A DNA stretch of 48,623 nucleotides from Clostridia bacterium (lineage in GTDB: Bacteria > Bacillota > Clostridia > Oscillospirales > Acutalibacteraceae). The position numbers and the translations under genes were made by a program. How positions within the stretch are numbered: position 1 is the stretch's first letter; every line of letters starts with the position of its first letter. Shown here piece after piece: positions 1-48,623 of the stretch. The stretch covers positions 1 through 48,623 of the forward strand of contig JAFURT010000024.1 in the NCBI GenBank assembly GCA_017471765.1, given 5' to 3'. Below the pieces are notes generated by a model. The model worked only from the letters and a program-made list of their open reading frames with translations. It was not told the origin of the DNA and did no database searches.

Positions 1-1
1 G

Positions 2-1366
2 ACCAACTTCAGAAGCATCGTGACTTTTGTTGACCACAACTATGTGGACGGCATCTGCTCTATGTGCGGCCAGGCTGACCCCGATGCTTATACAATCGTC
101 AGCACGGAGCAGTATAATGGTCGTCTGACCTTCGAGGTGCGTGAGAAGGCCGACGGCAGCCACACTCTGGTGGTTTCCGGTACCGGCGTGATGCCTACCA
201 ACAAGCAGGTTGCCGGCTATGAGTTCCTGAACTACAGCGCCACCACCACTAAGGTGATCATCGAAGAGGGCGTGACCACGGTTGGTTACGGTATCTTCAA
301 TGGCTGGACGGCTCTGGCTTCTGTGGAGCTGCCCTTCTCCCTGACTACCATCGACGGTGAGTCCTTCCGTGGCTGTACCGGCCTGAAGGCGATTGAGATT
401 CCCTACGGTGTCACCACCCTGGGCTACGGCGCTTTCTGGGGCGCTGGTCTGGAGTCTGTTGTGATTCCCGAGTCTGTGACCAGCATCAAGAACTATGTGT
501 TCTACCGTTGTAAGAGCCTGGTGTCTGCTGAGATCTACGGCACCACCGATTATAAGGTCGGTTCCAGAATCTACAAGGCTCCCGGTGCCCGTATGTTCTC
601 CGAGTGCTCTAAGCTGAGCAACATCGTGCTGGGCGAGAACATCAACCTGCTGAACACCTACTGCTTCCATGGTACGGCTATCACCGAGTTTACGGTGCCT
701 GCCCGTGTGAAGTTCGTGTACGACGCCGCGTTCCACAGCTGCACCAAGATGACCAAGTTCGTGATGGAAGAGGGTGTGACCTATCTGGGATGGGCTGCTC
801 TGTTCGGCTGCTCCAGCCTGACGGATGTGTCCCTGCCCAGCACCATCACCGGCGGCAACATTGCTACCTGGGCGTTTGGCGCATGTACCAGCCTGGAGAG
901 CATTGAACTGCCCTCCAAGCTGACCAACCTGAAGAAGCGCACCTTCTCCGGCTGTACCAGCCTGAAGAGCATTGAGTTGCCCGAGACCGTTACGACCCTG
1001 GGTGACCGTGTGTTCATCGGCTGTACGTCTCTTACGAGCGTGAAGCTGTCGAACATCACCAAGATCGATGTGCAGACCTTCAACAACTGCCCGAAGCTTA
1101 CGAGCATCACCATCCCGGAGACGGTGACCAGCATCGGCGATCTGGCGTTCCGTCTGAACAGCAGCCTGAAGACTGTCTACATCGATTCTGCCACCATCGC
1201 CGCCGGCCTGACCGGTAATGCGGTGTACGGCAACATGATCAAGTGGGCGGAGACCATCGCGATCCGTGCGGATATCGAGAATGTTCCCAGTTACGTGACC
1301 TCCAACTACAAGACGGTTGGCTCTGTCACCGTGGACGGCGTGGAGTATGTCACCTATAGCAAGTAA
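2..1366 (+). CDS. Leucine-rich-repeat (BspA-like) surface protein, 5' end outside window
   Basis: The reading frame is open from the first bases of the window, so the start and any signal peptide lie upstream. Near the visible N-terminus is a short H-x4-G-x-C-x2-CG segment (HNYVDGICSMCG), typical of linkers in clostridial surface proteins. From about residue 70 of the visible part to the end there are many tandem repeats of the LRR_5/BspA type, with the recurring pattern GCTSL-x-S-(I/V)-x-LP and 'F-x-GC' turns. These proteins are usually secreted and bind host or matrix proteins, so that role is inferred from the family. No sorting signal is seen at the C-terminus, which ends shortly after the last repeat in VEYVTYSK. 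The next gene starts about 50 bp downstream and also encodes a secreted protein. Confidence 0.85.
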   Translation, partial: TNFRSIVTFVDHNYVDGICSMCGQADPDAYTIVSTEQYNGRLTFEVREKADGSHTLVVSGTGVMPTNKQVAGYEFLNYSATTTKVIIEEGVTTVGYGIFNGWTALASVELPFSLTTIDGESFRGCTGLKAIEIPYGVTTLGYGAFWGAGLESVVIPESVTSIKNYVFYRCKSLVSAEIYGTTDYKVGSRIYKAPGARMFSECSKLSNIVLGENINLLNTYCFHGTAITEFTVPARVKFVYDAAFHSCTKMTKFVMEEGVTYLGWAALFGCSSLTDVSLPSTITGGNIATWAFGACTSLESIELPSKLTNLKKRTFSGCTSLKSIELPETVTTLGDRVFIGCTSLTSVKLSNITKIDVQTFNNCPKLTSITIPETVTSIGDLAFRLNSSLKTVYIDSATIAAGLTGNAVYGNMIKWAETIAIRADIENVPSYVTSNYKTVGSVTVDGVEYVTYSK

Positions 1367-1414
1367 GTTAATTAACCCTTTTTGATGTGTGTTTTCCGGA
1401 AAGGAGAAAAACCC

Positions 1415-3634
1415 ATGAAAAAACGCATATTAACCATTCTGTGTGTATTGACCCTGTGCGTTTCCCTGCTGTCTGTGGGGATGAACACGCTGGCGGATAC
1501 CGCCTATGAGTACACCATGTTGCAGGACTTTGAGTCCGATAATATTGGCACTGATTGCTATACTTTCAGCCAGTTCCAGAGCAGCAATGTCCTGACCTAT
1601 GCCAAGGCTACCGCCGGCGTTGCCGGCGGTGCCCAGGCGGTGCAGGTAACGGTTTCTGCTCAGTACAACAACGGTGACAACTTCTATCCTGCCCTGGCGG
1701 CGGATAAGAAGGATTGGACCGGTTATGACGGCCTTGTTTTCTACTACAAGGCCGGCGACTGCCCGGTTGTTCACTCCGGTGGCGCAGAGGTCGGTCGTTT
1801 TGACATCACCCTCCAGTTGACCTCCGGCACCCGTTACACCGCTTCCAACACGACGGGCCCGATCTACTTCCTGGAGGATGGCGCCTCTGCCGAGACCACG
1901 CTGCTGGTGGCTGGCGACAACCGCTACATCATGCCCAACAAGTCCGGCTACGTCCGTATGCCCTTCTCCTCCCTGACCGGGTGGAGCGAGGCCGTGGATA
2001 TGGCTACGATGCATGAGATGTTCCTGTGGATCGCCGCTGACGCCTATACCGGCAACAATTACTACTTTGATGCGGTACAGCTGTACAAGGCGATCGGTAA
2101 CTCCGACGGCGGTGAAGGCGGCGAAGGCAATACCCCTGATGATGGCAACCAGGGCGAGGGCGAAGGCGAGGTTACCCTCGATCCGGTGCTGCTGCAGGGC
2201 TTTGAGTCTGCCAACGCCGGCGAAAACGCCTATACTTTCAGCCAGTTCCAGGGTGCCGGCAACGAGGTGCTGACCTATGTCAATGTTACCGATGTGAAGA
2301 ACTCCGGTGACCAGTCTTTGAAGCTGACGGTGAGCAAGGAAGGTCCCGGCTGGGATAACTTCTATCCGGTTATTTCTTCCAAGACGGATTGGTCCGGGTA
2401 CAACGAGCTGACCATCCATTTCACCCCCGGCGATTGCGCCAATGTGTACAATGAGAATGAGGTGGGTCGTATTGAGTTCGCCGTAGACACCACCACCGGT
2501 ACACGCTTTGCGGCCAATGCTGCCGTCGGCAACCTGTATTTCCTGGCGGATGGCGCTGAGGAGGAGGTCGCTCTGGAGGTAGCCGCCGACGGTCGCTATA
2601 AGCTGCCCAACAAGGCCGGTACCATCCGCATTCCCTTTACCTCCCTTACCGGCTGGACTGCGACTAAGGATATGTCTTCTATGAAGGAGATGTTCCTGGG
2701 TTTTGCCACAGCCGACTATGTGGGCAATGTCTACTATTTCGATACGGTGACCCTGTGTGTTGCCGAGGATAGCGACGGTGGTGACAGTGGGGAGGAAGAG
2801 GTTGTTCCTCCGCTGATGATCCAGAACTTTGAGAAGAACAGCGCCGGTGCCTGCATGTATCCCTGGACCGATGGCGCCGGTGTTACGCTGGCACTGGAAG
2901 AGGGTATCGGCGTGGACGGTTCCAAGGCCGGTAAGCTTACCATTGGTGCTCCTAATGGCAGCCAGGTGTCCATGGTGCTGTATGTGCTGTTGCAGAACAC
3001 CGATCTGTCTGCCGGTCAAACGCTGATGTTCTATGCAGAGAATCCCCAGACAGACGAGGACGGCTATGTGTCGCTGGCCTTCACTCTGGAGGAGAAAAGC
3101 GGCGAGCGCTGGGGTGTTGGCTCCAACAAGAAGTTCTACCTGGTTGGCCTAGATGGCGAGGTAGAGGAAGTCCGCAACGGCAGCGATATGCGTATGGTCA
3201 TTCCGGCCGGTTTCAAGGGCTGGATCGTGGTGCCGGAGAGATCGCTCAGCCTGCACATGAATTCTCTGCAGGATGGCGAGCGTGACCTGTCCGATCTGAA
3301 CAGCCTGCTGATCGATGCGGCGGCGGATATGATGGAGGGCAAGACTATCTATCTGGACAACATCTGCATGAGCGAGCTGTCGGCGACTGAGGTGCTGGAG
3401 CAGTTAGCTCCCGACCACGGCGATAACAGCGGTGAAAACGCTGGCCCCGGCGACAGCAATGCCGGCAATAACGATGGCAATAACGACAGCAATGTGAACG
3501 ATACGCCTGCGGACAACACCCCTGACAGCGACAGCCCCGCTACCGGTGAAAATGTACTGGCGGTTATGCTGGCGGCTGTGGCATTGATGGCCTCTGTTGC
3601 TTGTCTGCGTCTGCTGCGGAAAAAAGTGCGGTAA
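1415..3634 (+). CDS. Secreted protein with three repeated beta-sandwich-like modules and a C-terminal cell-wall-sorting-like signal
   Basis: The ATG at 1415 is chosen because an AAGGAG box lies 8 nt upstream and a classical signal peptide follows (MKKRIL, hydrophobic core, cut near residue 27). An in-frame ATG further upstream lacks a ribosome site. The 739-residue product holds three homologous units, at about residues 34-225, 257-450 and 466-665. Each opens with a (L/I)Q-x-FE motif, and the first two share 'YTFSQFQ'. The units resemble carbohydrate-binding beta-sandwich modules, but I cannot name a family. Acidic Gly/Glu/Asp linkers separate them. The C-terminus has an Asp/Asn/Gly-rich spacer, SPATG (707-711), a membrane helix and RKKVR, which is the layout of a sortase substrate with a non-canonical LPXTG box. 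It probably displays glycan-binding modules on the cell wall. Confidence 0.75.
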   Translation: MKKRILTILCVLTLCVSLLSVGMNTLADTAYEYTMLQDFESDNIGTDCYTFSQFQSSNVLTYAKATAGVAGGAQAVQVTVSAQYNNGDNFYPALAADKKDWTGYDGLVFYYKAGDCPVVHSGGAEVGRFDITLQLTSGTRYTASNTTGPIYFLEDGASAETTLLVAGDNRYIMPNKSGYVRMPFSSLTGWSEAVDMATMHEMFLWIAADAYTGNNYYFDAVQLYKAIGNSDGGEGGEGNTPDDGNQGEGEGEVTLDPVLLQGFESANAGENAYTFSQFQGAGNEVLTYVNVTDVKNSGDQSLKLTVSKEGPGWDNFYPVISSKTDWSGYNELTIHFTPGDCANVYNENEVGRIEFAVDTTTGTRFAANAAVGNLYFLADGAEEEVALEVAADGRYKLPNKAGTIRIPFTSLTGWTATKDMSSMKEMFLGFATADYVGNVYYFDTVTLCVAEDSDGGDSGEEEVVPPLMIQNFEKNSAGACMYPWTDGAGVTLALEEGIGVDGSKAGKLTIGAPNGSQVSMVLYVLLQNTDLSAGQTLMFYAENPQTDEDGYVSLAFTLEEKSGERWGVGSNKKFYLVGLDGEVEEVRNGSDMRMVIPAGFKGWIVVPERSLSLHMNSLQDGERDLSDLNSLLIDAAADMMEGKTIYLDNICMSELSATEVLEQLAPDHGDNSGENAGPGDSNAGNNDGNNDSNVNDTPADNTPDSDSPATGENVLAVMLAAVALMASVACLRLLRKKVR

Positions 3635-3664
3635 GCATTCCCCACTGAGAATGTGTTTGTTCCC

Positions 3665-3688
3665 CTCCGTCTCCTTAGGGAGACGGAG
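3665..3688 (+). terminator. Stem-loop after the triple-repeat protein gene
   Basis: A perfect 10-bp stem (CTCCGTCTCC / GGAGACGGAG) with a TTAG loop lies 30 bp after the stop codon. The T-run is weak (only TTTT some 10 nt beyond), so it may be a weak terminator, an mRNA-stabilising hairpin, or a piece of the palindromic intergenic repeats seen elsewhere in the window. Confidence 0.45.
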
Positions 3689-3749
3689 AAGGATACTTTT
3701 CGCAGAGTGTGGGGAGACAAATCACATCTACAAGGAGAAAAAATAAAGT

Positions 3750-5393
3750 ATGAGAGTTATCGAATTTTCTGAATATGTAGAGCGATTTGGGGATGCTTCA
3801 TTAGCGATGCAAGAGGCTATCGAGGCGCTGACTCCGGAGGGTGGCCGTTTGGTGTTGCAGCCGGTTCAGTATGATTTCACTCCTACCATGGCCGGCGAAC
3901 GCTTCTATTTCGTGTCAAACAATGACAAGAGCAGTAAGCGGATTGCCATGCCCTTTGTGGAGGCTCGCAATGTCACTGTGGAGGGAAACGGTGCTCAGCT
4001 CCGTTTCTATGGTAAGATGACACCGGCGGTATTAGATCGGTGTGAGAACATCTGCTTCCGGAATCTGTCCATTGATTTTGATCGCCCCTTCTACACGGAG
4101 GGCGTGGTGGTGGAAGCTTCGCCGGAAGAGGTTATTCTGCAGATCGATGGGGAGCGGTTCCCATACTATGTGCGGGATGACCGCCTGCATTTTACCGGCC
4201 TGGACTGGGATGTCAGCACCATCGTGAACATTATGCAGTACTCTCCGGAGACGGCCAACCTGGAGTCTGAAACTGCCGACTGCTTCTTGGATAAATACGG
4301 CTACATGGCTGAGACTCTGCCGGATGGGTTGGTGCGTCTTCGGTTACGGGGGAGGAACTTCCCCTATCCTTTCCGCAAGGGGAATGTCCTGGTCATGGTG
4401 CATGCCACCCGGGAAAATCCGGGCATCGTCGGTACCGAGAGCTGTAATCTGCGCTTCGAAAACGTGACGGTGCATCATAGCGAGGGAATGGCCTTTATCT
4501 TCCAGCTGTGTGAGAATGTGCATCTGGAGGGGTGCAAGGTGATTCCCTCTGGTAAACGGCTGATCTCTGCCTGTGCGGATGCCACCCATTTTGTCAACTG
4601 CACCGGAGATATCCAGCTTTGCAACTGTGTGCTGGAGAGCCAGTGTGATGATGCCACCAATGTGCACGGCATCTACACTCGTGTAGACAAAATCGTGGGT
4701 AACCGGTTGTATCTGTGGTTTATGCACTACCAGCAGGAGGGCGTGCCGCTGTACCATGCGGGTGACCGCCTGCGGTTGATTAAGTGCCATGATTTGATGC
4801 CCTATGGAGCGTGCTGTGTGGTGTCCTCCCGGATGCTTAACGGACAGATTGTCTGCGTAGAGGTGGATAGTCTGCCGGAAGGCATCGCCGTGAATGATGG
4901 TGTGGAGAACGTAGACCGCATGCCTGAAACGGTGACCATCACCGGCTGTGTAACCGGCAAAAACCGGGCCCGCAGTTTCCTAATTTCCTGCCGTGGCAAG
5001 GTGCGTATTGCCGATAACGATATGCACTCCAACGGTGCGGCCATCTGGATTTCCGGCGACTGCAACTACTGGTATGAATCCGGCCCGGTGGAGGATGTGG
5101 AGATTACCGGCAACCGCATGGAATGTCTGAACAGCCGGTCAATGGGCTGGGGTGTGGCGGCCATCGAGGTGGTACCGGAAATCAAGCAGATTACCCCGTA
5201 TTATCACGGACGTATCTCGGTGACGGATAATATTGTCTATAAGGGCAATATTCCTCTTGTTCACGCCAGTTGTGTGCGTAGCCTGGAGGTGCACGATAAC
5301 CGTCTGGTCTGTGCCGATGACAGCGCCAGCCAGATCGTGACCGAATCCTGCCAGGTGTGCGACCGTGACAACAAGATTGTTGTCAACGGATAA
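3750..5393 (+). CDS. Right-handed beta-helix protein, GH110-like (alpha-1,3-galactosidase family)
   Basis: The 547-residue sequence follows the pattern I associate with GH110 alpha-1,3-galactosidases. It has an N-terminal segment with YFVSNN, then VTVEGNGAQLRFYGKMTP, then NLSIDFDRP, then repeated beta-helix turns. A central stretch around HSEGMAFIFQLCENV is followed by SQCDDATNVHGIY with the acidic pair Asp300-Asp301, which I take to be part of the active site. GH110 enzymes release terminal alpha-1,3-galactose from blood-group-B-like and carrageenan-type glycans. No signal peptide is visible (MRVIEFSEYVERF), so the protein appears cytoplasmic or is exported by another route. AAGGAG lies about 13 nt before the ATG, a longer gap than usual. 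Family membership is a judgement from motifs; the substrate is not proven. Confidence 0.7.
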   Translation: MRVIEFSEYVERFGDASLAMQEAIEALTPEGGRLVLQPVQYDFTPTMAGERFYFVSNNDKSSKRIAMPFVEARNVTVEGNGAQLRFYGKMTPAVLDRCENICFRNLSIDFDRPFYTEGVVVEASPEEVILQIDGERFPYYVRDDRLHFTGLDWDVSTIVNIMQYSPETANLESETADCFLDKYGYMAETLPDGLVRLRLRGRNFPYPFRKGNVLVMVHATRENPGIVGTESCNLRFENVTVHHSEGMAFIFQLCENVHLEGCKVIPSGKRLISACADATHFVNCTGDIQLCNCVLESQCDDATNVHGIYTRVDKIVGNRLYLWFMHYQQEGVPLYHAGDRLRLIKCHDLMPYGACCVVSSRMLNGQIVCVEVDSLPEGIAVNDGVENVDRMPETVTITGCVTGKNRARSFLISCRGKVRIADNDMHSNGAAIWISGDCNYWYESGPVEDVEITGNRMECLNSRSMGWGVAAIEVVPEIKQITPYYHGRISVTDNIVYKGNIPLVHASCVRSLEVHDNRLVCADDSASQIVTESCQVCDRDNKIVVNG

Positions 5394-5414
5394 AGAAGTA
5401 CCTCAAACAAGCAG

Positions 5415-5446
5415 AAGGGCACCCACGTTTTCGTGGGTGCCCTTTT
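5415..5446 (+). terminator. Rho-independent terminator of the GH110-like gene
   Basis: A 13-bp perfect stem (AAGGGCACCCACG with its complement) with a TTTT loop is followed by TTTT. It lies 22 bp after the stop codon. Confidence 0.85.
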
Positions 5447-5498
5447 GCTATGAGCCGGATAAGTTTTCGTGGGTGCCCTTTTGCTATGAGCTGGATAA
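5427..5498. repeat. Tandem duplication of 36 bp containing the 3' half of the terminator
   Basis: Positions 5427-5462 and 5463-5498 are identical except for one base (GAGCCGG versus GAGCTGG). The unit begins at the terminator loop, so the second copy carries only the right arm of the hairpin. The left arm could pair with either copy. Confidence 0.9.
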
Positions 5499-5536
5499 AG
5501 AAACCGGACAGGCTCTCCAGAGTCTGTCCGGTTTGG
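5499..5536 (-). terminator. Terminator of the minus-strand aldolase operon
   Basis: An 11-bp stem (AAACCGGACAG at 5501-5511, CTGTCCGGTTT at 5524-5534) encloses a 12-nt loop. Read on the minus strand it ends in TTTCTTT. It lies about 12 bp past the aldolase stop codon. Confidence 0.75.
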
Positions 5537-5545
5537 TGGGTTACC

Positions 5546-6559
5546 TTATTTGCTTACAGGATACCACAGGTCGAGGTAATCCCGCACCGCCTTCTTCATC
5601 TCCTCGAAGATGATGGTCTGGCGATAGAGGGTGGTGAAGTGAGCGATGTTTACCGGCTGGTCCGTGTTGGCCTTCTCGGTGAGATAGCCGTCGGCAACCA
5701 GCTTATCAACGGTGGCCTTGTTAGCCACCTCACGGGCGTGGCGCACCATGTCATCAAAGAGGATGGGGGTGGCGTCACGCTCCAGGGCGGTCCACACATT
5801 GACCTTGCACACACCGTCGTTGTACAGGTGGGCGACCTGGTCATTGGGGACAGAGGAGGTGCCGTGCAGCACGATCTTCTCGCCGATGACTGCCTTGATC
5901 TCCCGGCTGACCTCGCCGTGATACTGCAGGTCTTTGCCGGTGGCCCGGTGCTCGGTGCCCAGGTTGCACACCACCAGGTCGGCACCCGTCAGCTCCATGA
6001 AGCGGGCGGCGTTCTCGGGGGTGGTCAGGGCATTGCGTGCTTCGCCTACAGCGTCTACGATCTCGTCGCAGGCGCCCTCGATGACGATTTCACTGCCCCG
6101 CTTAGCTACGAACTCTGCCGTTTTGCGGATGTTCTCCTCCAGCGGCAGGGTGGAGGCATCGTACATGATGGAAGCATAGTCGGACAGGTCACCCTCTAAC
6201 AGGGTGGTGTCCAGATCGTGCTGGATGTGATCCAGGTGGATCATCACCTGCAGGTTTTCGAAGGGGCCCCCCTCGCCGGCCAGCACCTTCACCGACTCGG
6301 TGAACAGCTTGAGACCGGTGTCCCAGCGGCGGGTGTGGGTGTAGTTGGTGGCCTGGCTACGATGGTCATAGCGGCAGGTCATGGCGATGATGATGGGCAG
6401 GGTGTCCAGATTGTGCTCCACACGGAACTCCTCAGCCGCCGTCAGGATGGCCTCGGTGGTGGTCAGGTTCTCGGTGCAGATGCAGGGCAGTACCCAGCCG
6501 TTTTTGCCGGCGGCTTCGTAGATGTCCAGCACCGCCTGCCGGTTACAGATAACGCTCAT
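5546..6559 (-). CDS. Class II (zinc) ketose-phosphate aldolase, Fba/GatY-like
   Basis: This is a 337-residue TIM-barrel aldolase of the class II family. HLDH at 108-111 supplies the catalytic Asp110 and a metal-binding His111. His204 (GTEHRATG) and His232 (LHGTSS) are the other likely zinc ligands, and YDAS at 133-136 is the usual phosphate/active-site loop. The family cleaves fructose-1,6- or tagatose-1,6-bisphosphate, and some members cleave ketose 1-phosphates. It is the last gene of a three-gene operon, 14 bp after an isomerase and downstream of an FGGY kinase. This suggests it splits the phosphorylated ketose made by those enzymes into DHAP and an aldehyde. A good ribosome site (GAGGAGGAG) precedes the ATG. 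It is unlikely to be the only glycolytic aldolase, given its place in a LacI-controlled catabolic operon. Confidence 0.85.
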   Translation of the reverse strand: MSVICNRQAVLDIYEAAGKNGWVLPCICTENLTTTEAILTAAEEFRVEHNLDTLPIIIAMTCRYDHRSQATNYTHTRRWDTGLKLFTESVKVLAGEGGPFENLQVMIHLDHIQHDLDTTLLEGDLSDYASIMYDASTLPLEENIRKTAEFVAKRGSEIVIEGACDEIVDAVGEARNALTTPENAARFMELTGADLVVCNLGTEHRATGKDLQYHGEVSREIKAVIGEKIVLHGTSSVPNDQVAHLYNDGVCKVNVWTALERDATPILFDDMVRHAREVANKATVDKLVADGYLTEKANTDQPVNIAHFTTLYRQTIIFEEMKKAVRDYLDLWYPVSK

Positions 6560-6573
6560 GGTTTTACTCCTCC

Positions 6574-7974
6574 TCAGATCTCTACAACATCATAACCAAG
6601 GTAGGTGCCAAAGGCCTCTTCCAGAATATCCTTCATGTGGCCGACACCCACGGTGGTGTGGTGCTTGAAGCCGCCACGAGCCAGGGCGATGAGCTTATTC
6701 TGCAGGTCGTCGATCTCGGCCACGCCACCGCAACCGAAGAAGGCATCCTCGATGGGGTCGGTGGTGAAGCGGCCTTCGCTGGCATAGATGATGAGGCGGC
6801 CATCCTCGGTCAGACAGTTGGAGAAGGTCATATCGAAGTCACGGATACGGCCCTCATTGCTACCCCAGCCACTGCCGGGATCGCCCTTGGCGAACATCTT
6901 GTGCTCGGTAACGGTACCCTTGCCGGCCATCAGGCTCTGGGCCACAGGGCCGCAGTGGAACAGGATGACCTTGTTCTCGTCGTCGCCGTAGTTGTTGTTC
7001 CAGTCCAGGCAGGCGGTGGGCTCGCCGGAGGCCAGGTACATGGCGCGCATGGTGATGGCGGAGCACAGGTCGATCTCACAGGAGCAGACGATGCCACGGT
7101 CGTTCAGCTCGGAGATGAGCACGCAGGGGCAGACACGCAGGATGGTCTCCATCTCGTTCCAGCAACGCAGAGTGATGGCATCCAGGTGATACTCCTCGAT
7201 GTATTCGTCGATAACCACGCTGATCTTAGCCAGTGTCAGCTTGTTCTGCAGGGGCACACGGGAGAAGTCGGTGTAATTTTCCAGACGCTCCACCTTAGCC
7301 AGTACAGCCGCATCGTCGTCCGCCTTCTGCTGCACCTTGAAGATCAGCTCTGACAGGTCGAAGGACTCCACATTGATGCCGTAGCGCTGCAGGGTGACCT
7401 CGTCAAAACGTACCGTCTTGAAGGCGGTGGTGCGGGCGCCGATGCAACCCAGGTTAAAGCGCTTCATGCCGTTGACGACCCGGCAGATTGCGGCGAAATC
7501 GTCCAGGTTCTGCCGGAAGGCGGGGGAGAGGGGATGCACCACATGGGGCTTCATGACGGTGAAGGGAATCTGATACTGATAGAACACGTCCGTCACGGAG
7601 AACTTGCCGCAGTAGGCGTCACGGCGATGGGCAAAGTCCATCTTGCCGATTTCGTCGGGGTAGGCCTGCATCAGCACCGGCACGCCGGCATCCTGCAGGG
7701 CGGCGATGGCGCCGTTTTCGTCAATGAAAATGGGCATGCACAGGATAACGCCGTCATACTCACCCTCATGGGACTTCAGCCAGTCGTGGTACAGCAGGCC
7801 CTCGTCACGGGTCTCCACGGCGCCGTAGCGGGTGGCGTTTTCGTCCATGACCAGGTAGTCGTAGCCGGCATCGGTGACGGCCTTGATCATGTCGGTGCGG
7901 GCACCGGCGATGAGCTCGGCCGGCATAAAGCCGCGGTTACCGAAATAGAGAGCAAAGGTGGTTTTCTTTTTCAT
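6574..7974 (-). CDS. L-fucose/L-arabinose isomerase-family aldose-ketose isomerase
   Basis: This 466-residue protein has the fucose/arabinose isomerase layout: two alpha/beta domains followed by a C-terminal barrel. Likely metal and catalytic residues are Glu310 in CSCEIDLCSA, Asp334 in CLDWNN and His438/His439 in GFKHHTTVGVGH. The family interconverts aldoses and ketoses with Mn2+ or a similar metal. At 466 residues it is shorter than E. coli FucI (about 590) and belongs to the shorter, poorly characterised branch of the family. Kinase and aldolase genes flank it at 17 and 14 bp, so isomerase, kinase and aldolase form one pathway. The substrate is unknown: fucose, rhamnose-like, pentose or sulfosugar substrates all fit the logic. 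GGAGG sits just upstream of the ATG. Confidence 0.8.
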   Translation of the reverse strand: MKKKTTFALYFGNRGFMPAELIAGARTDMIKAVTDAGYDYLVMDENATRYGAVETRDEGLLYHDWLKSHEGEYDGVILCMPIFIDENGAIAALQDAGVPVLMQAYPDEIGKMDFAHRRDAYCGKFSVTDVFYQYQIPFTVMKPHVVHPLSPAFRQNLDDFAAICRVVNGMKRFNLGCIGARTTAFKTVRFDEVTLQRYGINVESFDLSELIFKVQQKADDDAAVLAKVERLENYTDFSRVPLQNKLTLAKISVVIDEYIEEYHLDAITLRCWNEMETILRVCPCVLISELNDRGIVCSCEIDLCSAITMRAMYLASGEPTACLDWNNNYGDDENKVILFHCGPVAQSLMAGKGTVTEHKMFAKGDPGSGWGSNEGRIRDFDMTFSNCLTEDGRLIIYASEGRFTTDPIEDAFFGCGGVAEIDDLQNKLIALARGGFKHHTTVGVGHMKDILEEAFGTYLGYDVVEI

Positions 7975-7991
7975 GATGATTCCTCCAAACG

Positions 7992-9482
7992 TTAAATTTT
8001 TCTTTCAACTTGTTGCACCGCATCATAGACACGGCGATAACGGGCGTAATGGGGGTCGTAGCGGCTTGCATCTGCCGCCGGGGAGAAGCTGTCGGTGGTG
8101 TGGACGATGGCCATGGCCTCCTCCAGGCTCTTGTAGGCACCGGTGGCCAGACCGGCCAGCATGATGGAGCCTACCGTGCCGGCTTCCTTTACCGACAGGG
8201 TGTGCATGGTGACGTTCCAGATATCTGCCTTCATCTGATTCCAGGCGGCCGAACGGGAGCCGCCGCCGGTGGCACGCATGGTGTCGATGGTGACACCGGC
8301 CTGCCGGAGAATATCCAGGCTCACCCGGTTTTCGTAGCAGACACCCTCCATCATGGCCTGATAGATGTCCATAAAGGATTTCTCTACCGTCAGGCCGAGG
8401 ATGGCACCGGTAGCGTCATTGTCCATATAGGGGACAGCGGCACCGGCAAAGTGGGGGAGCACCAGCATCCCGGTGGGGTCGTGCTTGACCCGCTCATCAA
8501 TCAGCTGGAAGATGCTGACGCCCTTGGCGTCCGCTTCTTGCTGCAGGCCGACACCCAGCTGTTCACGGCACCACTGTAACAGGGCGCCGCCGGTGTATAT
8601 GTAGGCATAGGTGGTGTACAGATTGTCCATAGCCGGAACGATGGCAAAGCCACCGGCCATCAGAGCCGGGGATTCCGGCACATAGTCGAACACAGGGGTG
8701 ATGCATTCTACCGTGCCACTGCCGTCCACCGCCCAACCGGCACGCATGGCACCGGCACCAATGGAGGCGGCAATCTGGTCGTGACAGCCGATGACGATAC
8801 GGGTGTCTGCATTGAGCCCCAAAGCGGTGACCAATTCCGGACGAATCCGTCCGGCGACGGCACCGGTGGGTACCACAGGAGGGAGAATGGAGCGAGAAAT
8901 GCCGCCGGCAGCCAACACTTCGTCACACCAATCACGCTTGCGGATGTCCAGCATCATGGTGCGGGCGGCCAGGGAGGTATCTGCCACCTGTTCGCCGGAC
9001 AGCCGGTAGACGATATAAGCGTTGACCGGCAGGATGGCCTTGACTTTAGCAAACATTTCGGTCTGATGCCGGTCATACCACATCAACTTAGGCAGGAAAT
9101 AGGCCGGGCTGGCACAGTGACCGGTGAGATGATAGATCTGCTCCGGCGCCATCCGGCTGTTGAGAATGTTGCTTTCCTCCCCACCACGGGGGTCAGTGTA
9201 CAGCATGATGGGGCACAGCGGCTCGCCGTCCGCCCCCAGCAGTACGCAGCTTTCGCCGAAAGAAGTGGCACACAGCGCCTCCACCGGCTCACCGCTTTCA
9301 GCGGCGGCCTCTTTGATGACTTCCTGTACCGCCTCCCATAGCAGGTTTGCATCCACCTCATGCCCGCCGGCTGTCCGGCTGACAGCATAGGGCCGGTAGC
9401 TGACCGCCAAGGTCTGTCCGTCTGCTGTCATGATGGTGCATTTACATCCGCTGGTGCCGATATCTATTCCGCCCAACGCCAT
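7992..9482 (-). CDS. FGGY-family carbohydrate kinase (xylulokinase-like)
   Basis: This 496-residue kinase has the FGGY two-domain fold. GIDIGTSGCKCT (5-16) is the N-terminal phosphate-binding strand, CHDQ places the catalytic base at Asp235, and ATGGGSRSAAWNQ is the C-terminal family signature. FGGY kinases phosphorylate ketoses or polyols such as xylulose, ribulose, fuculose, rhamnulose and glycerol. It is the first gene of the minus-strand operon and sits directly behind a consensus promoter with LacI-type operators. The ribosome site AAGGAG is 8-9 nt from the ATG. Because a class II aldolase follows, phosphorylation at C1 of the ketose is the simplest reading. This is inference from gene order. 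Confidence 0.85.
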   Translation of the reverse strand: MALGGIDIGTSGCKCTIMTADGQTLAVSYRPYAVSRTAGGHEVDANLLWEAVQEVIKEAAAESGEPVEALCATSFGESCVLLGADGEPLCPIMLYTDPRGGEESNILNSRMAPEQIYHLTGHCASPAYFLPKLMWYDRHQTEMFAKVKAILPVNAYIVYRLSGEQVADTSLAARTMMLDIRKRDWCDEVLAAGGISRSILPPVVPTGAVAGRIRPELVTALGLNADTRIVIGCHDQIAASIGAGAMRAGWAVDGSGTVECITPVFDYVPESPALMAGGFAIVPAMDNLYTTYAYIYTGGALLQWCREQLGVGLQQEADAKGVSIFQLIDERVKHDPTGMLVLPHFAGAAVPYMDNDATGAILGLTVEKSFMDIYQAMMEGVCYENRVSLDILRQAGVTIDTMRATGGGSRSAAWNQMKADIWNVTMHTLSVKEAGTVGSIMLAGLATGAYKSLEEAMAIVHTTDSFSPAADASRYDPHYARYRRVYDAVQQVERKI

Positions 9483-9506
9483 AACATCACTCTCCTTAGC
9501 TTGTCT

Positions 9507-9520
9507 GTGTATCGATACAC
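9507..9520. promoter_or_regulatory. LacI-type operator O2 (downstream of the operon promoter)
   Basis: GTGTATCGATACAC is a perfect 14-bp palindrome with the central CG typical of LacI-family sites. It lies in the leader of the kinase operon, about 60 bp from the first operator. Two sites at this spacing would allow looping by a LacI-family dimer or tetramer. Confidence 0.8.
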
Positions 9521-9566
9521 GGCGCCGGCAAAAAAAGAAAGCACCACCGACCAGTCGTGTATATAC

Positions 9567-9595
9567 AGTATACTATGTATCGATACACATGTCAA
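9567..9595 (-). promoter_or_regulatory. Sigma-A promoter of the kinase-isomerase-aldolase operon with operator O1 in the spacer
   Basis: On the minus strand TTGACA (9590-9595) and TATACT (9567-9572) are separated by exactly 17 bp, which is close to consensus. The 12-bp palindrome TGTATCGATACA (9576-9587) fills the spacer. Bound repressor would therefore exclude RNA polymerase. The same core recurs at 9507-9520. Confidence 0.85.
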
Positions 9596-9622
9596 GAAAA
9601 ATCCGTAGCCTGGGAAAAAGAG

Positions 9623-9651
9623 TTGCGCTTTTTGTCTAGATTTGGTATACT
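9623..9651 (+). promoter_or_regulatory. Promoter of the lacI-type gene
   Basis: TTGCGC (9623-9628), a 17-bp spacer and TATACT (9646-9651) lie just upstream of an AAGGAGG ribosome site. The promoter does not contain the operator palindrome, so autoregulation is not obvious. Confidence 0.65.
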
Positions 9652-9675
9652 GGTGTCCTGAAGGAGGCGATAGGT

Positions 9676-10641
9676 GTGGCAAATATCAAACAAGTGGCGG
9701 CGGCGGCCGGGTTATCGGTGGCTTGTGTGTCCAAATATCTCAAATCTCCCGACAGCGTGTTGCCTACCACGCGCCAGCGTATTGAGGAGGCCATTGAGGC
9801 ACTCCATTATGTGCCTTCTGCGGCGGCACGCTCCTTGCGGACAAAGAAAAGCTATCAGGTCAAAATTGTGATGGAAAGCATCAGCAACCCCTTTTTTGCG
9901 GATATGTTTGAGGGCTTGCGGCGGCAGTTGGAGGCATACGGCTATACCTCTTTGCTGCAGAATATGGACAAGCCTCCTGCACCGGAGGATTTCCGGGGGC
10001 TGGACGGCCTTATTGTCTGCTTTGGTGACGACGAGACCCGTATTCGGGCACTGTTGGATATGGCCGGGGCGTCTCTTCCTACGGTGTGCCTGCATTGGAG
10101 ACGACCGTCGTTTGATGTGCCGGCGGTGTGGGTGGATGTGAGCACCGGCATGGAGCTGGCAGTGGAGCACCTGCTTGCCCAGGACTGTGACCGGTTTGCG
10201 TACGTAGGCGGCCCGGCCTCCAGCATCATTTCCTCTGTCAAGTACCAGGGAACGGTGGCGGCACTGACGGCGGCTGGCAAGGCCTTGACCCCGGAGGGAA
10301 TCTACCACGGCGAGTTCACCTTTCAGGCCGGCTACGATGCCGCCAAGGCCATTGCCCGGTTGCCGGAGCGTCCCCAAGCGGTGGTGTGCGAAAACGACGT
10401 GCTGGCGGCCGGCGTGATCTGTGGTTTGTATCGGCAGGGGGTGGCCGTACCGGAGGAGGTACGGGTAACGGGCTTTGACAATCTGCCATTGGCAGAGATG
10501 TACATCCCGGCCATTACCTCCATCGCTATCCCCATGCAGGAAATGCACAGCCGGGCAGTAGCTATGCTCTTGGAAAGAATAAACGGCGAGGTCACAGAGG
10601 ACTGTATGCTAGCTCCGTTGCTCATTCCCCGGCAATCCTGA
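9676..10641 (+). CDS. LacI-family transcriptional repressor of the divergent sugar operon
   Basis: This 321-residue protein has the N-terminal LacI helix-turn-helix (IKQVAAAAGLSVACVSKYL, then a hinge region with RQRIEEAIEALHYVPSAAA) and a periplasmic-binding-protein-like sugar-sensing domain. The start is GTG at 9676, with AAGGAGG eight bases upstream. It is divergent from the kinase operon, and two palindromes with LacI-type symmetry lie between them (9507-9520 and 9576-9587). It very probably represses that operon until the sugar or its phosphate binds. The inducer cannot be deduced from the sequence. Confidence 0.9.
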   Translation: MANIKQVAAAAGLSVACVSKYLKSPDSVLPTTRQRIEEAIEALHYVPSAAARSLRTKKSYQVKIVMESISNPFFADMFEGLRRQLEAYGYTSLLQNMDKPPAPEDFRGLDGLIVCFGDDETRIRALLDMAGASLPTVCLHWRRPSFDVPAVWVDVSTGMELAVEHLLAQDCDRFAYVGGPASSIISSVKYQGTVAALTAAGKALTPEGIYHGEFTFQAGYDAAKAIARLPERPQAVVCENDVLAAGVICGLYRQGVAVPEEVRVTGFDNLPLAEMYIPAITSIAIPMQEMHSRAVAMLLERINGEVTEDCMLAPLLIPRQS

Positions 10642-10680
10642 CCGAATCTGTGAACAAATGGAGAATTTTTCCCAAACCCA

Positions 10681-10709
10681 TTGCAAAACAGGAAAATATG
10701 GGGTAAAAT
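10681..10709 (+). promoter_or_regulatory. Sigma-A promoter
   Basis: TTGCAA (10681-10686), a 17-bp spacer and TAAAAT (10704-10709) lie 43 bp before the ATG of the DUF6106-like gene. Confidence 0.65.
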
Positions 10710-10752
10710 AGTAAAAACTGTGCGTTTCCTGCACACTTTAAGGAGATTGAGT

Positions 10753-11313
10753 ATGGATACCTTTATCGAGCAGATTGTTAAGAAGAAGAAAGACCCCAAG
10801 GAGTGGGCCATCATTCTGGCCATTGTTATGGCGCTGATCGTGGTGCTGGCGGCGGCGCTGCTGTTTTGGGCGTTTATTTCCATTCTGTTGCCGTTCATCG
10901 TGCTGGGCGCCGGTTACGGTGCCTGGTATGTCATCAGCGCACAGAATAAGGAATTCGAGTATTGTGTTACCAACGGCGATATTGACATTGACCTTATCAT
11001 TGCTCGTCGCCGCCGTAAGCGTCAGGTGTCGGTTGCCGGACGTAAGGTAGAAGCCCTGTTGCCCTTTGAGCAGGGGATGTCTACCACCAACTACCAGCGC
11101 ATTGTGGTGGCCGCTCCCTCGCTGGCCGAGGAGGGGTTGTGGTATTTTACTTACCACAGCAAGAAGAACGGCAACACGCTGGTGGTGTTCCAGCCGGACC
11201 AGCGTGTATTGCAGGCGCTGTACAGCGGTCTGCAGAAGCTGGTGCAGATCGAATCCCGTCGGGCAGCGGATGCCAAGGGGATCGTACTGGACAGCCGCCG
11301 GACAGCGGAATAA
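10753..11313 (+). CDS. DUF6106-like membrane-anchored protein
   Basis: The ATG at 10753 is preceded by AAGGAG and gives 186 residues; an upstream in-frame start would overlap the promoter. A basic N-terminus (MDTFIEQIVKKKKD) is followed by two closely spaced hydrophobic helices (about 17-58), then a soluble beta-rich domain containing RRRRKR and EQGMSTTNYQRIVV. This layout matches the DUF6106 family, which I recall as common in Oscillospiraceae and of unknown function. The gene is monocistronic, bounded by its own promoter and terminator. Function is not known. Confidence 0.6.
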   Translation: MDTFIEQIVKKKKDPKEWAIILAIVMALIVVLAAALLFWAFISILLPFIVLGAGYGAWYVISAQNKEFEYCVTNGDIDIDLIIARRRRKRQVSVAGRKVEALLPFEQGMSTTNYQRIVVAAPSLAEEGLWYFTYHSKKNGNTLVVFQPDQRVLQALYSGLQKLVQIESRRAADAKGIVLDSRRTAE

Positions 11314-11321
11314 GCCTTACT

Positions 11322-11352
11322 ATGCCATGCGCTGTCGGCGCATGGCATTTTT
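11322..11352 (+). terminator. Rho-independent terminator
   Basis: An 11-bp stem (ATGCCATGCGC and its complement) with a 5-nt loop is followed by TTTTT. It lies 9 bp after the DUF6106-like stop codon. Confidence 0.85.
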
Positions 11353-11373
11353 CGTACAAAAGGAGTGGGGAAC

Positions 11374-12903
11374 ATGAGCAGAGCAAGTACAGAGGATATG
11401 CGCCGAATTGAACAGCTGGCGGTGGAACAGGGGAGCAGTTATGCCTGGCTGATGGAAAAAGCCGGGGAGGCATGCGCTGTGTGGTTGCGTAGCGACCTCG
11501 CCTTACGGGAAGGTGCCGTTGCCATCGTCTGTGGCCGGGGCAATAACGGCGGCGATGGCTTCGTCATCGCCCGGCATCTGTGCCAGTATACCGGGGTGAC
11601 GGTGGTGCTGGCACAGGGCGTTCCCACAGCACAGCCGGCGCTGGACCAATACCGACGGCTGATGATGCTCAGCGAGGCACTGGGGGAGGAATTATCTATC
11701 CTGGATTGGCAGGAGGAGCCCTATCTGTGCAGTGCGGCGGTGCGGGAAGCATCGCTGGTGATAGACTGCGTGTACGGTATCGGCTTCCACGGGGAACTAT
11801 CGGAATCTCTGCGCCCCTTGCTGGAGCAAATGAATGCGGCTGAGGGGGCTAAGATAGCGGTGGATATGCCCAGCGGTGTGCCGGCAGACGGTAGCCCGGT
11901 GGCACCGGGGGCGTTCCGGGCGGAGCACACGCTGACCTTTACGACGGAAAAACTGGGGCAGGAGCAGACACACTGCGGACAGGTGACGGTGCTGGATATC
12001 GGCATCCCGGAGGAACTGGTGGAGCAGGTGGTGGGACAGCGTACCATCACCCGTTCTCTGGTGGCTGGGTGCATTTCCCCCCGTCCCCTGGACAGCCATA
12101 AGGGCTCCTTCGGCCGTCTGTTGACCATATGCGGTAGCTACGGCATGGCCGGGGCGGCTATGCTGTGTGTCCGGGGAGCTTTGCGCAGTGGTGCCGGGCT
12201 GGTGACAGCGGCGGTACCCCGGTCGGTGTACCCCATGTTGGCACCAGCTATACCGGAGGCGGTGTTCCTGCCCCTGCCGGAAACGGTGGATGGGCGGTTA
12301 GCAGAGGAAGCCGCCGTACCGCTTCAGACAGCGGTAGCCGGGGCGACAGCAGTGGTGTGCGGCTGCGGCATCGGTCCGGGGCAGACGGCTCTGGTGGATT
12401 GGCTGTGCCGGTACAGCACCCGGCCGGTGATTTTGGATGCGGATGGCATAAATGCAATTACGCCGCATATATTGACAGAGGAAGCGGTTTCTGCTCCTCT
12501 GATTTTAACCCCTCACCCCGGCGAGATGGCCCGGCTGTTGGATATTCCGGTGCCCCAGTTACAGCGGCACCGGGAGGAGATTGTCCGGCGCTTTGCGGAT
12601 GACTATGGGGTGACTTTGGTGCTGAAGGGACACCATACGCTGGTGACCGCCCCGGGCCGACCACTGCTGCAGAATGAGACCGGCAATCCCGGTATGGCTA
12701 CCGGTGGCAGTGGGGATGTGCTGGCCGGCATCATTGGCTCGCTGGCGGCACAAGGGATGGATCCCTACTATGCGGCGGCCTGCGGCGTGTACCTGCACGG
12801 TGCGGCAGGGGATCGGGCGGCGGCCCGGCTGTCCCAGCACAGCATGCTGCCCAGTGACCTGATCGAGGAGTTAGGAGACCTGTTTCTGCAATTTGAGAAA
12901 TAG
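11374..12903 (+). CDS. nnr: Bifunctional NAD(P)H-hydrate epimerase / ADP-dependent NAD(P)H-hydrate dehydratase
   Basis: This enzyme repairs hydrated NADH and NADPH: the N-terminal YjeF domain epimerises R-NAD(P)HX and the C-terminal ribokinase-like domain dehydrates the S form using ADP. GRGNNGGDG at 54-62 is the YjeF signature, LTPHPGEMARL the middle motif of the dehydratase, and GGSGDVLAG (Asp448) its active site. The length of 509 residues is normal for the fused protein. The ATG at 11374 has an AAAGGAG site; an upstream GTG would overlap it. It probably shares a transcript with the lipoprotein gene 13 bp downstream. Confidence 0.93.
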   Translation: MSRASTEDMRRIEQLAVEQGSSYAWLMEKAGEACAVWLRSDLALREGAVAIVCGRGNNGGDGFVIARHLCQYTGVTVVLAQGVPTAQPALDQYRRLMMLSEALGEELSILDWQEEPYLCSAAVREASLVIDCVYGIGFHGELSESLRPLLEQMNAAEGAKIAVDMPSGVPADGSPVAPGAFRAEHTLTFTTEKLGQEQTHCGQVTVLDIGIPEELVEQVVGQRTITRSLVAGCISPRPLDSHKGSFGRLLTICGSYGMAGAAMLCVRGALRSGAGLVTAAVPRSVYPMLAPAIPEAVFLPLPETVDGRLAEEAAVPLQTAVAGATAVVCGCGIGPGQTALVDWLCRYSTRPVILDADGINAITPHILTEEAVSAPLILTPHPGEMARLLDIPVPQLQRHREEIVRRFADDYGVTLVLKGHHTLVTAPGRPLLQNETGNPGMATGGSGDVLAGIIGSLAAQGMDPYYAAACGVYLHGAAGDRAAARLSQHSMLPSDLIEELGDLFLQFEK

Positions 12904-12916
12904 GGAGCCTTGACAC

Positions 12917-13435
12917 ATGAAGCGTTGGATACACACTTTAGCCGTAATGATAACACTGGCTATTTGTTTTACCGGCTGTACGGCCGGTGGAAACCATGCC
13001 GGTATAAAGCCTGTAACAGCGGATTTTTCCTGCGAGGCTGTCATCCATTACCGGGAGCTGGAACTGGAGGCTGACTTAACCCGCCAGACGGACGGCAAGC
13101 TCATTCTAGCCTTTTCCCGGCCGAACTCTCTGAGTGGCATCACCTTGGGGTGGGATGGCACCGACATGACCATGGAGCTTGGGGGAATGAGCCTGTCGCT
13201 GGCGGCAGATAAGGTGCCGGAGAGCGCTCTTATCCGTTGTCTGTTGCAGGTGCTGGCTGCTGCCCACCCGGCGGGTGCCGAAACCGAGGAAGGGTACACA
13301 GTATCCGGTGAGGCAGAGGGGCTGGCCTATGTGCTGGTGTGCGATCCGGCGACGGGTCTGCCGTTGTCGCTGACGGTGCCGGAGCAGGAGTTAACCGCCA
13401 CCTTTACGGATAGCGAAAGGTTACCTTTGACCTAA
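12917..13435 (+). CDS. Putative lipoprotein
   Basis: The 172-residue product starts with a lipoprotein signal peptide (MKRWIHTLAVMITLAICFTGC). Cysteine 21 of the F-T-G-C lipobox would be lipidated. The mature part is predicted to be mostly beta strand, with alternating hydrophobic residues and segments such as ELELEADLTRQTDGKLILAFSRP. This resembles LolA/LppX-type lipid-binding folds, but no family can be named with confidence. It follows nnr by 13 bp with a weak GGGAG ribosome site and ends at a strong terminator. Confidence 0.7.
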   Translation: MKRWIHTLAVMITLAICFTGCTAGGNHAGIKPVTADFSCEAVIHYRELELEADLTRQTDGKLILAFSRPNSLSGITLGWDGTDMTMELGGMSLSLAADKVPESALIRCLLQVLAAAHPAGAETEEGYTVSGEAEGLAYVLVCDPATGLPLSLTVPEQELTATFTDSERLPLT

Positions 13436-13444
13436 ATAAACGAT

Positions 13445-13484
13445 AGAGACATCTTGGAGCCTCCGTTCCAAGGTGTCTCTTTTT
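13445..13484 (+). terminator. Rho-independent terminator after the lipoprotein gene
   Basis: A 14-bp stem (AGAGACATCTTGGA with its complement, one G-T pair) and an 8-nt loop are followed by TTTTT. Confidence 0.9.
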
Positions 13485-13487
13485 CTA

Positions 13488-13516
13488 TTGAAAATCAGTT
13501 GGTGGTATGGCATAAT
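13488..13516 (+). promoter_or_regulatory. Probable promoter of the ECF sigma operon
   Basis: TTGAAA (13488-13493), a 17-bp spacer and CATAAT (13511-13516). The leader to the GTG start is about 95 nt; I see no clear riboswitch or hairpin in it. Confidence 0.5.
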
Positions 13517-13616
13517 GTAGGTAAACAGAAAATTTTCCCATTTTCATGCAACCGATGTGGATAAACGGCGAGTAGATAAGTGAAAGCTGTATGCAGGTAC
13601 ATAGGAGGTGACAGCT

Positions 13617-14174
13617 GTGGAGGATGCTAAAATCGTAGAATTGTACTGGCAACGAGAGGAGCAGGCCATTGAGGAAACAGCCACCAAATATGGTGGCTAT
13701 TGCCGAGGTATTGCGTATAATGTGCTGGGCGACAGCGGCGAAGCGGAGGAGAGCGTCAACGATACCTGGCTGGATGCCTGGAACAGTATGCCACCCCACC
13801 GGCCCTCCATTTTGTCCACTTTTTTAGGGAAAATTACCCGGCGCGTGTCCATCGACCGATGGCGGCGAAAGCAGGCTGAAAAGCGCGGCGGTGGCCAAAT
13901 GCCGGCGGTGTTGGATGAACTGGAGGACTGCGTAGCCGCAGAAGGCGGCGTGGAGCAGGCGGTGGAGCAAAACCTGCTGGCGCAGACGGTCAACCGGTTT
14001 GTGCTGGCCCTGCCGGAGATGGAGCAGAGAGTGTTCCTCTGCCGGTATTGGTATATGGAGGGCGTGGGTGTTATCGCCCATCGCTTTGGCTTTACCGAGA
14101 GCAAGGTTAAATCCATGCTGTACCGCACCCGGGAAAAGCTCCGTGCACAGCTGATGAAGGAGGGGTTGCTATGA
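13617..14174 (+). CDS. ECF-type RNA polymerase sigma factor
   Basis: The 185-residue protein has region 2 (YCRGIAYNVLGDSGEAEESVNDTWLDAW) and region 4 (LPEMEQRVFLCRYWYMEGVGVIAHRFGFTESKVKSMLYRTREKLR), with no region 1 or 3, as in ECF sigma factors. The GTG at 13617 is chosen because AGGAGG ends about 9 nt before it; the earlier GTG overlaps the ribosome site. The stop overlaps the next start (ATGA), so it is translationally coupled to a one-helix membrane protein that may be its anti-sigma factor. The signal it answers to is not evident. Confidence 0.9.
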   Translation: MEDAKIVELYWQREEQAIEETATKYGGYCRGIAYNVLGDSGEAEESVNDTWLDAWNSMPPHRPSILSTFLGKITRRVSIDRWRRKQAEKRGGGQMPAVLDELEDCVAAEGGVEQAVEQNLLAQTVNRFVLALPEMEQRVFLCRYWYMEGVGVIAHRFGFTESKVKSMLYRTREKLRAQLMKEGLL

Positions 14175-14788
14175 GAGCCGAAGACCTGCTGGATGCCATC
14201 GGCCAGGTGGACGATGGGTGCGTGCAAAGGGCAAGAGAAAAACAGCCTGCCCGTAAGCGGGGATGGCTTGCCGTCGGTGCGTTGGCGGCGTGTCTGGTGC
14301 TGGTGCTGTGCAGTCCGCTGATGATCGCCCTTCGAGGAGCCAATTCCGCCGCCCCGGAGGGCATTGGCGGCGATAAAACCGGTGATGCGGAAAATGGGGA
14401 CCTGGCCATCCAGTATGCGGATACCCGCATCTATTATGTGGATGGGGATACTGTCCGGTATGCGGTGCGGTATTTGCCTCAGACGGCGGAAGAGATTTTT
14501 ACCGCCTGGCGGGAGAAAAACGACATCGGGGGCGAGGTAGTGCTGCTGGATGCGGTCATTGAGGATAACGGAACCACCGTGGATAACGGCGAAACGGTGG
14601 AGCATACCGTAGGGGATTATTTCATCCTTCGCTTGACGGTATCGGAGAATCTGAAGGAATACTTCGAGGCGCTGGACGAGGCGCTGCTGTTGGACTCTCT
14701 CAAGCACACTATGACCGGGTATTCCGGGATTGATTTTGACGAATACCACCTACAGCTAAGAGCGTGTAAATCGGCGACCATTGATTAA
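14171..14788 (+). CDS. Single-pass membrane protein, putative anti-sigma factor
   Basis: The 205 residues consist of a short cytoplasmic N-terminus (MRAEDLLDAIGQVDDGCVQRAREKQ), a membrane helix (about 37-57, GWLAVGALAACLVLVLCSPL) and an extracytoplasmic domain rich in acidic residues and beta strand. The 4-bp ATGA overlap with the ECF sigma gene and the inside-helix-outside topology fit an anti-sigma factor. The usual zinc-binding HxxxCxxC motif is absent, so this role is inferred from position. Similar sigma-plus-membrane-protein pairs are common in Ruminococcaceae. Confidence 0.6.
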   Translation: MRAEDLLDAIGQVDDGCVQRAREKQPARKRGWLAVGALAACLVLVLCSPLMIALRGANSAAPEGIGGDKTGDAENGDLAIQYADTRIYYVDGDTVRYAVRYLPQTAEEIFTAWREKNDIGGEVVLLDAVIEDNGTTVDNGETVEHTVGDYFILRLTVSENLKEYFEALDEALLLDSLKHTMTGYSGIDFDEYHLQLRACKSATID

Positions 14789-14806
14789 TTAGGAGGGGTG
14801 AGGAAT

Positions 14807-15160
14807 ATGCCAAAAGGAACCGGAAAAAAGCTGACGGTTCTTCTGTTGCCGCTCCTGGCGTTTTTCGTGCTGTATATTCCCTATAATTGGGTCAACCAAA
14901 CCTTCCTTGTGGACTGGCTGGGGTGTGGTTGTCCGGTGGTGGACGAATACGGGAACGTATACGAGCGAGCGTTCAATGCCAATGATTTCACGGCGTGCTT
15001 TTGGTTGGCGGTGACCCTGGGTGTCACCGCTTCGGCGTGCTTCCTCTGCCGGAGGATTTCCCGGGAGAGATGGTGGCTACGGGTGGTGTATATCGCCGGG
15101 ATGCTGGCCGCCTCTTTGTGGCTCGCCGGGAGCTTTTATTACAGTATGCAATGGAATTAG
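14807..15160 (+). CDS. Small membrane protein of the ECF sigma operon
   Basis: The 117-residue protein has three predicted membrane helices (about 9-28, 60-80, 90-112). A short outside loop after the first helix carries GCGCPVVDEYGNVYERAFNA, with a Cys-x-Cys pair. The ATG at 14807 has AGGAGG 10 nt upstream; the closer GTG at 14798 is too near the ribosome site. I do not recognise the family. Its place between the anti-sigma-like gene and another membrane protein suggests it belongs to the same envelope response. Confidence 0.6.
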   Translation: MPKGTGKKLTVLLLPLLAFFVLYIPYNWVNQTFLVDWLGCGCPVVDEYGNVYERAFNANDFTACFWLAVTLGVTASACFLCRRISRERWWLRVVYIAGMLAASLWLAGSFYYSMQWN

Positions 15161-15171
15161 GAGGGCTGTAC

Positions 15172-16074
15172 ATGAACAAGTATCGGCTGTTTGCGGTGGT
15201 GCTTTGTCTTTTGTTATTGCCGGCCTTTGCGCTGACGGTGTGTGCCGATATAGGCCCCAAGCCTTCGGTACGTGTGACCTTTGCCAACATGGGGGATGCG
15301 CTGTGCTACGGCACCCTCCTGTCGGAGTATCCCTCCACCGGCCCACAATCGGTGTGGGATGGCAACGAGGAGCATATTTACACCGATGGGTTGGATATGG
15401 CGGTGTGGCGAGCCTTTGCAGACTATGAGGATGCCGATGGCTACTATTTCCTGCAGATCGGCTGGCAGGTGAACGAAGCAAAATCCCTGGCCTGGACCTA
15501 TTATCCGCCTGACCGCTTTAAAATTCTGCTCTATTATCCCGAAACCGGCCGGTTTGTGTCCAGTGGCGTGTGTGAGCGCTATGCCTTTGACACCTACTAC
15601 ACGGTGGACATGGAAGGGGTGGCCATTGGTGAGGTGGCGTATGACGAGACGCACAGCACCGATGAGCGCATCGAGGCCTATCGTTCCTATAACTACCGAC
15701 GGGAGGCGGCAGCGTTAGCTGTCCGCATCCTGCTGACCATCCTTATAGAACTGGGGATTGCTCTGTTGTTTGGCTACCGGGAGCGCCGGCCGTTTTTGTT
15801 GCTGGTGGCGGCCAATACCGTCACCCAGGTGGTGCTTAACGGACTGTTGGGGTTGATCCGGTATTGCTCCGGCGCATGGGCGTTTATCGCTTGGTATGTT
15901 ATGCTGGAGCTGGTGGTGTTGCTTATAGAAGCTGTGGCGTTCTCGCTATATCTGCCGAAACTGTCGGAAAAGCCTCGCCCCAGGTGGCTTCCGGCGGTGT
16001 ATGCGGTGGTGGCAAACAGCACCTCCTTTGCCGCAGGGCTGTTTTTAGTCAGGTGGCTGCCGGATGTGTTTTAG
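15172..16074 (+). CDS. Exported-domain membrane protein of the ECF sigma operon
   Basis: The ATG at 15172 follows an AGGAGG site and an 11-bp gap from the previous gene; it gives 300 residues. A signal-anchor (about 4-24, ending near VCADIGPKPSV) is followed by an external domain of about 150 residues containing GTLLSEYPSTGPQSVW. Four membrane helices make up the C-terminal 120 residues. The order 'external domain then four helices' recurs in unnamed Firmicutes membrane proteins, but I cannot assign a function. A role in sensing or countering envelope stress is a guess from the operon. Confidence 0.6.
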   Translation: MNKYRLFAVVLCLLLLPAFALTVCADIGPKPSVRVTFANMGDALCYGTLLSEYPSTGPQSVWDGNEEHIYTDGLDMAVWRAFADYEDADGYYFLQIGWQVNEAKSLAWTYYPPDRFKILLYYPETGRFVSSGVCERYAFDTYYTVDMEGVAIGEVAYDETHSTDERIEAYRSYNYRREAAALAVRILLTILIELGIALLFGYRERRPFLLLVAANTVTQVVLNGLLGLIRYCSGAWAFIAWYVMLELVVLLIEAVAFSLYLPKLSEKPRPRWLPAVYAVVANSTSFAAGLFLVRWLPDVF

Positions 16075-16089
16075 AAAGCAGGTGACGGA

Positions 16090-16431
16090 ATGAAAAAACG
16101 GTTGTCGGTGTGGCTGGCCGGTGTGGCTGTGCCGGTCCTGCTTGCGGTGTGGGTTATGTCCGGCAAGGCGGTGTCTGTCGGCCGATTTATCTCCGGGGAT
16201 AACGGCACCTGCTTTGTGGTGCTGGACAACCGGCCGGTGCAGGTGCACCACATCGGTGCGGCCGGCTGTACCGTAGGGGATAAAGTGCTGGTCATGCATC
16301 AAAATGTGTTTGCTGAAAGCTGGCCGGAGCAGACTAAAGGGTATTGTATTCTAAGGCTCTCCGAAGGGACTCAGGCGGATATTCCCGAGGACGTATGGAC
16401 GGTGCTTCGGGCGGCCGGGTATACAGAATGA
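16090..16431 (+). CDS. Small exported or membrane-anchored protein, last gene of the ECF sigma operon
   Basis: The 113 residues begin with MKKRLSVWLAGVAVPVLLAVWVM, a signal peptide or single anchor. About 90 residues of beta-rich sequence follow (VLDNRPVQVHHIGAAGCTVGDKVLVM), which looks like a small OB- or SH3-like barrel. No catalytic motif is visible. It begins 15 bp after the previous gene and ends at a strong terminator, closing the operon. Confidence 0.55.
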   Translation: MKKRLSVWLAGVAVPVLLAVWVMSGKAVSVGRFISGDNGTCFVVLDNRPVQVHHIGAAGCTVGDKVLVMHQNVFAESWPEQTKGYCILRLSEGTQADIPEDVWTVLRAAGYTE

Positions 16432-16434
16432 GGA

Positions 16435-16470
16435 AAGGGCGTCTGTTCATATGAACGGACGTCCTTTTTT
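16435..16470 (+). terminator. Rho-independent terminator of the ECF sigma operon
   Basis: A nearly continuous palindrome (AAGGGCGTCTGTTCAT and its complement with two G-T pairs) is followed by TTTTTT. Confidence 0.85.
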
Positions 16471-16583
16471 GCACCCTCTTGTCCCACCGTCATAAGATGG
16501 AATGAGTGCTGTATAAAACCCAGTGGTTTGTGCCATACTCATACCGTCCGGAAACATACAAGACCAAAAGGAGCGTGAGTGCC

Positions 16584-16955
16584 ATGACGGTACATCGAGG
16601 GGACATATATTACGCCGATTTAAGTCCGGTGGTGGGCTCGGAGCAGGGGGGCATCCGTCCGGTGCTCATCGTGCAGAATGATGTGGGCAACCGGTTCAGT
16701 CCCACCGTGATCGCCGCCGCCATCACCAGCCAAAAGGATAAGACCCGTCTGCCCACCCATATTCAGTTGCAGGCGGTAGGCAGTGGGCTGGCCAAGGATT
16801 CCATTGTCCTGCTGGAGCAGATTCGCACCTTGGACAAGCGTCGACTGAAGGAGCGGATGGGAAGATTGGATGAGGTATCTATGAATCGGGTGGATCAGGC
16901 ATTGCAGGTCAGTTTTGGCCTGGGGAATGTGCCACCCCGGGATACGCCGCTGTAA
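16584..16955 (+). CDS. mazF: MazF/EndoA-type mRNA interferase, no visible antitoxin
   Basis: The 123-residue protein matches the Firmicutes MazF/NdoA subfamily. It has RGDIYYADLSPVVGSEQGGIRPVLIVQND at the N-terminus, IAAAITSQKDKTRLPTHI in the middle and LLEQIRTLDKRRL near the C-terminus. The family cleaves single-stranded mRNA at short motifs. The ATG at 16584 has AAAGGAG 10 nt upstream; an earlier start would add a non-homologous tail. The upstream 150 bp hold a terminator and no MazE-like gene, and the neighbours are unrelated. Unpaired mazF copies are known in Clostridia, so the antitoxin may be encoded elsewhere or be unnecessary. Confidence 0.9.
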   Translation: MTVHRGDIYYADLSPVVGSEQGGIRPVLIVQNDVGNRFSPTVIAAAITSQKDKTRLPTHIQLQAVGSGLAKDSIVLLEQIRTLDKRRLKERMGRLDEVSMNRVDQALQVSFGLGNVPPRDTPL

Positions 16956-17010
16956 TATCAGCCAAGCCCGATGGCATACACTAGAAGCAAAACGGTAGGG
17001 AGTGAGGTAT

Positions 17011-17481
17011 ATGTCTTTTTGGAAAAAATATAAGCCCATCATCATCCAGCTGGCCTTGACACTGGCGCTGGCCGGATTAGGAGTACTGCTGAGTGGGGAT
17101 TACAGCACCCTGTACACCCGGCTGGAAAAGCCGCCTCTGGCGCCACCCGGCTGGCTTTTCCCGGTGGCCTGGTCTATTTTGTATGTGCTGATGGGCGTTG
17201 CGGCCGGCCTGGTGGCCCGGTCAAATGACCCCCGTCGCCAGACGGCTCTGCGGTATTATTATATCCAGCTGATCATCAACATCCTGTGGCCGGTGATCTT
17301 TTTCCGCTTTGAGCTGCTCAGCGTGGCACTGGTATGGCTGGCGGTGCTGATCGTGGCAGTACTACTGACCTGGCGGCGATTCCGGGAGATCTCTGTTCCG
17401 GCAGGCTGGCTGTTGGTGCCCTATCTGGCCTGGTGCCTGTTTGCTTTTTATTTAAATGCCGGCATTGTTGTGTTGAATTAA
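17011..17481 (+). CDS. tspO: TspO/MBR family membrane protein (tryptophan-rich sensory protein)
   Basis: The 156-residue protein has five membrane helices and the TspO hallmarks: LEKPPLAPPGWLFPVAWSILYVLMG near the first loop and PYLAWCLFAFYLNAGIVVLN at the end. The family binds tetrapyrroles such as protoporphyrin IX and takes part in redox or stress signalling; its role in anaerobes is unclear. The ATG at 17011 is preceded by TAGGGAG. The next gene, a tiny zinc-ribbon protein, begins 13 bp later and probably shares the transcript. Confidence 0.93.
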   Translation: MSFWKKYKPIIIQLALTLALAGLGVLLSGDYSTLYTRLEKPPLAPPGWLFPVAWSILYVLMGVAAGLVARSNDPRRQTALRYYYIQLIINILWPVIFFRFELLSVALVWLAVLIVAVLLTWRRFREISVPAGWLLVPYLAWCLFAFYLNAGIVVLN

Positions 17482-17494
17482 CAGGAGAGAGCCG

Positions 17495-17626
17495 ATGGTT
17501 TTTCAGTGTGATGCATGTAAACGTGTGTATGAATTGGACCGTAACGATATACGGTGTGTGTACTGCGGCGAGTGCCGCTGTCATCCCGTGGAGCCGCCCC
17601 GGGAAGACAAGGGAAAAGAGAACTGA
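17495..17626 (+). CDS. 43-residue zinc-ribbon protein
   Basis: A short frame from ATG at 17495 (ribosome site AGGAGAG) to TGA at 17626 encodes MVFQCDACKRVYELDRNDIR, then CVYCGECRCHPVEPPRED and a charged tail. The two Cys-x2-Cys pairs (C5/C8 and C21/C24), plus C27/C29, can bind one zinc ion in a rubredoxin-like knuckle. Codon use, ribosome site and terminator placement support a real gene. It lies between tspO and a strong terminator. Function is unknown; such mini-ribbons often act as adaptor or metal-buffer proteins. Confidence 0.7.
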   Translation: MVFQCDACKRVYELDRNDIRCVYCGECRCHPVEPPREDKGKEN

Positions 17627-17628
17627 GA

Positions 17629-17669
17629 AACAGCCCGACAGGCCGCCAAGCGGCCTGTCGGGCTGTTTT
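17629..17669 (+). terminator. Rho-independent terminator of tspO and the zinc-ribbon gene
   Basis: An 18-bp perfect stem (AACAGCCCGACAGGCCGC and complement) with a CAA loop is followed by TTTT. Confidence 0.95.
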
Positions 17670-17690
17670 GTATGGTAGTGGCTGTTTTTA

Positions 17691-17720
17691 GTTCTATTCC
17701 GCCGGACAAGGCCATATATA
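17691..17720 (+). promoter_or_regulatory. Possible sigma-E promoter of the spoIIIA operon
   Basis: GTTCTATT (17691-17698) and CATATATA (17713-17720) are 14 bp apart, the spacing of sigma-E promoters, and the -10 resembles CATACANT. In known spore-formers spoIIIA is transcribed by sigma-E in the mother cell. The match is partial. Confidence 0.45.
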
Positions 17721-17743
17721 TGGGACAAGAGGTGAGGACAGGC

Positions 17744-18865
17744 ATGACGATATGGGAACGGCTAACGGCCTATTTGCCGGAAAATTGGGTGAAACTGCTG
17801 GAAGCACTATCGCCTTCGCAACAGCAAGCGATCCAGGAGATTCGGGTGCGTGCCGGGGAGCCGGTGGCGTTATCCACGGCGGCGGGCATACAGTATCTTT
17901 GCGTCGGTGGGCTGACTTCTCTGCGGCAACCGGGTCTGGTGGTATGCAGTCGCGCCCAACTGGCCCGGTGTGTGTCGCTGTTGTGTGATGAGTCGGTGTA
18001 TGCGCATCAGGAGGAGCTGCGGCAGGGGTATATCGCTCTGCCCGGCGGTATTCGTGTGGGTGTGGCCGGCCGGGCGGTGGCCCAGGGAGGACAGATCCGT
18101 AGCGTGCAGGATATTACGGCACTGTGCATCCGTCTGCCCCGGCGCCACCGGGGATGTTCTGCCGGTGTGTTGCCCTTTGTAGAGCAATATGGGCGGTTAC
18201 ATAGCAGTGTGCTGGTGGGGGAGCCGGCCAGCGGCAAAACCAGCCTTTTGCGGGATATTGCCGCCTCGCTGGCGGTGCATCACTACCGTGTGGCGGTGGT
18301 GGATGAACGCGGTGAGCTGGCTGGGGTGGATGGTCTGCCCGGCTGTGAGGTGTTACAGGGCTATCCGAAGGCATTGGGCATTCGGCAGGCGGTGCGTTGT
18401 CTGGCTCCGCAGGTGGTGGTGTTTGATGAACTGGGGGAGGACGAGGAGGTAGCGGCGGTGGCCGCCTGTGCCCATGCCGGGGTAGCGGTGCTGACCTCCC
18501 TCCATGGGGACAGCATGGCTCGTTTGGCCTGCCGTCCGGCTACCCGGCTACTGCTGGAACGGCAGATATTTGACCGGTGGCTGTTTCTTGCCGGGCGGGA
18601 GACCCCGGGAGCGGTAAAGCATTGTCTATGTCCGGAGGTGATGGGGGATGCCATACATTGGGCACCTGTTGATTGTAGCGGCAGGGATAGGCTTGGGTTT
18701 GCACGCTTCCCACGGCCTTTTCCGGCGGGTAACCGTACTGGAACAGGTGGAGCAGGTGCTGGAAACCTTGTTGCGGCAGATGACCTATACGGCTCTCCCT
18801 ATGAGGGAGCTGTGGTTGCAGATGGCCCGGAATGGGAGCCTGTCCGCCTGTTCGCTGGTGGCTGA
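17744..18865 (+). CDS. spoIIIAA: Stage III sporulation protein AA (channel ATPase) with an out-of-frame C-terminal extension
   Basis: SpoIIIAA is the secretion-type ATPase of the SpoIIIA-SpoIIQ channel that feeds the engulfed forespore. The Walker A motif is GEPASGKTS, Walker B is VVVFDELGEDEE, and LTSLHGDS follows. The start at 17744 (GAGGTGAGG upstream) is preferred over an earlier ATG. B. subtilis SpoIIIAA is about 307 residues; here the frame gives 373. Family similarity seems to stop near HCLCPEV (about residue 298). After this the frame runs 218 nt through spoIIIAB in another phase, giving a Gly/Pro/Ala-rich tail that looks non-homologous. A TGA sits in the neighbouring phase at 18639-18641, right where the family normally ends. 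Confidence 0.9.
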   Translation: MTIWERLTAYLPENWVKLLEALSPSQQQAIQEIRVRAGEPVALSTAAGIQYLCVGGLTSLRQPGLVVCSRAQLARCVSLLCDESVYAHQEELRQGYIALPGGIRVGVAGRAVAQGGQIRSVQDITALCIRLPRRHRGCSAGVLPFVEQYGRLHSSVLVGEPASGKTSLLRDIAASLAVHHYRVAVVDERGELAGVDGLPGCEVLQGYPKALGIRQAVRCLAPQVVVFDELGEDEEVAAVAACAHAGVAVLTSLHGDSMARLACRPATRLLLERQIFDRWLFLAGRETPGAVKHCLCPEVMGDAIHWAPVDCSGRDRLGFARFPRPFPAGNRTGTGGAGAGNLVAADDLYGSPYEGAVVADGPEWEPVRLFAGG

Positions 18866-19154
18866 TACTGCGATGGGGCTGAAGGACGCCCCCTTTTCAG
18901 TGGCGTTTTCGGCGGCTGTGGAAAAGGCCGCCCGAAGCGGTACGCTCCGGCAAGCGGAGGCGGCGGTGCTGTTGGCCTTTGGCCGGGAGTGCGGTCAGTA
19001 CGACCTGACTCGGCAGACGGCTCTGATAAAGGGGTGTCTGGCGCAACTGGAACGGTTGCGGGAGGAGGCTCGAGGACAGGCCGTAGCCCGGGGGCAGATC
19101 TACCGGGTGATGGGGGTTGCCGGTGGGGCGGCGCTGGCGCTGCTGCTTTTATAG
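18648..19154 (+). CDS. spoIIIAB: Stage III sporulation protein AB
   Basis: The 168-residue protein starts with a membrane anchor (MPYIGHLLIVAAGIGLGLHA), then a helical GspF-like cytoplasmic domain (LEQVEQVLETLLRQMTYTALPM, LRQAEAAVLLAFGRECGQYDL), and ends in a second hydrophobic helix. SpoIIIAB is thought to be the platform protein that couples the ATPase SpoIIIAA to the channel. The ATG lies 7 nt after GGAGGTGAT and deep inside the extended spoIIIAA frame. Confidence 0.93.
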   Translation: MPYIGHLLIVAAGIGLGLHASHGLFRRVTVLEQVEQVLETLLRQMTYTALPMRELWLQMARNGSLSACSLVADTAMGLKDAPFSVAFSAAVEKAARSGTLRQAEAAVLLAFGRECGQYDLTRQTALIKGCLAQLERLREEARGQAVARGQIYRVMGVAGGAALALLLL

Positions 19155-19175
19155 GATGGTGGAAAGGAAGGATGA

Positions 19176-19373
19176 ATGGTGGATATCGACCTGATATTTA
19201 AAATAGCCGCCATCGGCATCATCGTGTCGGTGCTTAATCAATTGCTGATTCGTTCCGGACGGGAGGAACAGGGGATGCTATTAACTCTGGCGGGGCTGGT
19301 GGTGGTGCTGTCCATGATTGTGGTGCAGATCAGTGACTTGTTTGCCACCGTTAAGTCGGTGTTTGGCCTATGA
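19176..19373 (+). CDS. spoIIIAC: Stage III sporulation protein AC
   Basis: A 65-residue protein with two membrane helices (IFKIAAIGIIVSVLNQLLIRSGREEQG, then LTLAGLVVVLSMIVVQISDLF), the typical size and pattern of SpoIIIAC. It belongs to the membrane part of the SpoIIIA complex. Its stop overlaps the start of spoIIIAD (ATGA). Confidence 0.95.
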   Translation: MVDIDLIFKIAAIGIIVSVLNQLLIRSGREEQGMLLTLAGLVVVLSMIVVQISDLFATVKSVFGL

Positions 19374-19786
19374 GTGAGGATAAACTGCTGGTGGCGGCGG
19401 TGGGCATCCTGCTGTGTGGTGCGCTGTTGGCACTGATGTTGCGCACCCGCCGTCCGGACCTGGCTATGTGCCTGAGCCTGGCCGCCGGAGGGGTGGTGCT
19501 GATTCTGCTGTTGGGACAATTAGCCCCCTTGCTGGTCGCCTTGCGGCGGATGGGGCAGACCGGCGGGCTGGAGGATAGCCACCTGGCGGTGGTGCTGAAA
19601 GGGGCGGGGGTCTGCCTGCTCACCCAGCTGACAGCGGACACTTGCCGGGATGCAGGAGAGGCGGCTTTGGCCGGGAAGGCAGAGCTGACCGGCCGGATAT
19701 TGCTGTTACTGCTGGCAGTGCCTTTGTTCGAGGAGCTGCTGACCCTGGTGCTGACGCTGATCAACAGACAGGCGGTGGGGGGATGA
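19370..19786 (+). CDS. spoIIIAD: Stage III sporulation protein AD
   Basis: A 138-residue membrane protein with four hydrophobic segments; the central ELTGRILLLLLAVPLFEELL stretch is characteristic. SpoIIIAD is related to SpoIIIAC and is a membrane subunit of the forespore channel. It is coupled to both neighbours by ATGA overlaps. Confidence 0.93.
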   Translation: MSEDKLLVAAVGILLCGALLALMLRTRRPDLAMCLSLAAGGVVLILLLGQLAPLLVALRRMGQTGGLEDSHLAVVLKGAGVCLLTQLTADTCRDAGEAALAGKAELTGRILLLLLAVPLFEELLTLVLTLINRQAVGG

Positions 19787-20916
19787 GATGGGGGTGTATG
19801 TGCCTGCTGTTCTTGTGGCTGTTGGCGTTGCCGGTAGTTGCCGGCAGTGATACGGAGCAGCTGTATCAGGAACAGCTGTTGGCCAGTGGGGCATCCTCTT
19901 TGCCGGCCAAGCTGCCGGAGAATGTACAGGCACTGCTGGAGGAGATGGGGGTAGACGGTCTGAACCCGGCCACTTATACCGGGATGAGCTTTGCGCAGGT
20001 GACCGAACTGCTGATCGAGTTGCTGGAGCAGGAAACTACCGGTACCGCCGCTCCCTTTGCCACTCTGCTTTCGGTGGTGGTGGTCAGCGCTCTGTTCAGC
20101 TCGTTGGAAGGCTCTGCCCAAAGCTTGTCTTTACGGCAGACCTACCATACGGTAGCTGTGCTGGCGGCAGGCAGTGCCTTGCTGGTGCCGCTGTTTGCCC
20201 TGGTGGAGCGTGTGGCGGAAACCATCGACCGGGTGACAGTATTGCTCACCGGGTTTATCCCGGTGTATGCTGGTATTTTGGTGACCTCTGGGTCGGCCAT
20301 GGGAGCGCTTTCGTATCAGACCACGTTGCTCACGGCGGCCGAATTACTTACCTGGCTGGTGCGAGGTGTGGTGTTCCCGGCGCTGACGGTATCGCTGGCT
20401 ATAGGGTGTACCGGCTCGGTGACGGAGGGGTTCTGCCTGGATAGCTTTAGCCAGACCATACATAAGGCCATCCTGTGGATGTTGGGGCTGTTTTCCACCT
20501 TGTTTTCCGGTGTGCTGTCCCTCCAGCAGATGGTGGCGGCGGCCGGAGATAGTCTGAGTGGGCGAGTGATGCGGTTTTCTCTGGCCAGTTTCGTGCCGGT
20601 GGTAGGCGGCTTGCTCAGCGAGGCGTATTCTACCGTGGTGGGGTGCTCCGGTCTGCTCCGGTCCACCGTAGGGTGCTTCGGCCTGCTGGCGGTGGTGCTG
20701 ATTGTAGCTGCCCCCTTGGTCAGCTGTATCTGCTGGAGCATTAGTTTGGGGCTGGCGGGCAGTGCGGCGGCCTTGTTCGGGCTGACTGCCCTGGAAAAGC
20801 TGTGCCGTACCGCCGCCGGTGCGGTGAGGGTTATGATTGCCGTGCTGGCGGTGTTCGCTTTGCTGATGGTGGTATCTACAACGGTGCTGGTGTTTGTGGG
20901 AAGGGGTGGCGCATAG
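19783..20916 (+). CDS. spoIIIAE: Stage III sporulation protein AE
   Basis: The ATG at 19783 overlaps the spoIIIAD stop (ATGA) and gives 377 residues, close to the 399 of B. subtilis. A signal peptide (MRWGCMCLLFLWLLALPVVAG) leads an external N-terminal region (LPENVQALLEEMGVDGLNP). Seven or so membrane helices follow, with the conserved GFIPVYAGILVTSG and SFVPVVGGLLSEAYSTV segments. SpoIIIAE is the large polytopic subunit of the SpoIIIA channel. In-frame starts upstream lie inside spoIIIAD and are not credible. Confidence 0.95.
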   Translation: MRWGCMCLLFLWLLALPVVAGSDTEQLYQEQLLASGASSLPAKLPENVQALLEEMGVDGLNPATYTGMSFAQVTELLIELLEQETTGTAAPFATLLSVVVVSALFSSLEGSAQSLSLRQTYHTVAVLAAGSALLVPLFALVERVAETIDRVTVLLTGFIPVYAGILVTSGSAMGALSYQTTLLTAAELLTWLVRGVVFPALTVSLAIGCTGSVTEGFCLDSFSQTIHKAILWMLGLFSTLFSGVLSLQQMVAAAGDSLSGRVMRFSLASFVPVVGGLLSEAYSTVVGCSGLLRSTVGCFGLLAVVLIVAAPLVSCICWSISLGLAGSAAALFGLTALEKLCRTAAGAVRVMIAVLAVFALLMVVSTTVLVFVGRGGA

Positions 20917-20917
20917 G

Positions 20918-21400
20918 ATGGACGGCTTTCGTGGGTGGGCGGTGGTGGTGTGCACCGCCGCTGTGGTGTGTACGCTTTTGCGGCGGCTGTTTCCGGATAC
21001 CCTGCTGGGTCAGCAAGGCAGAATGTTGTTGCCTTGTGTGTTTATGTGCGCTCTGCTCACACCACTGCCAACGTTGCTGGCAGGCATCCGTCTGCCTACC
21101 TTACCCACAGCCGGGGTGACGGATACCGCTGTACTGGAGGCGCGTATGCAACAACAGCTTACCGCCCGGGTAAATGCGTCTCTGCTGGCGATGGCCAACC
21201 AGGCGCTGGAGGGGTATGGCTGGCAGGCGAAAAAAGTAGTGACAGATATGGATATTGGAGAGGATGGCAGCATAAGTATGGGACAGATTACTCTGTATGT
21301 GGACGAGAGGACGGCACGCTCCTCTGCCGCTGTGCGGCAGGTGGTTGAGAAACGGCTGGGGACGGAGGTGGTGCTGGCTCTATGGGAGGAAACACCGTGA
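20918..21400 (+). CDS. spoIIIAF: Stage III sporulation protein AF
   Basis: A 160-residue protein with two N-terminal membrane helices (WAVVVCTAAVVCTLLRRLFP, LLPCVFMCALLTPLPTLL) and a C-terminal ring-building-motif-like domain (QALEGYGWQAKKVVTDMDIGEDG, ITLYVDERT). SpoIIIAF is thought to form or support one ring of the intermembrane channel. It starts one base after the spoIIIAE stop; starts farther upstream lack support. Confidence 0.9.
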   Translation: MDGFRGWAVVVCTAAVVCTLLRRLFPDTLLGQQGRMLLPCVFMCALLTPLPTLLAGIRLPTLPTAGVTDTAVLEARMQQQLTARVNASLLAMANQALEGYGWQAKKVVTDMDIGEDGSISMGQITLYVDERTARSSAAVRQVVEKRLGTEVVLALWEETP

Positions 21401-21915
21401 CAGGCCGGCTGGGGACGTGGTGGAAGAACCTGACCGGTAAAGACGGCAAGGGGCGGGTACGTGTTCTGGTGGCGGTAGGGCTTGTGGGCATGGGACTGAT
21501 TGCTCTGTCGGAGCTATGGCCGACCGACGGCGGCAAGGAAAGCCGGGAGCCCTCCATCACCGTGACGGCAACCGAGGCCGAGCTGGCGCTGGAAGAACGC
21601 ATTGCCGCCTTGCTGGGCCAGGTGGCCGGGGTAGGGAAGTGCCGGGTACTGGTGACCCTGGAACGGGACACCCAAAAGGTATATGCCGCCAACACCGCCA
21701 CATCGGCTAACGGTAGCAGTGAGCAGGTGTTGGTGGTGGATACAGATACCGGCCCGGTAGGGTTACCGCTGACCACCTTGTTACCTACGGTAAAAGGGGT
21801 GGCGGTGGTATGCGCCGGGGGAGATGACCCGGCCGTGTGCCAGCGGGTGGTGGAGGTGGTGGCCACCGCCTTTCATATCTCGGATAGGCGGGTTTGCGTG
21901 GCTCCGCTACAATAA
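21397..21915 (+). CDS. spoIIIAG: Stage III sporulation protein AG
   Basis: The GTG at 21397 overlaps the spoIIIAF stop (GTGA) and has GGAGG 7 nt upstream; this gives 172 residues. A membrane helix (about 25-42) is followed by a ring-building domain (EERIAALLGQVAGVGKCRVLVTLERDTQKVYA, then VKGVAVVCAGGDDPAVCQRVVEVVATAF). SpoIIIAG makes the large ring around the forespore in B. subtilis. The linker VYAANTATSANGSSEQ separates the two halves of the domain, as in homologues. Confidence 0.93.
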   Translation: MTGRLGTWWKNLTGKDGKGRVRVLVAVGLVGMGLIALSELWPTDGGKESREPSITVTATEAELALEERIAALLGQVAGVGKCRVLVTLERDTQKVYAANTATSANGSSEQVLVVDTDTGPVGLPLTTLLPTVKGVAVVCAGGDDPAVCQRVVEVVATAFHISDRRVCVAPLQ

Positions 21916-21944
21916 ATCAATTCATGAACTGGAGGACTTATGGG

Positions 21945-22532
21945 ATGAAGGCGTTTCTGAAGAAAAAACAACTGATGACGGTGGCCCTGGTGGCCGCCCT
22001 GGGGGTGGCGGTGTATCTGAACTATTATTTGTCCAGCGAGCCGGGATTGTCTGCGGGGACGGATGTATCGGCACCGGAGAATAGCGATACGCTGGGAGAG
22101 GCTACCTTTGTGGGGGCGCCGGTGAGCAAACCGGAGAACAGCGACACCGGTAAGGGGGAGAGCTCTTCGGAGAAAAAAGAGCCTACCTATTTTGATGAGG
22201 CACGAGCCAACCGTACAGCGGCTCGCGAGGAAGCTCTGAGTATTCTCCAAGAGGTGCTGGATAATGCCCAGGCATCCGCCGAGGATAAGGCGGCGGCTAC
22301 AGAAAAGGCCACCGCCATCGCCGAAAATGTACTGCAAGAGAGCAACATCGAGAGCCTGATCACCGCTAAAGGGTTTCCCGACAGCGTAGTGTATATTAGC
22401 GGTGACAGCTGTAGCGTGGTGGTGCAGACAGAGGCGCTCCAACAGCAGGAAAGCCTGCAAATTCTGGAAATCGTGGTCTCTCAGGCAGATGTCAGCGCCG
22501 GCAAGGTGCAGATTGTGGCGGCGAAAGCATAA
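21945..22532 (+). CDS. spoIIIAH: Stage III sporulation protein AH
   Basis: The 195-residue protein has one N-terminal membrane helix (LMTVALVAALGVAVYLNYYLS), an extended acidic linker in which the segment PENSDT occurs twice, and a C-terminal ring-building domain (ANRTAAREEALSILQEVL ... VYISGDSCSVVVQTEAL). SpoIIIAH meets SpoIIQ from the forespore side to complete the channel. The ATG at 21945 has GGAGG 9 nt upstream. It is the last gene of the operon; no strong terminator follows before the next promoter. Confidence 0.93.
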   Translation: MKAFLKKKQLMTVALVAALGVAVYLNYYLSSEPGLSAGTDVSAPENSDTLGEATFVGAPVSKPENSDTGKGESSSEKKEPTYFDEARANRTAAREEALSILQEVLDNAQASAEDKAAATEKATAIAENVLQESNIESLITAKGFPDSVVYISGDSCSVVVQTEALQQQESLQILEIVVSQADVSAGKVQIVAAKA

Positions 22533-22568
22533 AAATCCGTAAAACTTTTATGAATTTATGAAAAAACA

Positions 22569-22596
22569 TTGCTTATTTTCAACTTTGTGGTATAAT
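22569..22596 (+). promoter_or_regulatory. Sigma-A promoter of the Asp23-like gene
   Basis: TTGCTT (22569-22574), a 16-bp spacer and a consensus TATAAT (22591-22596). The leader to the ATG is about 70 nt. Confidence 0.7.
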
Positions 22597-22674
22597 ACAC
22601 TTAATAGTGGGCGCATCCTTTTTATGCCCCCATGGGTGCACGGTATGTGCCATAACACAAAGGAGGATTTAGTC

Positions 22675-23037
22675 ATGGATGCAAATGAATTTAAGACGGC
22701 TGAGGGCAGTTGCATTATTTCGGAGGATGTCATTGCCTCTATCGCCTGCACAGCGGCCCTGGAGACCCCCGGTGTGGCCGCTATGGCCAACCGTCCCGCA
22801 GACATTCGGGGCATCATGTCATCCAATACTGCCTCACGGTCGGTGCGGGTGACGAACACCGAGAACGATACGGTGCTGGATGTGTATGTCACCCTTAAGC
22901 AGGGTGCGAAGATCCAGGAGACCGCCGCCGCCTTGCAGAAGAATGTAAAACTGGCGGTGCAGTCTATGACCGGCAAGCCGGTCACCCGCATCAATGTCCA
23001 TGTTGAGGGCATGGTGCTGGAGGAAAAGGATACTTGA
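22675..23037 (+). CDS. Asp23/Gls24 family envelope-stress protein
   Basis: The ATG at 22675 has AGGAGG upstream and gives 120 residues. The sequence shows the family pattern: ISEDVIASIACTAALETPGVAAM at the start, a variable middle, then VYVTLKQGAKIQETAAALQKNVKLAVQSMTG and VTRINVHVEGMV. Members are small cytoplasmic proteins that associate with the membrane and respond to alkaline or envelope stress. In clostridia a copy just upstream of nusB is common, which fits here. Confidence 0.9.
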   Translation: MDANEFKTAEGSCIISEDVIASIACTAALETPGVAAMANRPADIRGIMSSNTASRSVRVTNTENDTVLDVYVTLKQGAKIQETAAALQKNVKLAVQSMTGKPVTRINVHVEGMVLEEKDT

Positions 23038-23045
23038 TGGCTGAC

Positions 23046-23072
23046 AGGCCCTCTGCGTGGTGGAGGGCCTTC
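23046..23072 (+). terminator. Hairpin between the Asp23-like gene and nusB
   Basis: An 8-bp stem (AGGCCCTC / GAGGGCCT) followed by TTCTT. The T-run is interrupted, so it is probably a partial terminator that lets some transcripts run into nusB. Confidence 0.55.
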
Positions 23073-23126
23073 TTGCTATGCATGATTGTATAAATATACG
23101 AAAGATGAAAACAGGAGTGTTTATCT

Positions 23127-23522
23127 ATGTCCAGACGGAAATCCCGTGAGCAGGCTTTTGCCCTGCTGTTTGAAAAGGCGTTCAATGACCAGCCCATTGA
23201 GGAGCTGGCGCAGGCGGCCACCGAGGCCCGAGACCTGGAAGTGGAGCCTTTTGCCCTATCCCTGGCTGTGGGCACCGAGGCACATATGAGCGACATCGAT
23301 GCCCGTATCGAGGCGAATGCTCACAAGTGGAGCCGTGACCGCATCTCCCGGGTGGCGCTGGCGGTGCTCCGGCTGGCGGTGTACGAGATGCTGTACGAGG
23401 ATGCTACCCCGGTCAGCGTTGCCATCAACGAGGCGGTGGAGTTGGCCAAGCGGTACGGCGGCGAGGAGGATGCCTCCTTTGTCAATGGCGTGCTGGGCGG
23501 CATCGCCCGTGAGCAGGCATGA
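23127..23522 (+). CDS. nusB: Transcription antitermination factor NusB
   Basis: The 131 residues match NusB throughout: RRKSREQAFALLFEKAFN at the N-terminus, WSRDRISRVALAVLRLAVYEMLY in the middle and INEAVELAKRYGGEEDASFVNGVLGGI at the C-terminus. NusB binds boxA RNA with S10 (NusE) and prevents early termination, chiefly in rRNA operons. Its TGA overlaps the next ATG (ATGA). It is the first gene of the operon that runs to recN. Confidence 0.96.
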   Translation: MSRRKSREQAFALLFEKAFNDQPIEELAQAATEARDLEVEPFALSLAVGTEAHMSDIDARIEANAHKWSRDRISRVALAVLRLAVYEMLYEDATPVSVAINEAVELAKRYGGEEDASFVNGVLGGIAREQA

Positions 23523-24469
23523 GTGGGTATCTGGGGCTGGATACCAGCAACTACACCACCTCGGCGGCCTATTGGGCGGCCGGGGAGGCTCTGCCGGTGC
23601 AAAAGAAACAGCTCCTGCCGGTGAAAGCCGGGGAGATGGGACTGCGGCAGAGCGATGCGGTGTTCCATCATGTGCGGCAGTTGCCGGATATGCTGGAGGG
23701 ATTACAGGAGGCCATGGTCGGCGGTGTGTCGGCGGTGGCGGCTTCTGACCGCCCCCAGCAGAAGGATGGCTCCTATATGCCCTGCTTTTTAGTAGGGGCC
23801 GGGGCGGCACGCCAGTTGGGCGCCGCATTGGGCGTTCCCACCTATTTTTTCACTCATCAACAAGGACACGTGGCGGCGGCGCTGCTGGGGGCGGACTGTC
23901 TGCCTCTGCGGCGGCGGCCGTTTTTGGCTTTTCATGTGTCCGGTGGCACCACCGATGGCCTGCTGGTACAGCCGGATGACACCTGTATCATCCGCTGTGA
24001 GGTGGTGGCTCGTTCCCTGGACTTAAAAGCCGGTCAGCTCATCGACCGGGTAGGTGGTCTGCTGGGGCTGCCCTTTCCGGCCGGTCCGGCGCTGGAACGC
24101 CTGGCGGCCGAGGCACAGCAAACATATAAGCCTAAGGCCACCCTACGGGGGTGCGACTGTCACCTGTCTGGGGTGGAGAACCAGTGCCGTGACCGTCTGC
24201 AACGGGGGGAGCCACCGGCGGAGGTGGCACGCTTCTGTCTGGACAGCGTCCGGGCAGCGGTGGAGGGCATGACCGAGGCTATGCTGGCCACCTACGGCGA
24301 CCTGCCGGTTGTGTACGCCGGCGGTGTGATGTCTAATACCATGTTAAAGGAATGTTTGACCGCCCGGTTTGGCGGTCGGTTCGCCCCGCCGGCATTTTCG
24401 GCGGATAATGCGGCAGGCATCGCCTGCCTTTGCCGGCTGGCGCAGGAGGAGGGATACCCGTGCCGGTAA
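23519..24469 (+). CDS. Kae1/TsaD-like ASKHA protein (TsaD paralogue between nusB and xseA)
   Basis: The 316-residue protein has the Kae1/TsaD ASKHA fold: LGLDTSNYTTSAAYW at the N-terminus, a metal-site motif THQQGHVAAAL (His-x3-His like the HxEGH of TsaD), FHVSGGTTDGLL as the nucleotide-binding loop, and PVVYAGGVMSNTML near the end. Genuine TsaD makes the t6A tRNA modification with TsaB and TsaE. This copy is shorter and divergent, and sits in a repair/isoprenoid operon typical of Oscillospiraceae, so I read it as a paralogue of unknown role. It overlaps nusB by 4 bp and xseA by 10 bp. Confidence 0.8.
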   Translation: MSGYLGLDTSNYTTSAAYWAAGEALPVQKKQLLPVKAGEMGLRQSDAVFHHVRQLPDMLEGLQEAMVGGVSAVAASDRPQQKDGSYMPCFLVGAGAARQLGAALGVPTYFFTHQQGHVAAALLGADCLPLRRRPFLAFHVSGGTTDGLLVQPDDTCIIRCEVVARSLDLKAGQLIDRVGGLLGLPFPAGPALERLAAEAQQTYKPKATLRGCDCHLSGVENQCRDRLQRGEPPAEVARFCLDSVRAAVEGMTEAMLATYGDLPVVYAGGVMSNTMLKECLTARFGGRFAPPAFSADNAAGIACLCRLAQEEGYPCR

Positions 24470-25662
24470 TTTCGGTCAGTCAGCTCAACCGCTATGTAAA
24501 AGGCCTGCTGGAAGGGGACCAGAACCTGGCGGCGGTGCACATCAGCGGTGAGATATCCAACTTTACCCATCATTACAAGTCCGGGCATCTGTATATGTCC
24601 CTGAAGGATGAAAACGCCGCCGTCAAGGCGGTGATGTTCAAGGGACATGCCTCCAAGCTGGTGTTCAAGCCGGAGGACGGTATGCGGGTCATCGTCAAGG
24701 CTCGGGTATCTCTGTACGAGAACACCGGCGCCTTCCAGATTTACATCGAGGAGATGCAACCCGATGGCGTGGGTGCTCTGCAGATTGCCTTTGAACAGCT
24801 GAAAAAGAAGCTGGCCGCCGAGGGCCTCTTTGAGGAGAGCCGGAAACGGCCGTTGCCGCCCTATCCAAATCGGGTGGGCGTTATTACATCCCCGACCGGT
24901 GCGGCCGTGCGGGATATCTTCAATGTGCTGGGGCGGCGGTATCCGCTGGCCCAGGTGGTGTTCTGCCCGGTGCTGGTGCAGGGGGAGGGGGCAGCCCCCT
25001 CCATTGTGGATGCCATCCGGCGCTTCAATGCTATTGGGGCGGCTGATGTGCTGATTGTCGGCCGCGGCGGCGGCTCGATGGAAGACTTGTGGGCGTTTAA
25101 CGAGGAAAGTGTAGCCAGGGCGGTGGCCGCATCGGCCATTCCGGTGATTTCGGCTGTGGGGCATGAGACGGATTTTACCATCTGTGACTTTGTGGCTGAC
25201 CTGCGGGCACCCACCCCCTCGGCGGCGGCCGAATTGGCGGTGCCGGATGCCCGGCGTTTAGCCGCGGTGGTGCAGACGGTGGAGGAACGGCTGGAGTCGG
25301 CCACACGCCGCCAGGTGACGGCGGCCGGGCAGCGGCTGGAACTACTGCGGAGCAAGCGGTGCCTGTCTGCACCGCAATACTATACGGAAGAGCAGGCTAT
25401 GCGCCTGGATTATCTGACCCGGCGGTTTGCCTCGGCGGCGAAACAGCCCTTGGGCGTAGCTGACCGGCGGCTGGCGGCGGCGGCCTCCAAGCTGGATGCC
25501 CTCAGCCCCTTGAAGGTGCTGGGGCGAGGCTACGCCATAGGCTATGGGGCTGACGGCCAGGTGCTGGACAGTGTCCACCGGGTGACGGCAGGAGACCGGG
25601 TGCGTCTGCGGCTGGCGGACGGCACCCTGCACTGCCAGGTGACGGAAATCGGAGAGGAGTAA
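24460..25662 (+). CDS. xseA: Exodeoxyribonuclease VII large subunit
   Basis: The start is taken as GTG at 24460, just after GGAGGAGGG, giving 400 residues, normal for XseA. The N-terminal OB domain has ISVSQLNRYVKGLL, ISGEISNF and GHLYMSLKDE. The nuclease region has RVGVITSPTGAAVRDIFNVLGRR and VGRGGGSMEDLWAFNEE, then SAVGHETDFTICDFVADLRAPTPSAAAEL. With XseB it degrades single-stranded DNA from both ends. It overlaps the upstream gene and is followed 5 bp later by xseB. Confidence 0.96.
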   Translation: MPVISVSQLNRYVKGLLEGDQNLAAVHISGEISNFTHHYKSGHLYMSLKDENAAVKAVMFKGHASKLVFKPEDGMRVIVKARVSLYENTGAFQIYIEEMQPDGVGALQIAFEQLKKKLAAEGLFEESRKRPLPPYPNRVGVITSPTGAAVRDIFNVLGRRYPLAQVVFCPVLVQGEGAAPSIVDAIRRFNAIGAADVLIVGRGGGSMEDLWAFNEESVARAVAASAIPVISAVGHETDFTICDFVADLRAPTPSAAAELAVPDARRLAAVVQTVEERLESATRRQVTAAGQRLELLRSKRCLSAPQYYTEEQAMRLDYLTRRFASAAKQPLGVADRRLAAAASKLDALSPLKVLGRGYAIGYGADGQVLDSVHRVTAGDRVRLRLADGTLHCQVTEIGEE

Positions 25663-25667
25663 AATCA

Positions 25668-25925
25668 ATGGCGACAGAATGGACGTTTGAAAAAGCCATG
25701 GGGCGGCTGGAGCAGATCGTAGCGGCGCTGGAAGGCGGCCGTTGTACACTGGACGAGTCCCTGAAACTGTTTGAAGAGGGCACCAAGCTGACCGCTTATT
25801 GCAGTAAACTGCTGAAAGAAGCAGAGCAGAAAATTGTTAAGCTGACCGCCGTAGAAGCCGGTGAGGTCGGCGAGGCCTTGTCTGACCGGCAGGGCGAGGA
25901 TATGGGCGAAGAACTGTCCGAATAA
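25668..25925 (+). CDS. xseB: Exodeoxyribonuclease VII small subunit
   Basis: The 85-residue protein matches XseB: TFEKAMGRLEQIVAALEGGRCTLDESLKLFEEGTKLTAYCSKLLKEAEQKI. It forms a coiled-coil that binds XseA. The acidic C-terminal tail (GEVGEALSDRQGEDMGEELSE) is longer than the core family but not unusual. Confidence 0.95.
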   Translation: MATEWTFEKAMGRLEQIVAALEGGRCTLDESLKLFEEGTKLTAYCSKLLKEAEQKIVKLTAVEAGEVGEALSDRQGEDMGEELSE

Positions 25926-25939
25926 AAGGGGCGTTTTCT

Positions 25940-26839
25940 ATGAATAATACCTTTTACACACCTCAGATGCAGGCGCACTTCACTCATTTTGAGGCGGCAC
26001 TGCCGGGGTATATGCCGGCTACCGGCGGTCTGCAGACTGTGGTGGCCGAGGCGATGGCGTACGCCTGCGAGGCCGGCGGCAAGCGCATCCGGCCGGTACT
26101 GACGATGGAATTCTGCCGGCTGTGCGGTGGTGACCCGGAAGCGGCGCTTCCCTTTGCGGCGGCCATTGAGATGATCCACAGCTATTCCCTGGTGCATGAT
26201 GACCTGCCTTGTATGGATAACAGCCCTCTGCGCCGGGGCCGCCCCTCCACCCACGCGGTGTATGGGGAGACCATGGCTCTGCTGGCCGGGGATGGACTGC
26301 TGAATCTGGCCTTTGAGACCATGCTCCGGCCGGATGTCCGTCGTGATGTCCCGGCGGACCGGGTGCTGGGGGCCGCCTCCGCCCTGGCGGATGCCGCCGG
26401 CATCGAAGGGATGGTGGGCGGTCAGGTCATTGACCTGAACAGCGAGGGACAAGCTATTGGACTTCCTGTGCTGGAGGCTCTCCAACAGGGCAAAACGGCG
26501 GCTCTGCTTATCGCCGCCTGTGTGATGGGGGCACGCCTGGCAGGCGCTACCCCAGAGCAGGAGGAGGCCGCCAGAGCCTATGGCGAAAATATCGGGCTGT
26601 CCTTCCAGATGGTGGACGACATTCTGGATGTCACCGCCACGGCAGAAGCTTTGGGCAAGCCCACAGGAAGTGACGCCGAAAATGAAAAAGTGACCTATGT
26701 GTCTCTGTTGGGGCTGGAGGAGACCCGCCGGCTGGCGGCACAGCGTACGCAACAGGCGTTGGATGCGCTGGCCATCTTCGGCGAGGAGGCCGAGTCTCTG
26801 CGCTGTCTGGCGCAGACTTTGTTGGAGCGAGATCACTGA
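25940..26839 (+). CDS. ispA: Polyprenyl (farnesyl) diphosphate synthase
   Basis: The 299 residues carry both aspartate-rich motifs of trans-prenyl synthases: DDLPCMD (Asp87-Asp93) followed by LRRGRPSTH, and DDILD (Asp226-Asp230). GGKRIRPVL near the N-terminus binds the substrate. The enzyme condenses DMAPP or GPP with IPP to make FPP for cell-wall lipid carriers and quinone-like products. Its place directly upstream of dxs, the first enzyme of the MEP pathway, agrees with this. Confidence 0.95.
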   Translation: MNNTFYTPQMQAHFTHFEAALPGYMPATGGLQTVVAEAMAYACEAGGKRIRPVLTMEFCRLCGGDPEAALPFAAAIEMIHSYSLVHDDLPCMDNSPLRRGRPSTHAVYGETMALLAGDGLLNLAFETMLRPDVRRDVPADRVLGAASALADAAGIEGMVGGQVIDLNSEGQAIGLPVLEALQQGKTAALLIAACVMGARLAGATPEQEEAARAYGENIGLSFQMVDDILDVTATAEALGKPTGSDAENEKVTYVSLLGLEETRRLAAQRTQQALDALAIFGEEAESLRCLAQTLLERDH

Positions 26840-26851
26840 GAGGATGAGAGT

Positions 26852-28720
26852 ATGTGTAAGCTGGAAGAGATCCACTCTCCCCACGACATCAAACATCTGA
26901 ATAAGAAAGAATTAACCGACCTGTGTGGCCAGTTGCGACAGAAGATGATCGACACCGTCTCCCGCACCGGCGGCCACCTGTCCTCCAATTTGGGTACGGT
27001 GGAGCTGACGGTGGCTCTGCACCGGGTGTTTGACACCCCCCACGATGTGATCGTGTGGGATGTGGGACACCAGTGCTATGCCCATAAGCTGCTCACAGAC
27101 CGGTATGCGGATTTTGATACCCTGCGGCAGCAAGGGGGCGTATCCGGCTTCCCCAAGCCGGAGGAGAGCGTTCACGATTCCTTTATTACCGGCCACAGCA
27201 GCACCTCCATTTCGGCGGCCAACGGTATTGCCAAGGCCAAGACCCTTACCGGAGAGGGCGGCTACACGGTGGCGGTTATCGGGGATGGTGCGCTGACCGG
27301 CGGCCTGGCCTATGAGGGGCTGAGCAATGCCGGGCGTAGCGATGACCGGTTGCTGGTGATTCTCAACGATAACCAGATGTCCATCAGCCGGAATGTGGGC
27401 TTTGTGGCCCGGTATCTGTCCCATCAGCGTAGCCGAGTGAAGTATGTCCGCAGAAAGCGGCGGCTGTTCCGTATACTGGAGCGGCTCCCACTGATCGGTA
27501 AACCGCTGATTGCTGTTTTACAGAACACAAAGAAGCGCCTCAAGCGCACCCTGTTCCCCAATACCTCGTATTTTGAGAATATGGGCTTTTACTACATGGG
27601 CCCGGTGGATGGACACGACCTGGACGACTTGAACGAAGCTCTGCTGGCGGCTAAGAGCATCGGCCGCCCGGTGCTGTTACACATTGATACGGTTAAGGGC
27701 AAGGGATGCACCTTTGCAGAGAAAAACCCGGATACCTACCACGGTATCTCCCGGTTTGACGTGCAGACCGGCGAGCCGGTCAAGGGTGGCGACAGTTTTT
27801 CGGCGCATTTCGGACAGACTCTGTGCGATTTAGCGCAGGAGGATGCCCGCATTGTGGCGGTCACAGCCGCTATGATCAAGGGCACTTGCCTGGAGAATTT
27901 TGCCGCCCGGTATCCTGCACGCTTTTTCGATACCGGCATTGCCGAGGAGCACGCTGTGACCTTCTCCTCCGGCATGGCCAGCGGCGGCCTGCTGCCGGTG
28001 TTTGCGGTGTATTCCACCTTCTTACAGCGCAGTTATGACCAGCTGGTGAACGACACCTCCATTATGAACAACCATATCGTGCTGGCCATTGACCGGGCGG
28101 GGGTGGTGCCGGATGATGGAGAGACCCACCAGGGCATCTACGATGTGGCTATGTTGGCCACCATCCCTAATACCACCCTGTTTGCACCCAGCAACTATAA
28201 AGAACTGGAATTGCATCTGCGGCAGGCGCTGTACGATACCCCCGGCATTGCGGCGGTGCGGTATCCGAAAGGCCCTCAGCCGGAGGTGCTGGCAGAGTAT
28301 GAGCCCAGCTATAAGGCTTTTGACTGGCTGGATGATAAGGGACGTGACCTGCTGGTTATCACCTATGGGCGCACCTACGGGGACGCTCTGACCGTGTGCC
28401 GTCAGCGGCAACGCAACGGCCACCGCACCGGCCTACTGAAAATCAACCGGATCTTGCCTCTGCCGGATGAGGTGGTGGAGATTGCCGCCGGATACAGCTG
28501 TGTTTTGCTGTTGGAGGAGACCGGCCGCCGGGGCGGTATCGGTGAATTACTGGGTAGCCGGTTGGCGCAGAGTGGGTTTGCCGGACACTATGCTGTAAAG
28601 GCAATTGACGTTACACTTGGTGCTTGCACCACAGCACAAGGGCTGGAGGCAATTGAACTGGATATTCCGGGCATTTCTGCCTTTATTAAAGCTCATGCGG
28701 AGGGCAAAAATGGAGAGTAA
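26852..28720 (+). CDS. dxs: 1-deoxy-D-xylulose-5-phosphate synthase
   Basis: The 622-residue thiamine-diphosphate enzyme joins pyruvate and glyceraldehyde-3-phosphate to start the MEP isoprenoid pathway. The N-terminal TPP domain shows GHLSSNLGTVELTVALH, WDVGHQCYAHKLLT and GDGALTGGLAYEGLSNAG. The pyrimidine domain has FDTGIAEEHAVTFSSGMA and DRAGVVPDDGETHQGIYD. A basic insert (RRKRRLFRILERLPL) between the domains is typical of clostridial Dxs. Its stop overlaps the start of tlyA by 11 nt. Confidence 0.96.
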   Translation: MCKLEEIHSPHDIKHLNKKELTDLCGQLRQKMIDTVSRTGGHLSSNLGTVELTVALHRVFDTPHDVIVWDVGHQCYAHKLLTDRYADFDTLRQQGGVSGFPKPEESVHDSFITGHSSTSISAANGIAKAKTLTGEGGYTVAVIGDGALTGGLAYEGLSNAGRSDDRLLVILNDNQMSISRNVGFVARYLSHQRSRVKYVRRKRRLFRILERLPLIGKPLIAVLQNTKKRLKRTLFPNTSYFENMGFYYMGPVDGHDLDDLNEALLAAKSIGRPVLLHIDTVKGKGCTFAEKNPDTYHGISRFDVQTGEPVKGGDSFSAHFGQTLCDLAQEDARIVAVTAAMIKGTCLENFAARYPARFFDTGIAEEHAVTFSSGMASGGLLPVFAVYSTFLQRSYDQLVNDTSIMNNHIVLAIDRAGVVPDDGETHQGIYDVAMLATIPNTTLFAPSNYKELELHLRQALYDTPGIAAVRYPKGPQPEVLAEYEPSYKAFDWLDDKGRDLLVITYGRTYGDALTVCRQRQRNGHRTGLLKINRILPLPDEVVEIAAGYSCVLLLEETGRRGGIGELLGSRLAQSGFAGHYAVKAIDVTLGACTTAQGLEAIELDIPGISAFIKAHAEGKNGE

Positions 28721-29516
28721 AGGTGTACGCCTTGACACCTGGCTTGTACAGCAAGGCTATGCCAGTGGCCGGGAAAAAGCCAAGGAACTATTGTCTGCCG
28801 GGTATGTGCTGGTGGATGGTGCTCCTGTGACGAAGGCTTCCCGCCAGCTTCGTCCCGGTGAGCAGGTGGAATGTCGGGCTCCGGCTGCCAAATATGTAGG
28901 CCGGGGCGGCTACAAGCTGGAAAAGGCTATTCAGGCGGCAGAACTTTCTCTGTCCGGGGCAGTGGCCATGGATGTGGGCGCCTCCACCGGAGGCTTTACC
29001 GACTGCATGTTGCAGAGCGGTGCCGCCCACGTGTATGCGGTGGATGTGGGGCATGACCAGCTTCATCCTACCCTGCGGCAGGATGGCCGGGTAACGGTGC
29101 TGGAAGGCACCGACATCCGTAGCGAGGCGCTGGCTGAGAGTGTACAGCCGGGCAGTATCACCTTTTGCTCGGTGGATGTGTCCTTTGTGTCATTAGAGCA
29201 TATACTGCCGGCGGTGCTGCCGTACCTGGCAGAGGATGCGACGCTTACGTGCCTCATCAAGCCCCAGTTTGAGGCCGGAAAAAGCGGCATCGGCAAGCAT
29301 GGTGTGGTGCGTGACCGGAAGGTGCACCTCCGGGTGCTGACTGACCGGTTGGCGTTGTTTCAGCGGTTGGGGCTGGGGGTGCTTTGGCTGGCCCATTCCC
29401 CGATTACCGGGGGCGAGGGCAACATAGAATATCTGGCAGTGCTCCGACGGCAGGGCGGGGGCATCTTATGTGACCCAGCCAATGTGGTGGCTACTGCTTT
29501 TGCAGAATTGACTTAA
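28710..29516 (+). CDS. tlyA: TlyA-family S4-domain rRNA methyltransferase
   Basis: The ATG at 28710 lies inside the end of dxs with GGAGGG just upstream; this gives 268 residues. An N-terminal S4 RNA-binding domain (RLDTWLVQQGYASGREKAKELLSAGYVLVDG) is followed by an FtsJ-like methyltransferase domain with the SAM-binding AMDVGASTGGFTDCML and SVDVSFVSLEHILPA. TlyA proteins 2'-O-methylate 16S (and in some lineages 23S) rRNA. Some members were named haemolysins, which is not supported by this sequence. Confidence 0.94.
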   Translation: MESKGVRLDTWLVQQGYASGREKAKELLSAGYVLVDGAPVTKASRQLRPGEQVECRAPAAKYVGRGGYKLEKAIQAAELSLSGAVAMDVGASTGGFTDCMLQSGAAHVYAVDVGHDQLHPTLRQDGRVTVLEGTDIRSEALAESVQPGSITFCSVDVSFVSLEHILPAVLPYLAEDATLTCLIKPQFEAGKSGIGKHGVVRDRKVHLRVLTDRLALFQRLGLGVLWLAHSPITGGEGNIEYLAVLRRQGGGILCDPANVVATAFAELT

Positions 29517-29532
29517 ACGGGAGAGGATAGGT

Positions 29533-30369
29533 ATGCGTGTAACCATCATACCGAATTTACGGCGGACAGAGGCCGCTTCCTTGCTGGCGGTGGTGCATAA
29601 CCGGCTGACAGCGTTGGGAGCGGAGGTGACCGTGGCAAAAGAGGAGGGGGCCTTGCCCACCTCATCGGCTATCACCGCCGCCTTGGAGGGAAGCGATGCC
29701 GCCATTGCCATTGGCGGTGACGGTACTATTGTGCACGTGGCGAAAGCGGCGGCGGCCATAGGATGCCCGGTGCTGGGTATCAACGGCGGCCATTTGGGCT
29801 TCCTGGCCGGTATGGAACGGGACGAGCTGGCTCTGTTGGAGCGCTTCGTGCAGGGGGACTATGCAGTGGAGCAGCGAGCGCTGCTGGACATCGCCGTACA
29901 TACGGCAGAAGGAGAGCAACACTTCCTGGCGATGAATGAGGCGGTGGTTTCCCGGGGCAATCTGTCCCGACTGGTGGATGTCCACATCACTTCTGCCGCC
30001 GGCGACGTGCTGACCTGCCGGGGGGATGGCGTGATTTTGGCAACCCCCACCGGCTCTACCGCCTATTCTCTGTCTGCCGGCGGCCCGGTGGTGGACCCGG
30101 CGGTGGAGTGCATTCTGCTCACCCCGGTGTGTCCTCACTCACTGGATTCCCGTCCCCGTCTGTTGCCTGTTGATGCGGTGCTGTCCGTACAGGCAACGGC
30201 TGCAGATGAAGATACCATCTTCATTACCGTGGATGGAGAGGAAAACATCCCCTTGACCCCTACAGACCGGGTGACTGTTCGCCGTGGGGCGGTATCTGCC
30301 CGACTGATACGGCTGAACACAGCCACCTTCTATGAAGTATTACAAGAAAAACTTGCCGGCAGGAGGTAA
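29533..30369 (+). CDS. nadK: NAD kinase
   Basis: The 278-residue protein has the NAD kinase motifs GGDGTIVHVAKAAA (catalytic Asp), INGGHLGFLAG, AMNEAVVSRG and the Gly-rich ATPTGSTAYSLSAGGPVV loop. It phosphorylates NAD to NADP with ATP or polyphosphate. It sits 16 bp after tlyA, with AGGATAG before the ATG, and 4 bp before argR. Confidence 0.96.
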   Translation: MRVTIIPNLRRTEAASLLAVVHNRLTALGAEVTVAKEEGALPTSSAITAALEGSDAAIAIGGDGTIVHVAKAAAAIGCPVLGINGGHLGFLAGMERDELALLERFVQGDYAVEQRALLDIAVHTAEGEQHFLAMNEAVVSRGNLSRLVDVHITSAAGDVLTCRGDGVILATPTGSTAYSLSAGGPVVDPAVECILLTPVCPHSLDSRPRLLPVDAVLSVQATAADEDTIFITVDGEENIPLTPTDRVTVRRGAVSARLIRLNTATFYEVLQEKLAGRR

Positions 30370-30373
30370 CAGC

Positions 30374-30835
30374 ATGAAGACCAGACGCCATGCCAAGATT
30401 TTAGAGATTATCGGTAGCCATAATGTGGAGACACAAGAGGAATTACAGGCCCTTCTGCGTCAGGCAGGCTATCAGGTGACTCAGGCCACTGTCTCCCGGG
30501 ATATTAAGGAACTGCGGCTCATCAAGACCCCCGGCACGGGTGGCGGCTACCGCTACACCATCGCCAAAGGGGGCAGTGAGCCCATTTCGGCTAAGTTCCA
30601 CTCTATTTTTTCCGGGTCGGTCATGCGGGTGCAGTACGCCCAGAATATTGTGGTGGTGCATTGTCTGCCGGGTATGGCCCAGGCGGCCTGTGCGGCGATG
30701 GATTCTCTCCATTGGGATCAGGTCATCGGTACGTTGGCCGGGGATGATACCTTCATTTGTATCGTTACCAGTGAACGGGAGGCCGAGGATCTGGTGCTGG
30801 AGCTGAAAAAGATGCTGAGTATGACGGAGAGGTAA
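30374..30835 (+). CDS. argR: Arginine repressor ArgR/AhrC
   Basis: The ATG at 30374 has AGGAGG 7 nt upstream and gives 153 residues. The N-terminal winged helix reads RRHAKILEIIGSHNVETQEELQALLRQ and TQATVSRDIKELRLIK. The C-terminal oligomerisation and arginine-binding domain ends with GTLAGDDTFICIVTSE, including the GDDT segment that contacts arginine. In clostridia argR before recN is a widespread arrangement. Extended in-frame starts upstream overlap nadK and lack a ribosome site. Confidence 0.96.
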   Translation: MKTRRHAKILEIIGSHNVETQEELQALLRQAGYQVTQATVSRDIKELRLIKTPGTGGGYRYTIAKGGSEPISAKFHSIFSGSVMRVQYAQNIVVVHCLPGMAQAACAAMDSLHWDQVIGTLAGDDTFICIVTSEREAEDLVLELKKMLSMTER

Positions 30836-30841
30836 GAGAGT

Positions 30842-32518
30842 ATGCTGCAAAGCCTACATATCGAAAATGTGGCGGTAATCGAGAAAGCAGACATTGCGTT
30901 CTCGACAGGCCTGACCGCCCTCACCGGCGAGACCGGTGCGGGTAAATCCATCGTCATCGACGCCATCAACGCCCTGCTGGGGGAGCGCATCACCCGGGAT
31001 GTGGTGCGTACAGGTGCGGACAGAGCCTATATCGCCGGTGTGTTCGACGAGCTTCCCCCGGCAGTAATTGCTCTGCTGGAGGAGCTGGAGCTGCCCCCCG
31101 AGGAGGACAGCTCCTTGCTGATTCAGCGCAGTCTGACTGCCGACGGCAAGGGCAGTTGCCGTATCAATGGGCGTCCGGCGACGGTTTCCTCTTTGCGGGA
31201 GATTGGCCGGATGCTGGTGAATATCCACGGCCAGCATGAAAACCAGGTGTTGCTCCAGCCGGAACGGCATGTAGAGTACCTTGACCGGCTGGGCGAATTA
31301 CAGGCAGAGAAGGCGGTGTACACAGAGGCGTACCAGCGGTATTGCCGCATCCGCCGCACCATCAAGGCGACCACCCTGGATGAGGATGAAAAACAGCGCC
31401 GGATCGCTGACCTGCAACAGCAGATTGCGGTGATCGATGGGGCCGCCCTGCGTCCGGGAGAAGAAGAGGAGCTAAAAGTCCGTCGGGAGCTTGCCCGCCA
31501 CAGTGAAAAACTGGTGGGGGCGCTGTCGCTGGTGCGGCAGGCGATGAATGGTGATGAAAACGGGGGAGAGCGTGGTGCGCTCACTCGGCTGATGGATAGT
31601 GTGGCGGCTTTGCAGACGGCCGGGCAGGTCGCCGGTGAGGCGGCGGCGCTGGCTACCCGGTTGCAGAGCTGTCTGTATGATGTGGAGGCGGTGGCAGAGG
31701 AAGCCGCTGACCTGGAAGATAGCCTGGCCTTTGACGAGCGTGAGCTGGCGGAGTTGGAAGACCGGCTGGCGCTTATCCAGCGCCTGATGCGGAAATATGG
31801 GGTGACTGACGAGGCGGCTGTTCTCGCACGCCGGGAAGAGATGCAGACCCAGCTGGAGGCAATGGAATCGGCAGACGCCTATCTGGCGGAGCTTCAGCGG
31901 CAGTCAGATGAGGCCAGAGATGCCACCATCGCCGCCGCCGAGGCGCTGACGGCGGCTCGTCGCCGGGCGGCGACCCGGTTTGAGGAGGATGTGTGCCGCC
32001 AGCTCACCTTTTTAGATATGCCTCATGTGCGGCTGGAGGTGTCGATGGAGCCGGCCCCCCTCACCGCCATCGGTGGGGAAAAAGTGGAGTTCCTCATCGC
32101 TTCCAACCCCGGAGAACCGGCAAAATCCATCGCTAAGACTGCTTCGGGCGGCGAACTGTCCCGCATTATGCTGGCGATGAAGAGCGTGCTGGCGGAGGTA
32201 GACGACATCGACACGCTGGTATTTGATGAGATCGATGCCGGGATCAGCGGCCGTGCCGCCGCCAAGGTGGGCACGCTTCTGCGGCAGATTGCCGGGTGCC
32301 GGCAGGTGCTGTGCGTCACCCATCTGGCGCAGATTGCCGCCTGCGGACACAGCCACCTGCTGGTGAGCAAGTCGGTGGCAGACGGACGCACCTACACCCG
32401 TGTGGACGATTTGGAGGAGCCGGCTCGTTTGCAGGAACTGGCTCGTATCATGGGCGGCGAGGTGACCGACACCACCCTGTCGGCGGCGGCGGAGTTGCGA
32501 GACCGGGCGGTGGAGTGA
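30842..32518 (+). CDS. recN: DNA repair protein RecN
   Basis: The 558-residue SMC-like ATPase has Walker A GETGAGKS, then VRTGADRAYIAGVF, a long coiled-coil hairpin (about 150-370), the signature TASGGELSRIMLAMKSVLA, and Walker B TLVFDEIDAGISGRAA. RecN gathers broken DNA ends early in recombinational repair. The last residues (LSAAAELRDRAVE) recur, with silent changes, in a short frame about 150 bp downstream, on the far side of a palindromic repeat (see pseudogene entry). It follows argR by 6 bp and closes the operon. Confidence 0.96.
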   Translation: MLQSLHIENVAVIEKADIAFSTGLTALTGETGAGKSIVIDAINALLGERITRDVVRTGADRAYIAGVFDELPPAVIALLEELELPPEEDSSLLIQRSLTADGKGSCRINGRPATVSSLREIGRMLVNIHGQHENQVLLQPERHVEYLDRLGELQAEKAVYTEAYQRYCRIRRTIKATTLDEDEKQRRIADLQQQIAVIDGAALRPGEEEELKVRRELARHSEKLVGALSLVRQAMNGDENGGERGALTRLMDSVAALQTAGQVAGEAAALATRLQSCLYDVEAVAEEAADLEDSLAFDERELAELEDRLALIQRLMRKYGVTDEAAVLARREEMQTQLEAMESADAYLAELQRQSDEARDATIAAAEALTAARRRAATRFEEDVCRQLTFLDMPHVRLEVSMEPAPLTAIGGEKVEFLIASNPGEPAKSIAKTASGGELSRIMLAMKSVLAEVDDIDTLVFDEIDAGISGRAAAKVGTLLRQIAGCRQVLCVTHLAQIAACGHSHLLVSKSVADGRTYTRVDDLEEPARLQELARIMGGEVTDTTLSAAAELRDRAVE

Positions 32519-32526
32519 AGCAAGAA

Positions 32527-32653
32527 AAAAGCCCTCCCTGTGTAAGGGAGGGTGGCAAAGCCGTAGGCTTTGCCGGGAGGGTTGTGGATAAAAAACAACC
32601 CCTCCGGCTTTTGCTTCGCAAAACCCACCTCCCCTTGCACAGGGGAGGCTCTC
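32527..32653. repeat. Palindromic intergenic repeat element
   Basis: Successive inverted repeats fill this stretch: CCCTCCC/GGGAGGG (from 32529), GGCAAAGCC/GGCTTTGCC, GGAGGGTTGT with ACAACCCCTCC, GCTTTTGC/GCAAAAC, and CCTCCCC/GGGGAGG at the far end. The outer sequences AGCCCTCCCTGTGTAAGGG and CTTGCACAGGGGAGGCT are nearly mutual complements, so the whole element can fold as one large cruciform. It has the look of a MITE- or REP-like family that is common in gut Oscillospiraceae (my recollection). Confidence 0.75.
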
Positions 32654-32659
32654 TGTGAT

Positions 32660-32713
32660 TGGCGATATGTTGTCTGCGGCGAAGGAACTGCGAGATAGAG
32701 CGGTGGAGGAGTA
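32660..32713 (+). pseudogene. Diverged duplicate of the recN 3' end
   Basis: In one frame this stretch reads GDMLSAAKELRDRAVEE-stop. The genuine recN ends LSAAAELRDRAVE-stop. At the nucleotide level the two tails differ mostly at silent positions (TTG/CTG, GAT/GAC, AGA/CGG), so the copy is not a fresh duplication. No start codon or ribosome site belongs to it. It seems to be a remnant of another recN allele left on the far side of the palindromic repeat. Confidence 0.7.
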
Positions 32714-32716
32714 AGA

Positions 32717-32992
32717 ATGAAAAATAAAGACAAGCAGAAGCGAAAAATAGTATGGTTAAAAATCGCCGCTGTCTTTTGTTTTTTTAGTGTTGTGATTTGG
32801 GGAATAAACTTTTGCATAGCCATTTATCTGCCTGCTCCCAGTCTGAATATTATAACGAACGGAGTTTGTTTGTTAGGCAGCCTGATTTTTGGTATTAGTC
32901 TTTTGATTTCAATAAAGGTCATTTCTAATTCTCTTGACAAATCCAAAAAAATATGGTTTAATACCAACAATGGCTATGATGGGAAGAAGTAA
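32717..32992 (+). CDS. Small AT-rich membrane protein
   Basis: The 91-residue product has a basic N-terminus (MKNKDKQKRK) and two hydrophobic helices (about 13-36 and 47-68), then a charged tail. A GTGGAGGAG segment before the ATG, which is also the end of the recN remnant, may serve as the ribosome site. Base and codon use are much more AT-rich than the genes on both sides, which suggests recent arrival. I do not recognise the family; it resembles small YrvL/DUF-type membrane proteins only in size. Confidence 0.55.
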   Translation: MKNKDKQKRKIVWLKIAAVFCFFSVVIWGINFCIAIYLPAPSLNIITNGVCLLGSLIFGISLLISIKVISNSLDKSKKIWFNTNNGYDGKK

Positions 32993-33004
32993 GCGGAGGG
33001 TTTC

Positions 33005-33234
33005 TCCACAGAGAGCTGTCGGCCGGTGCAAGACAGCGTGAAACGCCGCCCAAATACATCCCGGAGCTGCGAACTGAACCGCCACCATGGCGCAGTAGGG
33101 GAGCCGGTTGCACCCGATACCGTGCGGCGACGTCATTTGGCGTCCGTGAGGCTCCCGTCGGGAGCGAACAGAGGTGGTACCACGATTTGACTCATCGTCC
33201 TCTGCGGTTTTTAGCCGCAGAGGATTTATTTTTT
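33005..33234 (+). promoter_or_regulatory. Tyrosine-specific T-box leader of tyrS
   Basis: This leader senses uncharged tRNA-Tyr. Stem I begins near AGAGAGCTGTC, with a GGTGCAAG motif. The specifier loop reads AAATACATCCCGGAG, which places the codon UAC (33055-33057) at the specifier position, a tyrosine codon. The T-box sequence AGGTGGTACCACG is at 33172-33184; its TGGT bulge can pair with the ACCA end of tRNA-Tyr. The terminator follows (TCCTCTGCGG 33198-33207 with CCGCAGAGGA 33215-33224, then a T-rich run). With uncharged tRNA bound, the antiterminator forms and tyrS is transcribed. Confidence 0.92.
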
Positions 33235-33252
33235 ATCAAGGAGAGTATCAAT

Positions 33253-34467
33253 ATGACAGTTTACGAAGAACTGGTGGCCCGTGGGCTGATTGCCCAGGTC
33301 ACCGACGAGGCGCAGGTCAGCGAGCTGATCAACACCGGCAAGGCGACCTTTTATATCGGTTTTGACCCCACGGCGGACAGCTTGCATGTGGGTCACTTTA
33401 TGGCGCTGTGCCTGATGAAGCGACTGCAGATGGCAGGCAACAAGCCCATTGCCCTTATCGGCGGCGGTACCGCCATGATCGGCGACCCCTCGGGGCGCAC
33501 CGATATGCGTTCCATGATGACCAAGGAGACCATCCAGCACAACTGCGACTGCTTTAAGAAGCAGATGGAGCGGTTCATCGAGTTTGGCGAGGGCAAGGCA
33601 GAGATGGTGAACAACGCCGACTGGCTCTTAGACCTGAACTATGTTGAGGTGCTCCGTGAGGTGGGTGCCTGCTTCTCCGTCAACAATATGCTCCGTGCCG
33701 AGTGCTACAAGCAGCGGATGGAGAAGGGCTTGTCCTTCCTGGAGTTCAACTATATGATCATGCAGTCCTACGACTTCTACCGCCTGTTCCAGACCCACGG
33801 CTGTAACCTGCAGTTCGGCGGCAACGACCAGTGGAGCAATATGCTGGGTGGCACCGAGCTGATTCGCCGTAAGCTGGGCGAGGATGCCCACGCCATGACC
33901 ATCACCCTGCTGCTCAACTCCGAGGGCAAGAAGATGGGCAAGACCGCCAGCGGTGCGGTGTGGCTGGATCCCAACAAGACCAGCCCCTACGATTTCTACC
34001 AGTATTGGCGGAATGTGGGTGACCAGGACGTGCTCAAGTGCCTGCGGATGCTCACCTTCCTGCCCATCGAGCAGATTGATGAGATGGATGCCTGGGAGGG
34101 TAGCCAGCTGAACACCGCCAAGGAAATTCTCGCCTATGAGCTGACTGCACTGGTGCACGGCAAGGAAGAGGCGGAGAAAGCACAGCAGGCCGCCCGGGCC
34201 CTGTTCGTGGGCGGCGGCGATACCGCTAACATGCCCACCACCGTGATTGCGGATGCTGTGGGCATGGGCCTGCTGGATGTGCTGGTGACCGCCGGCTTGT
34301 GTCCCTCCAAGAGCGAGGCGCGTCGCTTGGTGCAACAGGGTGGCGTTGCGGTGAATGACGAGAAGATCACCGACCCGGCCGCCGTCATCACCCCCGACCA
34401 GTTCAAGGATGGCGAACTCATTATCAAGAAGGGTAAGAAGGTTTACCACAAGGTCACGATGGAATAA
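33253..34467 (+). CDS. tyrS: Tyrosyl-tRNA synthetase
   Basis: The 404-residue class I synthetase has the HIGH-type motif HVGH (45-48) and the KMSKS-type loop KMGKT (227-231), typical of TyrS. A C-terminal S4 domain (CPSKSEARRLVQQGGVAVNDEKI) binds the tRNA. The ATG at 33253 follows CAAGGAGAG; earlier in-frame starts fall inside the T-box terminator. The T-box upstream carries a tyrosine specifier codon, which confirms the assignment independently. Confidence 0.97.
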   Translation: MTVYEELVARGLIAQVTDEAQVSELINTGKATFYIGFDPTADSLHVGHFMALCLMKRLQMAGNKPIALIGGGTAMIGDPSGRTDMRSMMTKETIQHNCDCFKKQMERFIEFGEGKAEMVNNADWLLDLNYVEVLREVGACFSVNNMLRAECYKQRMEKGLSFLEFNYMIMQSYDFYRLFQTHGCNLQFGGNDQWSNMLGGTELIRRKLGEDAHAMTITLLLNSEGKKMGKTASGAVWLDPNKTSPYDFYQYWRNVGDQDVLKCLRMLTFLPIEQIDEMDAWEGSQLNTAKEILAYELTALVHGKEEAEKAQQAARALFVGGGDTANMPTTVIADAVGMGLLDVLVTAGLCPSKSEARRLVQQGGVAVNDEKITDPAAVITPDQFKDGELIIKKGKKVYHKVTME

Positions 34468-34475
34468 AAAGCAAA

Positions 34476-34514
34476 AACAGAAGGCACCTGTAATGCGGGT
34501 GCCTTCTGTTTTGT
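34476..34514 (+). terminator. Rho-independent terminator of tyrS
   Basis: A 13-bp perfect stem (AACAGAAGGCACC and complement) with a 9-nt loop is followed by TTTTGTTTG. Confidence 0.92.
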
Positions 34515-34526
34515 TTGTAATCGAAA

Positions 34527-34650
34527 ACCTCCGGCACAGCCGGAGGTTTCGTATAGCTTTAGCGTTATCTTGCCTCCTCTGTGTTCGACGTTCGTTTACG
34601 GCGAAGTCGGGGAGGGGGACTGCGAAACGGCGGTGGAGGGGTTGTGAAGA
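34527..34650. repeat. Hairpin plus a degenerate relative of the palindromic repeat
   Basis: ACCTCCGGC/GCCGGAGGT (about 34530-34550) is a short bidirectional terminator-like hairpin that would also end the minus-strand dehydrogenase transcript. The rest contains GGGGAGGGGGACTGCGAAA and GGTGGAGGGGTTGTG, which resemble the reverse complement of one end of the element at 32527-32653. I take it as a worn copy; the match is only partial. Confidence 0.5.
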
Positions 34651-34653
34651 TGT

Positions 34654-35949
34654 TCAATATGAAAATTTCAGCTGAGCGGCGTATGTGCGCACATCTTCTA
34701 CAGTACATTGATTCCGTGCCCGCTCGGCGGCGAAACCGATAAGATGGTTGCGCACCGAGATGCCGATATCAGCGGCGCAGAAGCCGGTGTAGTTCCCTGA
34801 TAGATAGTCATACAGTTCTTCCACGATCCCGCCGTCGCCGCCGCCGTGACCGCCCATGATGCTTTCTTCCGTTTCTTCCACCGACAGAGTGGTGGTTTGA
34901 CGGGAGTCAAAGGAATAAACCGTAATCTCGGTGTCGGCGGCGTTGGCGTACAGTTCCCCTTTTGTGCCGAATAGGCGGATGTACCGCCCTCCCTCGTTAA
35001 AGGCGTTCATGGTCAGGCTGGCGGTGGTACCACCGTCAAATTCCATATGGATTACCTGATGGTCTACTACGTCGTTGCCGGCGTGGAAGACACAGGCACC
35101 GAAATTGGTGTTCCGCAGTCCCTCCAGCACCTCGGCGGTGGTGGGGGAATACGCCTTGGAGAACCCCCTGGCGGCGGTGCGGCGCATAAATTCAGCAGAA
35201 TCCTCTTGCAGATACGCCTTATTTACATCGTAGTAACAGGTCTCCCGGTGGGGACAGCGGGTGTCGATACAACGATGGGGCGCTCCTTTAGGGGCGTTTT
35301 CGGGGGTGAAATAGGTCAGACTGCCAAAGGAAGACACTTTGTTGCAGGGCTTATCCAGTAGCCACTGGATAATATCTAGGTCGTGACAGCACTTGGCCAG
35401 TAGCATGGGGGTGGTTTCCGCTTCGCTTTTCCAGTCACCCCGGACATAGCTATGGCTTTGATGCAGATGACCTACGCCTTCCACGGCAACCACCGACATG
35501 ACATCGCCAATAGCGCCGTCCATCACGGCTTTTTTGACCGTCCTGTAGAAGGGGGTATAGCGCAGTACATGGCAGACTAACACCCGAACCCCTTTTTCTT
35601 CTGCCGCCTGACAGATGCGAATGCATTCCTCGGGGGTCTGTGCCAACGGCTTCTCCAGTAACAGATCGTAGCCTTTTTCGATGGCTAGCAGGGCGGGTGC
35701 GGTGTGCAGATCATCCATGGTGGCGATGACGGCAATATCCGCCAGTTTAGGCTGAGCCAGAATATCTTTATAGTCTAGGGAGCAGTTCTCCTGGGGAATG
35801 TGGAACATTTCCCGGATGTTGTTGCGTCGCGTGGCGATGGGTTCTGCCACCCCCACCACGGCGAATCGGTCGGACAGACGTTGCATATGCTCCGCATAGG
35901 TGGTGCCGCGGCTTCCGGCACCAATGATGATGGCGGTCAATTTTTCCAT
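34654..35949 (-). CDS. Gfo/Idh/MocA-family oxidoreductase
   Basis: The 431-residue protein has the NAD(P)-binding Rossmann motif IIIGAGSRG at the N-terminus and the EKP motif with catalytic Lys100 (LLEKPLA). A second active-site segment AKCCHDLDIIQWL supplies His189 and Asp190. Family members oxidise or epimerise sugars, inositols and their derivatives. A cysteine cluster at C227, C232 and C238 (HRCIDTRCPHRETC), close to C187/C188, could bind zinc and is not general in the family. The gene is divergent from an AraC regulator, its likely controller. The ribosome site GGAGGAAA precedes the ATG. Confidence 0.85.
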   Translation of the reverse strand: MEKLTAIIIGAGSRGTTYAEHMQRLSDRFAVVGVAEPIATRRNNIREMFHIPQENCSLDYKDILAQPKLADIAVIATMDDLHTAPALLAIEKGYDLLLEKPLAQTPEECIRICQAAEEKGVRVLVCHVLRYTPFYRTVKKAVMDGAIGDVMSVVAVEGVGHLHQSHSYVRGDWKSEAETTPMLLAKCCHDLDIIQWLLDKPCNKVSSFGSLTYFTPENAPKGAPHRCIDTRCPHRETCYYDVNKAYLQEDSAEFMRRTAARGFSKAYSPTTAEVLEGLRNTNFGACVFHAGNDVVDHQVIHMEFDGGTTASLTMNAFNEGGRYIRLFGTKGELYANAADTEITVYSFDSRQTTTLSVEETEESIMGGHGGGDGGIVEELYDYLSGNYTGFCAADIGISVRNHLIGFAAERARNQCTVEDVRTYAAQLKFSY

Positions 35950-36065
35950 ATGATTTCCTCCTGCATCTTGCTTTTTTTATGATTGTATGGTAGCATAAAA
36001 GCTGTGCAACAGCTAGAATAAAACTGGCATATATTAGCATAATTTTGATATTTATGAGGGGTTGT
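35950..36065. promoter_or_regulatory. Divergent intergenic region between the Gfo/Idh gene and the AraC regulator
   Basis: On the minus strand TTGCAC and TACAAT are 16 bp apart and could drive the dehydrogenase gene. Around 36000-36014 the sequence AGCTGTGCAACAGCT contains an inverted repeat (AGCTGT/ACAGCT) that may be the regulator's site. No clear plus-strand promoter is seen. Confidence 0.45.
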
Positions 36066-36878
36066 ATGCAAGCGGTACAGAAGGAACAGACGCCTGTTAT
36101 CTACAGCGCGGGTGCTACAAAAATATATCGGTTTACGTTCCCGGTTGGCAAGGAGTGCATCCCGATGCATTGGCATGACCGGATGGAGATCCTGTACGTC
36201 CGGGAGGGGGCGCTGACGTATATTCGCGGCGGGGAAAAAGGAACACTACAGGTGGGACAGGTGCTGTTCATTCCGCCCCGCATGACGCACTACGCTCGGG
36301 TTACTGAGGACGTGGTGTACGATGTGCTGATGTTTGATGTGCGGTATTTCTACAATGAGACAGAGGTGTGTCGGGAGGTACTACCGGGTCTGTTTGAGGG
36401 GCGCACAGGGCTTGCCTCGGTGACGGAGGAACGGGAGGTGCTCGCCTCGGTGGATCGCTTGTGCAGACAGCTGCCGTATGATTCGTTGGAAGCGGTGGCG
36501 GAAATATACGCCTTGCTTGGCCTGCTGGTCCGCAAGGGGCTGACACGCCCGGGCGTAGGAAAAAAAGAAGATGGAGTGCGGGCTATCGCCGTCTATTTGG
36601 AAGAAAATTTTGAAAAGGAGTTATCTACCGCGGTACTGTGCCAACGTTTTGGGTATACAGCGGCTCACCTTTGCCGCAAATTCAAGCGGGCTACCGGCTT
36701 AACTCCCGGAACATATCTTAAAATATATCGGTTGGAGCAGGCATATCGAATGCTACGACAGAATGAGGGCTCGGTTACACAGATTGCCGCACGGTGCGGC
36801 TTTTCAGATGCCAATTATTTTACCCGATGCTTTACTGCCCACTATCAGCATCCACCGACCTATTACAAAAAGGCTTGA
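36066..36878 (+). CDS. AraC-family regulator with cupin sensor domain
   Basis: The protein has an N-terminal cupin domain (about 20-130; IPMHWHDRMEILYVREGALTY and LFIPPRMTHYARV) and a C-terminal AraC double helix-turn-helix (TAVLCQRFGYTAAHLCRKFKRATGLTPGTYL, then VTQIAARCGFSDANYFTRCFTAHYQHPPTYY). The ATG at 36066 is chosen because GAGGGG lies just before it; ATG at 36054 has no ribosome site. It is divergent from the Gfo/Idh gene and probably activates it in response to a sugar or sugar derivative. Length is 270 residues, normal for the class. Confidence 0.88.
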   Translation: MQAVQKEQTPVIYSAGATKIYRFTFPVGKECIPMHWHDRMEILYVREGALTYIRGGEKGTLQVGQVLFIPPRMTHYARVTEDVVYDVLMFDVRYFYNETEVCREVLPGLFEGRTGLASVTEEREVLASVDRLCRQLPYDSLEAVAEIYALLGLLVRKGLTRPGVGKKEDGVRAIAVYLEENFEKELSTAVLCQRFGYTAAHLCRKFKRATGLTPGTYLKIYRLEQAYRMLRQNEGSVTQIAARCGFSDANYFTRCFTAHYQHPPTYYKKA

Positions 36879-36899
36879 CCGAATAGGTCAAGCCTTTTT
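36867..36899. terminator. Bidirectional terminator between araC-type gene and yitT-type gene
   Basis: AAAAGGCTTGACC, loop GAATA, GGTCAAGCCTTTTT. T-runs on both strands allow it to end both convergent transcripts. Confidence 0.9.
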
Positions 36900-36969
36900 C
36901 GCATATTGAATATGGGTATTGCTGTCAGGAACGTGTTGTGCCGGTTTATGCGGGGTAATGCCGGAGCAT

Positions 36970-37827
36970 TTACTTGTACACCCGGAAGCCGTTGCCCACG
37001 ATTTGGGAGGATTCCGAGAAAATGATAAAAGCGGTGGCGTCCAGGTCTAATATGCGCTTTTGGAACAGCTCGGCCTCGCTCTCCTTCAGGGCACATACCA
37101 GCACTTGCTTGTCCTGCATGGTATAGCCGCCGGTGGCCTCCACGATGGTGACACCACGGGGGGAGTGGGAGACTAGATACCGGGCAATCTCCGTCCCCTT
37201 ATCCGTGACCACAAAGGCCAGCTTGGATACATTCAGCTTGCGGATGAGCCAGTTGATGGAGAAGGAGGAGATGCACAGAGCGATGATGCCATACATCGTC
37301 AGGTCGAAATTCCGGAACAGCACCAGGGATACACCAATGACTACCGCATCTACGACCAGGAGCAGACTGCCCACCTTGACATGGGGGAAGATACACTGCA
37401 CAAGCCGTGCCAGAATATCTGTGCCGCCGGTAGAGGCCCCATTGATCAGCGTCAGGCCGATGCCCACGCCGTACAGCAAGGCACCGAATACGGTGGCCAG
37501 CAGTGGGTCGCTGGTCAGTGGGGGCAGATAGGAGAATACCTGCACCAGCACCGACAGCAGAATGGCTCCATAGAGGGTATCTGCCACAAACCGCCAGCCC
37601 AGGAACTTCCAGGCCAGCAGAAGCAACACGGCGTTGATGGCGAAAAAAGAGATACCCGGCATAATGCCCAGGGTATGGAACAGCACGGTAGAGATACCAG
37701 ATACACCGCCGCTGACGATTTTGTTAGGCGTATAGAAAATACTGACAGCCAGCGCCACGATGGCTACGCCAAAGGTGATGACGGTATAGCGCTTGAGAAA
37801 TGCCCAAAAATTAAATGTCTTTTTCAT
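36970..37827 (-). CDS. YitT-family membrane protein (DUF161/DUF2179)
   Basis: The start at 37827 (MKKTFNFWAFLKRY) has GGGAG upstream; a longer start would cross a terminator. The 285-residue protein has five or six membrane helices, with the conserved SGGVSGISTVLF and NGASTGGTDILARL segments of the YitT family. A cytoplasmic DUF2179 domain follows (RGVTIVEATGGYTMQDKQVLVCAL). The family is widespread in Firmicutes and its transported substrate is unknown. It lies downstream of the aminotransferase gene on the same strand but behind a terminator. Confidence 0.92.
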   Translation of the reverse strand: MKKTFNFWAFLKRYTVITFGVAIVALAVSIFYTPNKIVSGGVSGISTVLFHTLGIMPGISFFAINAVLLLLAWKFLGWRFVADTLYGAILLSVLVQVFSYLPPLTSDPLLATVFGALLYGVGIGLTLINGASTGGTDILARLVQCIFPHVKVGSLLLVVDAVVIGVSLVLFRNFDLTMYGIIALCISSFSINWLIRKLNVSKLAFVVTDKGTEIARYLVSHSPRGVTIVEATGGYTMQDKQVLVCALKESEAELFQKRILDLDATAFIIFSESSQIVGNGFRVYK

Positions 37828-37840
37828 GTCGTCTTTCTCC

Positions 37841-37881
37841 CAAAAACAAAGCCGCAAAACCCGGTGGCTTTGCGGCTTTGT
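37841..37881 (-). terminator. Terminator of the aminotransferase operon
   Basis: On the minus strand a 13-bp perfect stem (ACAAAGCCGCAAA and complement, 37846-37881) is followed by TTTTTGG. It lies 14 bp after the aminotransferase stop and just before yitT. Confidence 0.85.
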
Positions 37882-37895
37882 ACAGGTACAGAGGA

Positions 37896-39212
37896 TTACA
37901 TACCGGCTTCGGCCTGCATCTCGGCCACGGACTCCAGCACAGCATCTGCCATATACTTCAGCTGCTCATCGGACAGGCCGTACAGCGGCAGGTGGGTGAA
38001 GCGGTTGTAGAATACCTCTTCGCACACCGGGCAGGTCTTGGCAATCTCGTCCTCGTCCAGACCCAGGATGTCGCTGACAATCTTGAAGCGGTACAGGGGG
38101 CCGAAGTGGGCAATCTGCGTGACGCCCTTTGCCTCCAGCTTCTTCTTCAGTGCCTGGATGTTGCCGCCGGCCTTGGCCGGGTCGATCTGCAACAGGTACA
38201 GGTGGAAGGTGGGCTTGATGTCCTCGTTGCCCAGATCCTGTGCAATAATGGCATCGTTCTCGGCAAACCGGCTGTTGAGATAAGCGGCCGCCTTGCGACG
38301 AATCTCGATGATGTCCTCGTTACGCTCTACCTGCAGACGCAGACCCAAGCCCTGAATCTCGGTGGTGGAGGCGTTGCCGGGAACAAAGGGGGCTTCCTTA
38401 CCCTGGATGGGGGTGATGTTGTACAGCCAGTCCTTGATGGGGCAGGAGAAGTCCAGACCCAGGAAACGGGCCCGCTTCATATCGTCACCGAAGCCGGGAA
38501 CAGTCGTGGTCAAGATACCGCCCTCGCCGAAGGAGGTGATGTTTTTGACCTCGTGCATACTGAAGGCGGCGAAATCGCCGATGGTACCAATCTTCTTGCC
38601 CTTGTACATCGCACCGAAAGCGTGGGCGGCATCCTCCAGCACCAGGATATCGTGCTTGCGGGCCAGCTCCATGATGGGGTCCATATCCACCGGATAGCCG
38701 CCGATGTGAACGGGAACGATCATCTTGGTCTTGTCGGTGATCTTCTTGGCTACGTCGGCAGGATCCATATTGATGGTTTTGGGGTCAACGTCGGCGAATA
38801 CCAGCTTACAGCCGATGGCCAGAGGATAGGCCATGGTAGCTACGAAGGTGATAGCAGGGACAATGACCTCGTCGCCCGGCTTCAGGTTGGCGTATTTGTA
38901 GGCAATCTCGAAACCGGCGGTAGCGTTGGTGACAAAAGTGGAGGTGGTGGTGCCCAGATAGGCGTTGCAGGCCTCTTCTGCCGCCTCTACCTGGCTGCCC
39001 AGCGACAGCTTGCCGGGCGGGGTGGATACGGCATCCAGCTTCTTGACCTGCTCCCAAACGGCGGCGATAGCGGCGTCGTACTCGGGGCCGTTGCCCTGCA
39101 TCAGGAAACGGATAATCTCCATCAGGTCACGGGCATTATAGTTTTCACCCACCGCAGCCCACGGGACAGCGGTAGCGCCGGTGTTGTACCGGAAATCAGT
39201 GGATTTTTTCAT
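37896..39212 (-). CDS. DegT/DnrJ/EryC1/StrS-family aminotransferase
   Basis: The 438-residue PLP enzyme has the family landmarks: NATAGFEIAY (cofactor phosphate loop), VLEDAAHAFGA with Asp194 at the pyridine nitrogen, and SMHEVKNITSFGEGG with Lys223 as the PLP-binding lysine. Members transaminate keto-sugars on nucleotide sugars or free keto-inositols and keto-sugars. The N-terminal region (about 80 residues before the PLP fold) is longer than in nucleotide-sugar aminotransferases such as ArnB. The gene follows a jelly-roll protein by 35 bp and faces a ROK regulator, so a role in use or modification of a free sugar is more likely than in surface polysaccharide synthesis. Confidence 0.85.
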   Translation of the reverse strand: MKKSTDFRYNTGATAVPWAAVGENYNARDLMEIIRFLMQGNGPEYDAAIAAVWEQVKKLDAVSTPPGKLSLGSQVEAAEEACNAYLGTTTSTFVTNATAGFEIAYKYANLKPGDEVIVPAITFVATMAYPLAIGCKLVFADVDPKTINMDPADVAKKITDKTKMIVPVHIGGYPVDMDPIMELARKHDILVLEDAAHAFGAMYKGKKIGTIGDFAAFSMHEVKNITSFGEGGILTTTVPGFGDDMKRARFLGLDFSCPIKDWLYNITPIQGKEAPFVPGNASTTEIQGLGLRLQVERNEDIIEIRRKAAAYLNSRFAENDAIIAQDLGNEDIKPTFHLYLLQIDPAKAGGNIQALKKKLEAKGVTQIAHFGPLYRFKIVSDILGLDEDEIAKTCPVCEEVFYNRFTHLPLYGLSDEQLKYMADAVLESVAEMQAEAGM

Positions 39213-39247
39213 GTTGCATCAGTTCCTTTCGCTATGTATATGGTTGA

Positions 39248-39868
39248 TTAAAATTCAGGTTCGTACAGCTGGGGGAAATCCTCCCAGGCGATCTTACGGA
39301 TCTCAATATCCTTGATCATCAGCTTGGTGCAGTAGGCGGAGAAGCCAACATGACCGCCGCGGATGGGCTGGGGGTCAACAAGCTCGGTGATCAGCACATC
39401 GTCTACCACCATGAAGGAGTGGCCGTTGATAGCACCGGCGGTCATCCGCACCTCGGTGCCCGGCTGGTAGTGATACAGCGAAGTGGTAGAATACAGGTTG
39501 GAGCTTCCGTTGCGCTCGATGCCGGACTTATGCTCGTACCAGCCGTTGAGACCGCAGACATAGGACTCACCCAGGTAATCTGTTTCATCGTCCCAGTTAG
39601 CGCAGAAGACGGCGTTCAAGTCCCGGGTAGCCGGTAGTGCCGCCTTGACTGTGAAGGAGAACATCACGTCCTCCTCGAAACGCTCTTTGCTGAACAGAAT
39701 ACCGCCGAAATTGCCCGGCTCGGTACCGATCAGCCAACCGTCACGGCATTCCCAGTGGCCGTTTTTCGGTGTCCAGTAGTCCAGCCAATCCTCACCGGGG
39801 GAGTACTGCAGAAGCAACTCCGACCGGTCAAAAAACACTTTTTTTCCCAGCAAATGAAGAGTGTTCAT
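39248..39868 (-). CDS. Concanavalin-like jelly-roll protein, function unknown
   Basis: The 206-residue protein has no signal peptide. It is rich in Trp, Tyr and Gly with alternating beta strands (GEDWLDYWTPKNGHWECRDG, GTEVRMTAGAINGHSFMVVDD, GGHVGFSAYCTKLMIKDIEIRK). This pattern fits the concanavalin A-like jelly roll of DUF1080/GH16-type proteins, which bind or cut sugars. No catalytic residues can be named. A consensus promoter lies upstream. It is the first gene of an operon with the aminotransferase, and a ROK regulator is divergent. It is probably a carbohydrate-active protein in the cytoplasm. Confidence 0.6.
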   Translation of the reverse strand: MNTLHLLGKKVFFDRSELLLQYSPGEDWLDYWTPKNGHWECRDGWLIGTEPGNFGGILFSKERFEEDVMFSFTVKAALPATRDLNAVFCANWDDETDYLGESYVCGLNGWYEHKSGIERNGSSNLYSTTSLYHYQPGTEVRMTAGAINGHSFMVVDDVLITELVDPQPIRGGHVGFSAYCTKLMIKDIEIRKIAWEDFPQLYEPEF

Positions 39869-39905
39869 AGGCCACGCTCCCTTTCATTATTTTAACGCCT
39901 GAAAA

Positions 39906-39934
39906 ATTATACCAAAAAAATCCTGTTTTGTCAA
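39906..39934 (-). promoter_or_regulatory. Promoter of the jelly-roll/aminotransferase operon
   Basis: On the minus strand TTGACA (39929-39934), a 17-bp spacer and TATAAT (39906-39911), a full consensus match. Confidence 0.9.
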
Positions 39935-39953
39935 TAGTATAAATGGATATTTG

Positions 39954-39981
39954 TTGACATTTTTTTCTAAAGTGGTATAAT
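39954..39981 (+). promoter_or_regulatory. Promoter of the ROK regulator gene
   Basis: TTGACA (39954-39959), a 16-bp spacer and TATAAT (39976-39981). The two divergent -35 boxes face each other only 19 bp apart, so one bound protein could control both. Confidence 0.9.
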
Positions 39982-39992
39982 AGAAAAAAGTT

Positions 39993-40008
39993 TGTACAAT
40001 CGTACGAT
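39993..40008. promoter_or_regulatory. Possible ROK operator
   Basis: ATCGTACGAT (39999-40008) is a perfect 10-bp palindrome just downstream of the ROK promoter, next to TTGTACAAT. It is a candidate autoregulatory site; no second copy is seen near the divergent promoter. Confidence 0.4.
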
Positions 40009-40037
40009 GTTTTACACAATAGTAAAGGAATTCGATT

Positions 40038-41207
40038 ATGAAAGAACAAGTTGCCAATGTACAGTTAATGCAAAAAATGAACCGCTTGAAGGTTGTGGAC
40101 TTTATCCGGCATCACCCGGATGTGTCCCGGGCAATTATTGCCCAGGGGACAGGATTGTCCTTGGCCTCCATTACAAATATTACCACCTATCTGCTGGAAA
40201 AGGGAATCATTACCGAAACCGGCGTGGAGAACGCTGTCCGTGTGGGACGGAAGGGCGCTTTGCTGCGGTTCTGTGCCCAGCGGTATACATATATATGCTG
40301 TATCATCGAGGACAGGGTTGCCCACGTGCTGTTGACGGACATGGAGGGAAACATTCTGGTCGCCGAGCAAATCGGCACTCAGGAGCAGTCGCTGGAGGAT
40401 TTGCTGGAGGAGATGGGCAACAGAATCAACCGTCTGCGCACAGCCTATCCCCAGCCGGAGATTTTGGGTGTTGGGGTGTCGGTATCGGGAATTGTGGTGG
40501 ATGACGGCCGCTTTTTGGTTTCTACCCATATGAAGCGCAGAAGCGTGGAGCTTCGGCAGACGTTGGAGGATATGACCGGCTTGCCGGTGTTTGTGGATAA
40601 CGTCTCCTACCTGCGTGCAACGCAATACTTCTTCCTCACTGACTATCAGAAGGATAAAAACCGGCTGTTTGTGGATATGGAAGATGGTATCGGCGCTATG
40701 CAGTTCTTCGGCGGGGCTATTACCAAGGGCACGCTGGGCGAAATCGGTCATACTACCCTCAAGCGGGACGGCGAGCCTTGTTTCTGCGGCAACCGGGGCT
40801 GCCTGGAGGTGATGTGCAGTCCCAAGCGTCTGCTGTCGCTGTATGAGGGGGCCGCCGGTCGTGCGCTGGCAGGTTTGTCCGAACTGGAGGCATTGTACAC
40901 GGCGGGGGATGAAAATGCCGTGTTTGCCGTGGAAGAGTGTGGTGCCTATTTGGGTATCGGTCTGGCCAACCTGGTTAATCTGTTCAACCCCTCGGCCCTT
41001 GTCATCAATACCGGCGATTTCACCCTATGTCCCTCGCTGTTTGCTGTGGCGGAAAAGGAACTGCGGCGGCGTGCTTATTCTGCTTTGGCTGAAGATATGG
41101 TTATTGGCAAGGTGGATATCACCCGGGAGGAGCTGGTGCTGGGTATGGCCTATCACCTGTGCGACCGGATTCTGGAAATTTCCTGTCCGCATAATATAGT
41201 GGAGTAA
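40038..41207 (+). CDS. ROK-family transcriptional regulator (NagC/XylR type)
   Basis: The 389-residue protein has an N-terminal winged helix (RLKVVDFIRHHPDVSRAIIAQGTGLSLASITNITTYLLEKGII) and a sugar-kinase-like ROK domain. The ROK zinc motif GEIGHTTLKRDGEPCFCGNRGCLEV has the His and three Cys in place. The sugar-binding core is VGVSVSGIVVDDGRF. The phosphate-binding DxGxT-like segment reads DMEDGIGAM, so kinase activity is doubtful, as in most ROK regulators. It is divergent from the jelly-roll/aminotransferase operon and is likely to repress it until a sugar ligand binds. Confidence 0.88.
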   Translation: MKEQVANVQLMQKMNRLKVVDFIRHHPDVSRAIIAQGTGLSLASITNITTYLLEKGIITETGVENAVRVGRKGALLRFCAQRYTYICCIIEDRVAHVLLTDMEGNILVAEQIGTQEQSLEDLLEEMGNRINRLRTAYPQPEILGVGVSVSGIVVDDGRFLVSTHMKRRSVELRQTLEDMTGLPVFVDNVSYLRATQYFFLTDYQKDKNRLFVDMEDGIGAMQFFGGAITKGTLGEIGHTTLKRDGEPCFCGNRGCLEVMCSPKRLLSLYEGAAGRALAGLSELEALYTAGDENAVFAVEECGAYLGIGLANLVNLFNPSALVINTGDFTLCPSLFAVAEKELRRRAYSALAEDMVIGKVDITREELVLGMAYHLCDRILEISCPHNIVE

Positions 41208-41211
41208 AGCA

Positions 41212-41248
41212 ATCTGCCTCACGGTGTCCGTGGGGCAGATGTTTTTTT
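41212..41248 (+). terminator. Rho-independent terminator of the ROK gene
   Basis: A 13-bp stem (ATCTGCCTCACGG with its complement, one G-T pair) with a TGT loop is followed by TTTTTTT. Confidence 0.92.
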
Positions 41249-41287
41249 GCGCAGGAAAAATATTTTGCATTTTTTCGTTTTACCTCT

Positions 41288-41315
41288 TTACAATGTGAAA
41301 GTGATGTTGTAAAAT
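41288..41315 (+). promoter_or_regulatory. Probable promoter of yerC-methyltransferase-hslO
   Basis: TTACAA (41288-41293), a 16-bp spacer and TAAAAT (41310-41315). The two following genes overlap and hslO starts 15 bp later, so one transcript is likely. Confidence 0.5.
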
Positions 41316-41360
41316 AAAGGTTGTCCGACCGGCACGGTCGGGAGGAATGGAGGATGTACC

Positions 41361-41657
41361 TTGAATTCTAAAATCAGAACTAAAGAAGTGGATTTTTTGT
41401 TCAACGCAATTCTGCAGCTGGAGAATTTAGAGGAATGCTATCAGTTTTTTGAGGATTTATGTACCGTTACGGAGCTGAAGTCTATGTCCCAGCGCATCGT
41501 GGTGGCCAAGATGCTCAGCGAGGGTCGTGTGTACAGCGATATCGTCCGGGAGACCGGTGCTTCCACTGCGACCATCAGCCGGGTCAACCGGTCGCTGGAG
41601 TATGGCTGTGACGCCTATCCTATGGTATTCGGCCGGATGGAGAAGCAGGGCAAATGA
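41361..41657 (+). CDS. yerC: YerC/YecD-family TrpR-related protein
   Basis: The 98-residue protein matches the YerC/YecD family: a helical TrpR-like DNA-binding fold with FFEDLCTVTELKSMSQRIVVAKMLSEGRVYSDIVRETGASTATISRVNRSLEYG. It is a presumed transcription regulator without known targets. It begins with TTG at 41361, since the nearby ATG opens only a five-codon frame; GGAGGAATGGAGG lies upstream. The stop overlaps the methyltransferase start (ATGA). Confidence 0.92.
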   Translation: MNSKIRTKEVDFLFNAILQLENLEECYQFFEDLCTVTELKSMSQRIVVAKMLSEGRVYSDIVRETGASTATISRVNRSLEYGCDAYPMVFGRMEKQGK

Positions 41658-42424
41658 ACGGCTATCGGGCGTTTGCCGCTTTTTACGATGCCCTGACCGA
41701 TGATGTGGATTACGCCGGCTGGGCAGAGTATTTGCTGGCACTGGTGGCTCATCACGGTGGCTCTGCCGGGGCGGTGCTTGACTTGGCGTGTGGTAGCGGC
41801 AGCCTGTCGCTGGAGCTGGCCGACCGGGGCTGTGAGGTCATCGGGGTGGACGGCTCGGCGGATATGCTGGCTATCGCCCGGGAAAAGGCCACTGAGGAAG
41901 GCCGAGATATTCTGTTTCTCTGCCAGGATATGCGTGAGCTGGATCTGTACGGCACGGTGGATACCGCCGTTTGCCTGCTGGATAGCCTGAGCCATATTCT
42001 GCAGACGGCTGACCTGGCGGAGATTTTCCGGCGGCTGGGGCTGTTTATCGCCCCGGGCGGATTGCTGATTTTTGATGTGAATTCCCCCCACAAGCACGCT
42101 GTCACCTTGGGTGACAGCGCCTTTGTGTATGAACGGGAGGAGTTTATGTGTGTGTGGCGTAACCGGTATATTCCGGCCACCCACGAGACGGAGATGCTGT
42201 TGGATTTCTTCCTGGAGGAAGAGGATGGCAACTATAGCCGCCATACCGATACGGTGCGGGAGCGCGCCTATTCCATGCCCACGTGGGAGCGCCTGCTGGA
42301 GCAGGCCGGCTTTGACGTGCTGGGGGTGTATGGCGAGCGTGGTTTTACCCCGGCACAGCCGGAGGATGACCGCTGGGTGTTCGTGGCCCGCAACCGAGCC
42401 ATCGGCCAGCGGAATGTTGAGTGA
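41654..42424 (+). CDS. Class I SAM-dependent methyltransferase
   Basis: The 256 residues have the class I methyltransferase motifs: VLDLACGSGSLSLELADRG (motif I), VIGVDGSADML (motif II), and FLCQDMREL and GGLLIFDVNSP (later motifs). The N-terminal YRAFAAFYDALTDDVDYAGWA is typical of a clade found in most Firmicutes, whose substrate is unknown. The gene overlaps yerC by 4 bp and is followed by hslO after 15 bp. Confidence 0.88.
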   Translation: MNGYRAFAAFYDALTDDVDYAGWAEYLLALVAHHGGSAGAVLDLACGSGSLSLELADRGCEVIGVDGSADMLAIAREKATEEGRDILFLCQDMRELDLYGTVDTAVCLLDSLSHILQTADLAEIFRRLGLFIAPGGLLIFDVNSPHKHAVTLGDSAFVYEREEFMCVWRNRYIPATHETEMLLDFFLEEEDGNYSRHTDTVRERAYSMPTWERLLEQAGFDVLGVYGERGFTPAQPEDDRWVFVARNRAIGQRNVE

Positions 42425-42439
42425 TGTAGGAGCATATAC

Positions 42440-43330
42440 ATGGGTAAACTGTTACGTTGCCTGACCCGGGATGCTACGGTGATGGCGCTTTGTTTGGATG
42501 CAAAAGATATCGTGGAGCGTGCGGAGGCGATTCACCAGCCCTCGGCGGTGGTGACCGCCGCCCTGGGACGGCTGCTGACGGCCGCCTCCATGATGGGCGT
42601 GATGATGAAGGGGGAGCGGGATACTCTCACCCTCAAGCTGGGGGGCGGTGGCCCGGTGGGCACCGTGATGGCGGTGTCGGATAGCCGGGGGAATGTGCGT
42701 GGTTATGCGCAGAATCCCATTGTGGAGATTCCGCTGAAGCCCAACGGCAAGCTGGATGTCAGCGGCGCTGTTGGCCTGGACGGCCAGCTGTATGTGTTAC
42801 GGGATACCGGCGCACCGGAGCCGTATATTGGCTGTATTCCGTTGGTCTCCGGGGAGATTGCCGAGGATATTACCAACTATTATGCTACCAGTGAGCAGAC
42901 CCCCACCGTGTGCGCTTTGGGTGTGCTGGTCAACCCTGACCTGACGGTGCAGGTGGCCGGTGGTCTGTTGTTGCAGTTGCTTCCCTTCTGCCCGAACGGC
43001 GTCATCGATCAGGTGGAAAAGAATATCGCCAAATTGCCGCCCATCACCAGGATGCTGTCTGACGGCATGACGCCGGAGGAGATCATTGCCCTGGCCCTGG
43101 ATGGCATGGAGTTTGACATACTGGATACCTATGAGCCGACCTATCGTTGCACCTGTTCTCGGGATAAGGTGCTACGGGCCTTTGCCGCCATGCCGGCGGA
43201 GGATCTGCGCAGCCTGCCGGACGAGACCGGGATGGCGGAGGCGACTTGCCGTTTTTGTGATGCGGTGTATCGGTTTAGCCGGGAAGAACTGGAATTATTG
43301 GAACGGGAACGGGCAAACGAGAACGAATAA
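42440..43330 (+). CDS. hslO: Hsp33 redox-regulated chaperone
   Basis: The 296-residue protein has the N-terminal Hsp33 domain (ACLD-type opening MALCLDAKDIVERAEAIHQPSAV, then AASMMGVMMKGERDTLTLKLGGGGPVGTVMAVSDSRGNVRGYAQNP). The C-terminal zinc centre has Cys-x-Cys (RCTCSRDKV) and Cys-x2-Cys (TCRFCDAVY). Oxidation of these cysteines releases zinc and turns on holdase activity. In an anaerobe it protects proteins during oxygen exposure. Confidence 0.96.
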   Translation: MGKLLRCLTRDATVMALCLDAKDIVERAEAIHQPSAVVTAALGRLLTAASMMGVMMKGERDTLTLKLGGGGPVGTVMAVSDSRGNVRGYAQNPIVEIPLKPNGKLDVSGAVGLDGQLYVLRDTGAPEPYIGCIPLVSGEIAEDITNYYATSEQTPTVCALGVLVNPDLTVQVAGGLLLQLLPFCPNGVIDQVEKNIAKLPPITRMLSDGMTPEEIIALALDGMEFDILDTYEPTYRCTCSRDKVLRAFAAMPAEDLRSLPDETGMAEATCRFCDAVYRFSREELELLERERANENE

Positions 43331-43359
43331 AAAGTTTTTGAAAAAATGCAAAAAATCCC

Positions 43360-43388
43360 TTGACAAATCCGGTTGAGTAGTGTATCAT
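43360..43388 (+). promoter_or_regulatory. Promoter of the tRNA cluster
   Basis: TTGACA (43360-43365), a 17-bp spacer and TATCAT (43383-43388) lie 32 bp before tRNA-Val. Confidence 0.85.
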
Positions 43389-43420
43389 ATACAGCGTCGC
43401 TTGTGGCGATGGTTGCGTAT

Positions 43421-43496
43421 GGAAGCATAGCTCAGCTGGTAGAGCACCTGCCTTACAAGCAGGGGGTCACAGGTTCGAGCCCTGTTGTTTCCACCA
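43421..43496 (+). tRNA. tRNA-Val (anticodon TAC)
   Basis: A full cloverleaf: acceptor GGAAGCA pairs with TGTTTCC (one G-T), the anticodon loop CTTACAA reads TAC, the T-arm has GGTTCGAGCC, and CCA is encoded. Confidence 0.95.
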
Positions 43497-43510
43497 CCTG
43501 TTTTGGATTT

Positions 43511-43587
43511 GGCCCGGTAGTTCAGCTGGTTAGAACGCTAGCCTGTCACGCTAGAGGTCGACGGTTCGAGCCCGTTCCGGGTCGCCA
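43511..43587 (+). tRNA. tRNA-Asp (anticodon GTC)
   Basis: Acceptor GGCCCGG pairs with CCGGGTC, the anticodon stem-loop is CTAGC-CTGTCAC-GCTAG, discriminator G, and CCA is encoded. Confidence 0.95.
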
Positions 43588-43593
43588 AAATAA

Positions 43594-43669
43594 GCCCAGA
43601 TAACTCAGTTGGTAGAGCAGTGGACTGAAAATCCACGTGTCGCTGGTTCGATTCCGGCTCTGGGCACCA
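43594..43669 (+). tRNA. tRNA-Phe (anticodon GAA)
   Basis: Acceptor GCCCAGA pairs with TCTGGGC, the anticodon stem-loop is GTGGA-CTGAAAA-TCCAC, discriminator A, and CCA is encoded. Confidence 0.95.
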
Positions 43670-43674
43670 CATAT

Positions 43675-43750
43675 GCGGCTGTAGCTCATCTGGTAGAGCG
43701 CCACCTTGCCAAGGTGGAGGTAGCGAGTTCGAGCCTCGTCAGCCGCTCCA
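43675..43750 (+). tRNA. tRNA-Gly (anticodon GCC)
   Basis: Acceptor GCGGCTG pairs with CAGCCGC, the anticodon stem-loop is CCACC-TTGCCAA-GGTGG, discriminator T, and CCA is encoded. Confidence 0.95.
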
Positions 43751-43755
43751 AAACC

Positions 43756-43783
43756 AAGAAAAGGTGTTCCGGCACCTTTTCTT
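43756..43783 (+). terminator. Hairpin between tRNA-Gly and tRNA-Cys
   Basis: AAGAAAAGGTG, loop TTCCGG, CACCTTTTCTT. It has a terminator shape, so tRNA-Cys may depend partly on readthrough or the hairpin may serve in processing. Confidence 0.6.
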
Positions 43784-43788
43784 CATAT

Positions 43789-43863
43789 GGCGACATAGCC
43801 AAGTGGTAAGGCACGAGTCTGCAAAACTCTGATTCCCCGGTTCAAATCCGGGTGTCGCCTCCA
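43789..43863 (+). tRNA. tRNA-Cys (anticodon GCA)
   Basis: Acceptor GGCGACA pairs with TGTCGCC, the anticodon stem-loop is GAGT-CTGCAAA-ACTC, the T-arm has GGTTCAAATCC, and CCA is encoded. It marks the edge of the GC-rich backbone. Confidence 0.95.
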
Positions 43864-44380
43864 AAAATCCCGTTCACGAAAGTGGGCGGGATTTTACTTA
43901 TTACTTCTTACCTCTTCACTCTTACCTCAAATGGCAGGATTTTTTGGAAAGTAATAAGTAAGAAGTAAAAGGTAATAAGTATTTTTGCAAGGCTTTGCCT
44001 TGCTCTTTTTGTTTTCTTCGTTTAACTCTGAACCAACGACCCTACTATTATCATCTGAAGCTTTTCGACTGAGCGTAGCCCAAGTCGGTAGGCGAAGAAC
44101 CGAAGTGCTGTCTGTGACAGAAAAAGCGAGGCTTCTGAAGTCGCAGCAGTCGAAGAATAAAATGCGATAGAGCATTTTATCTTCGGGAACCGCAAAAGTC
44201 GTCTGTACATACTTCAGCATAGTAGTATATATAGTAGTCTGTATTAACTTTTGTCGTTGGTTTGAGTCCAACGGGATTTTACTTTTTGTTAAGAGAAAAC
44301 CACCTGCTAAGCAGATGGTTCCAAAGAGCCTTATGCTGTTGATTTTACTTGTCATTTGTAAGTGATGCTATTTTGTTTAA
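43864..44380. other. Gene-free, hairpin-rich region after the tRNA cluster
   Basis: No credible gene is found in this ~500 bp. A hairpin with AAATCCCG / CGGGATTTT follows tRNA-Cys and probably ends the tRNA transcript. Next come AT-rich inverted repeats (ACTTATTACTTCTTACCT near 43895-43915 and AAGTAATAAGTAAGAAGTA near 43950-43970) and a terminator-like GCAAGGCTTTGCCTTGC with a T-run (about 43987-44010). GTCGTTGGTT occurs inverted about 220 bp apart; the second copy, with TTTGAGTCCAACG, looks like a tRNA T-arm, but no cloverleaf forms. AAAATGC/GCATTTT forms another stem near 44158-44178. Confidence 0.6.
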
Positions 44381-44384
44381 GCAG

Positions 44385-44413
44385 TTGATTTTCAAACACA
44401 ATCCTGTTATAAT
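44385..44413 (+). promoter_or_regulatory. Promoter of the isomerase-kinase pair
   Basis: TTGATT (44385-44390), a 17-bp spacer and a consensus TATAAT (44408-44413), 69 bp before the start codon. Confidence 0.8.
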
Positions 44414-44482
44414 GAAACAAAGACGCGGAGCAGCGGATTTTCCTGTTTTAGAAGCAGAACGGCATAAAAGGTGGCTTAAAAG

Positions 44483-45715
44483 ATGATACAAAAATATCAA
44501 ATTGACACAACAGAAAATAAAGCTTTTTTACAAGCAATGCTAGATGATTTATTGAGATTCGGGCACCGATTTCCTTCTCCGGGGGGAAGTTCTTATTATT
44601 TGGGAGACGATGGGACTCCTTGGAAGGAAAGACCGCGCGAGACGTGGATCACTTCCCGAATGGCGCATGTATATAGTATTGGAACGCTTCTTGGGCATGA
44701 GGGAAGCGGGGAATTGGTAGATGCAGCGTTAAAAGGGCTTCGTGGAGAACTGAAAGATTCCCAAAACGGCGGCTGGTATGCCGGTGTGACCGCACAGGGG
44801 GACATTTTGCCGAACAAGCAGTGTTATGCTCATGCTTTTGTTATTTTGGCAGCTACGTCAGCATTTCTTGCACAGCGAGAAGGAGCGAAAGAATTGCTGG
44901 ATGAAGCGTTAAAGTTATATAATGAGCGTTTTTGGGATGAGGAAGAGGGCCTTTCCTGCGATACATGGAATACGGAGTTTACAGTTCAGGACAGCTATCG
45001 TGGTATTAATGCAAATATGCATACGGTAGAAGCGTTTTTGGCAGTGGCTGATGCTTTGATGGATGATACTTATCGTGTGCGTGCGGGACGCATCATTGAT
45101 CGTGTGGTGGAATGGGCTAAGGATAATAAATGGAGAATTCCGGAGCATTTTACGAAGAATTGGATGCCGGAGTTGGAATGCAACAAGGAGAAACCTGATG
45201 ACCCATTTAAACCATATGGTGCAACACCGGGGCATGGTTTGGAATGGGCTAGACTCATCACCCAATGGGCAGTTTCCACGTATAAAGGCAGAGAAGAGGG
45301 CGGTAAATACCTGGAGGCGGCCAAAGCGCTATACTATCAAGCAATTGCGGATGCTTGGAACTGTGATGGCGCCAGAGGTATTGTTTATACTACAGACTGG
45401 GATGGCAAACCGGTGGTACATGACCGGATGCACTGGACTTTGGCAGAGGCGATCAATACTTCCGCAGTGCTCTACCGTATGACCGGAAAGCAACAATATG
45501 CAGACGATTATGCGACGTTTATGAAATATTTGGATGAAGAGGTGTTGGATCATAAGCACGGCTCGTGGTTCCACCAATTAGATCGGAAAAACCGGTTACT
45601 TGGAACGGTGTGGCCGGGTAAATCCGATCTTTATCACGCATTGCAGGCGGTATTGATACCATATCACAGAGTAGACATTTCCATTGCGCTTGCTGTGAAG
45701 AAATCACGGGAATAA
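44483..45715 (+). CDS. AGE/YihS-family aldose-ketose isomerase, probably D-mannose isomerase
   Basis: The 410-residue (alpha/alpha)6-barrel protein aligns along its length with E. coli YihS: ETWITSRMAHVYSIG, NGGWYAGV, GINANMHTVEAFL, TPGHGLEWARL and GKSDLYHALQAV. Catalytic histidines correspond to His251 and His385, with Arg59, His180 and Glu254 also kept. As I recall, sulfoquinovose isomerases use Gln362 and Gln379 (E. coli numbering) near the sulfonate; here the same places are His364 and Ser381, as in mannose isomerases. With the fructokinase-like gene 12 bp downstream, the pair would convert mannose to fructose and then to fructose 6-phosphate. Base use is more AT-rich than the backbone, and no transporter gene is present. 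Confidence 0.82.
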   Translation: MIQKYQIDTTENKAFLQAMLDDLLRFGHRFPSPGGSSYYLGDDGTPWKERPRETWITSRMAHVYSIGTLLGHEGSGELVDAALKGLRGELKDSQNGGWYAGVTAQGDILPNKQCYAHAFVILAATSAFLAQREGAKELLDEALKLYNERFWDEEEGLSCDTWNTEFTVQDSYRGINANMHTVEAFLAVADALMDDTYRVRAGRIIDRVVEWAKDNKWRIPEHFTKNWMPELECNKEKPDDPFKPYGATPGHGLEWARLITQWAVSTYKGREEGGKYLEAAKALYYQAIADAWNCDGARGIVYTTDWDGKPVVHDRMHWTLAEAINTSAVLYRMTGKQQYADDYATFMKYLDEEVLDHKHGSWFHQLDRKNRLLGTVWPGKSDLYHALQAVLIPYHRVDISIALAVKKSRE

Positions 45716-45727
45716 AGGGATGAGAGT

Positions 45728-46687
45728 ATGAGAAAGAGATTTGACATTTTAGCTCTTGGCGAGCTTTTAATCGATTTTACCCATTATGGCATAAGCGATC
45801 AAGGAAACGGTCTTTTCGAGGCAAATCCGGGCGGAGCGGTGTGCAACGTGCTTGCCATGATGAACCAAATGGGGCATAGTGCGGCTTATATGGGAAAAGT
45901 GGGAGATGATATTTTTGGTCATCTTTTGAAAAAGACGCTGGAAGATTTGAACATTAGTACGGATTATATGCTTATGGATAAAGATGCGCGTACAACACTT
46001 GCATTTATTGCCAATGATGATACGGGTGAAAGAAGTTTTTCATTTTATCGTAATCCAGGCGCCGATATGATGTTTACCGCAGACGAGGTAAATTCGGAGG
46101 CAATTGTTGCGGCACGTATCTTCCATTTTGGAACACTTTCTATGACACATGAGAGGGTGAGAGAGGCCACAAAGAAGGCTCTTGCTATTGCAAAGGAGAA
46201 CGGTGTTCTCATTTCCTTTGATCCGAATCTTCGTGAGGCATTGTGGGACTCCCTGGATACGGCGAAAGAGCAGGTTGCTTATGGCATGCAATTCTGCGAC
46301 GTGTTAAAAATTTCAGATAATGAAATTCAATGGTTTACAGGAAAAGAGGATTATGAGGAAGGCGTGAGAGCTCTTCAAGATGCTTATCACATTCCATTGA
46401 TTTTCTTATCGCTTGGAAGAGATGGAAGTCGTGCATATTATAAAGATATGAGAGTGACGGTTCCGGCATTTATACAGGAGAATACAATTGAGACTACCGG
46501 TGCGGGTGATACGTTCTTTGGAAGTGTGTTGCATTTCGTGTTGGAGAAAGGCCTGGACAACCTGGAGGATTCGGATCTGAAAGAAATGCTGACTTTTGCC
46601 AATGCGGCGGCTTCGATTATTACAACGAGAAAGGGTGCATTGAAAGTAATGCCGTCCGAGGAAGAAGTAAAAGAATTTTTCGGTTGA
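45728..46687 (+). CDS. PfkB-family sugar kinase (fructokinase-like)
   Basis: The 319-residue kinase has the PfkB signatures: an N-terminal LGELLIDFTHYG, GGAVCNVLAMMNQMG, GKVGDDIFG, and the anion-hole/catalytic motif TTGAGDTFFG with Asp261. The closest pattern is bacterial fructokinase (ScrK type), making fructose 6-phosphate with ATP. It follows the isomerase by 12 bp in the same AT-richer style, which supports a two-step mannose (or similar sugar) pathway. YihV, the sulfofructose kinase, is in the same superfamily, but the isomerase residues argue against that pathway. The stop is followed by the first copy of the core-terminator-hairpin array element. Confidence 0.87.
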   Translation: MRKRFDILALGELLIDFTHYGISDQGNGLFEANPGGAVCNVLAMMNQMGHSAAYMGKVGDDIFGHLLKKTLEDLNISTDYMLMDKDARTTLAFIANDDTGERSFSFYRNPGADMMFTADEVNSEAIVAARIFHFGTLSMTHERVREATKKALAIAKENGVLISFDPNLREALWDSLDTAKEQVAYGMQFCDVLKISDNEIQWFTGKEDYEEGVRALQDAYHIPLIFLSLGRDGSRAYYKDMRVTVPAFIQENTIETTGAGDTFFGSVLHFVLEKGLDNLEDSDLKEMLTFANAAASIITTRKGALKVMPSEEEVKEFFG

Positions 46688-46713
46688 ACTTTCCAAAATG
46701 GAAAAATCCCTGG

Positions 46714-46750
46714 TTTTCAGGCACATTAAATTCGTGTCATTAAGTTCAAA
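46714..46750 (+). repeat. 37-nt core repeat, copy 1
   Basis: This stretch (TTTTCAGGCACATTA, then A, then ATTCGTGTCATTAAGTTCAAA in two parts) is repeated at 48366-48402 in the same orientation with one mismatch. It starts 27 bp after the kinase stop codon and stands directly before a terminator. Within it GGCAC and GTGTC can pair around a 9-nt loop. Confidence 0.9.
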
Positions 46751-46760
46751 CTACCCAAAA

Positions 46761-46792
46761 AAAGAACGAAGAAAAATCTTCGTTCTTTTTTT
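46761..46792 (+). terminator. Rho-independent terminator of the isomerase-kinase pair
   Basis: AAAGAACGAAGA, loop AAAA, TCTTCGTTCTTT with a seven-T run; a perfect 12-bp stem. Confidence 0.93.
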
Positions 46793-46794
46793 AT

Positions 46795-46954
46795 CCAATC
46801 CGAAGGATTGGCATGTAATCGCCATTAGGCGAATGTAATCACGCGTAGCGTGTATGGCATCACCGCAGGTGTATTTTCATCGGATTGATTACATACATTT
46901 CTTTGAAATGATTACATTCCGACTCCGTCGGATTACATACAATGCTTCGCATTG
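46795..46954. repeat. Seven-hairpin array 1 (spacer word ATGTAATC / GATTACAT)
   Basis: Hairpins, each with a 3-4 nt loop, lie at 46795-46811 (CCAATCC/GGATTGG), 46821-46830, 46841-46851, 46862-46870, 46896-46910 (CATTTC/GAAATG), 46918-46932 (TCCGAC/GTCGGA) and 46940-46954 (CAATGC/GCATTG). The first four are followed by the spacer ATGTAATC or decayed forms ending in ATC. After the midpoint the spacers become (G)ATTACAT, its reverse complement. At the switch (46882-46887) lies an unpaired GGATTG, the 3' arm of the first hairpin. Confidence 0.9.
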
Positions 46955-47152
46955 ATTTATTACCGCTTTTATGCTATGCTTGTGCTACAATAGGGATAAA
47001 AATTTGTCTATTCAACTATATCTATACAAATTTTGTATAACATTATATAATTGTTAATAAGGAAAATGTTTTTGTTCAAGATTTTCTTATTTTTCTCATT
47101 TACAATAGATGATGTAAAGAGTACTTTTTATAATAAATTTAAGGAGAAAACT
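46955..47152 (+). promoter_or_regulatory. Leader region of the AraC-GNAT gene
   Basis: This ~200 bp is very AT-rich. TACAAT at 46986-46991 is a possible -10 box without a clear -35. AAGGAG before the ATG at 47153 is the ribosome site. No other gene or structure is evident. Confidence 0.45.
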
Positions 47153-48337
47153 ATGGAAAATACTGAACTTATTAGTAAAGCTATTCACTATGCAAAGAAA
47201 AATTTTAATAATAATGATATGTCCGTAGAAAAAGTGGCTGATTATGCGGGATTTTCTATTAATTATTTTAATCGTATCTTCCTTGCTCATACAGGATTTA
47301 CTGTTATGTCGTATGTAAATTATATGAGAATTAAAAAGGCTGTTGAACTTTTACGAAATACCGATAAAACTGTACTAGATATTGCATTAGAAGTTGGTTA
47401 TGATTCTCATGAAGGCTTTATAAAAGCATTTAAAAAATTTTATAATGTTACGCCAAGTGAATATAGGAAACAAAATAAAAACAAGGTTCTTTCTTGGAAT
47501 GAGTTGACGGATTCTTCTTGTGTGAATAGATTTCTTCACGAAAACACCGATTTCAAACAAATTGATTCTGATTTAATTATTGATTATTTGTTAGAACAAG
47601 ACAGCAAGCGTTACGGATATTTTTGCACAACCATTAAATGTATGGGACTTCAAATAGTAGCGCCATCAGGTAACTATGAAAAGGGATTTATAGGAATTGG
47701 TGATGACAGAAACGGTGGCGTGTGGCTGGAATTAGTGAGTGATGATTTTTCATTGCTAGCAGAGTGGATAAAACGATTTGATAGTCCAATAAACTTTTAT
47801 TCAAATGAAAATCCCGAGAAAGTGAGAGAGAATCTGAAATCATATGGCATTAATTGCGAAATTGAATCAACCCCTCAATCCTTGTATTTGGGAGCCCATA
47901 TAAAAAATAATTTACCTCAAAATGTTATTATTAGAGAATTATCGTACGCAGATAAGGACAACATTTTAAAATGGGCAAACGGAAAAACTGATGGATATAT
48001 TAATCATTTGCTAAACGAAAAACATTATCAAGATCCATCTGTGATGGAATACGGTGTATTCCAAAATGACGATTTAATAGCTATTGCAGGTTGTGGAATT
48101 GACGAGGCTCACGGGTTTAAACTGAATAATTGCTGTAATATTCGTTTTGCAGATGGCAAAGCAACCAATGAAATGTATTTCAACATTTTCGCTTTTGTTG
48201 TGAATGATATTATTGATAAAGGTTTACTGCCTTTTGACGATTTGCAATATGGAGAGTATGCAAAGTCACATGGCGGTTTTTCAGCAAATGATGTTGGATT
48301 TACAACTGTAAATTGGCGGTATGATATTTTTAAATAA
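47153..48337 (+). CDS. AraC-type DNA-binding domain fused to a GNAT-like acetyltransferase domain
   Basis: The ATG at 47153 has AAGGAG 6 nt upstream and gives 394 residues; an upstream in-frame start would add a non-homologous tail. The N-terminal ~105 residues are an AraC double helix-turn-helix (MSVEKVADYAGFSINYFNRIF, then TVLDIALEVGYDSHEGFIKAFKKFYNVTPSEY). The C-terminal ~130 residues (from about IIRELSYADKDNILKW) look like a GNAT acetyltransferase: VFQNDDLIAIAGCGI, a central strand-helix pair, and SHGGFSANDVGF at the end. A ~130-residue middle part (GYFCTTIKCMGLQIVAP ... GINCEIES) is unassigned, perhaps another GNAT-like half. The gene is strongly AT-rich and lies between two copies of the core-terminator-hairpin element. 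Confidence 0.75.
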   Translation: MENTELISKAIHYAKKNFNNNDMSVEKVADYAGFSINYFNRIFLAHTGFTVMSYVNYMRIKKAVELLRNTDKTVLDIALEVGYDSHEGFIKAFKKFYNVTPSEYRKQNKNKVLSWNELTDSSCVNRFLHENTDFKQIDSDLIIDYLLEQDSKRYGYFCTTIKCMGLQIVAPSGNYEKGFIGIGDDRNGGVWLELVSDDFSLLAEWIKRFDSPINFYSNENPEKVRENLKSYGINCEIESTPQSLYLGAHIKNNLPQNVIIRELSYADKDNILKWANGKTDGYINHLLNEKHYQDPSVMEYGVFQNDDLIAIAGCGIDEAHGFKLNNCCNIRFADGKATNEMYFNIFAFVVNDIIDKGLLPFDDLQYGEYAKSHGGFSANDVGFTTVNWRYDIFK

Positions 48338-48365
48338 AAACAGATAAAAAGTAAGAAATCCTCGT

Positions 48366-48402
48366 TTTTCAGGCACATTACATTCGTGTCATTAAGTTCA
48401 AA
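48366..48402 (+). repeat. 37-nt core repeat, copy 2
   Basis: It is identical to 46714-46750 at 36 of 37 positions and lies 29 bp after the AraC-GNAT stop codon, again just before a terminator. The two copies are direct repeats 1,652 bp apart. Confidence 0.9.
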
Positions 48403-48410
48403 ACTCCCAG

Positions 48411-48444
48411 AAAAAAGGACTTCACTTTCGTGAAGTCCTTTTTT
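48411..48444 (+). terminator. Rho-independent terminator of the AraC-GNAT gene
   Basis: AAAAAAGGACTTCAC, loop TTTC, then the full complement ending in TTTTTT; a 15-bp perfect stem. Its sequence differs from the terminator after core copy 1. Confidence 0.93.
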
Positions 48445-48445
48445 C

Positions 48446-48623
48446 AATGATATCCGTTCCTTACGGAACGGATGATATACCTTCGGTATGATATCCACCT
48501 GCGGTGGATGATATATGCTTCGCATATGAAGGAACGGATATTATATCATATTTGCAACGCAAATATATCATACGGCGCAAGTCGTATATCATATCGCGTT
48601 AGCGATATATCATTTCATATTGC
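48446..48623. repeat. Seven-hairpin array 2 (spacer word ATGATAT / ATATCAT), continues to window end
   Basis: Hairpins lie at 48452-48473 (ATCCGTTCC/GGAACGGAT), 48477-48489 (ATACC/GGTAT), 48493-48509 (ATCCACC/GGTGGAT), 48513-48527 (ATATGC/GCATAT), 48548-48566 (ATATTTGC/GCAAATAT), 48570-48587 (ATACG/CGTAT with a GCAA inner loop) and 48591-48608 (ATATCGC/GCGATAT). The first four are joined by ATGATAT and the last three by ATATCAT. At the switch an unpaired GGAACGGAT (48531-48539) repeats the 3' arm of the first hairpin. The window ends right after the seventh hairpin, so the true end is not known. Confidence 0.9.

Follow-up and report, generated by a model that had tools for sequence, protein, structure and literature searches.

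Integron cassettes, with their attI and attC sites and the integrase IntI, are small AT-rich accessory genes that stand in tandem beside a fixed anchor and carry a common 3′ element; the core box of attC reads GTTRRRY. REP and BIME elements, which go with RAYT transposases, consist of paired inverted hairpins with a repeated word and occur in many copies per genome. In diversity-generating retroelements, retrohoming replaces a segment of a gene, the right end of which lies at a short conserved site before a hairpin. Here we describe a series of gene slots that shares features with each of these and has the look of a gene-capture system that none of the known kinds covers. The titles listed and the opening lines of abstracts in the literature searched describe no such cassettes.

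The window is the whole stretch of DNA that was analysed, a contig of 48,623 nt. Its relevant features are as follows.

43421..43863, + strand: cluster of tRNA-Val, -Asp, -Phe, -Gly and -Cys, the anchor of the island (ARAGORN)
43861..43981, + strand: terminator and hairpin-less inverted repeat of the TTACTTATTACTTC type, directly 3′ of tRNA-Cys (by reading; inverted repeat I3)
44483..45715, + strand: slot 1, gene 1, GlcNAc 2-epimerase family (Pfam PF07221, E 1.4e-112)
45728..46687, + strand: slot 1, gene 2, PfkB-family sugar kinase (Pfam PF00294, E 2.9e-57)
46706..46757, + strand: core 1, a 52-nt 3′ module with the 37-nt stretch at 46714-46750 (model R1, 76.1 bits; cores 1 and 2 are among the 12 sequences from which R1 was built)
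46757..46792, + strand: intrinsic terminator 1, perfect 16-bp arms at 46757-46772 and 46777-46792 (I12)
46793..46957, + strand: hairpin array 1, seven hairpins with the words ATGTAATC and GATTACAT (by reading)
46952..46980, + strand: degenerate copy of the slot promoter, TTGATT, 17 nt, TATGCT, with TGC before the -10 (by reading)
47153..48337, + strand: slot 2 gene, AraC-family regulator (Pfam PF12833/PF00165)
48358..48409, + strand: core 2, with the 37-nt stretch at 48366-48402 (model R1, 77.4 bits)
48410..48445, + strand: intrinsic terminator 2, perfect 16-bp arms at 48410-48425 and 48430-48445 (I14)
48445..48615, + strand: hairpin array 2, two head-to-head Gut-1 motifs at 48445-48519 (+) and 48538-48615 (-) (RF01706, folds)

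The two 37-nt stretches (repeat family D2) are identical at 36 of 37 positions, and reading of 46714-48623 confirmed what a sequence-only reading had described there, namely that each is followed by a terminator and a seven-hairpin array. Folding of the arrays is likewise beyond chance: as single-stranded DNA, array 1 (46792-46960) and array 2 reach z = -6.2 and -6.1, with none of 200 shuffles equally stable. A consensus terminator scan missed both terminators because it requires a T run after the stem, and listed instead only hairpin 7 of array 1; the promoter copy at 46952..46980 is absent from the list of a consensus promoter scan. The tRNA cluster stretch has a match in 108 of 150 family genomes, and a near-same copy of the terminator behind tRNA-Cys stands behind tRNA-Thr in L017 and behind a core in L006. 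The contig ends 8 nt beyond array 2.

We parse the locus into a unit that runs from a tRNA or the previous core through a terminator, a hairpin array or inverted repeat, a sigma-70 promoter and one small AT-rich ORF to a core and its terminator. In this parsing the core closes the preceding gene as its 3′ end, the array goes with the next gene, on whose upstream side it lies, or stands directly behind tRNA genes, and the hairpin-less inverted repeat is an alternative to the array. Among the fetched stretches, 94 cores were sampled in 80 loci from 50 genomes and 25 genera. An ORF stop codon lies close before 84 of them, at a median of 5 nt, and close before 22 of the 25 cores in order-level loci; the slot ORFs have a median length of 164 aa and 30% GC. 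Cores occur in 47 of 398 family genomes and under ten family codes of the order.

For 114 cores the sequence extends far enough to show what follows: 97 have a terminator-like stem of 8 bp or more (control 20/342), 18 a hairpin array (control 3/342) and 17 a hairpin-less inverted repeat (control 6/342); 79 have neither array nor repeat by this detector, which is strict and misses some. A promoter for a further gene accompanies the arrays and repeats: it was seen behind 27 of 38 cores with one of them versus 12 of 76 without (Fisher p = 9e-9), and 64 of the 114 cores are followed by neither an array nor a promoter. The slot promoter is of the sigma-70 type with an extended -10. Thirty-eight of 84 slots fit pattern P1 and four pattern P2, and P1 fits none on the reverse strand (0/84). 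Of 38 slots, 36 have TTG at -35 with a 17-nt spacer; at a control position 37 nt further upstream the count is 12 of 38. The 5′ leaders are short and vary little in length, with 19-22 nt from the -10 to the start codon in 42 of 52 slots.

In both arrays of the window, hairpins 1-4 are joined by one word (ATGTAATC or ATGATAT), followed by a lone copy of the 3′ arm of hairpin 1 (by reading, at 46881-46887 in array 1 and 48531-48537 in array 2) and then by three hairpins joined by the reverse-complement word. In the predicted folds many linking words pair mutually, giving a rod with side hairpins. The same plan of four hairpins, arm copy and three hairpins recurs in the complete arrays among 26 printed stretches, in at least three word families (by reading; these stretches come from one genus and include some half arrays). 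Several contigs end in or near arrays, which makes assembly artefacts possible at single loci. Both sides of the stem changed in 11 of 40 pairs in one array family (10 sequences) and in 21 of 40 in another (15 sequences), and the covariation score of either family was matched by none of 500 shuffles. Helix 4 of the second set is weak, with 68.9% of cells paired, and a measure of further pair types was reached by 13 of 500 shuffles. The array structure is under selection, in accordance with the earlier proposal that a folded design is kept while its sequence changes.

Such an array is two head-to-head copies of the Rfam family Gut-1 (RF01706, labelled sRNA), about 170 bp in all, behind a terminator. 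The first half of array 2 (48445-48519) scores 62.6 bits, above the gathering score of 50, and the second half (48538-48615) 36.6 bits, under it; array 1 itself fails the RF01706 threshold and is not among the Gut-1 matches of the genus at E 0.01. The statement that no named element of this form was known is therefore wrong in part, since array 2 is made up of Gut-1 halves, the second of them below the gathering score. More widely, many arrays exceed the model threshold in their first half, the window's own genome reaching 91 bits, and a match of the second half on the opposite strand, mostly under threshold, is common. Gut-1 was reported as a noncoding RNA of the human gut that is probably not cis-regulatory (Weinberg et al. 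2010, PMC2864571); unlike the arrays here, the parts of that account at hand mention neither tRNA nor cassettes, and they name no function. No other paper in the literature searched carries RF01706; the phrase 'Gut-1 RNA' was absent there, and 'gut-1' occurred only in PMC2864571 among the best 20 of 109 matches.

Gut-1 is present in 29 of 32 core-bearing genomes (p 7e-9, among 200 family genomes), with up to 25 matches per genome, two per complete array, and several families coexisting in one genome; one of the counts scored at most 22 candidates per genome. Rfam matches yielded 60 arrays or half arrays, 55 of them with enough upstream sequence. Terminator-like stems precede 48 of these 55, so the arrays do lie beyond terminators, as had been proposed. 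Only three follow a core, and 23 stand behind complete tRNA genes with no core before them. The sequence-only reading had taken core, terminator and array as one composite element and had itself said that cores without arrays would speak against it; since in the samples analysed most cores lack an array by the strict detector and most arrays lack a core, the composite is not upheld.

Two other accounts of the arrays bear on these counts. Gut-1 might be a transcribed small RNA, as its Rfam class 'Gene; sRNA' and the covarying stems would suggest, yet it sits beyond a terminator-like stem in most cases and the second half of the array has the motif on the opposite strand, so that a single transcript cannot show both halves in the Gut-1 orientation; the parts of PMC2864571 at hand give no expression data, and we regard this account as very unlikely. 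Alternatively, the arrays could be selfish MITE- or REP-like palindromes that insert behind terminators, the cassettes being a separate phenomenon. The many arrays behind tRNA genes without a core, the high copy number, the coexisting families and the array ends, which form an inverted repeat (CAATGATATC...ATATCATTG), would all fit, and the arrays resemble REP/BIME elements in their paired inverted hairpins, repeated word and many copies per genome. They differ from them in their seven-hairpin plan, in the large share behind tRNA or core terminators and in the absence of any association with Y1 transposases: IS200-type (Y1) transposases and Gut-1 share 35 genomes of 90 and 81 among the 200 (p 0.77), so that a REP element moved by such an enzyme has no backing from genome association. 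Against selfish insertion, moreover, the orientation of the array to the upstream terminator looked constant (by reading, uncounted), no target duplication was noticed by eye in the flanks, and the arrays accompany a downstream slot promoter. This explanation appears doubtful to us, if a serious one.

Slots are anchored at tRNA genes. A same-strand tRNA lies upstream of 28 of the 35 cores with at least 3.3 kb of upstream sequence versus downstream of none of 78, and the nearest upstream tRNAs belong to nine isotypes. This recalls tRNA-targeted islands, which also insert behind tRNA 3′ ends with content that varies per genome at one site. On one account the slots would be genomic islands of the classical kind, put in place by tyrosine integrases, and the core would be a worn copy of the attachment site; besides the anchoring itself, some arrays have loose tRNA 3′-end copies in front of them (6 by rule and about 5 more by eye), and a T-loop-like GTTCRANNC is present in 50 of 94 cores. 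However, one core type serves all nine isotypes and holds no copy of their 3′ ends (by reading), the units are mostly single genes, and the 25 Pfam families listed (of 39) for 53 slot ORFs include no recombinase or integrase. An origin as classical islands is decidedly unlikely in our judgement.

Some further origins were tried and rejected. The core is no inverted copy of the promoter forming a recombination-site pair (686 of 2000 shuffles attain its alignment score of 14, and their mean is 12.6). Carriage by phages or plasmids found no backing: exact searches of viral contigs with two patterns for the core and one each for array and promoter gave no match, the AraC protein had no relative there, and the 101-nt stretch 46700-46800 gave no phage match and one plasmid match, which covers the terminator only. 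Nor do cores evolve in concert within genomes: they are 0.781 identical within genomes versus 0.785 between genera, a value as high in 354 of 500 shuffles. Because they are not homogenised within genomes, the cores circulate too.

Slot genes are shared over large distances. They are up to 99.6% identical in slots of other genera and 98.8% in another family (over 690 nt), and the AraC-family gene of slot 2 shares 96.8% of its DNA sequence with a gene of another genus (L128) across 1172 nt. For gene pairs that are 99.6, 98.9 and 97.9% identical, the cores agree at 0.83, 0.79 and 0.79, against a random mean of 0.78. At the right edge (33 pairs, 15 gene families), the cores are more alike than unrelated ones over no more than their first 7 nt (0.69 versus 0.46); later segments are at background (0.92/0.91, 0.72/0.71, 0.90/0.90, 0.89/0.89, 0.66/0.72). 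At the left edge, where 16 pairs from only 5 gene families resolve the boundary only to the interval between -10 and +1, identity falls in steps from 0.94 through 0.93 and 0.85 to 0.64, the last step reaching 19 nt upstream of the start codon (random values 0.54, 0.50, 0.49, 0.35), and is at background in the -10 hexamer and upstream of it. The 6-nt spacer gives 0.73 (bootstrap 0.55-0.87) versus 0.57 when weighed by families and 0.57 versus 0.57 by pairs. On average, then, the homologous segment opens somewhere in the interval from the -10 box to roughly the transcription start and closes at the core's 5′ edge. When a gene is shared, its core, terminator and array mostly stay behind, and the promoter, too, differs.

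There are exceptions. L222 and L018 share an unusual core variant, which probably moved together with the gene, L101 and L174 have the spacer before +1 in common, and L157 and L221 share 93% of a 100-nt upstream stretch. Between two species of one genus the right flank matches and the genes listed to the left of it differ, in line with the anticipated cassettes, that is, different genes between shared elements, which are seen in the slots. A close empty-site pair was not found: L100 and L201 (tRNA-Cys, genus g5) have no shared right flank, their translated comparison being cut at 80 aligned residues, and no excision or insertion was seen between near-identical strains.

These junctions bear on how genes are exchanged. 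Plain homologous recombination between repeated flanks (arrays, promoters, cores), together with ordinary DNA transfer, would make the modules mere shared repeats. Repeats of 50-200 bp do flank the genes, upstream array sequence is common to L157/L221 and L110/L016, and 5 of 31 different-locus pairs exceed the 95th percentile of random pairs in core identity (mean of the different-locus pairs 0.83 versus 0.78). But a crossover in the core or flanks should bring the adjoining core along, which the average over 15 gene families contradicts, and the promoters of several pairs share little beyond TATAAT; this reading strikes us as rather unlikely.

A reverse transcriptase might instead copy the slot mRNA, primed at the recipient core beside the terminator hairpin, and replace the resident gene up to the transcription start. 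Such RNA-templated replacement, with its loose resemblance to the retrohoming of diversity-generating retroelements, would place the ends of the moved segment near transcript landmarks, the -10/+1 interval and the core edge, and would suit the short, uniform leader and an exchange point immediately before a strong hairpin. The slot segment does resemble the segment of those retroelements in ending on its right at a short conserved site just before a hairpin. The slots differ in that whole genes are replaced and in showing no association with reverse transcriptase: of the 200 family genomes 63 carry PF00078 (RVT_1), as do 10 of the 32 with a core (p 1.0) and 33 of the 90 with Gut-1 (p 0.17), though drafts may miss it, and the 25 Pfam families in the slot-ORF listing include none. 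At least one pair also has a common spacer upstream of +1, and identity is above background 15-19 nt before the start codon, a stretch that an mRNA copy would not carry. We rate the RNA-templated route as unlikely.

Compared with integrons, the slots are likewise tandem small AT-rich genes with a common 3′ element and a fixed anchor. They differ in having promoters of their own, in using a tRNA as the anchor, and in a 3′ element that on average does not travel with the gene (15 gene families; exceptions include L222/L018). To our knowledge, in no integron does the gene move and leave its core in place. Of 12 aligned copies of the core, 10 have GTTCAAA, and none has GTTRRRY at that position. 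The sequence-only reading had offered a site loosely like attC as one hypothesis; an integron-like site in the strict sense is not borne out.

We consider a slot-exchange system of some kind probable. For the fuller picture set out here, a tRNA-anchored series of gene slots with exchange included, the chances seem about even, and for site-directed exchange at the DNA level as its mechanism they fall slightly short of that. Exchange would be an active two-point replacement of DNA, with the core as the right-hand exchange point and the promoter/+1 region as the left-hand one; the palindromic arrays and terminator hairpins may serve as structured DNA that exposes or marks the platform, giving the arrays a putative part in exchange, and the enzyme would work in trans. 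A gene capture of its own kind, combining tRNA 3′-end anchors, slot chains, near-nucleotide precision, arrays as DNA or RNA signals and a core that stays, perhaps with an RNA template, is a tentative view that we hold at a little under even chances.

If true, this would be a second, unrelated solution to the task of integrons, that of supplying a single foreign gene with a working promoter at a fixed site. The sharp junctions make its mechanism testable, and the slot setting would give a context, perhaps a role, to Gut-1. It would also provide a handle on gene flow among gut Clostridia known from draft genomes, in which genes 95-99% alike are found in different families.

The sequence-only reading had described two cores with their terminators and two seven-hairpin arrays, which reading of the sequence and repeat analysis confirmed in the window, an entire contig (G000:C16) of a draft genome of 1.92 Mb in 41 contigs. 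Cores and arrays lie at the contig end, and the stop 8 nt after array 2 fits what is expected of an assembly-breaking repeat. The two-core pattern has its sole exact match in the named collection in a 'Clostridia bacterium' MAG from roe deer colon (L005).

The 52-nt core forms the 3′ module of units that mostly consist of a single gene. Of 94 cores from 80 loci, 84 have an ORF stop codon shortly upstream (median distance 5 nt), and a terminator-like stem stands behind 97 of 114 (control, 20 of 342). Slot ORFs have a median of 164 aa and 30% GC, versus 52–63% per kb in the window's first 44 kb, and are diverse, with 39 Pfam families from 53 scanned and a single member in 18 of the 25 families shown. 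One large, unusual occupant is a membrane pyrophosphatase (L125:3541-5684; 694 aa, 45% GC) with a core at its end, between tRNA-Cys and tRNA-Val.

That core, terminator and array form one composite element, as had been proposed, does not hold: an array follows only 18 of 114 cores, and a hairpin-less inverted repeat another 17. Since a slot promoter for the next gene follows 27 of the 38 cores with an array or repeat behind them, versus 12 of the 76 without, we assign the array to the next slot and not to the core. The promoter is of the sigma-70 type: 36 of 38 cases have a −35 TTG with a 17-nt spacer (12 of 38 at a control place), and 37 of 38 have TGC upstream of the −10. Neither promoter pattern was found in 42 of 84 slots, 7 of which have too little sequence. 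The second pattern, P2 (CACAAGCATATAAT), lies upstream of slot genes in L123, L101 and L005 (near 4740), in the first two after a different palindromic repeat (CTCCCTC...GAGGGAG). At L134:154-240 and L005:6041-6110 a core is joined directly to an array's second half, the terminator and first hairpins missing.

As single-stranded DNA, both window arrays have much more stable predicted folds than shuffles (z about −6), in which many linking words pair with their own reverse complements to give a rod that bears hairpins along both its sides. The proposed fixed design with changing sequence was borne out: by reading, the complete arrays among 26 genus stretches follow one plan (four hairpins, then a repeat of the 3′ arm of hairpin 1, then three more hairpins) with several different linking words, and in two aligned families pairing is kept despite changes on both sides, with a covariation score reached by 0 of 500 shuffles, helix 4 being weak in the second family.

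The suggestion that no named element has this form is partly wrong: half of array 2 is covered by Rfam Gut-1 (RF01706; 48445-48519, 62.6 bits versus a gathering score of 50), with a weaker match on the opposite strand at 48538-48615. Array 1 is absent from the Gut-1 matches listed for the genus at E 0.01, which number 83 in 8 of 10 genomes and often form head-to-head pairs with about 20 nt between them. At E 1e-3, matches occur in 90 of 200 family genomes, in 71 of them above the cut-off; among 14 control genomes only E. coli gave a match, which was below the cut-off. None of the known families tested has all its defining features here, and those tested for integrons and REP are not those of the slot system. 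Searches of open-access papers turned up only the 2010 Gut-1 paper; subscription journals or preprints may contain an account of the system.

Array context was read for 60 arrays or half arrays (the 31 genus arrays with sequence in fetched stretches, and 29 of 30 loci for the best family matches), 55 of which have at least 45 nt upstream. Directly upstream of these 55 lie a complete tRNA gene and terminator in 23, a tRNA 3′ end alone in 6 (by eye, the remainder includes about 5 more), a core in 3, further conserved 3′ modules (B, C or D) in 8 and something else in 15; a terminator-like stem is immediately upstream of 48. A rival reading of the system is a selfish palindrome to which the cassettes are unrelated. 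Core B (GTTCTTTTTCGGACACGAATGACA), a second 3′ module, stands at gene ends, followed by a terminator and an array or repeat:

L014:7020-7060, minus strand, core B
L068 near 1290, core B
L051 near 7090, reversed, core B

Module C (GTTCGAATTCATACGCAAAACTGCCGAAAATATCTTTTTC) is conserved behind the arrays of L059, L060, L061 and L069, with no ORF seen between array and module and a terminator or the next array after it; module D (CTGCTCCGTTTGGTTACTC and relatives) lies upstream of arrays in L050, L053, L041 and L062.

Slots are anchored behind tRNA genes. Among the 35 cores with at least 3.3 kb of upstream sequence, 28 have a same-strand tRNA upstream, and 0 of 78 have one downstream; of all 94 cores, 41 have such an upstream tRNA within 6 kb, and for 52 of the rest the stretch or contig end is reached first. 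Counted by isotype, the tRNA closest upstream is Thr in 10 cases, Cys in 6, Asn in 6, Leu in 5, Val in 3, and Arg, Gln, Pro and Gly in one each. At the window's tRNA-Cys site, 40 of 108 matching genomes were read, and a terminator followed by an array or an inverted repeat is present in 7 and absent in 33. Classical tRNA islands are another rival reading. Loose tRNA 3′ ends, some with extra T-loop bases, occur at L014:8590-8720 (minus strand), in the L057 array flanks and at L058:5700-5826, with hairpins of the form TTAGTTT...AAACTATAG in front; those of L057 and L058 are immediately upstream of an array. Another family genome has direct repeats of about 20 nt (ACAACCGGGGACGGTTCTC) behind tRNA-Cys (L198:40-260), and window 44000-44480, which separates the tRNA-Cys repeat from slot 1, holds more small inverted repeats, with no slot promoter by eye.

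Matches to the core model, R1, occur in 6 of the 10 genus genomes, in 32 of 200 and 47 of 398 family genomes (24 of 135 genera), and in 19 of 295 genomes of the order (17 of 149 genera, from ten family codes); Gut-1 is present in 29 of 32 core-bearing genomes.

Slot genes are shared between genera and families. The window's AraC gene recurs in another genus at 96.8% identity over 1172 nt, other shared genes reach 99.6% (L126/L127) and 98.9% (L110/L016), and cross-family pairs 98.8% (L226/L121), 95.6% and 94.6%. On the right, identity above that of unrelated cores stops on average within the core's first 7 nt, later core segments being at background (33 pairs, 15 gene families). If the genes moved by plain homologous recombination in the core, some core sequence should be transferred with them, but the average shows no such transfer. 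Terminators and the next 200 nt have identities of 0.46–0.73 in different-locus pairs, and of 0.96 and 0.93, respectively, in the single same-locus pair. In two species of one genus the right flank is common, beginning at the T run of a terminator, and the genes listed to its left differ.

On the left (16 pairs, 5 gene families), high identity at the ribosome-binding site falls to a value that still exceeds background 15–19 nt upstream of the start codon and to background at the −10 hexamer and farther upstream, which locates the edge only to the interval between; the transcription start should lie at this edge. Some pairs depart from these averages: L222/L018 have an unusual core variant in common, where the core probably travelled with its gene, L101/L174 have the same spacer ahead of +1, and L157/L221 are 93% alike over a 100-nt upstream stretch. 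RNA-templated copying of slot genes predicts an edge at +1, but the left edge may extend to the −10 box, and the genome association gives no matching reverse transcriptase.

The platform is common and the gene is exchanged, with sharp average edges. As the mechanism we propose, with moderate confidence, a two-point replacement that a trans-acting enzyme would make, its right-hand point probably at the core edge and its left-hand point in the promoter/+1 region; a possible role of the palindromic arrays is to expose single-stranded DNA or to mark the platform.
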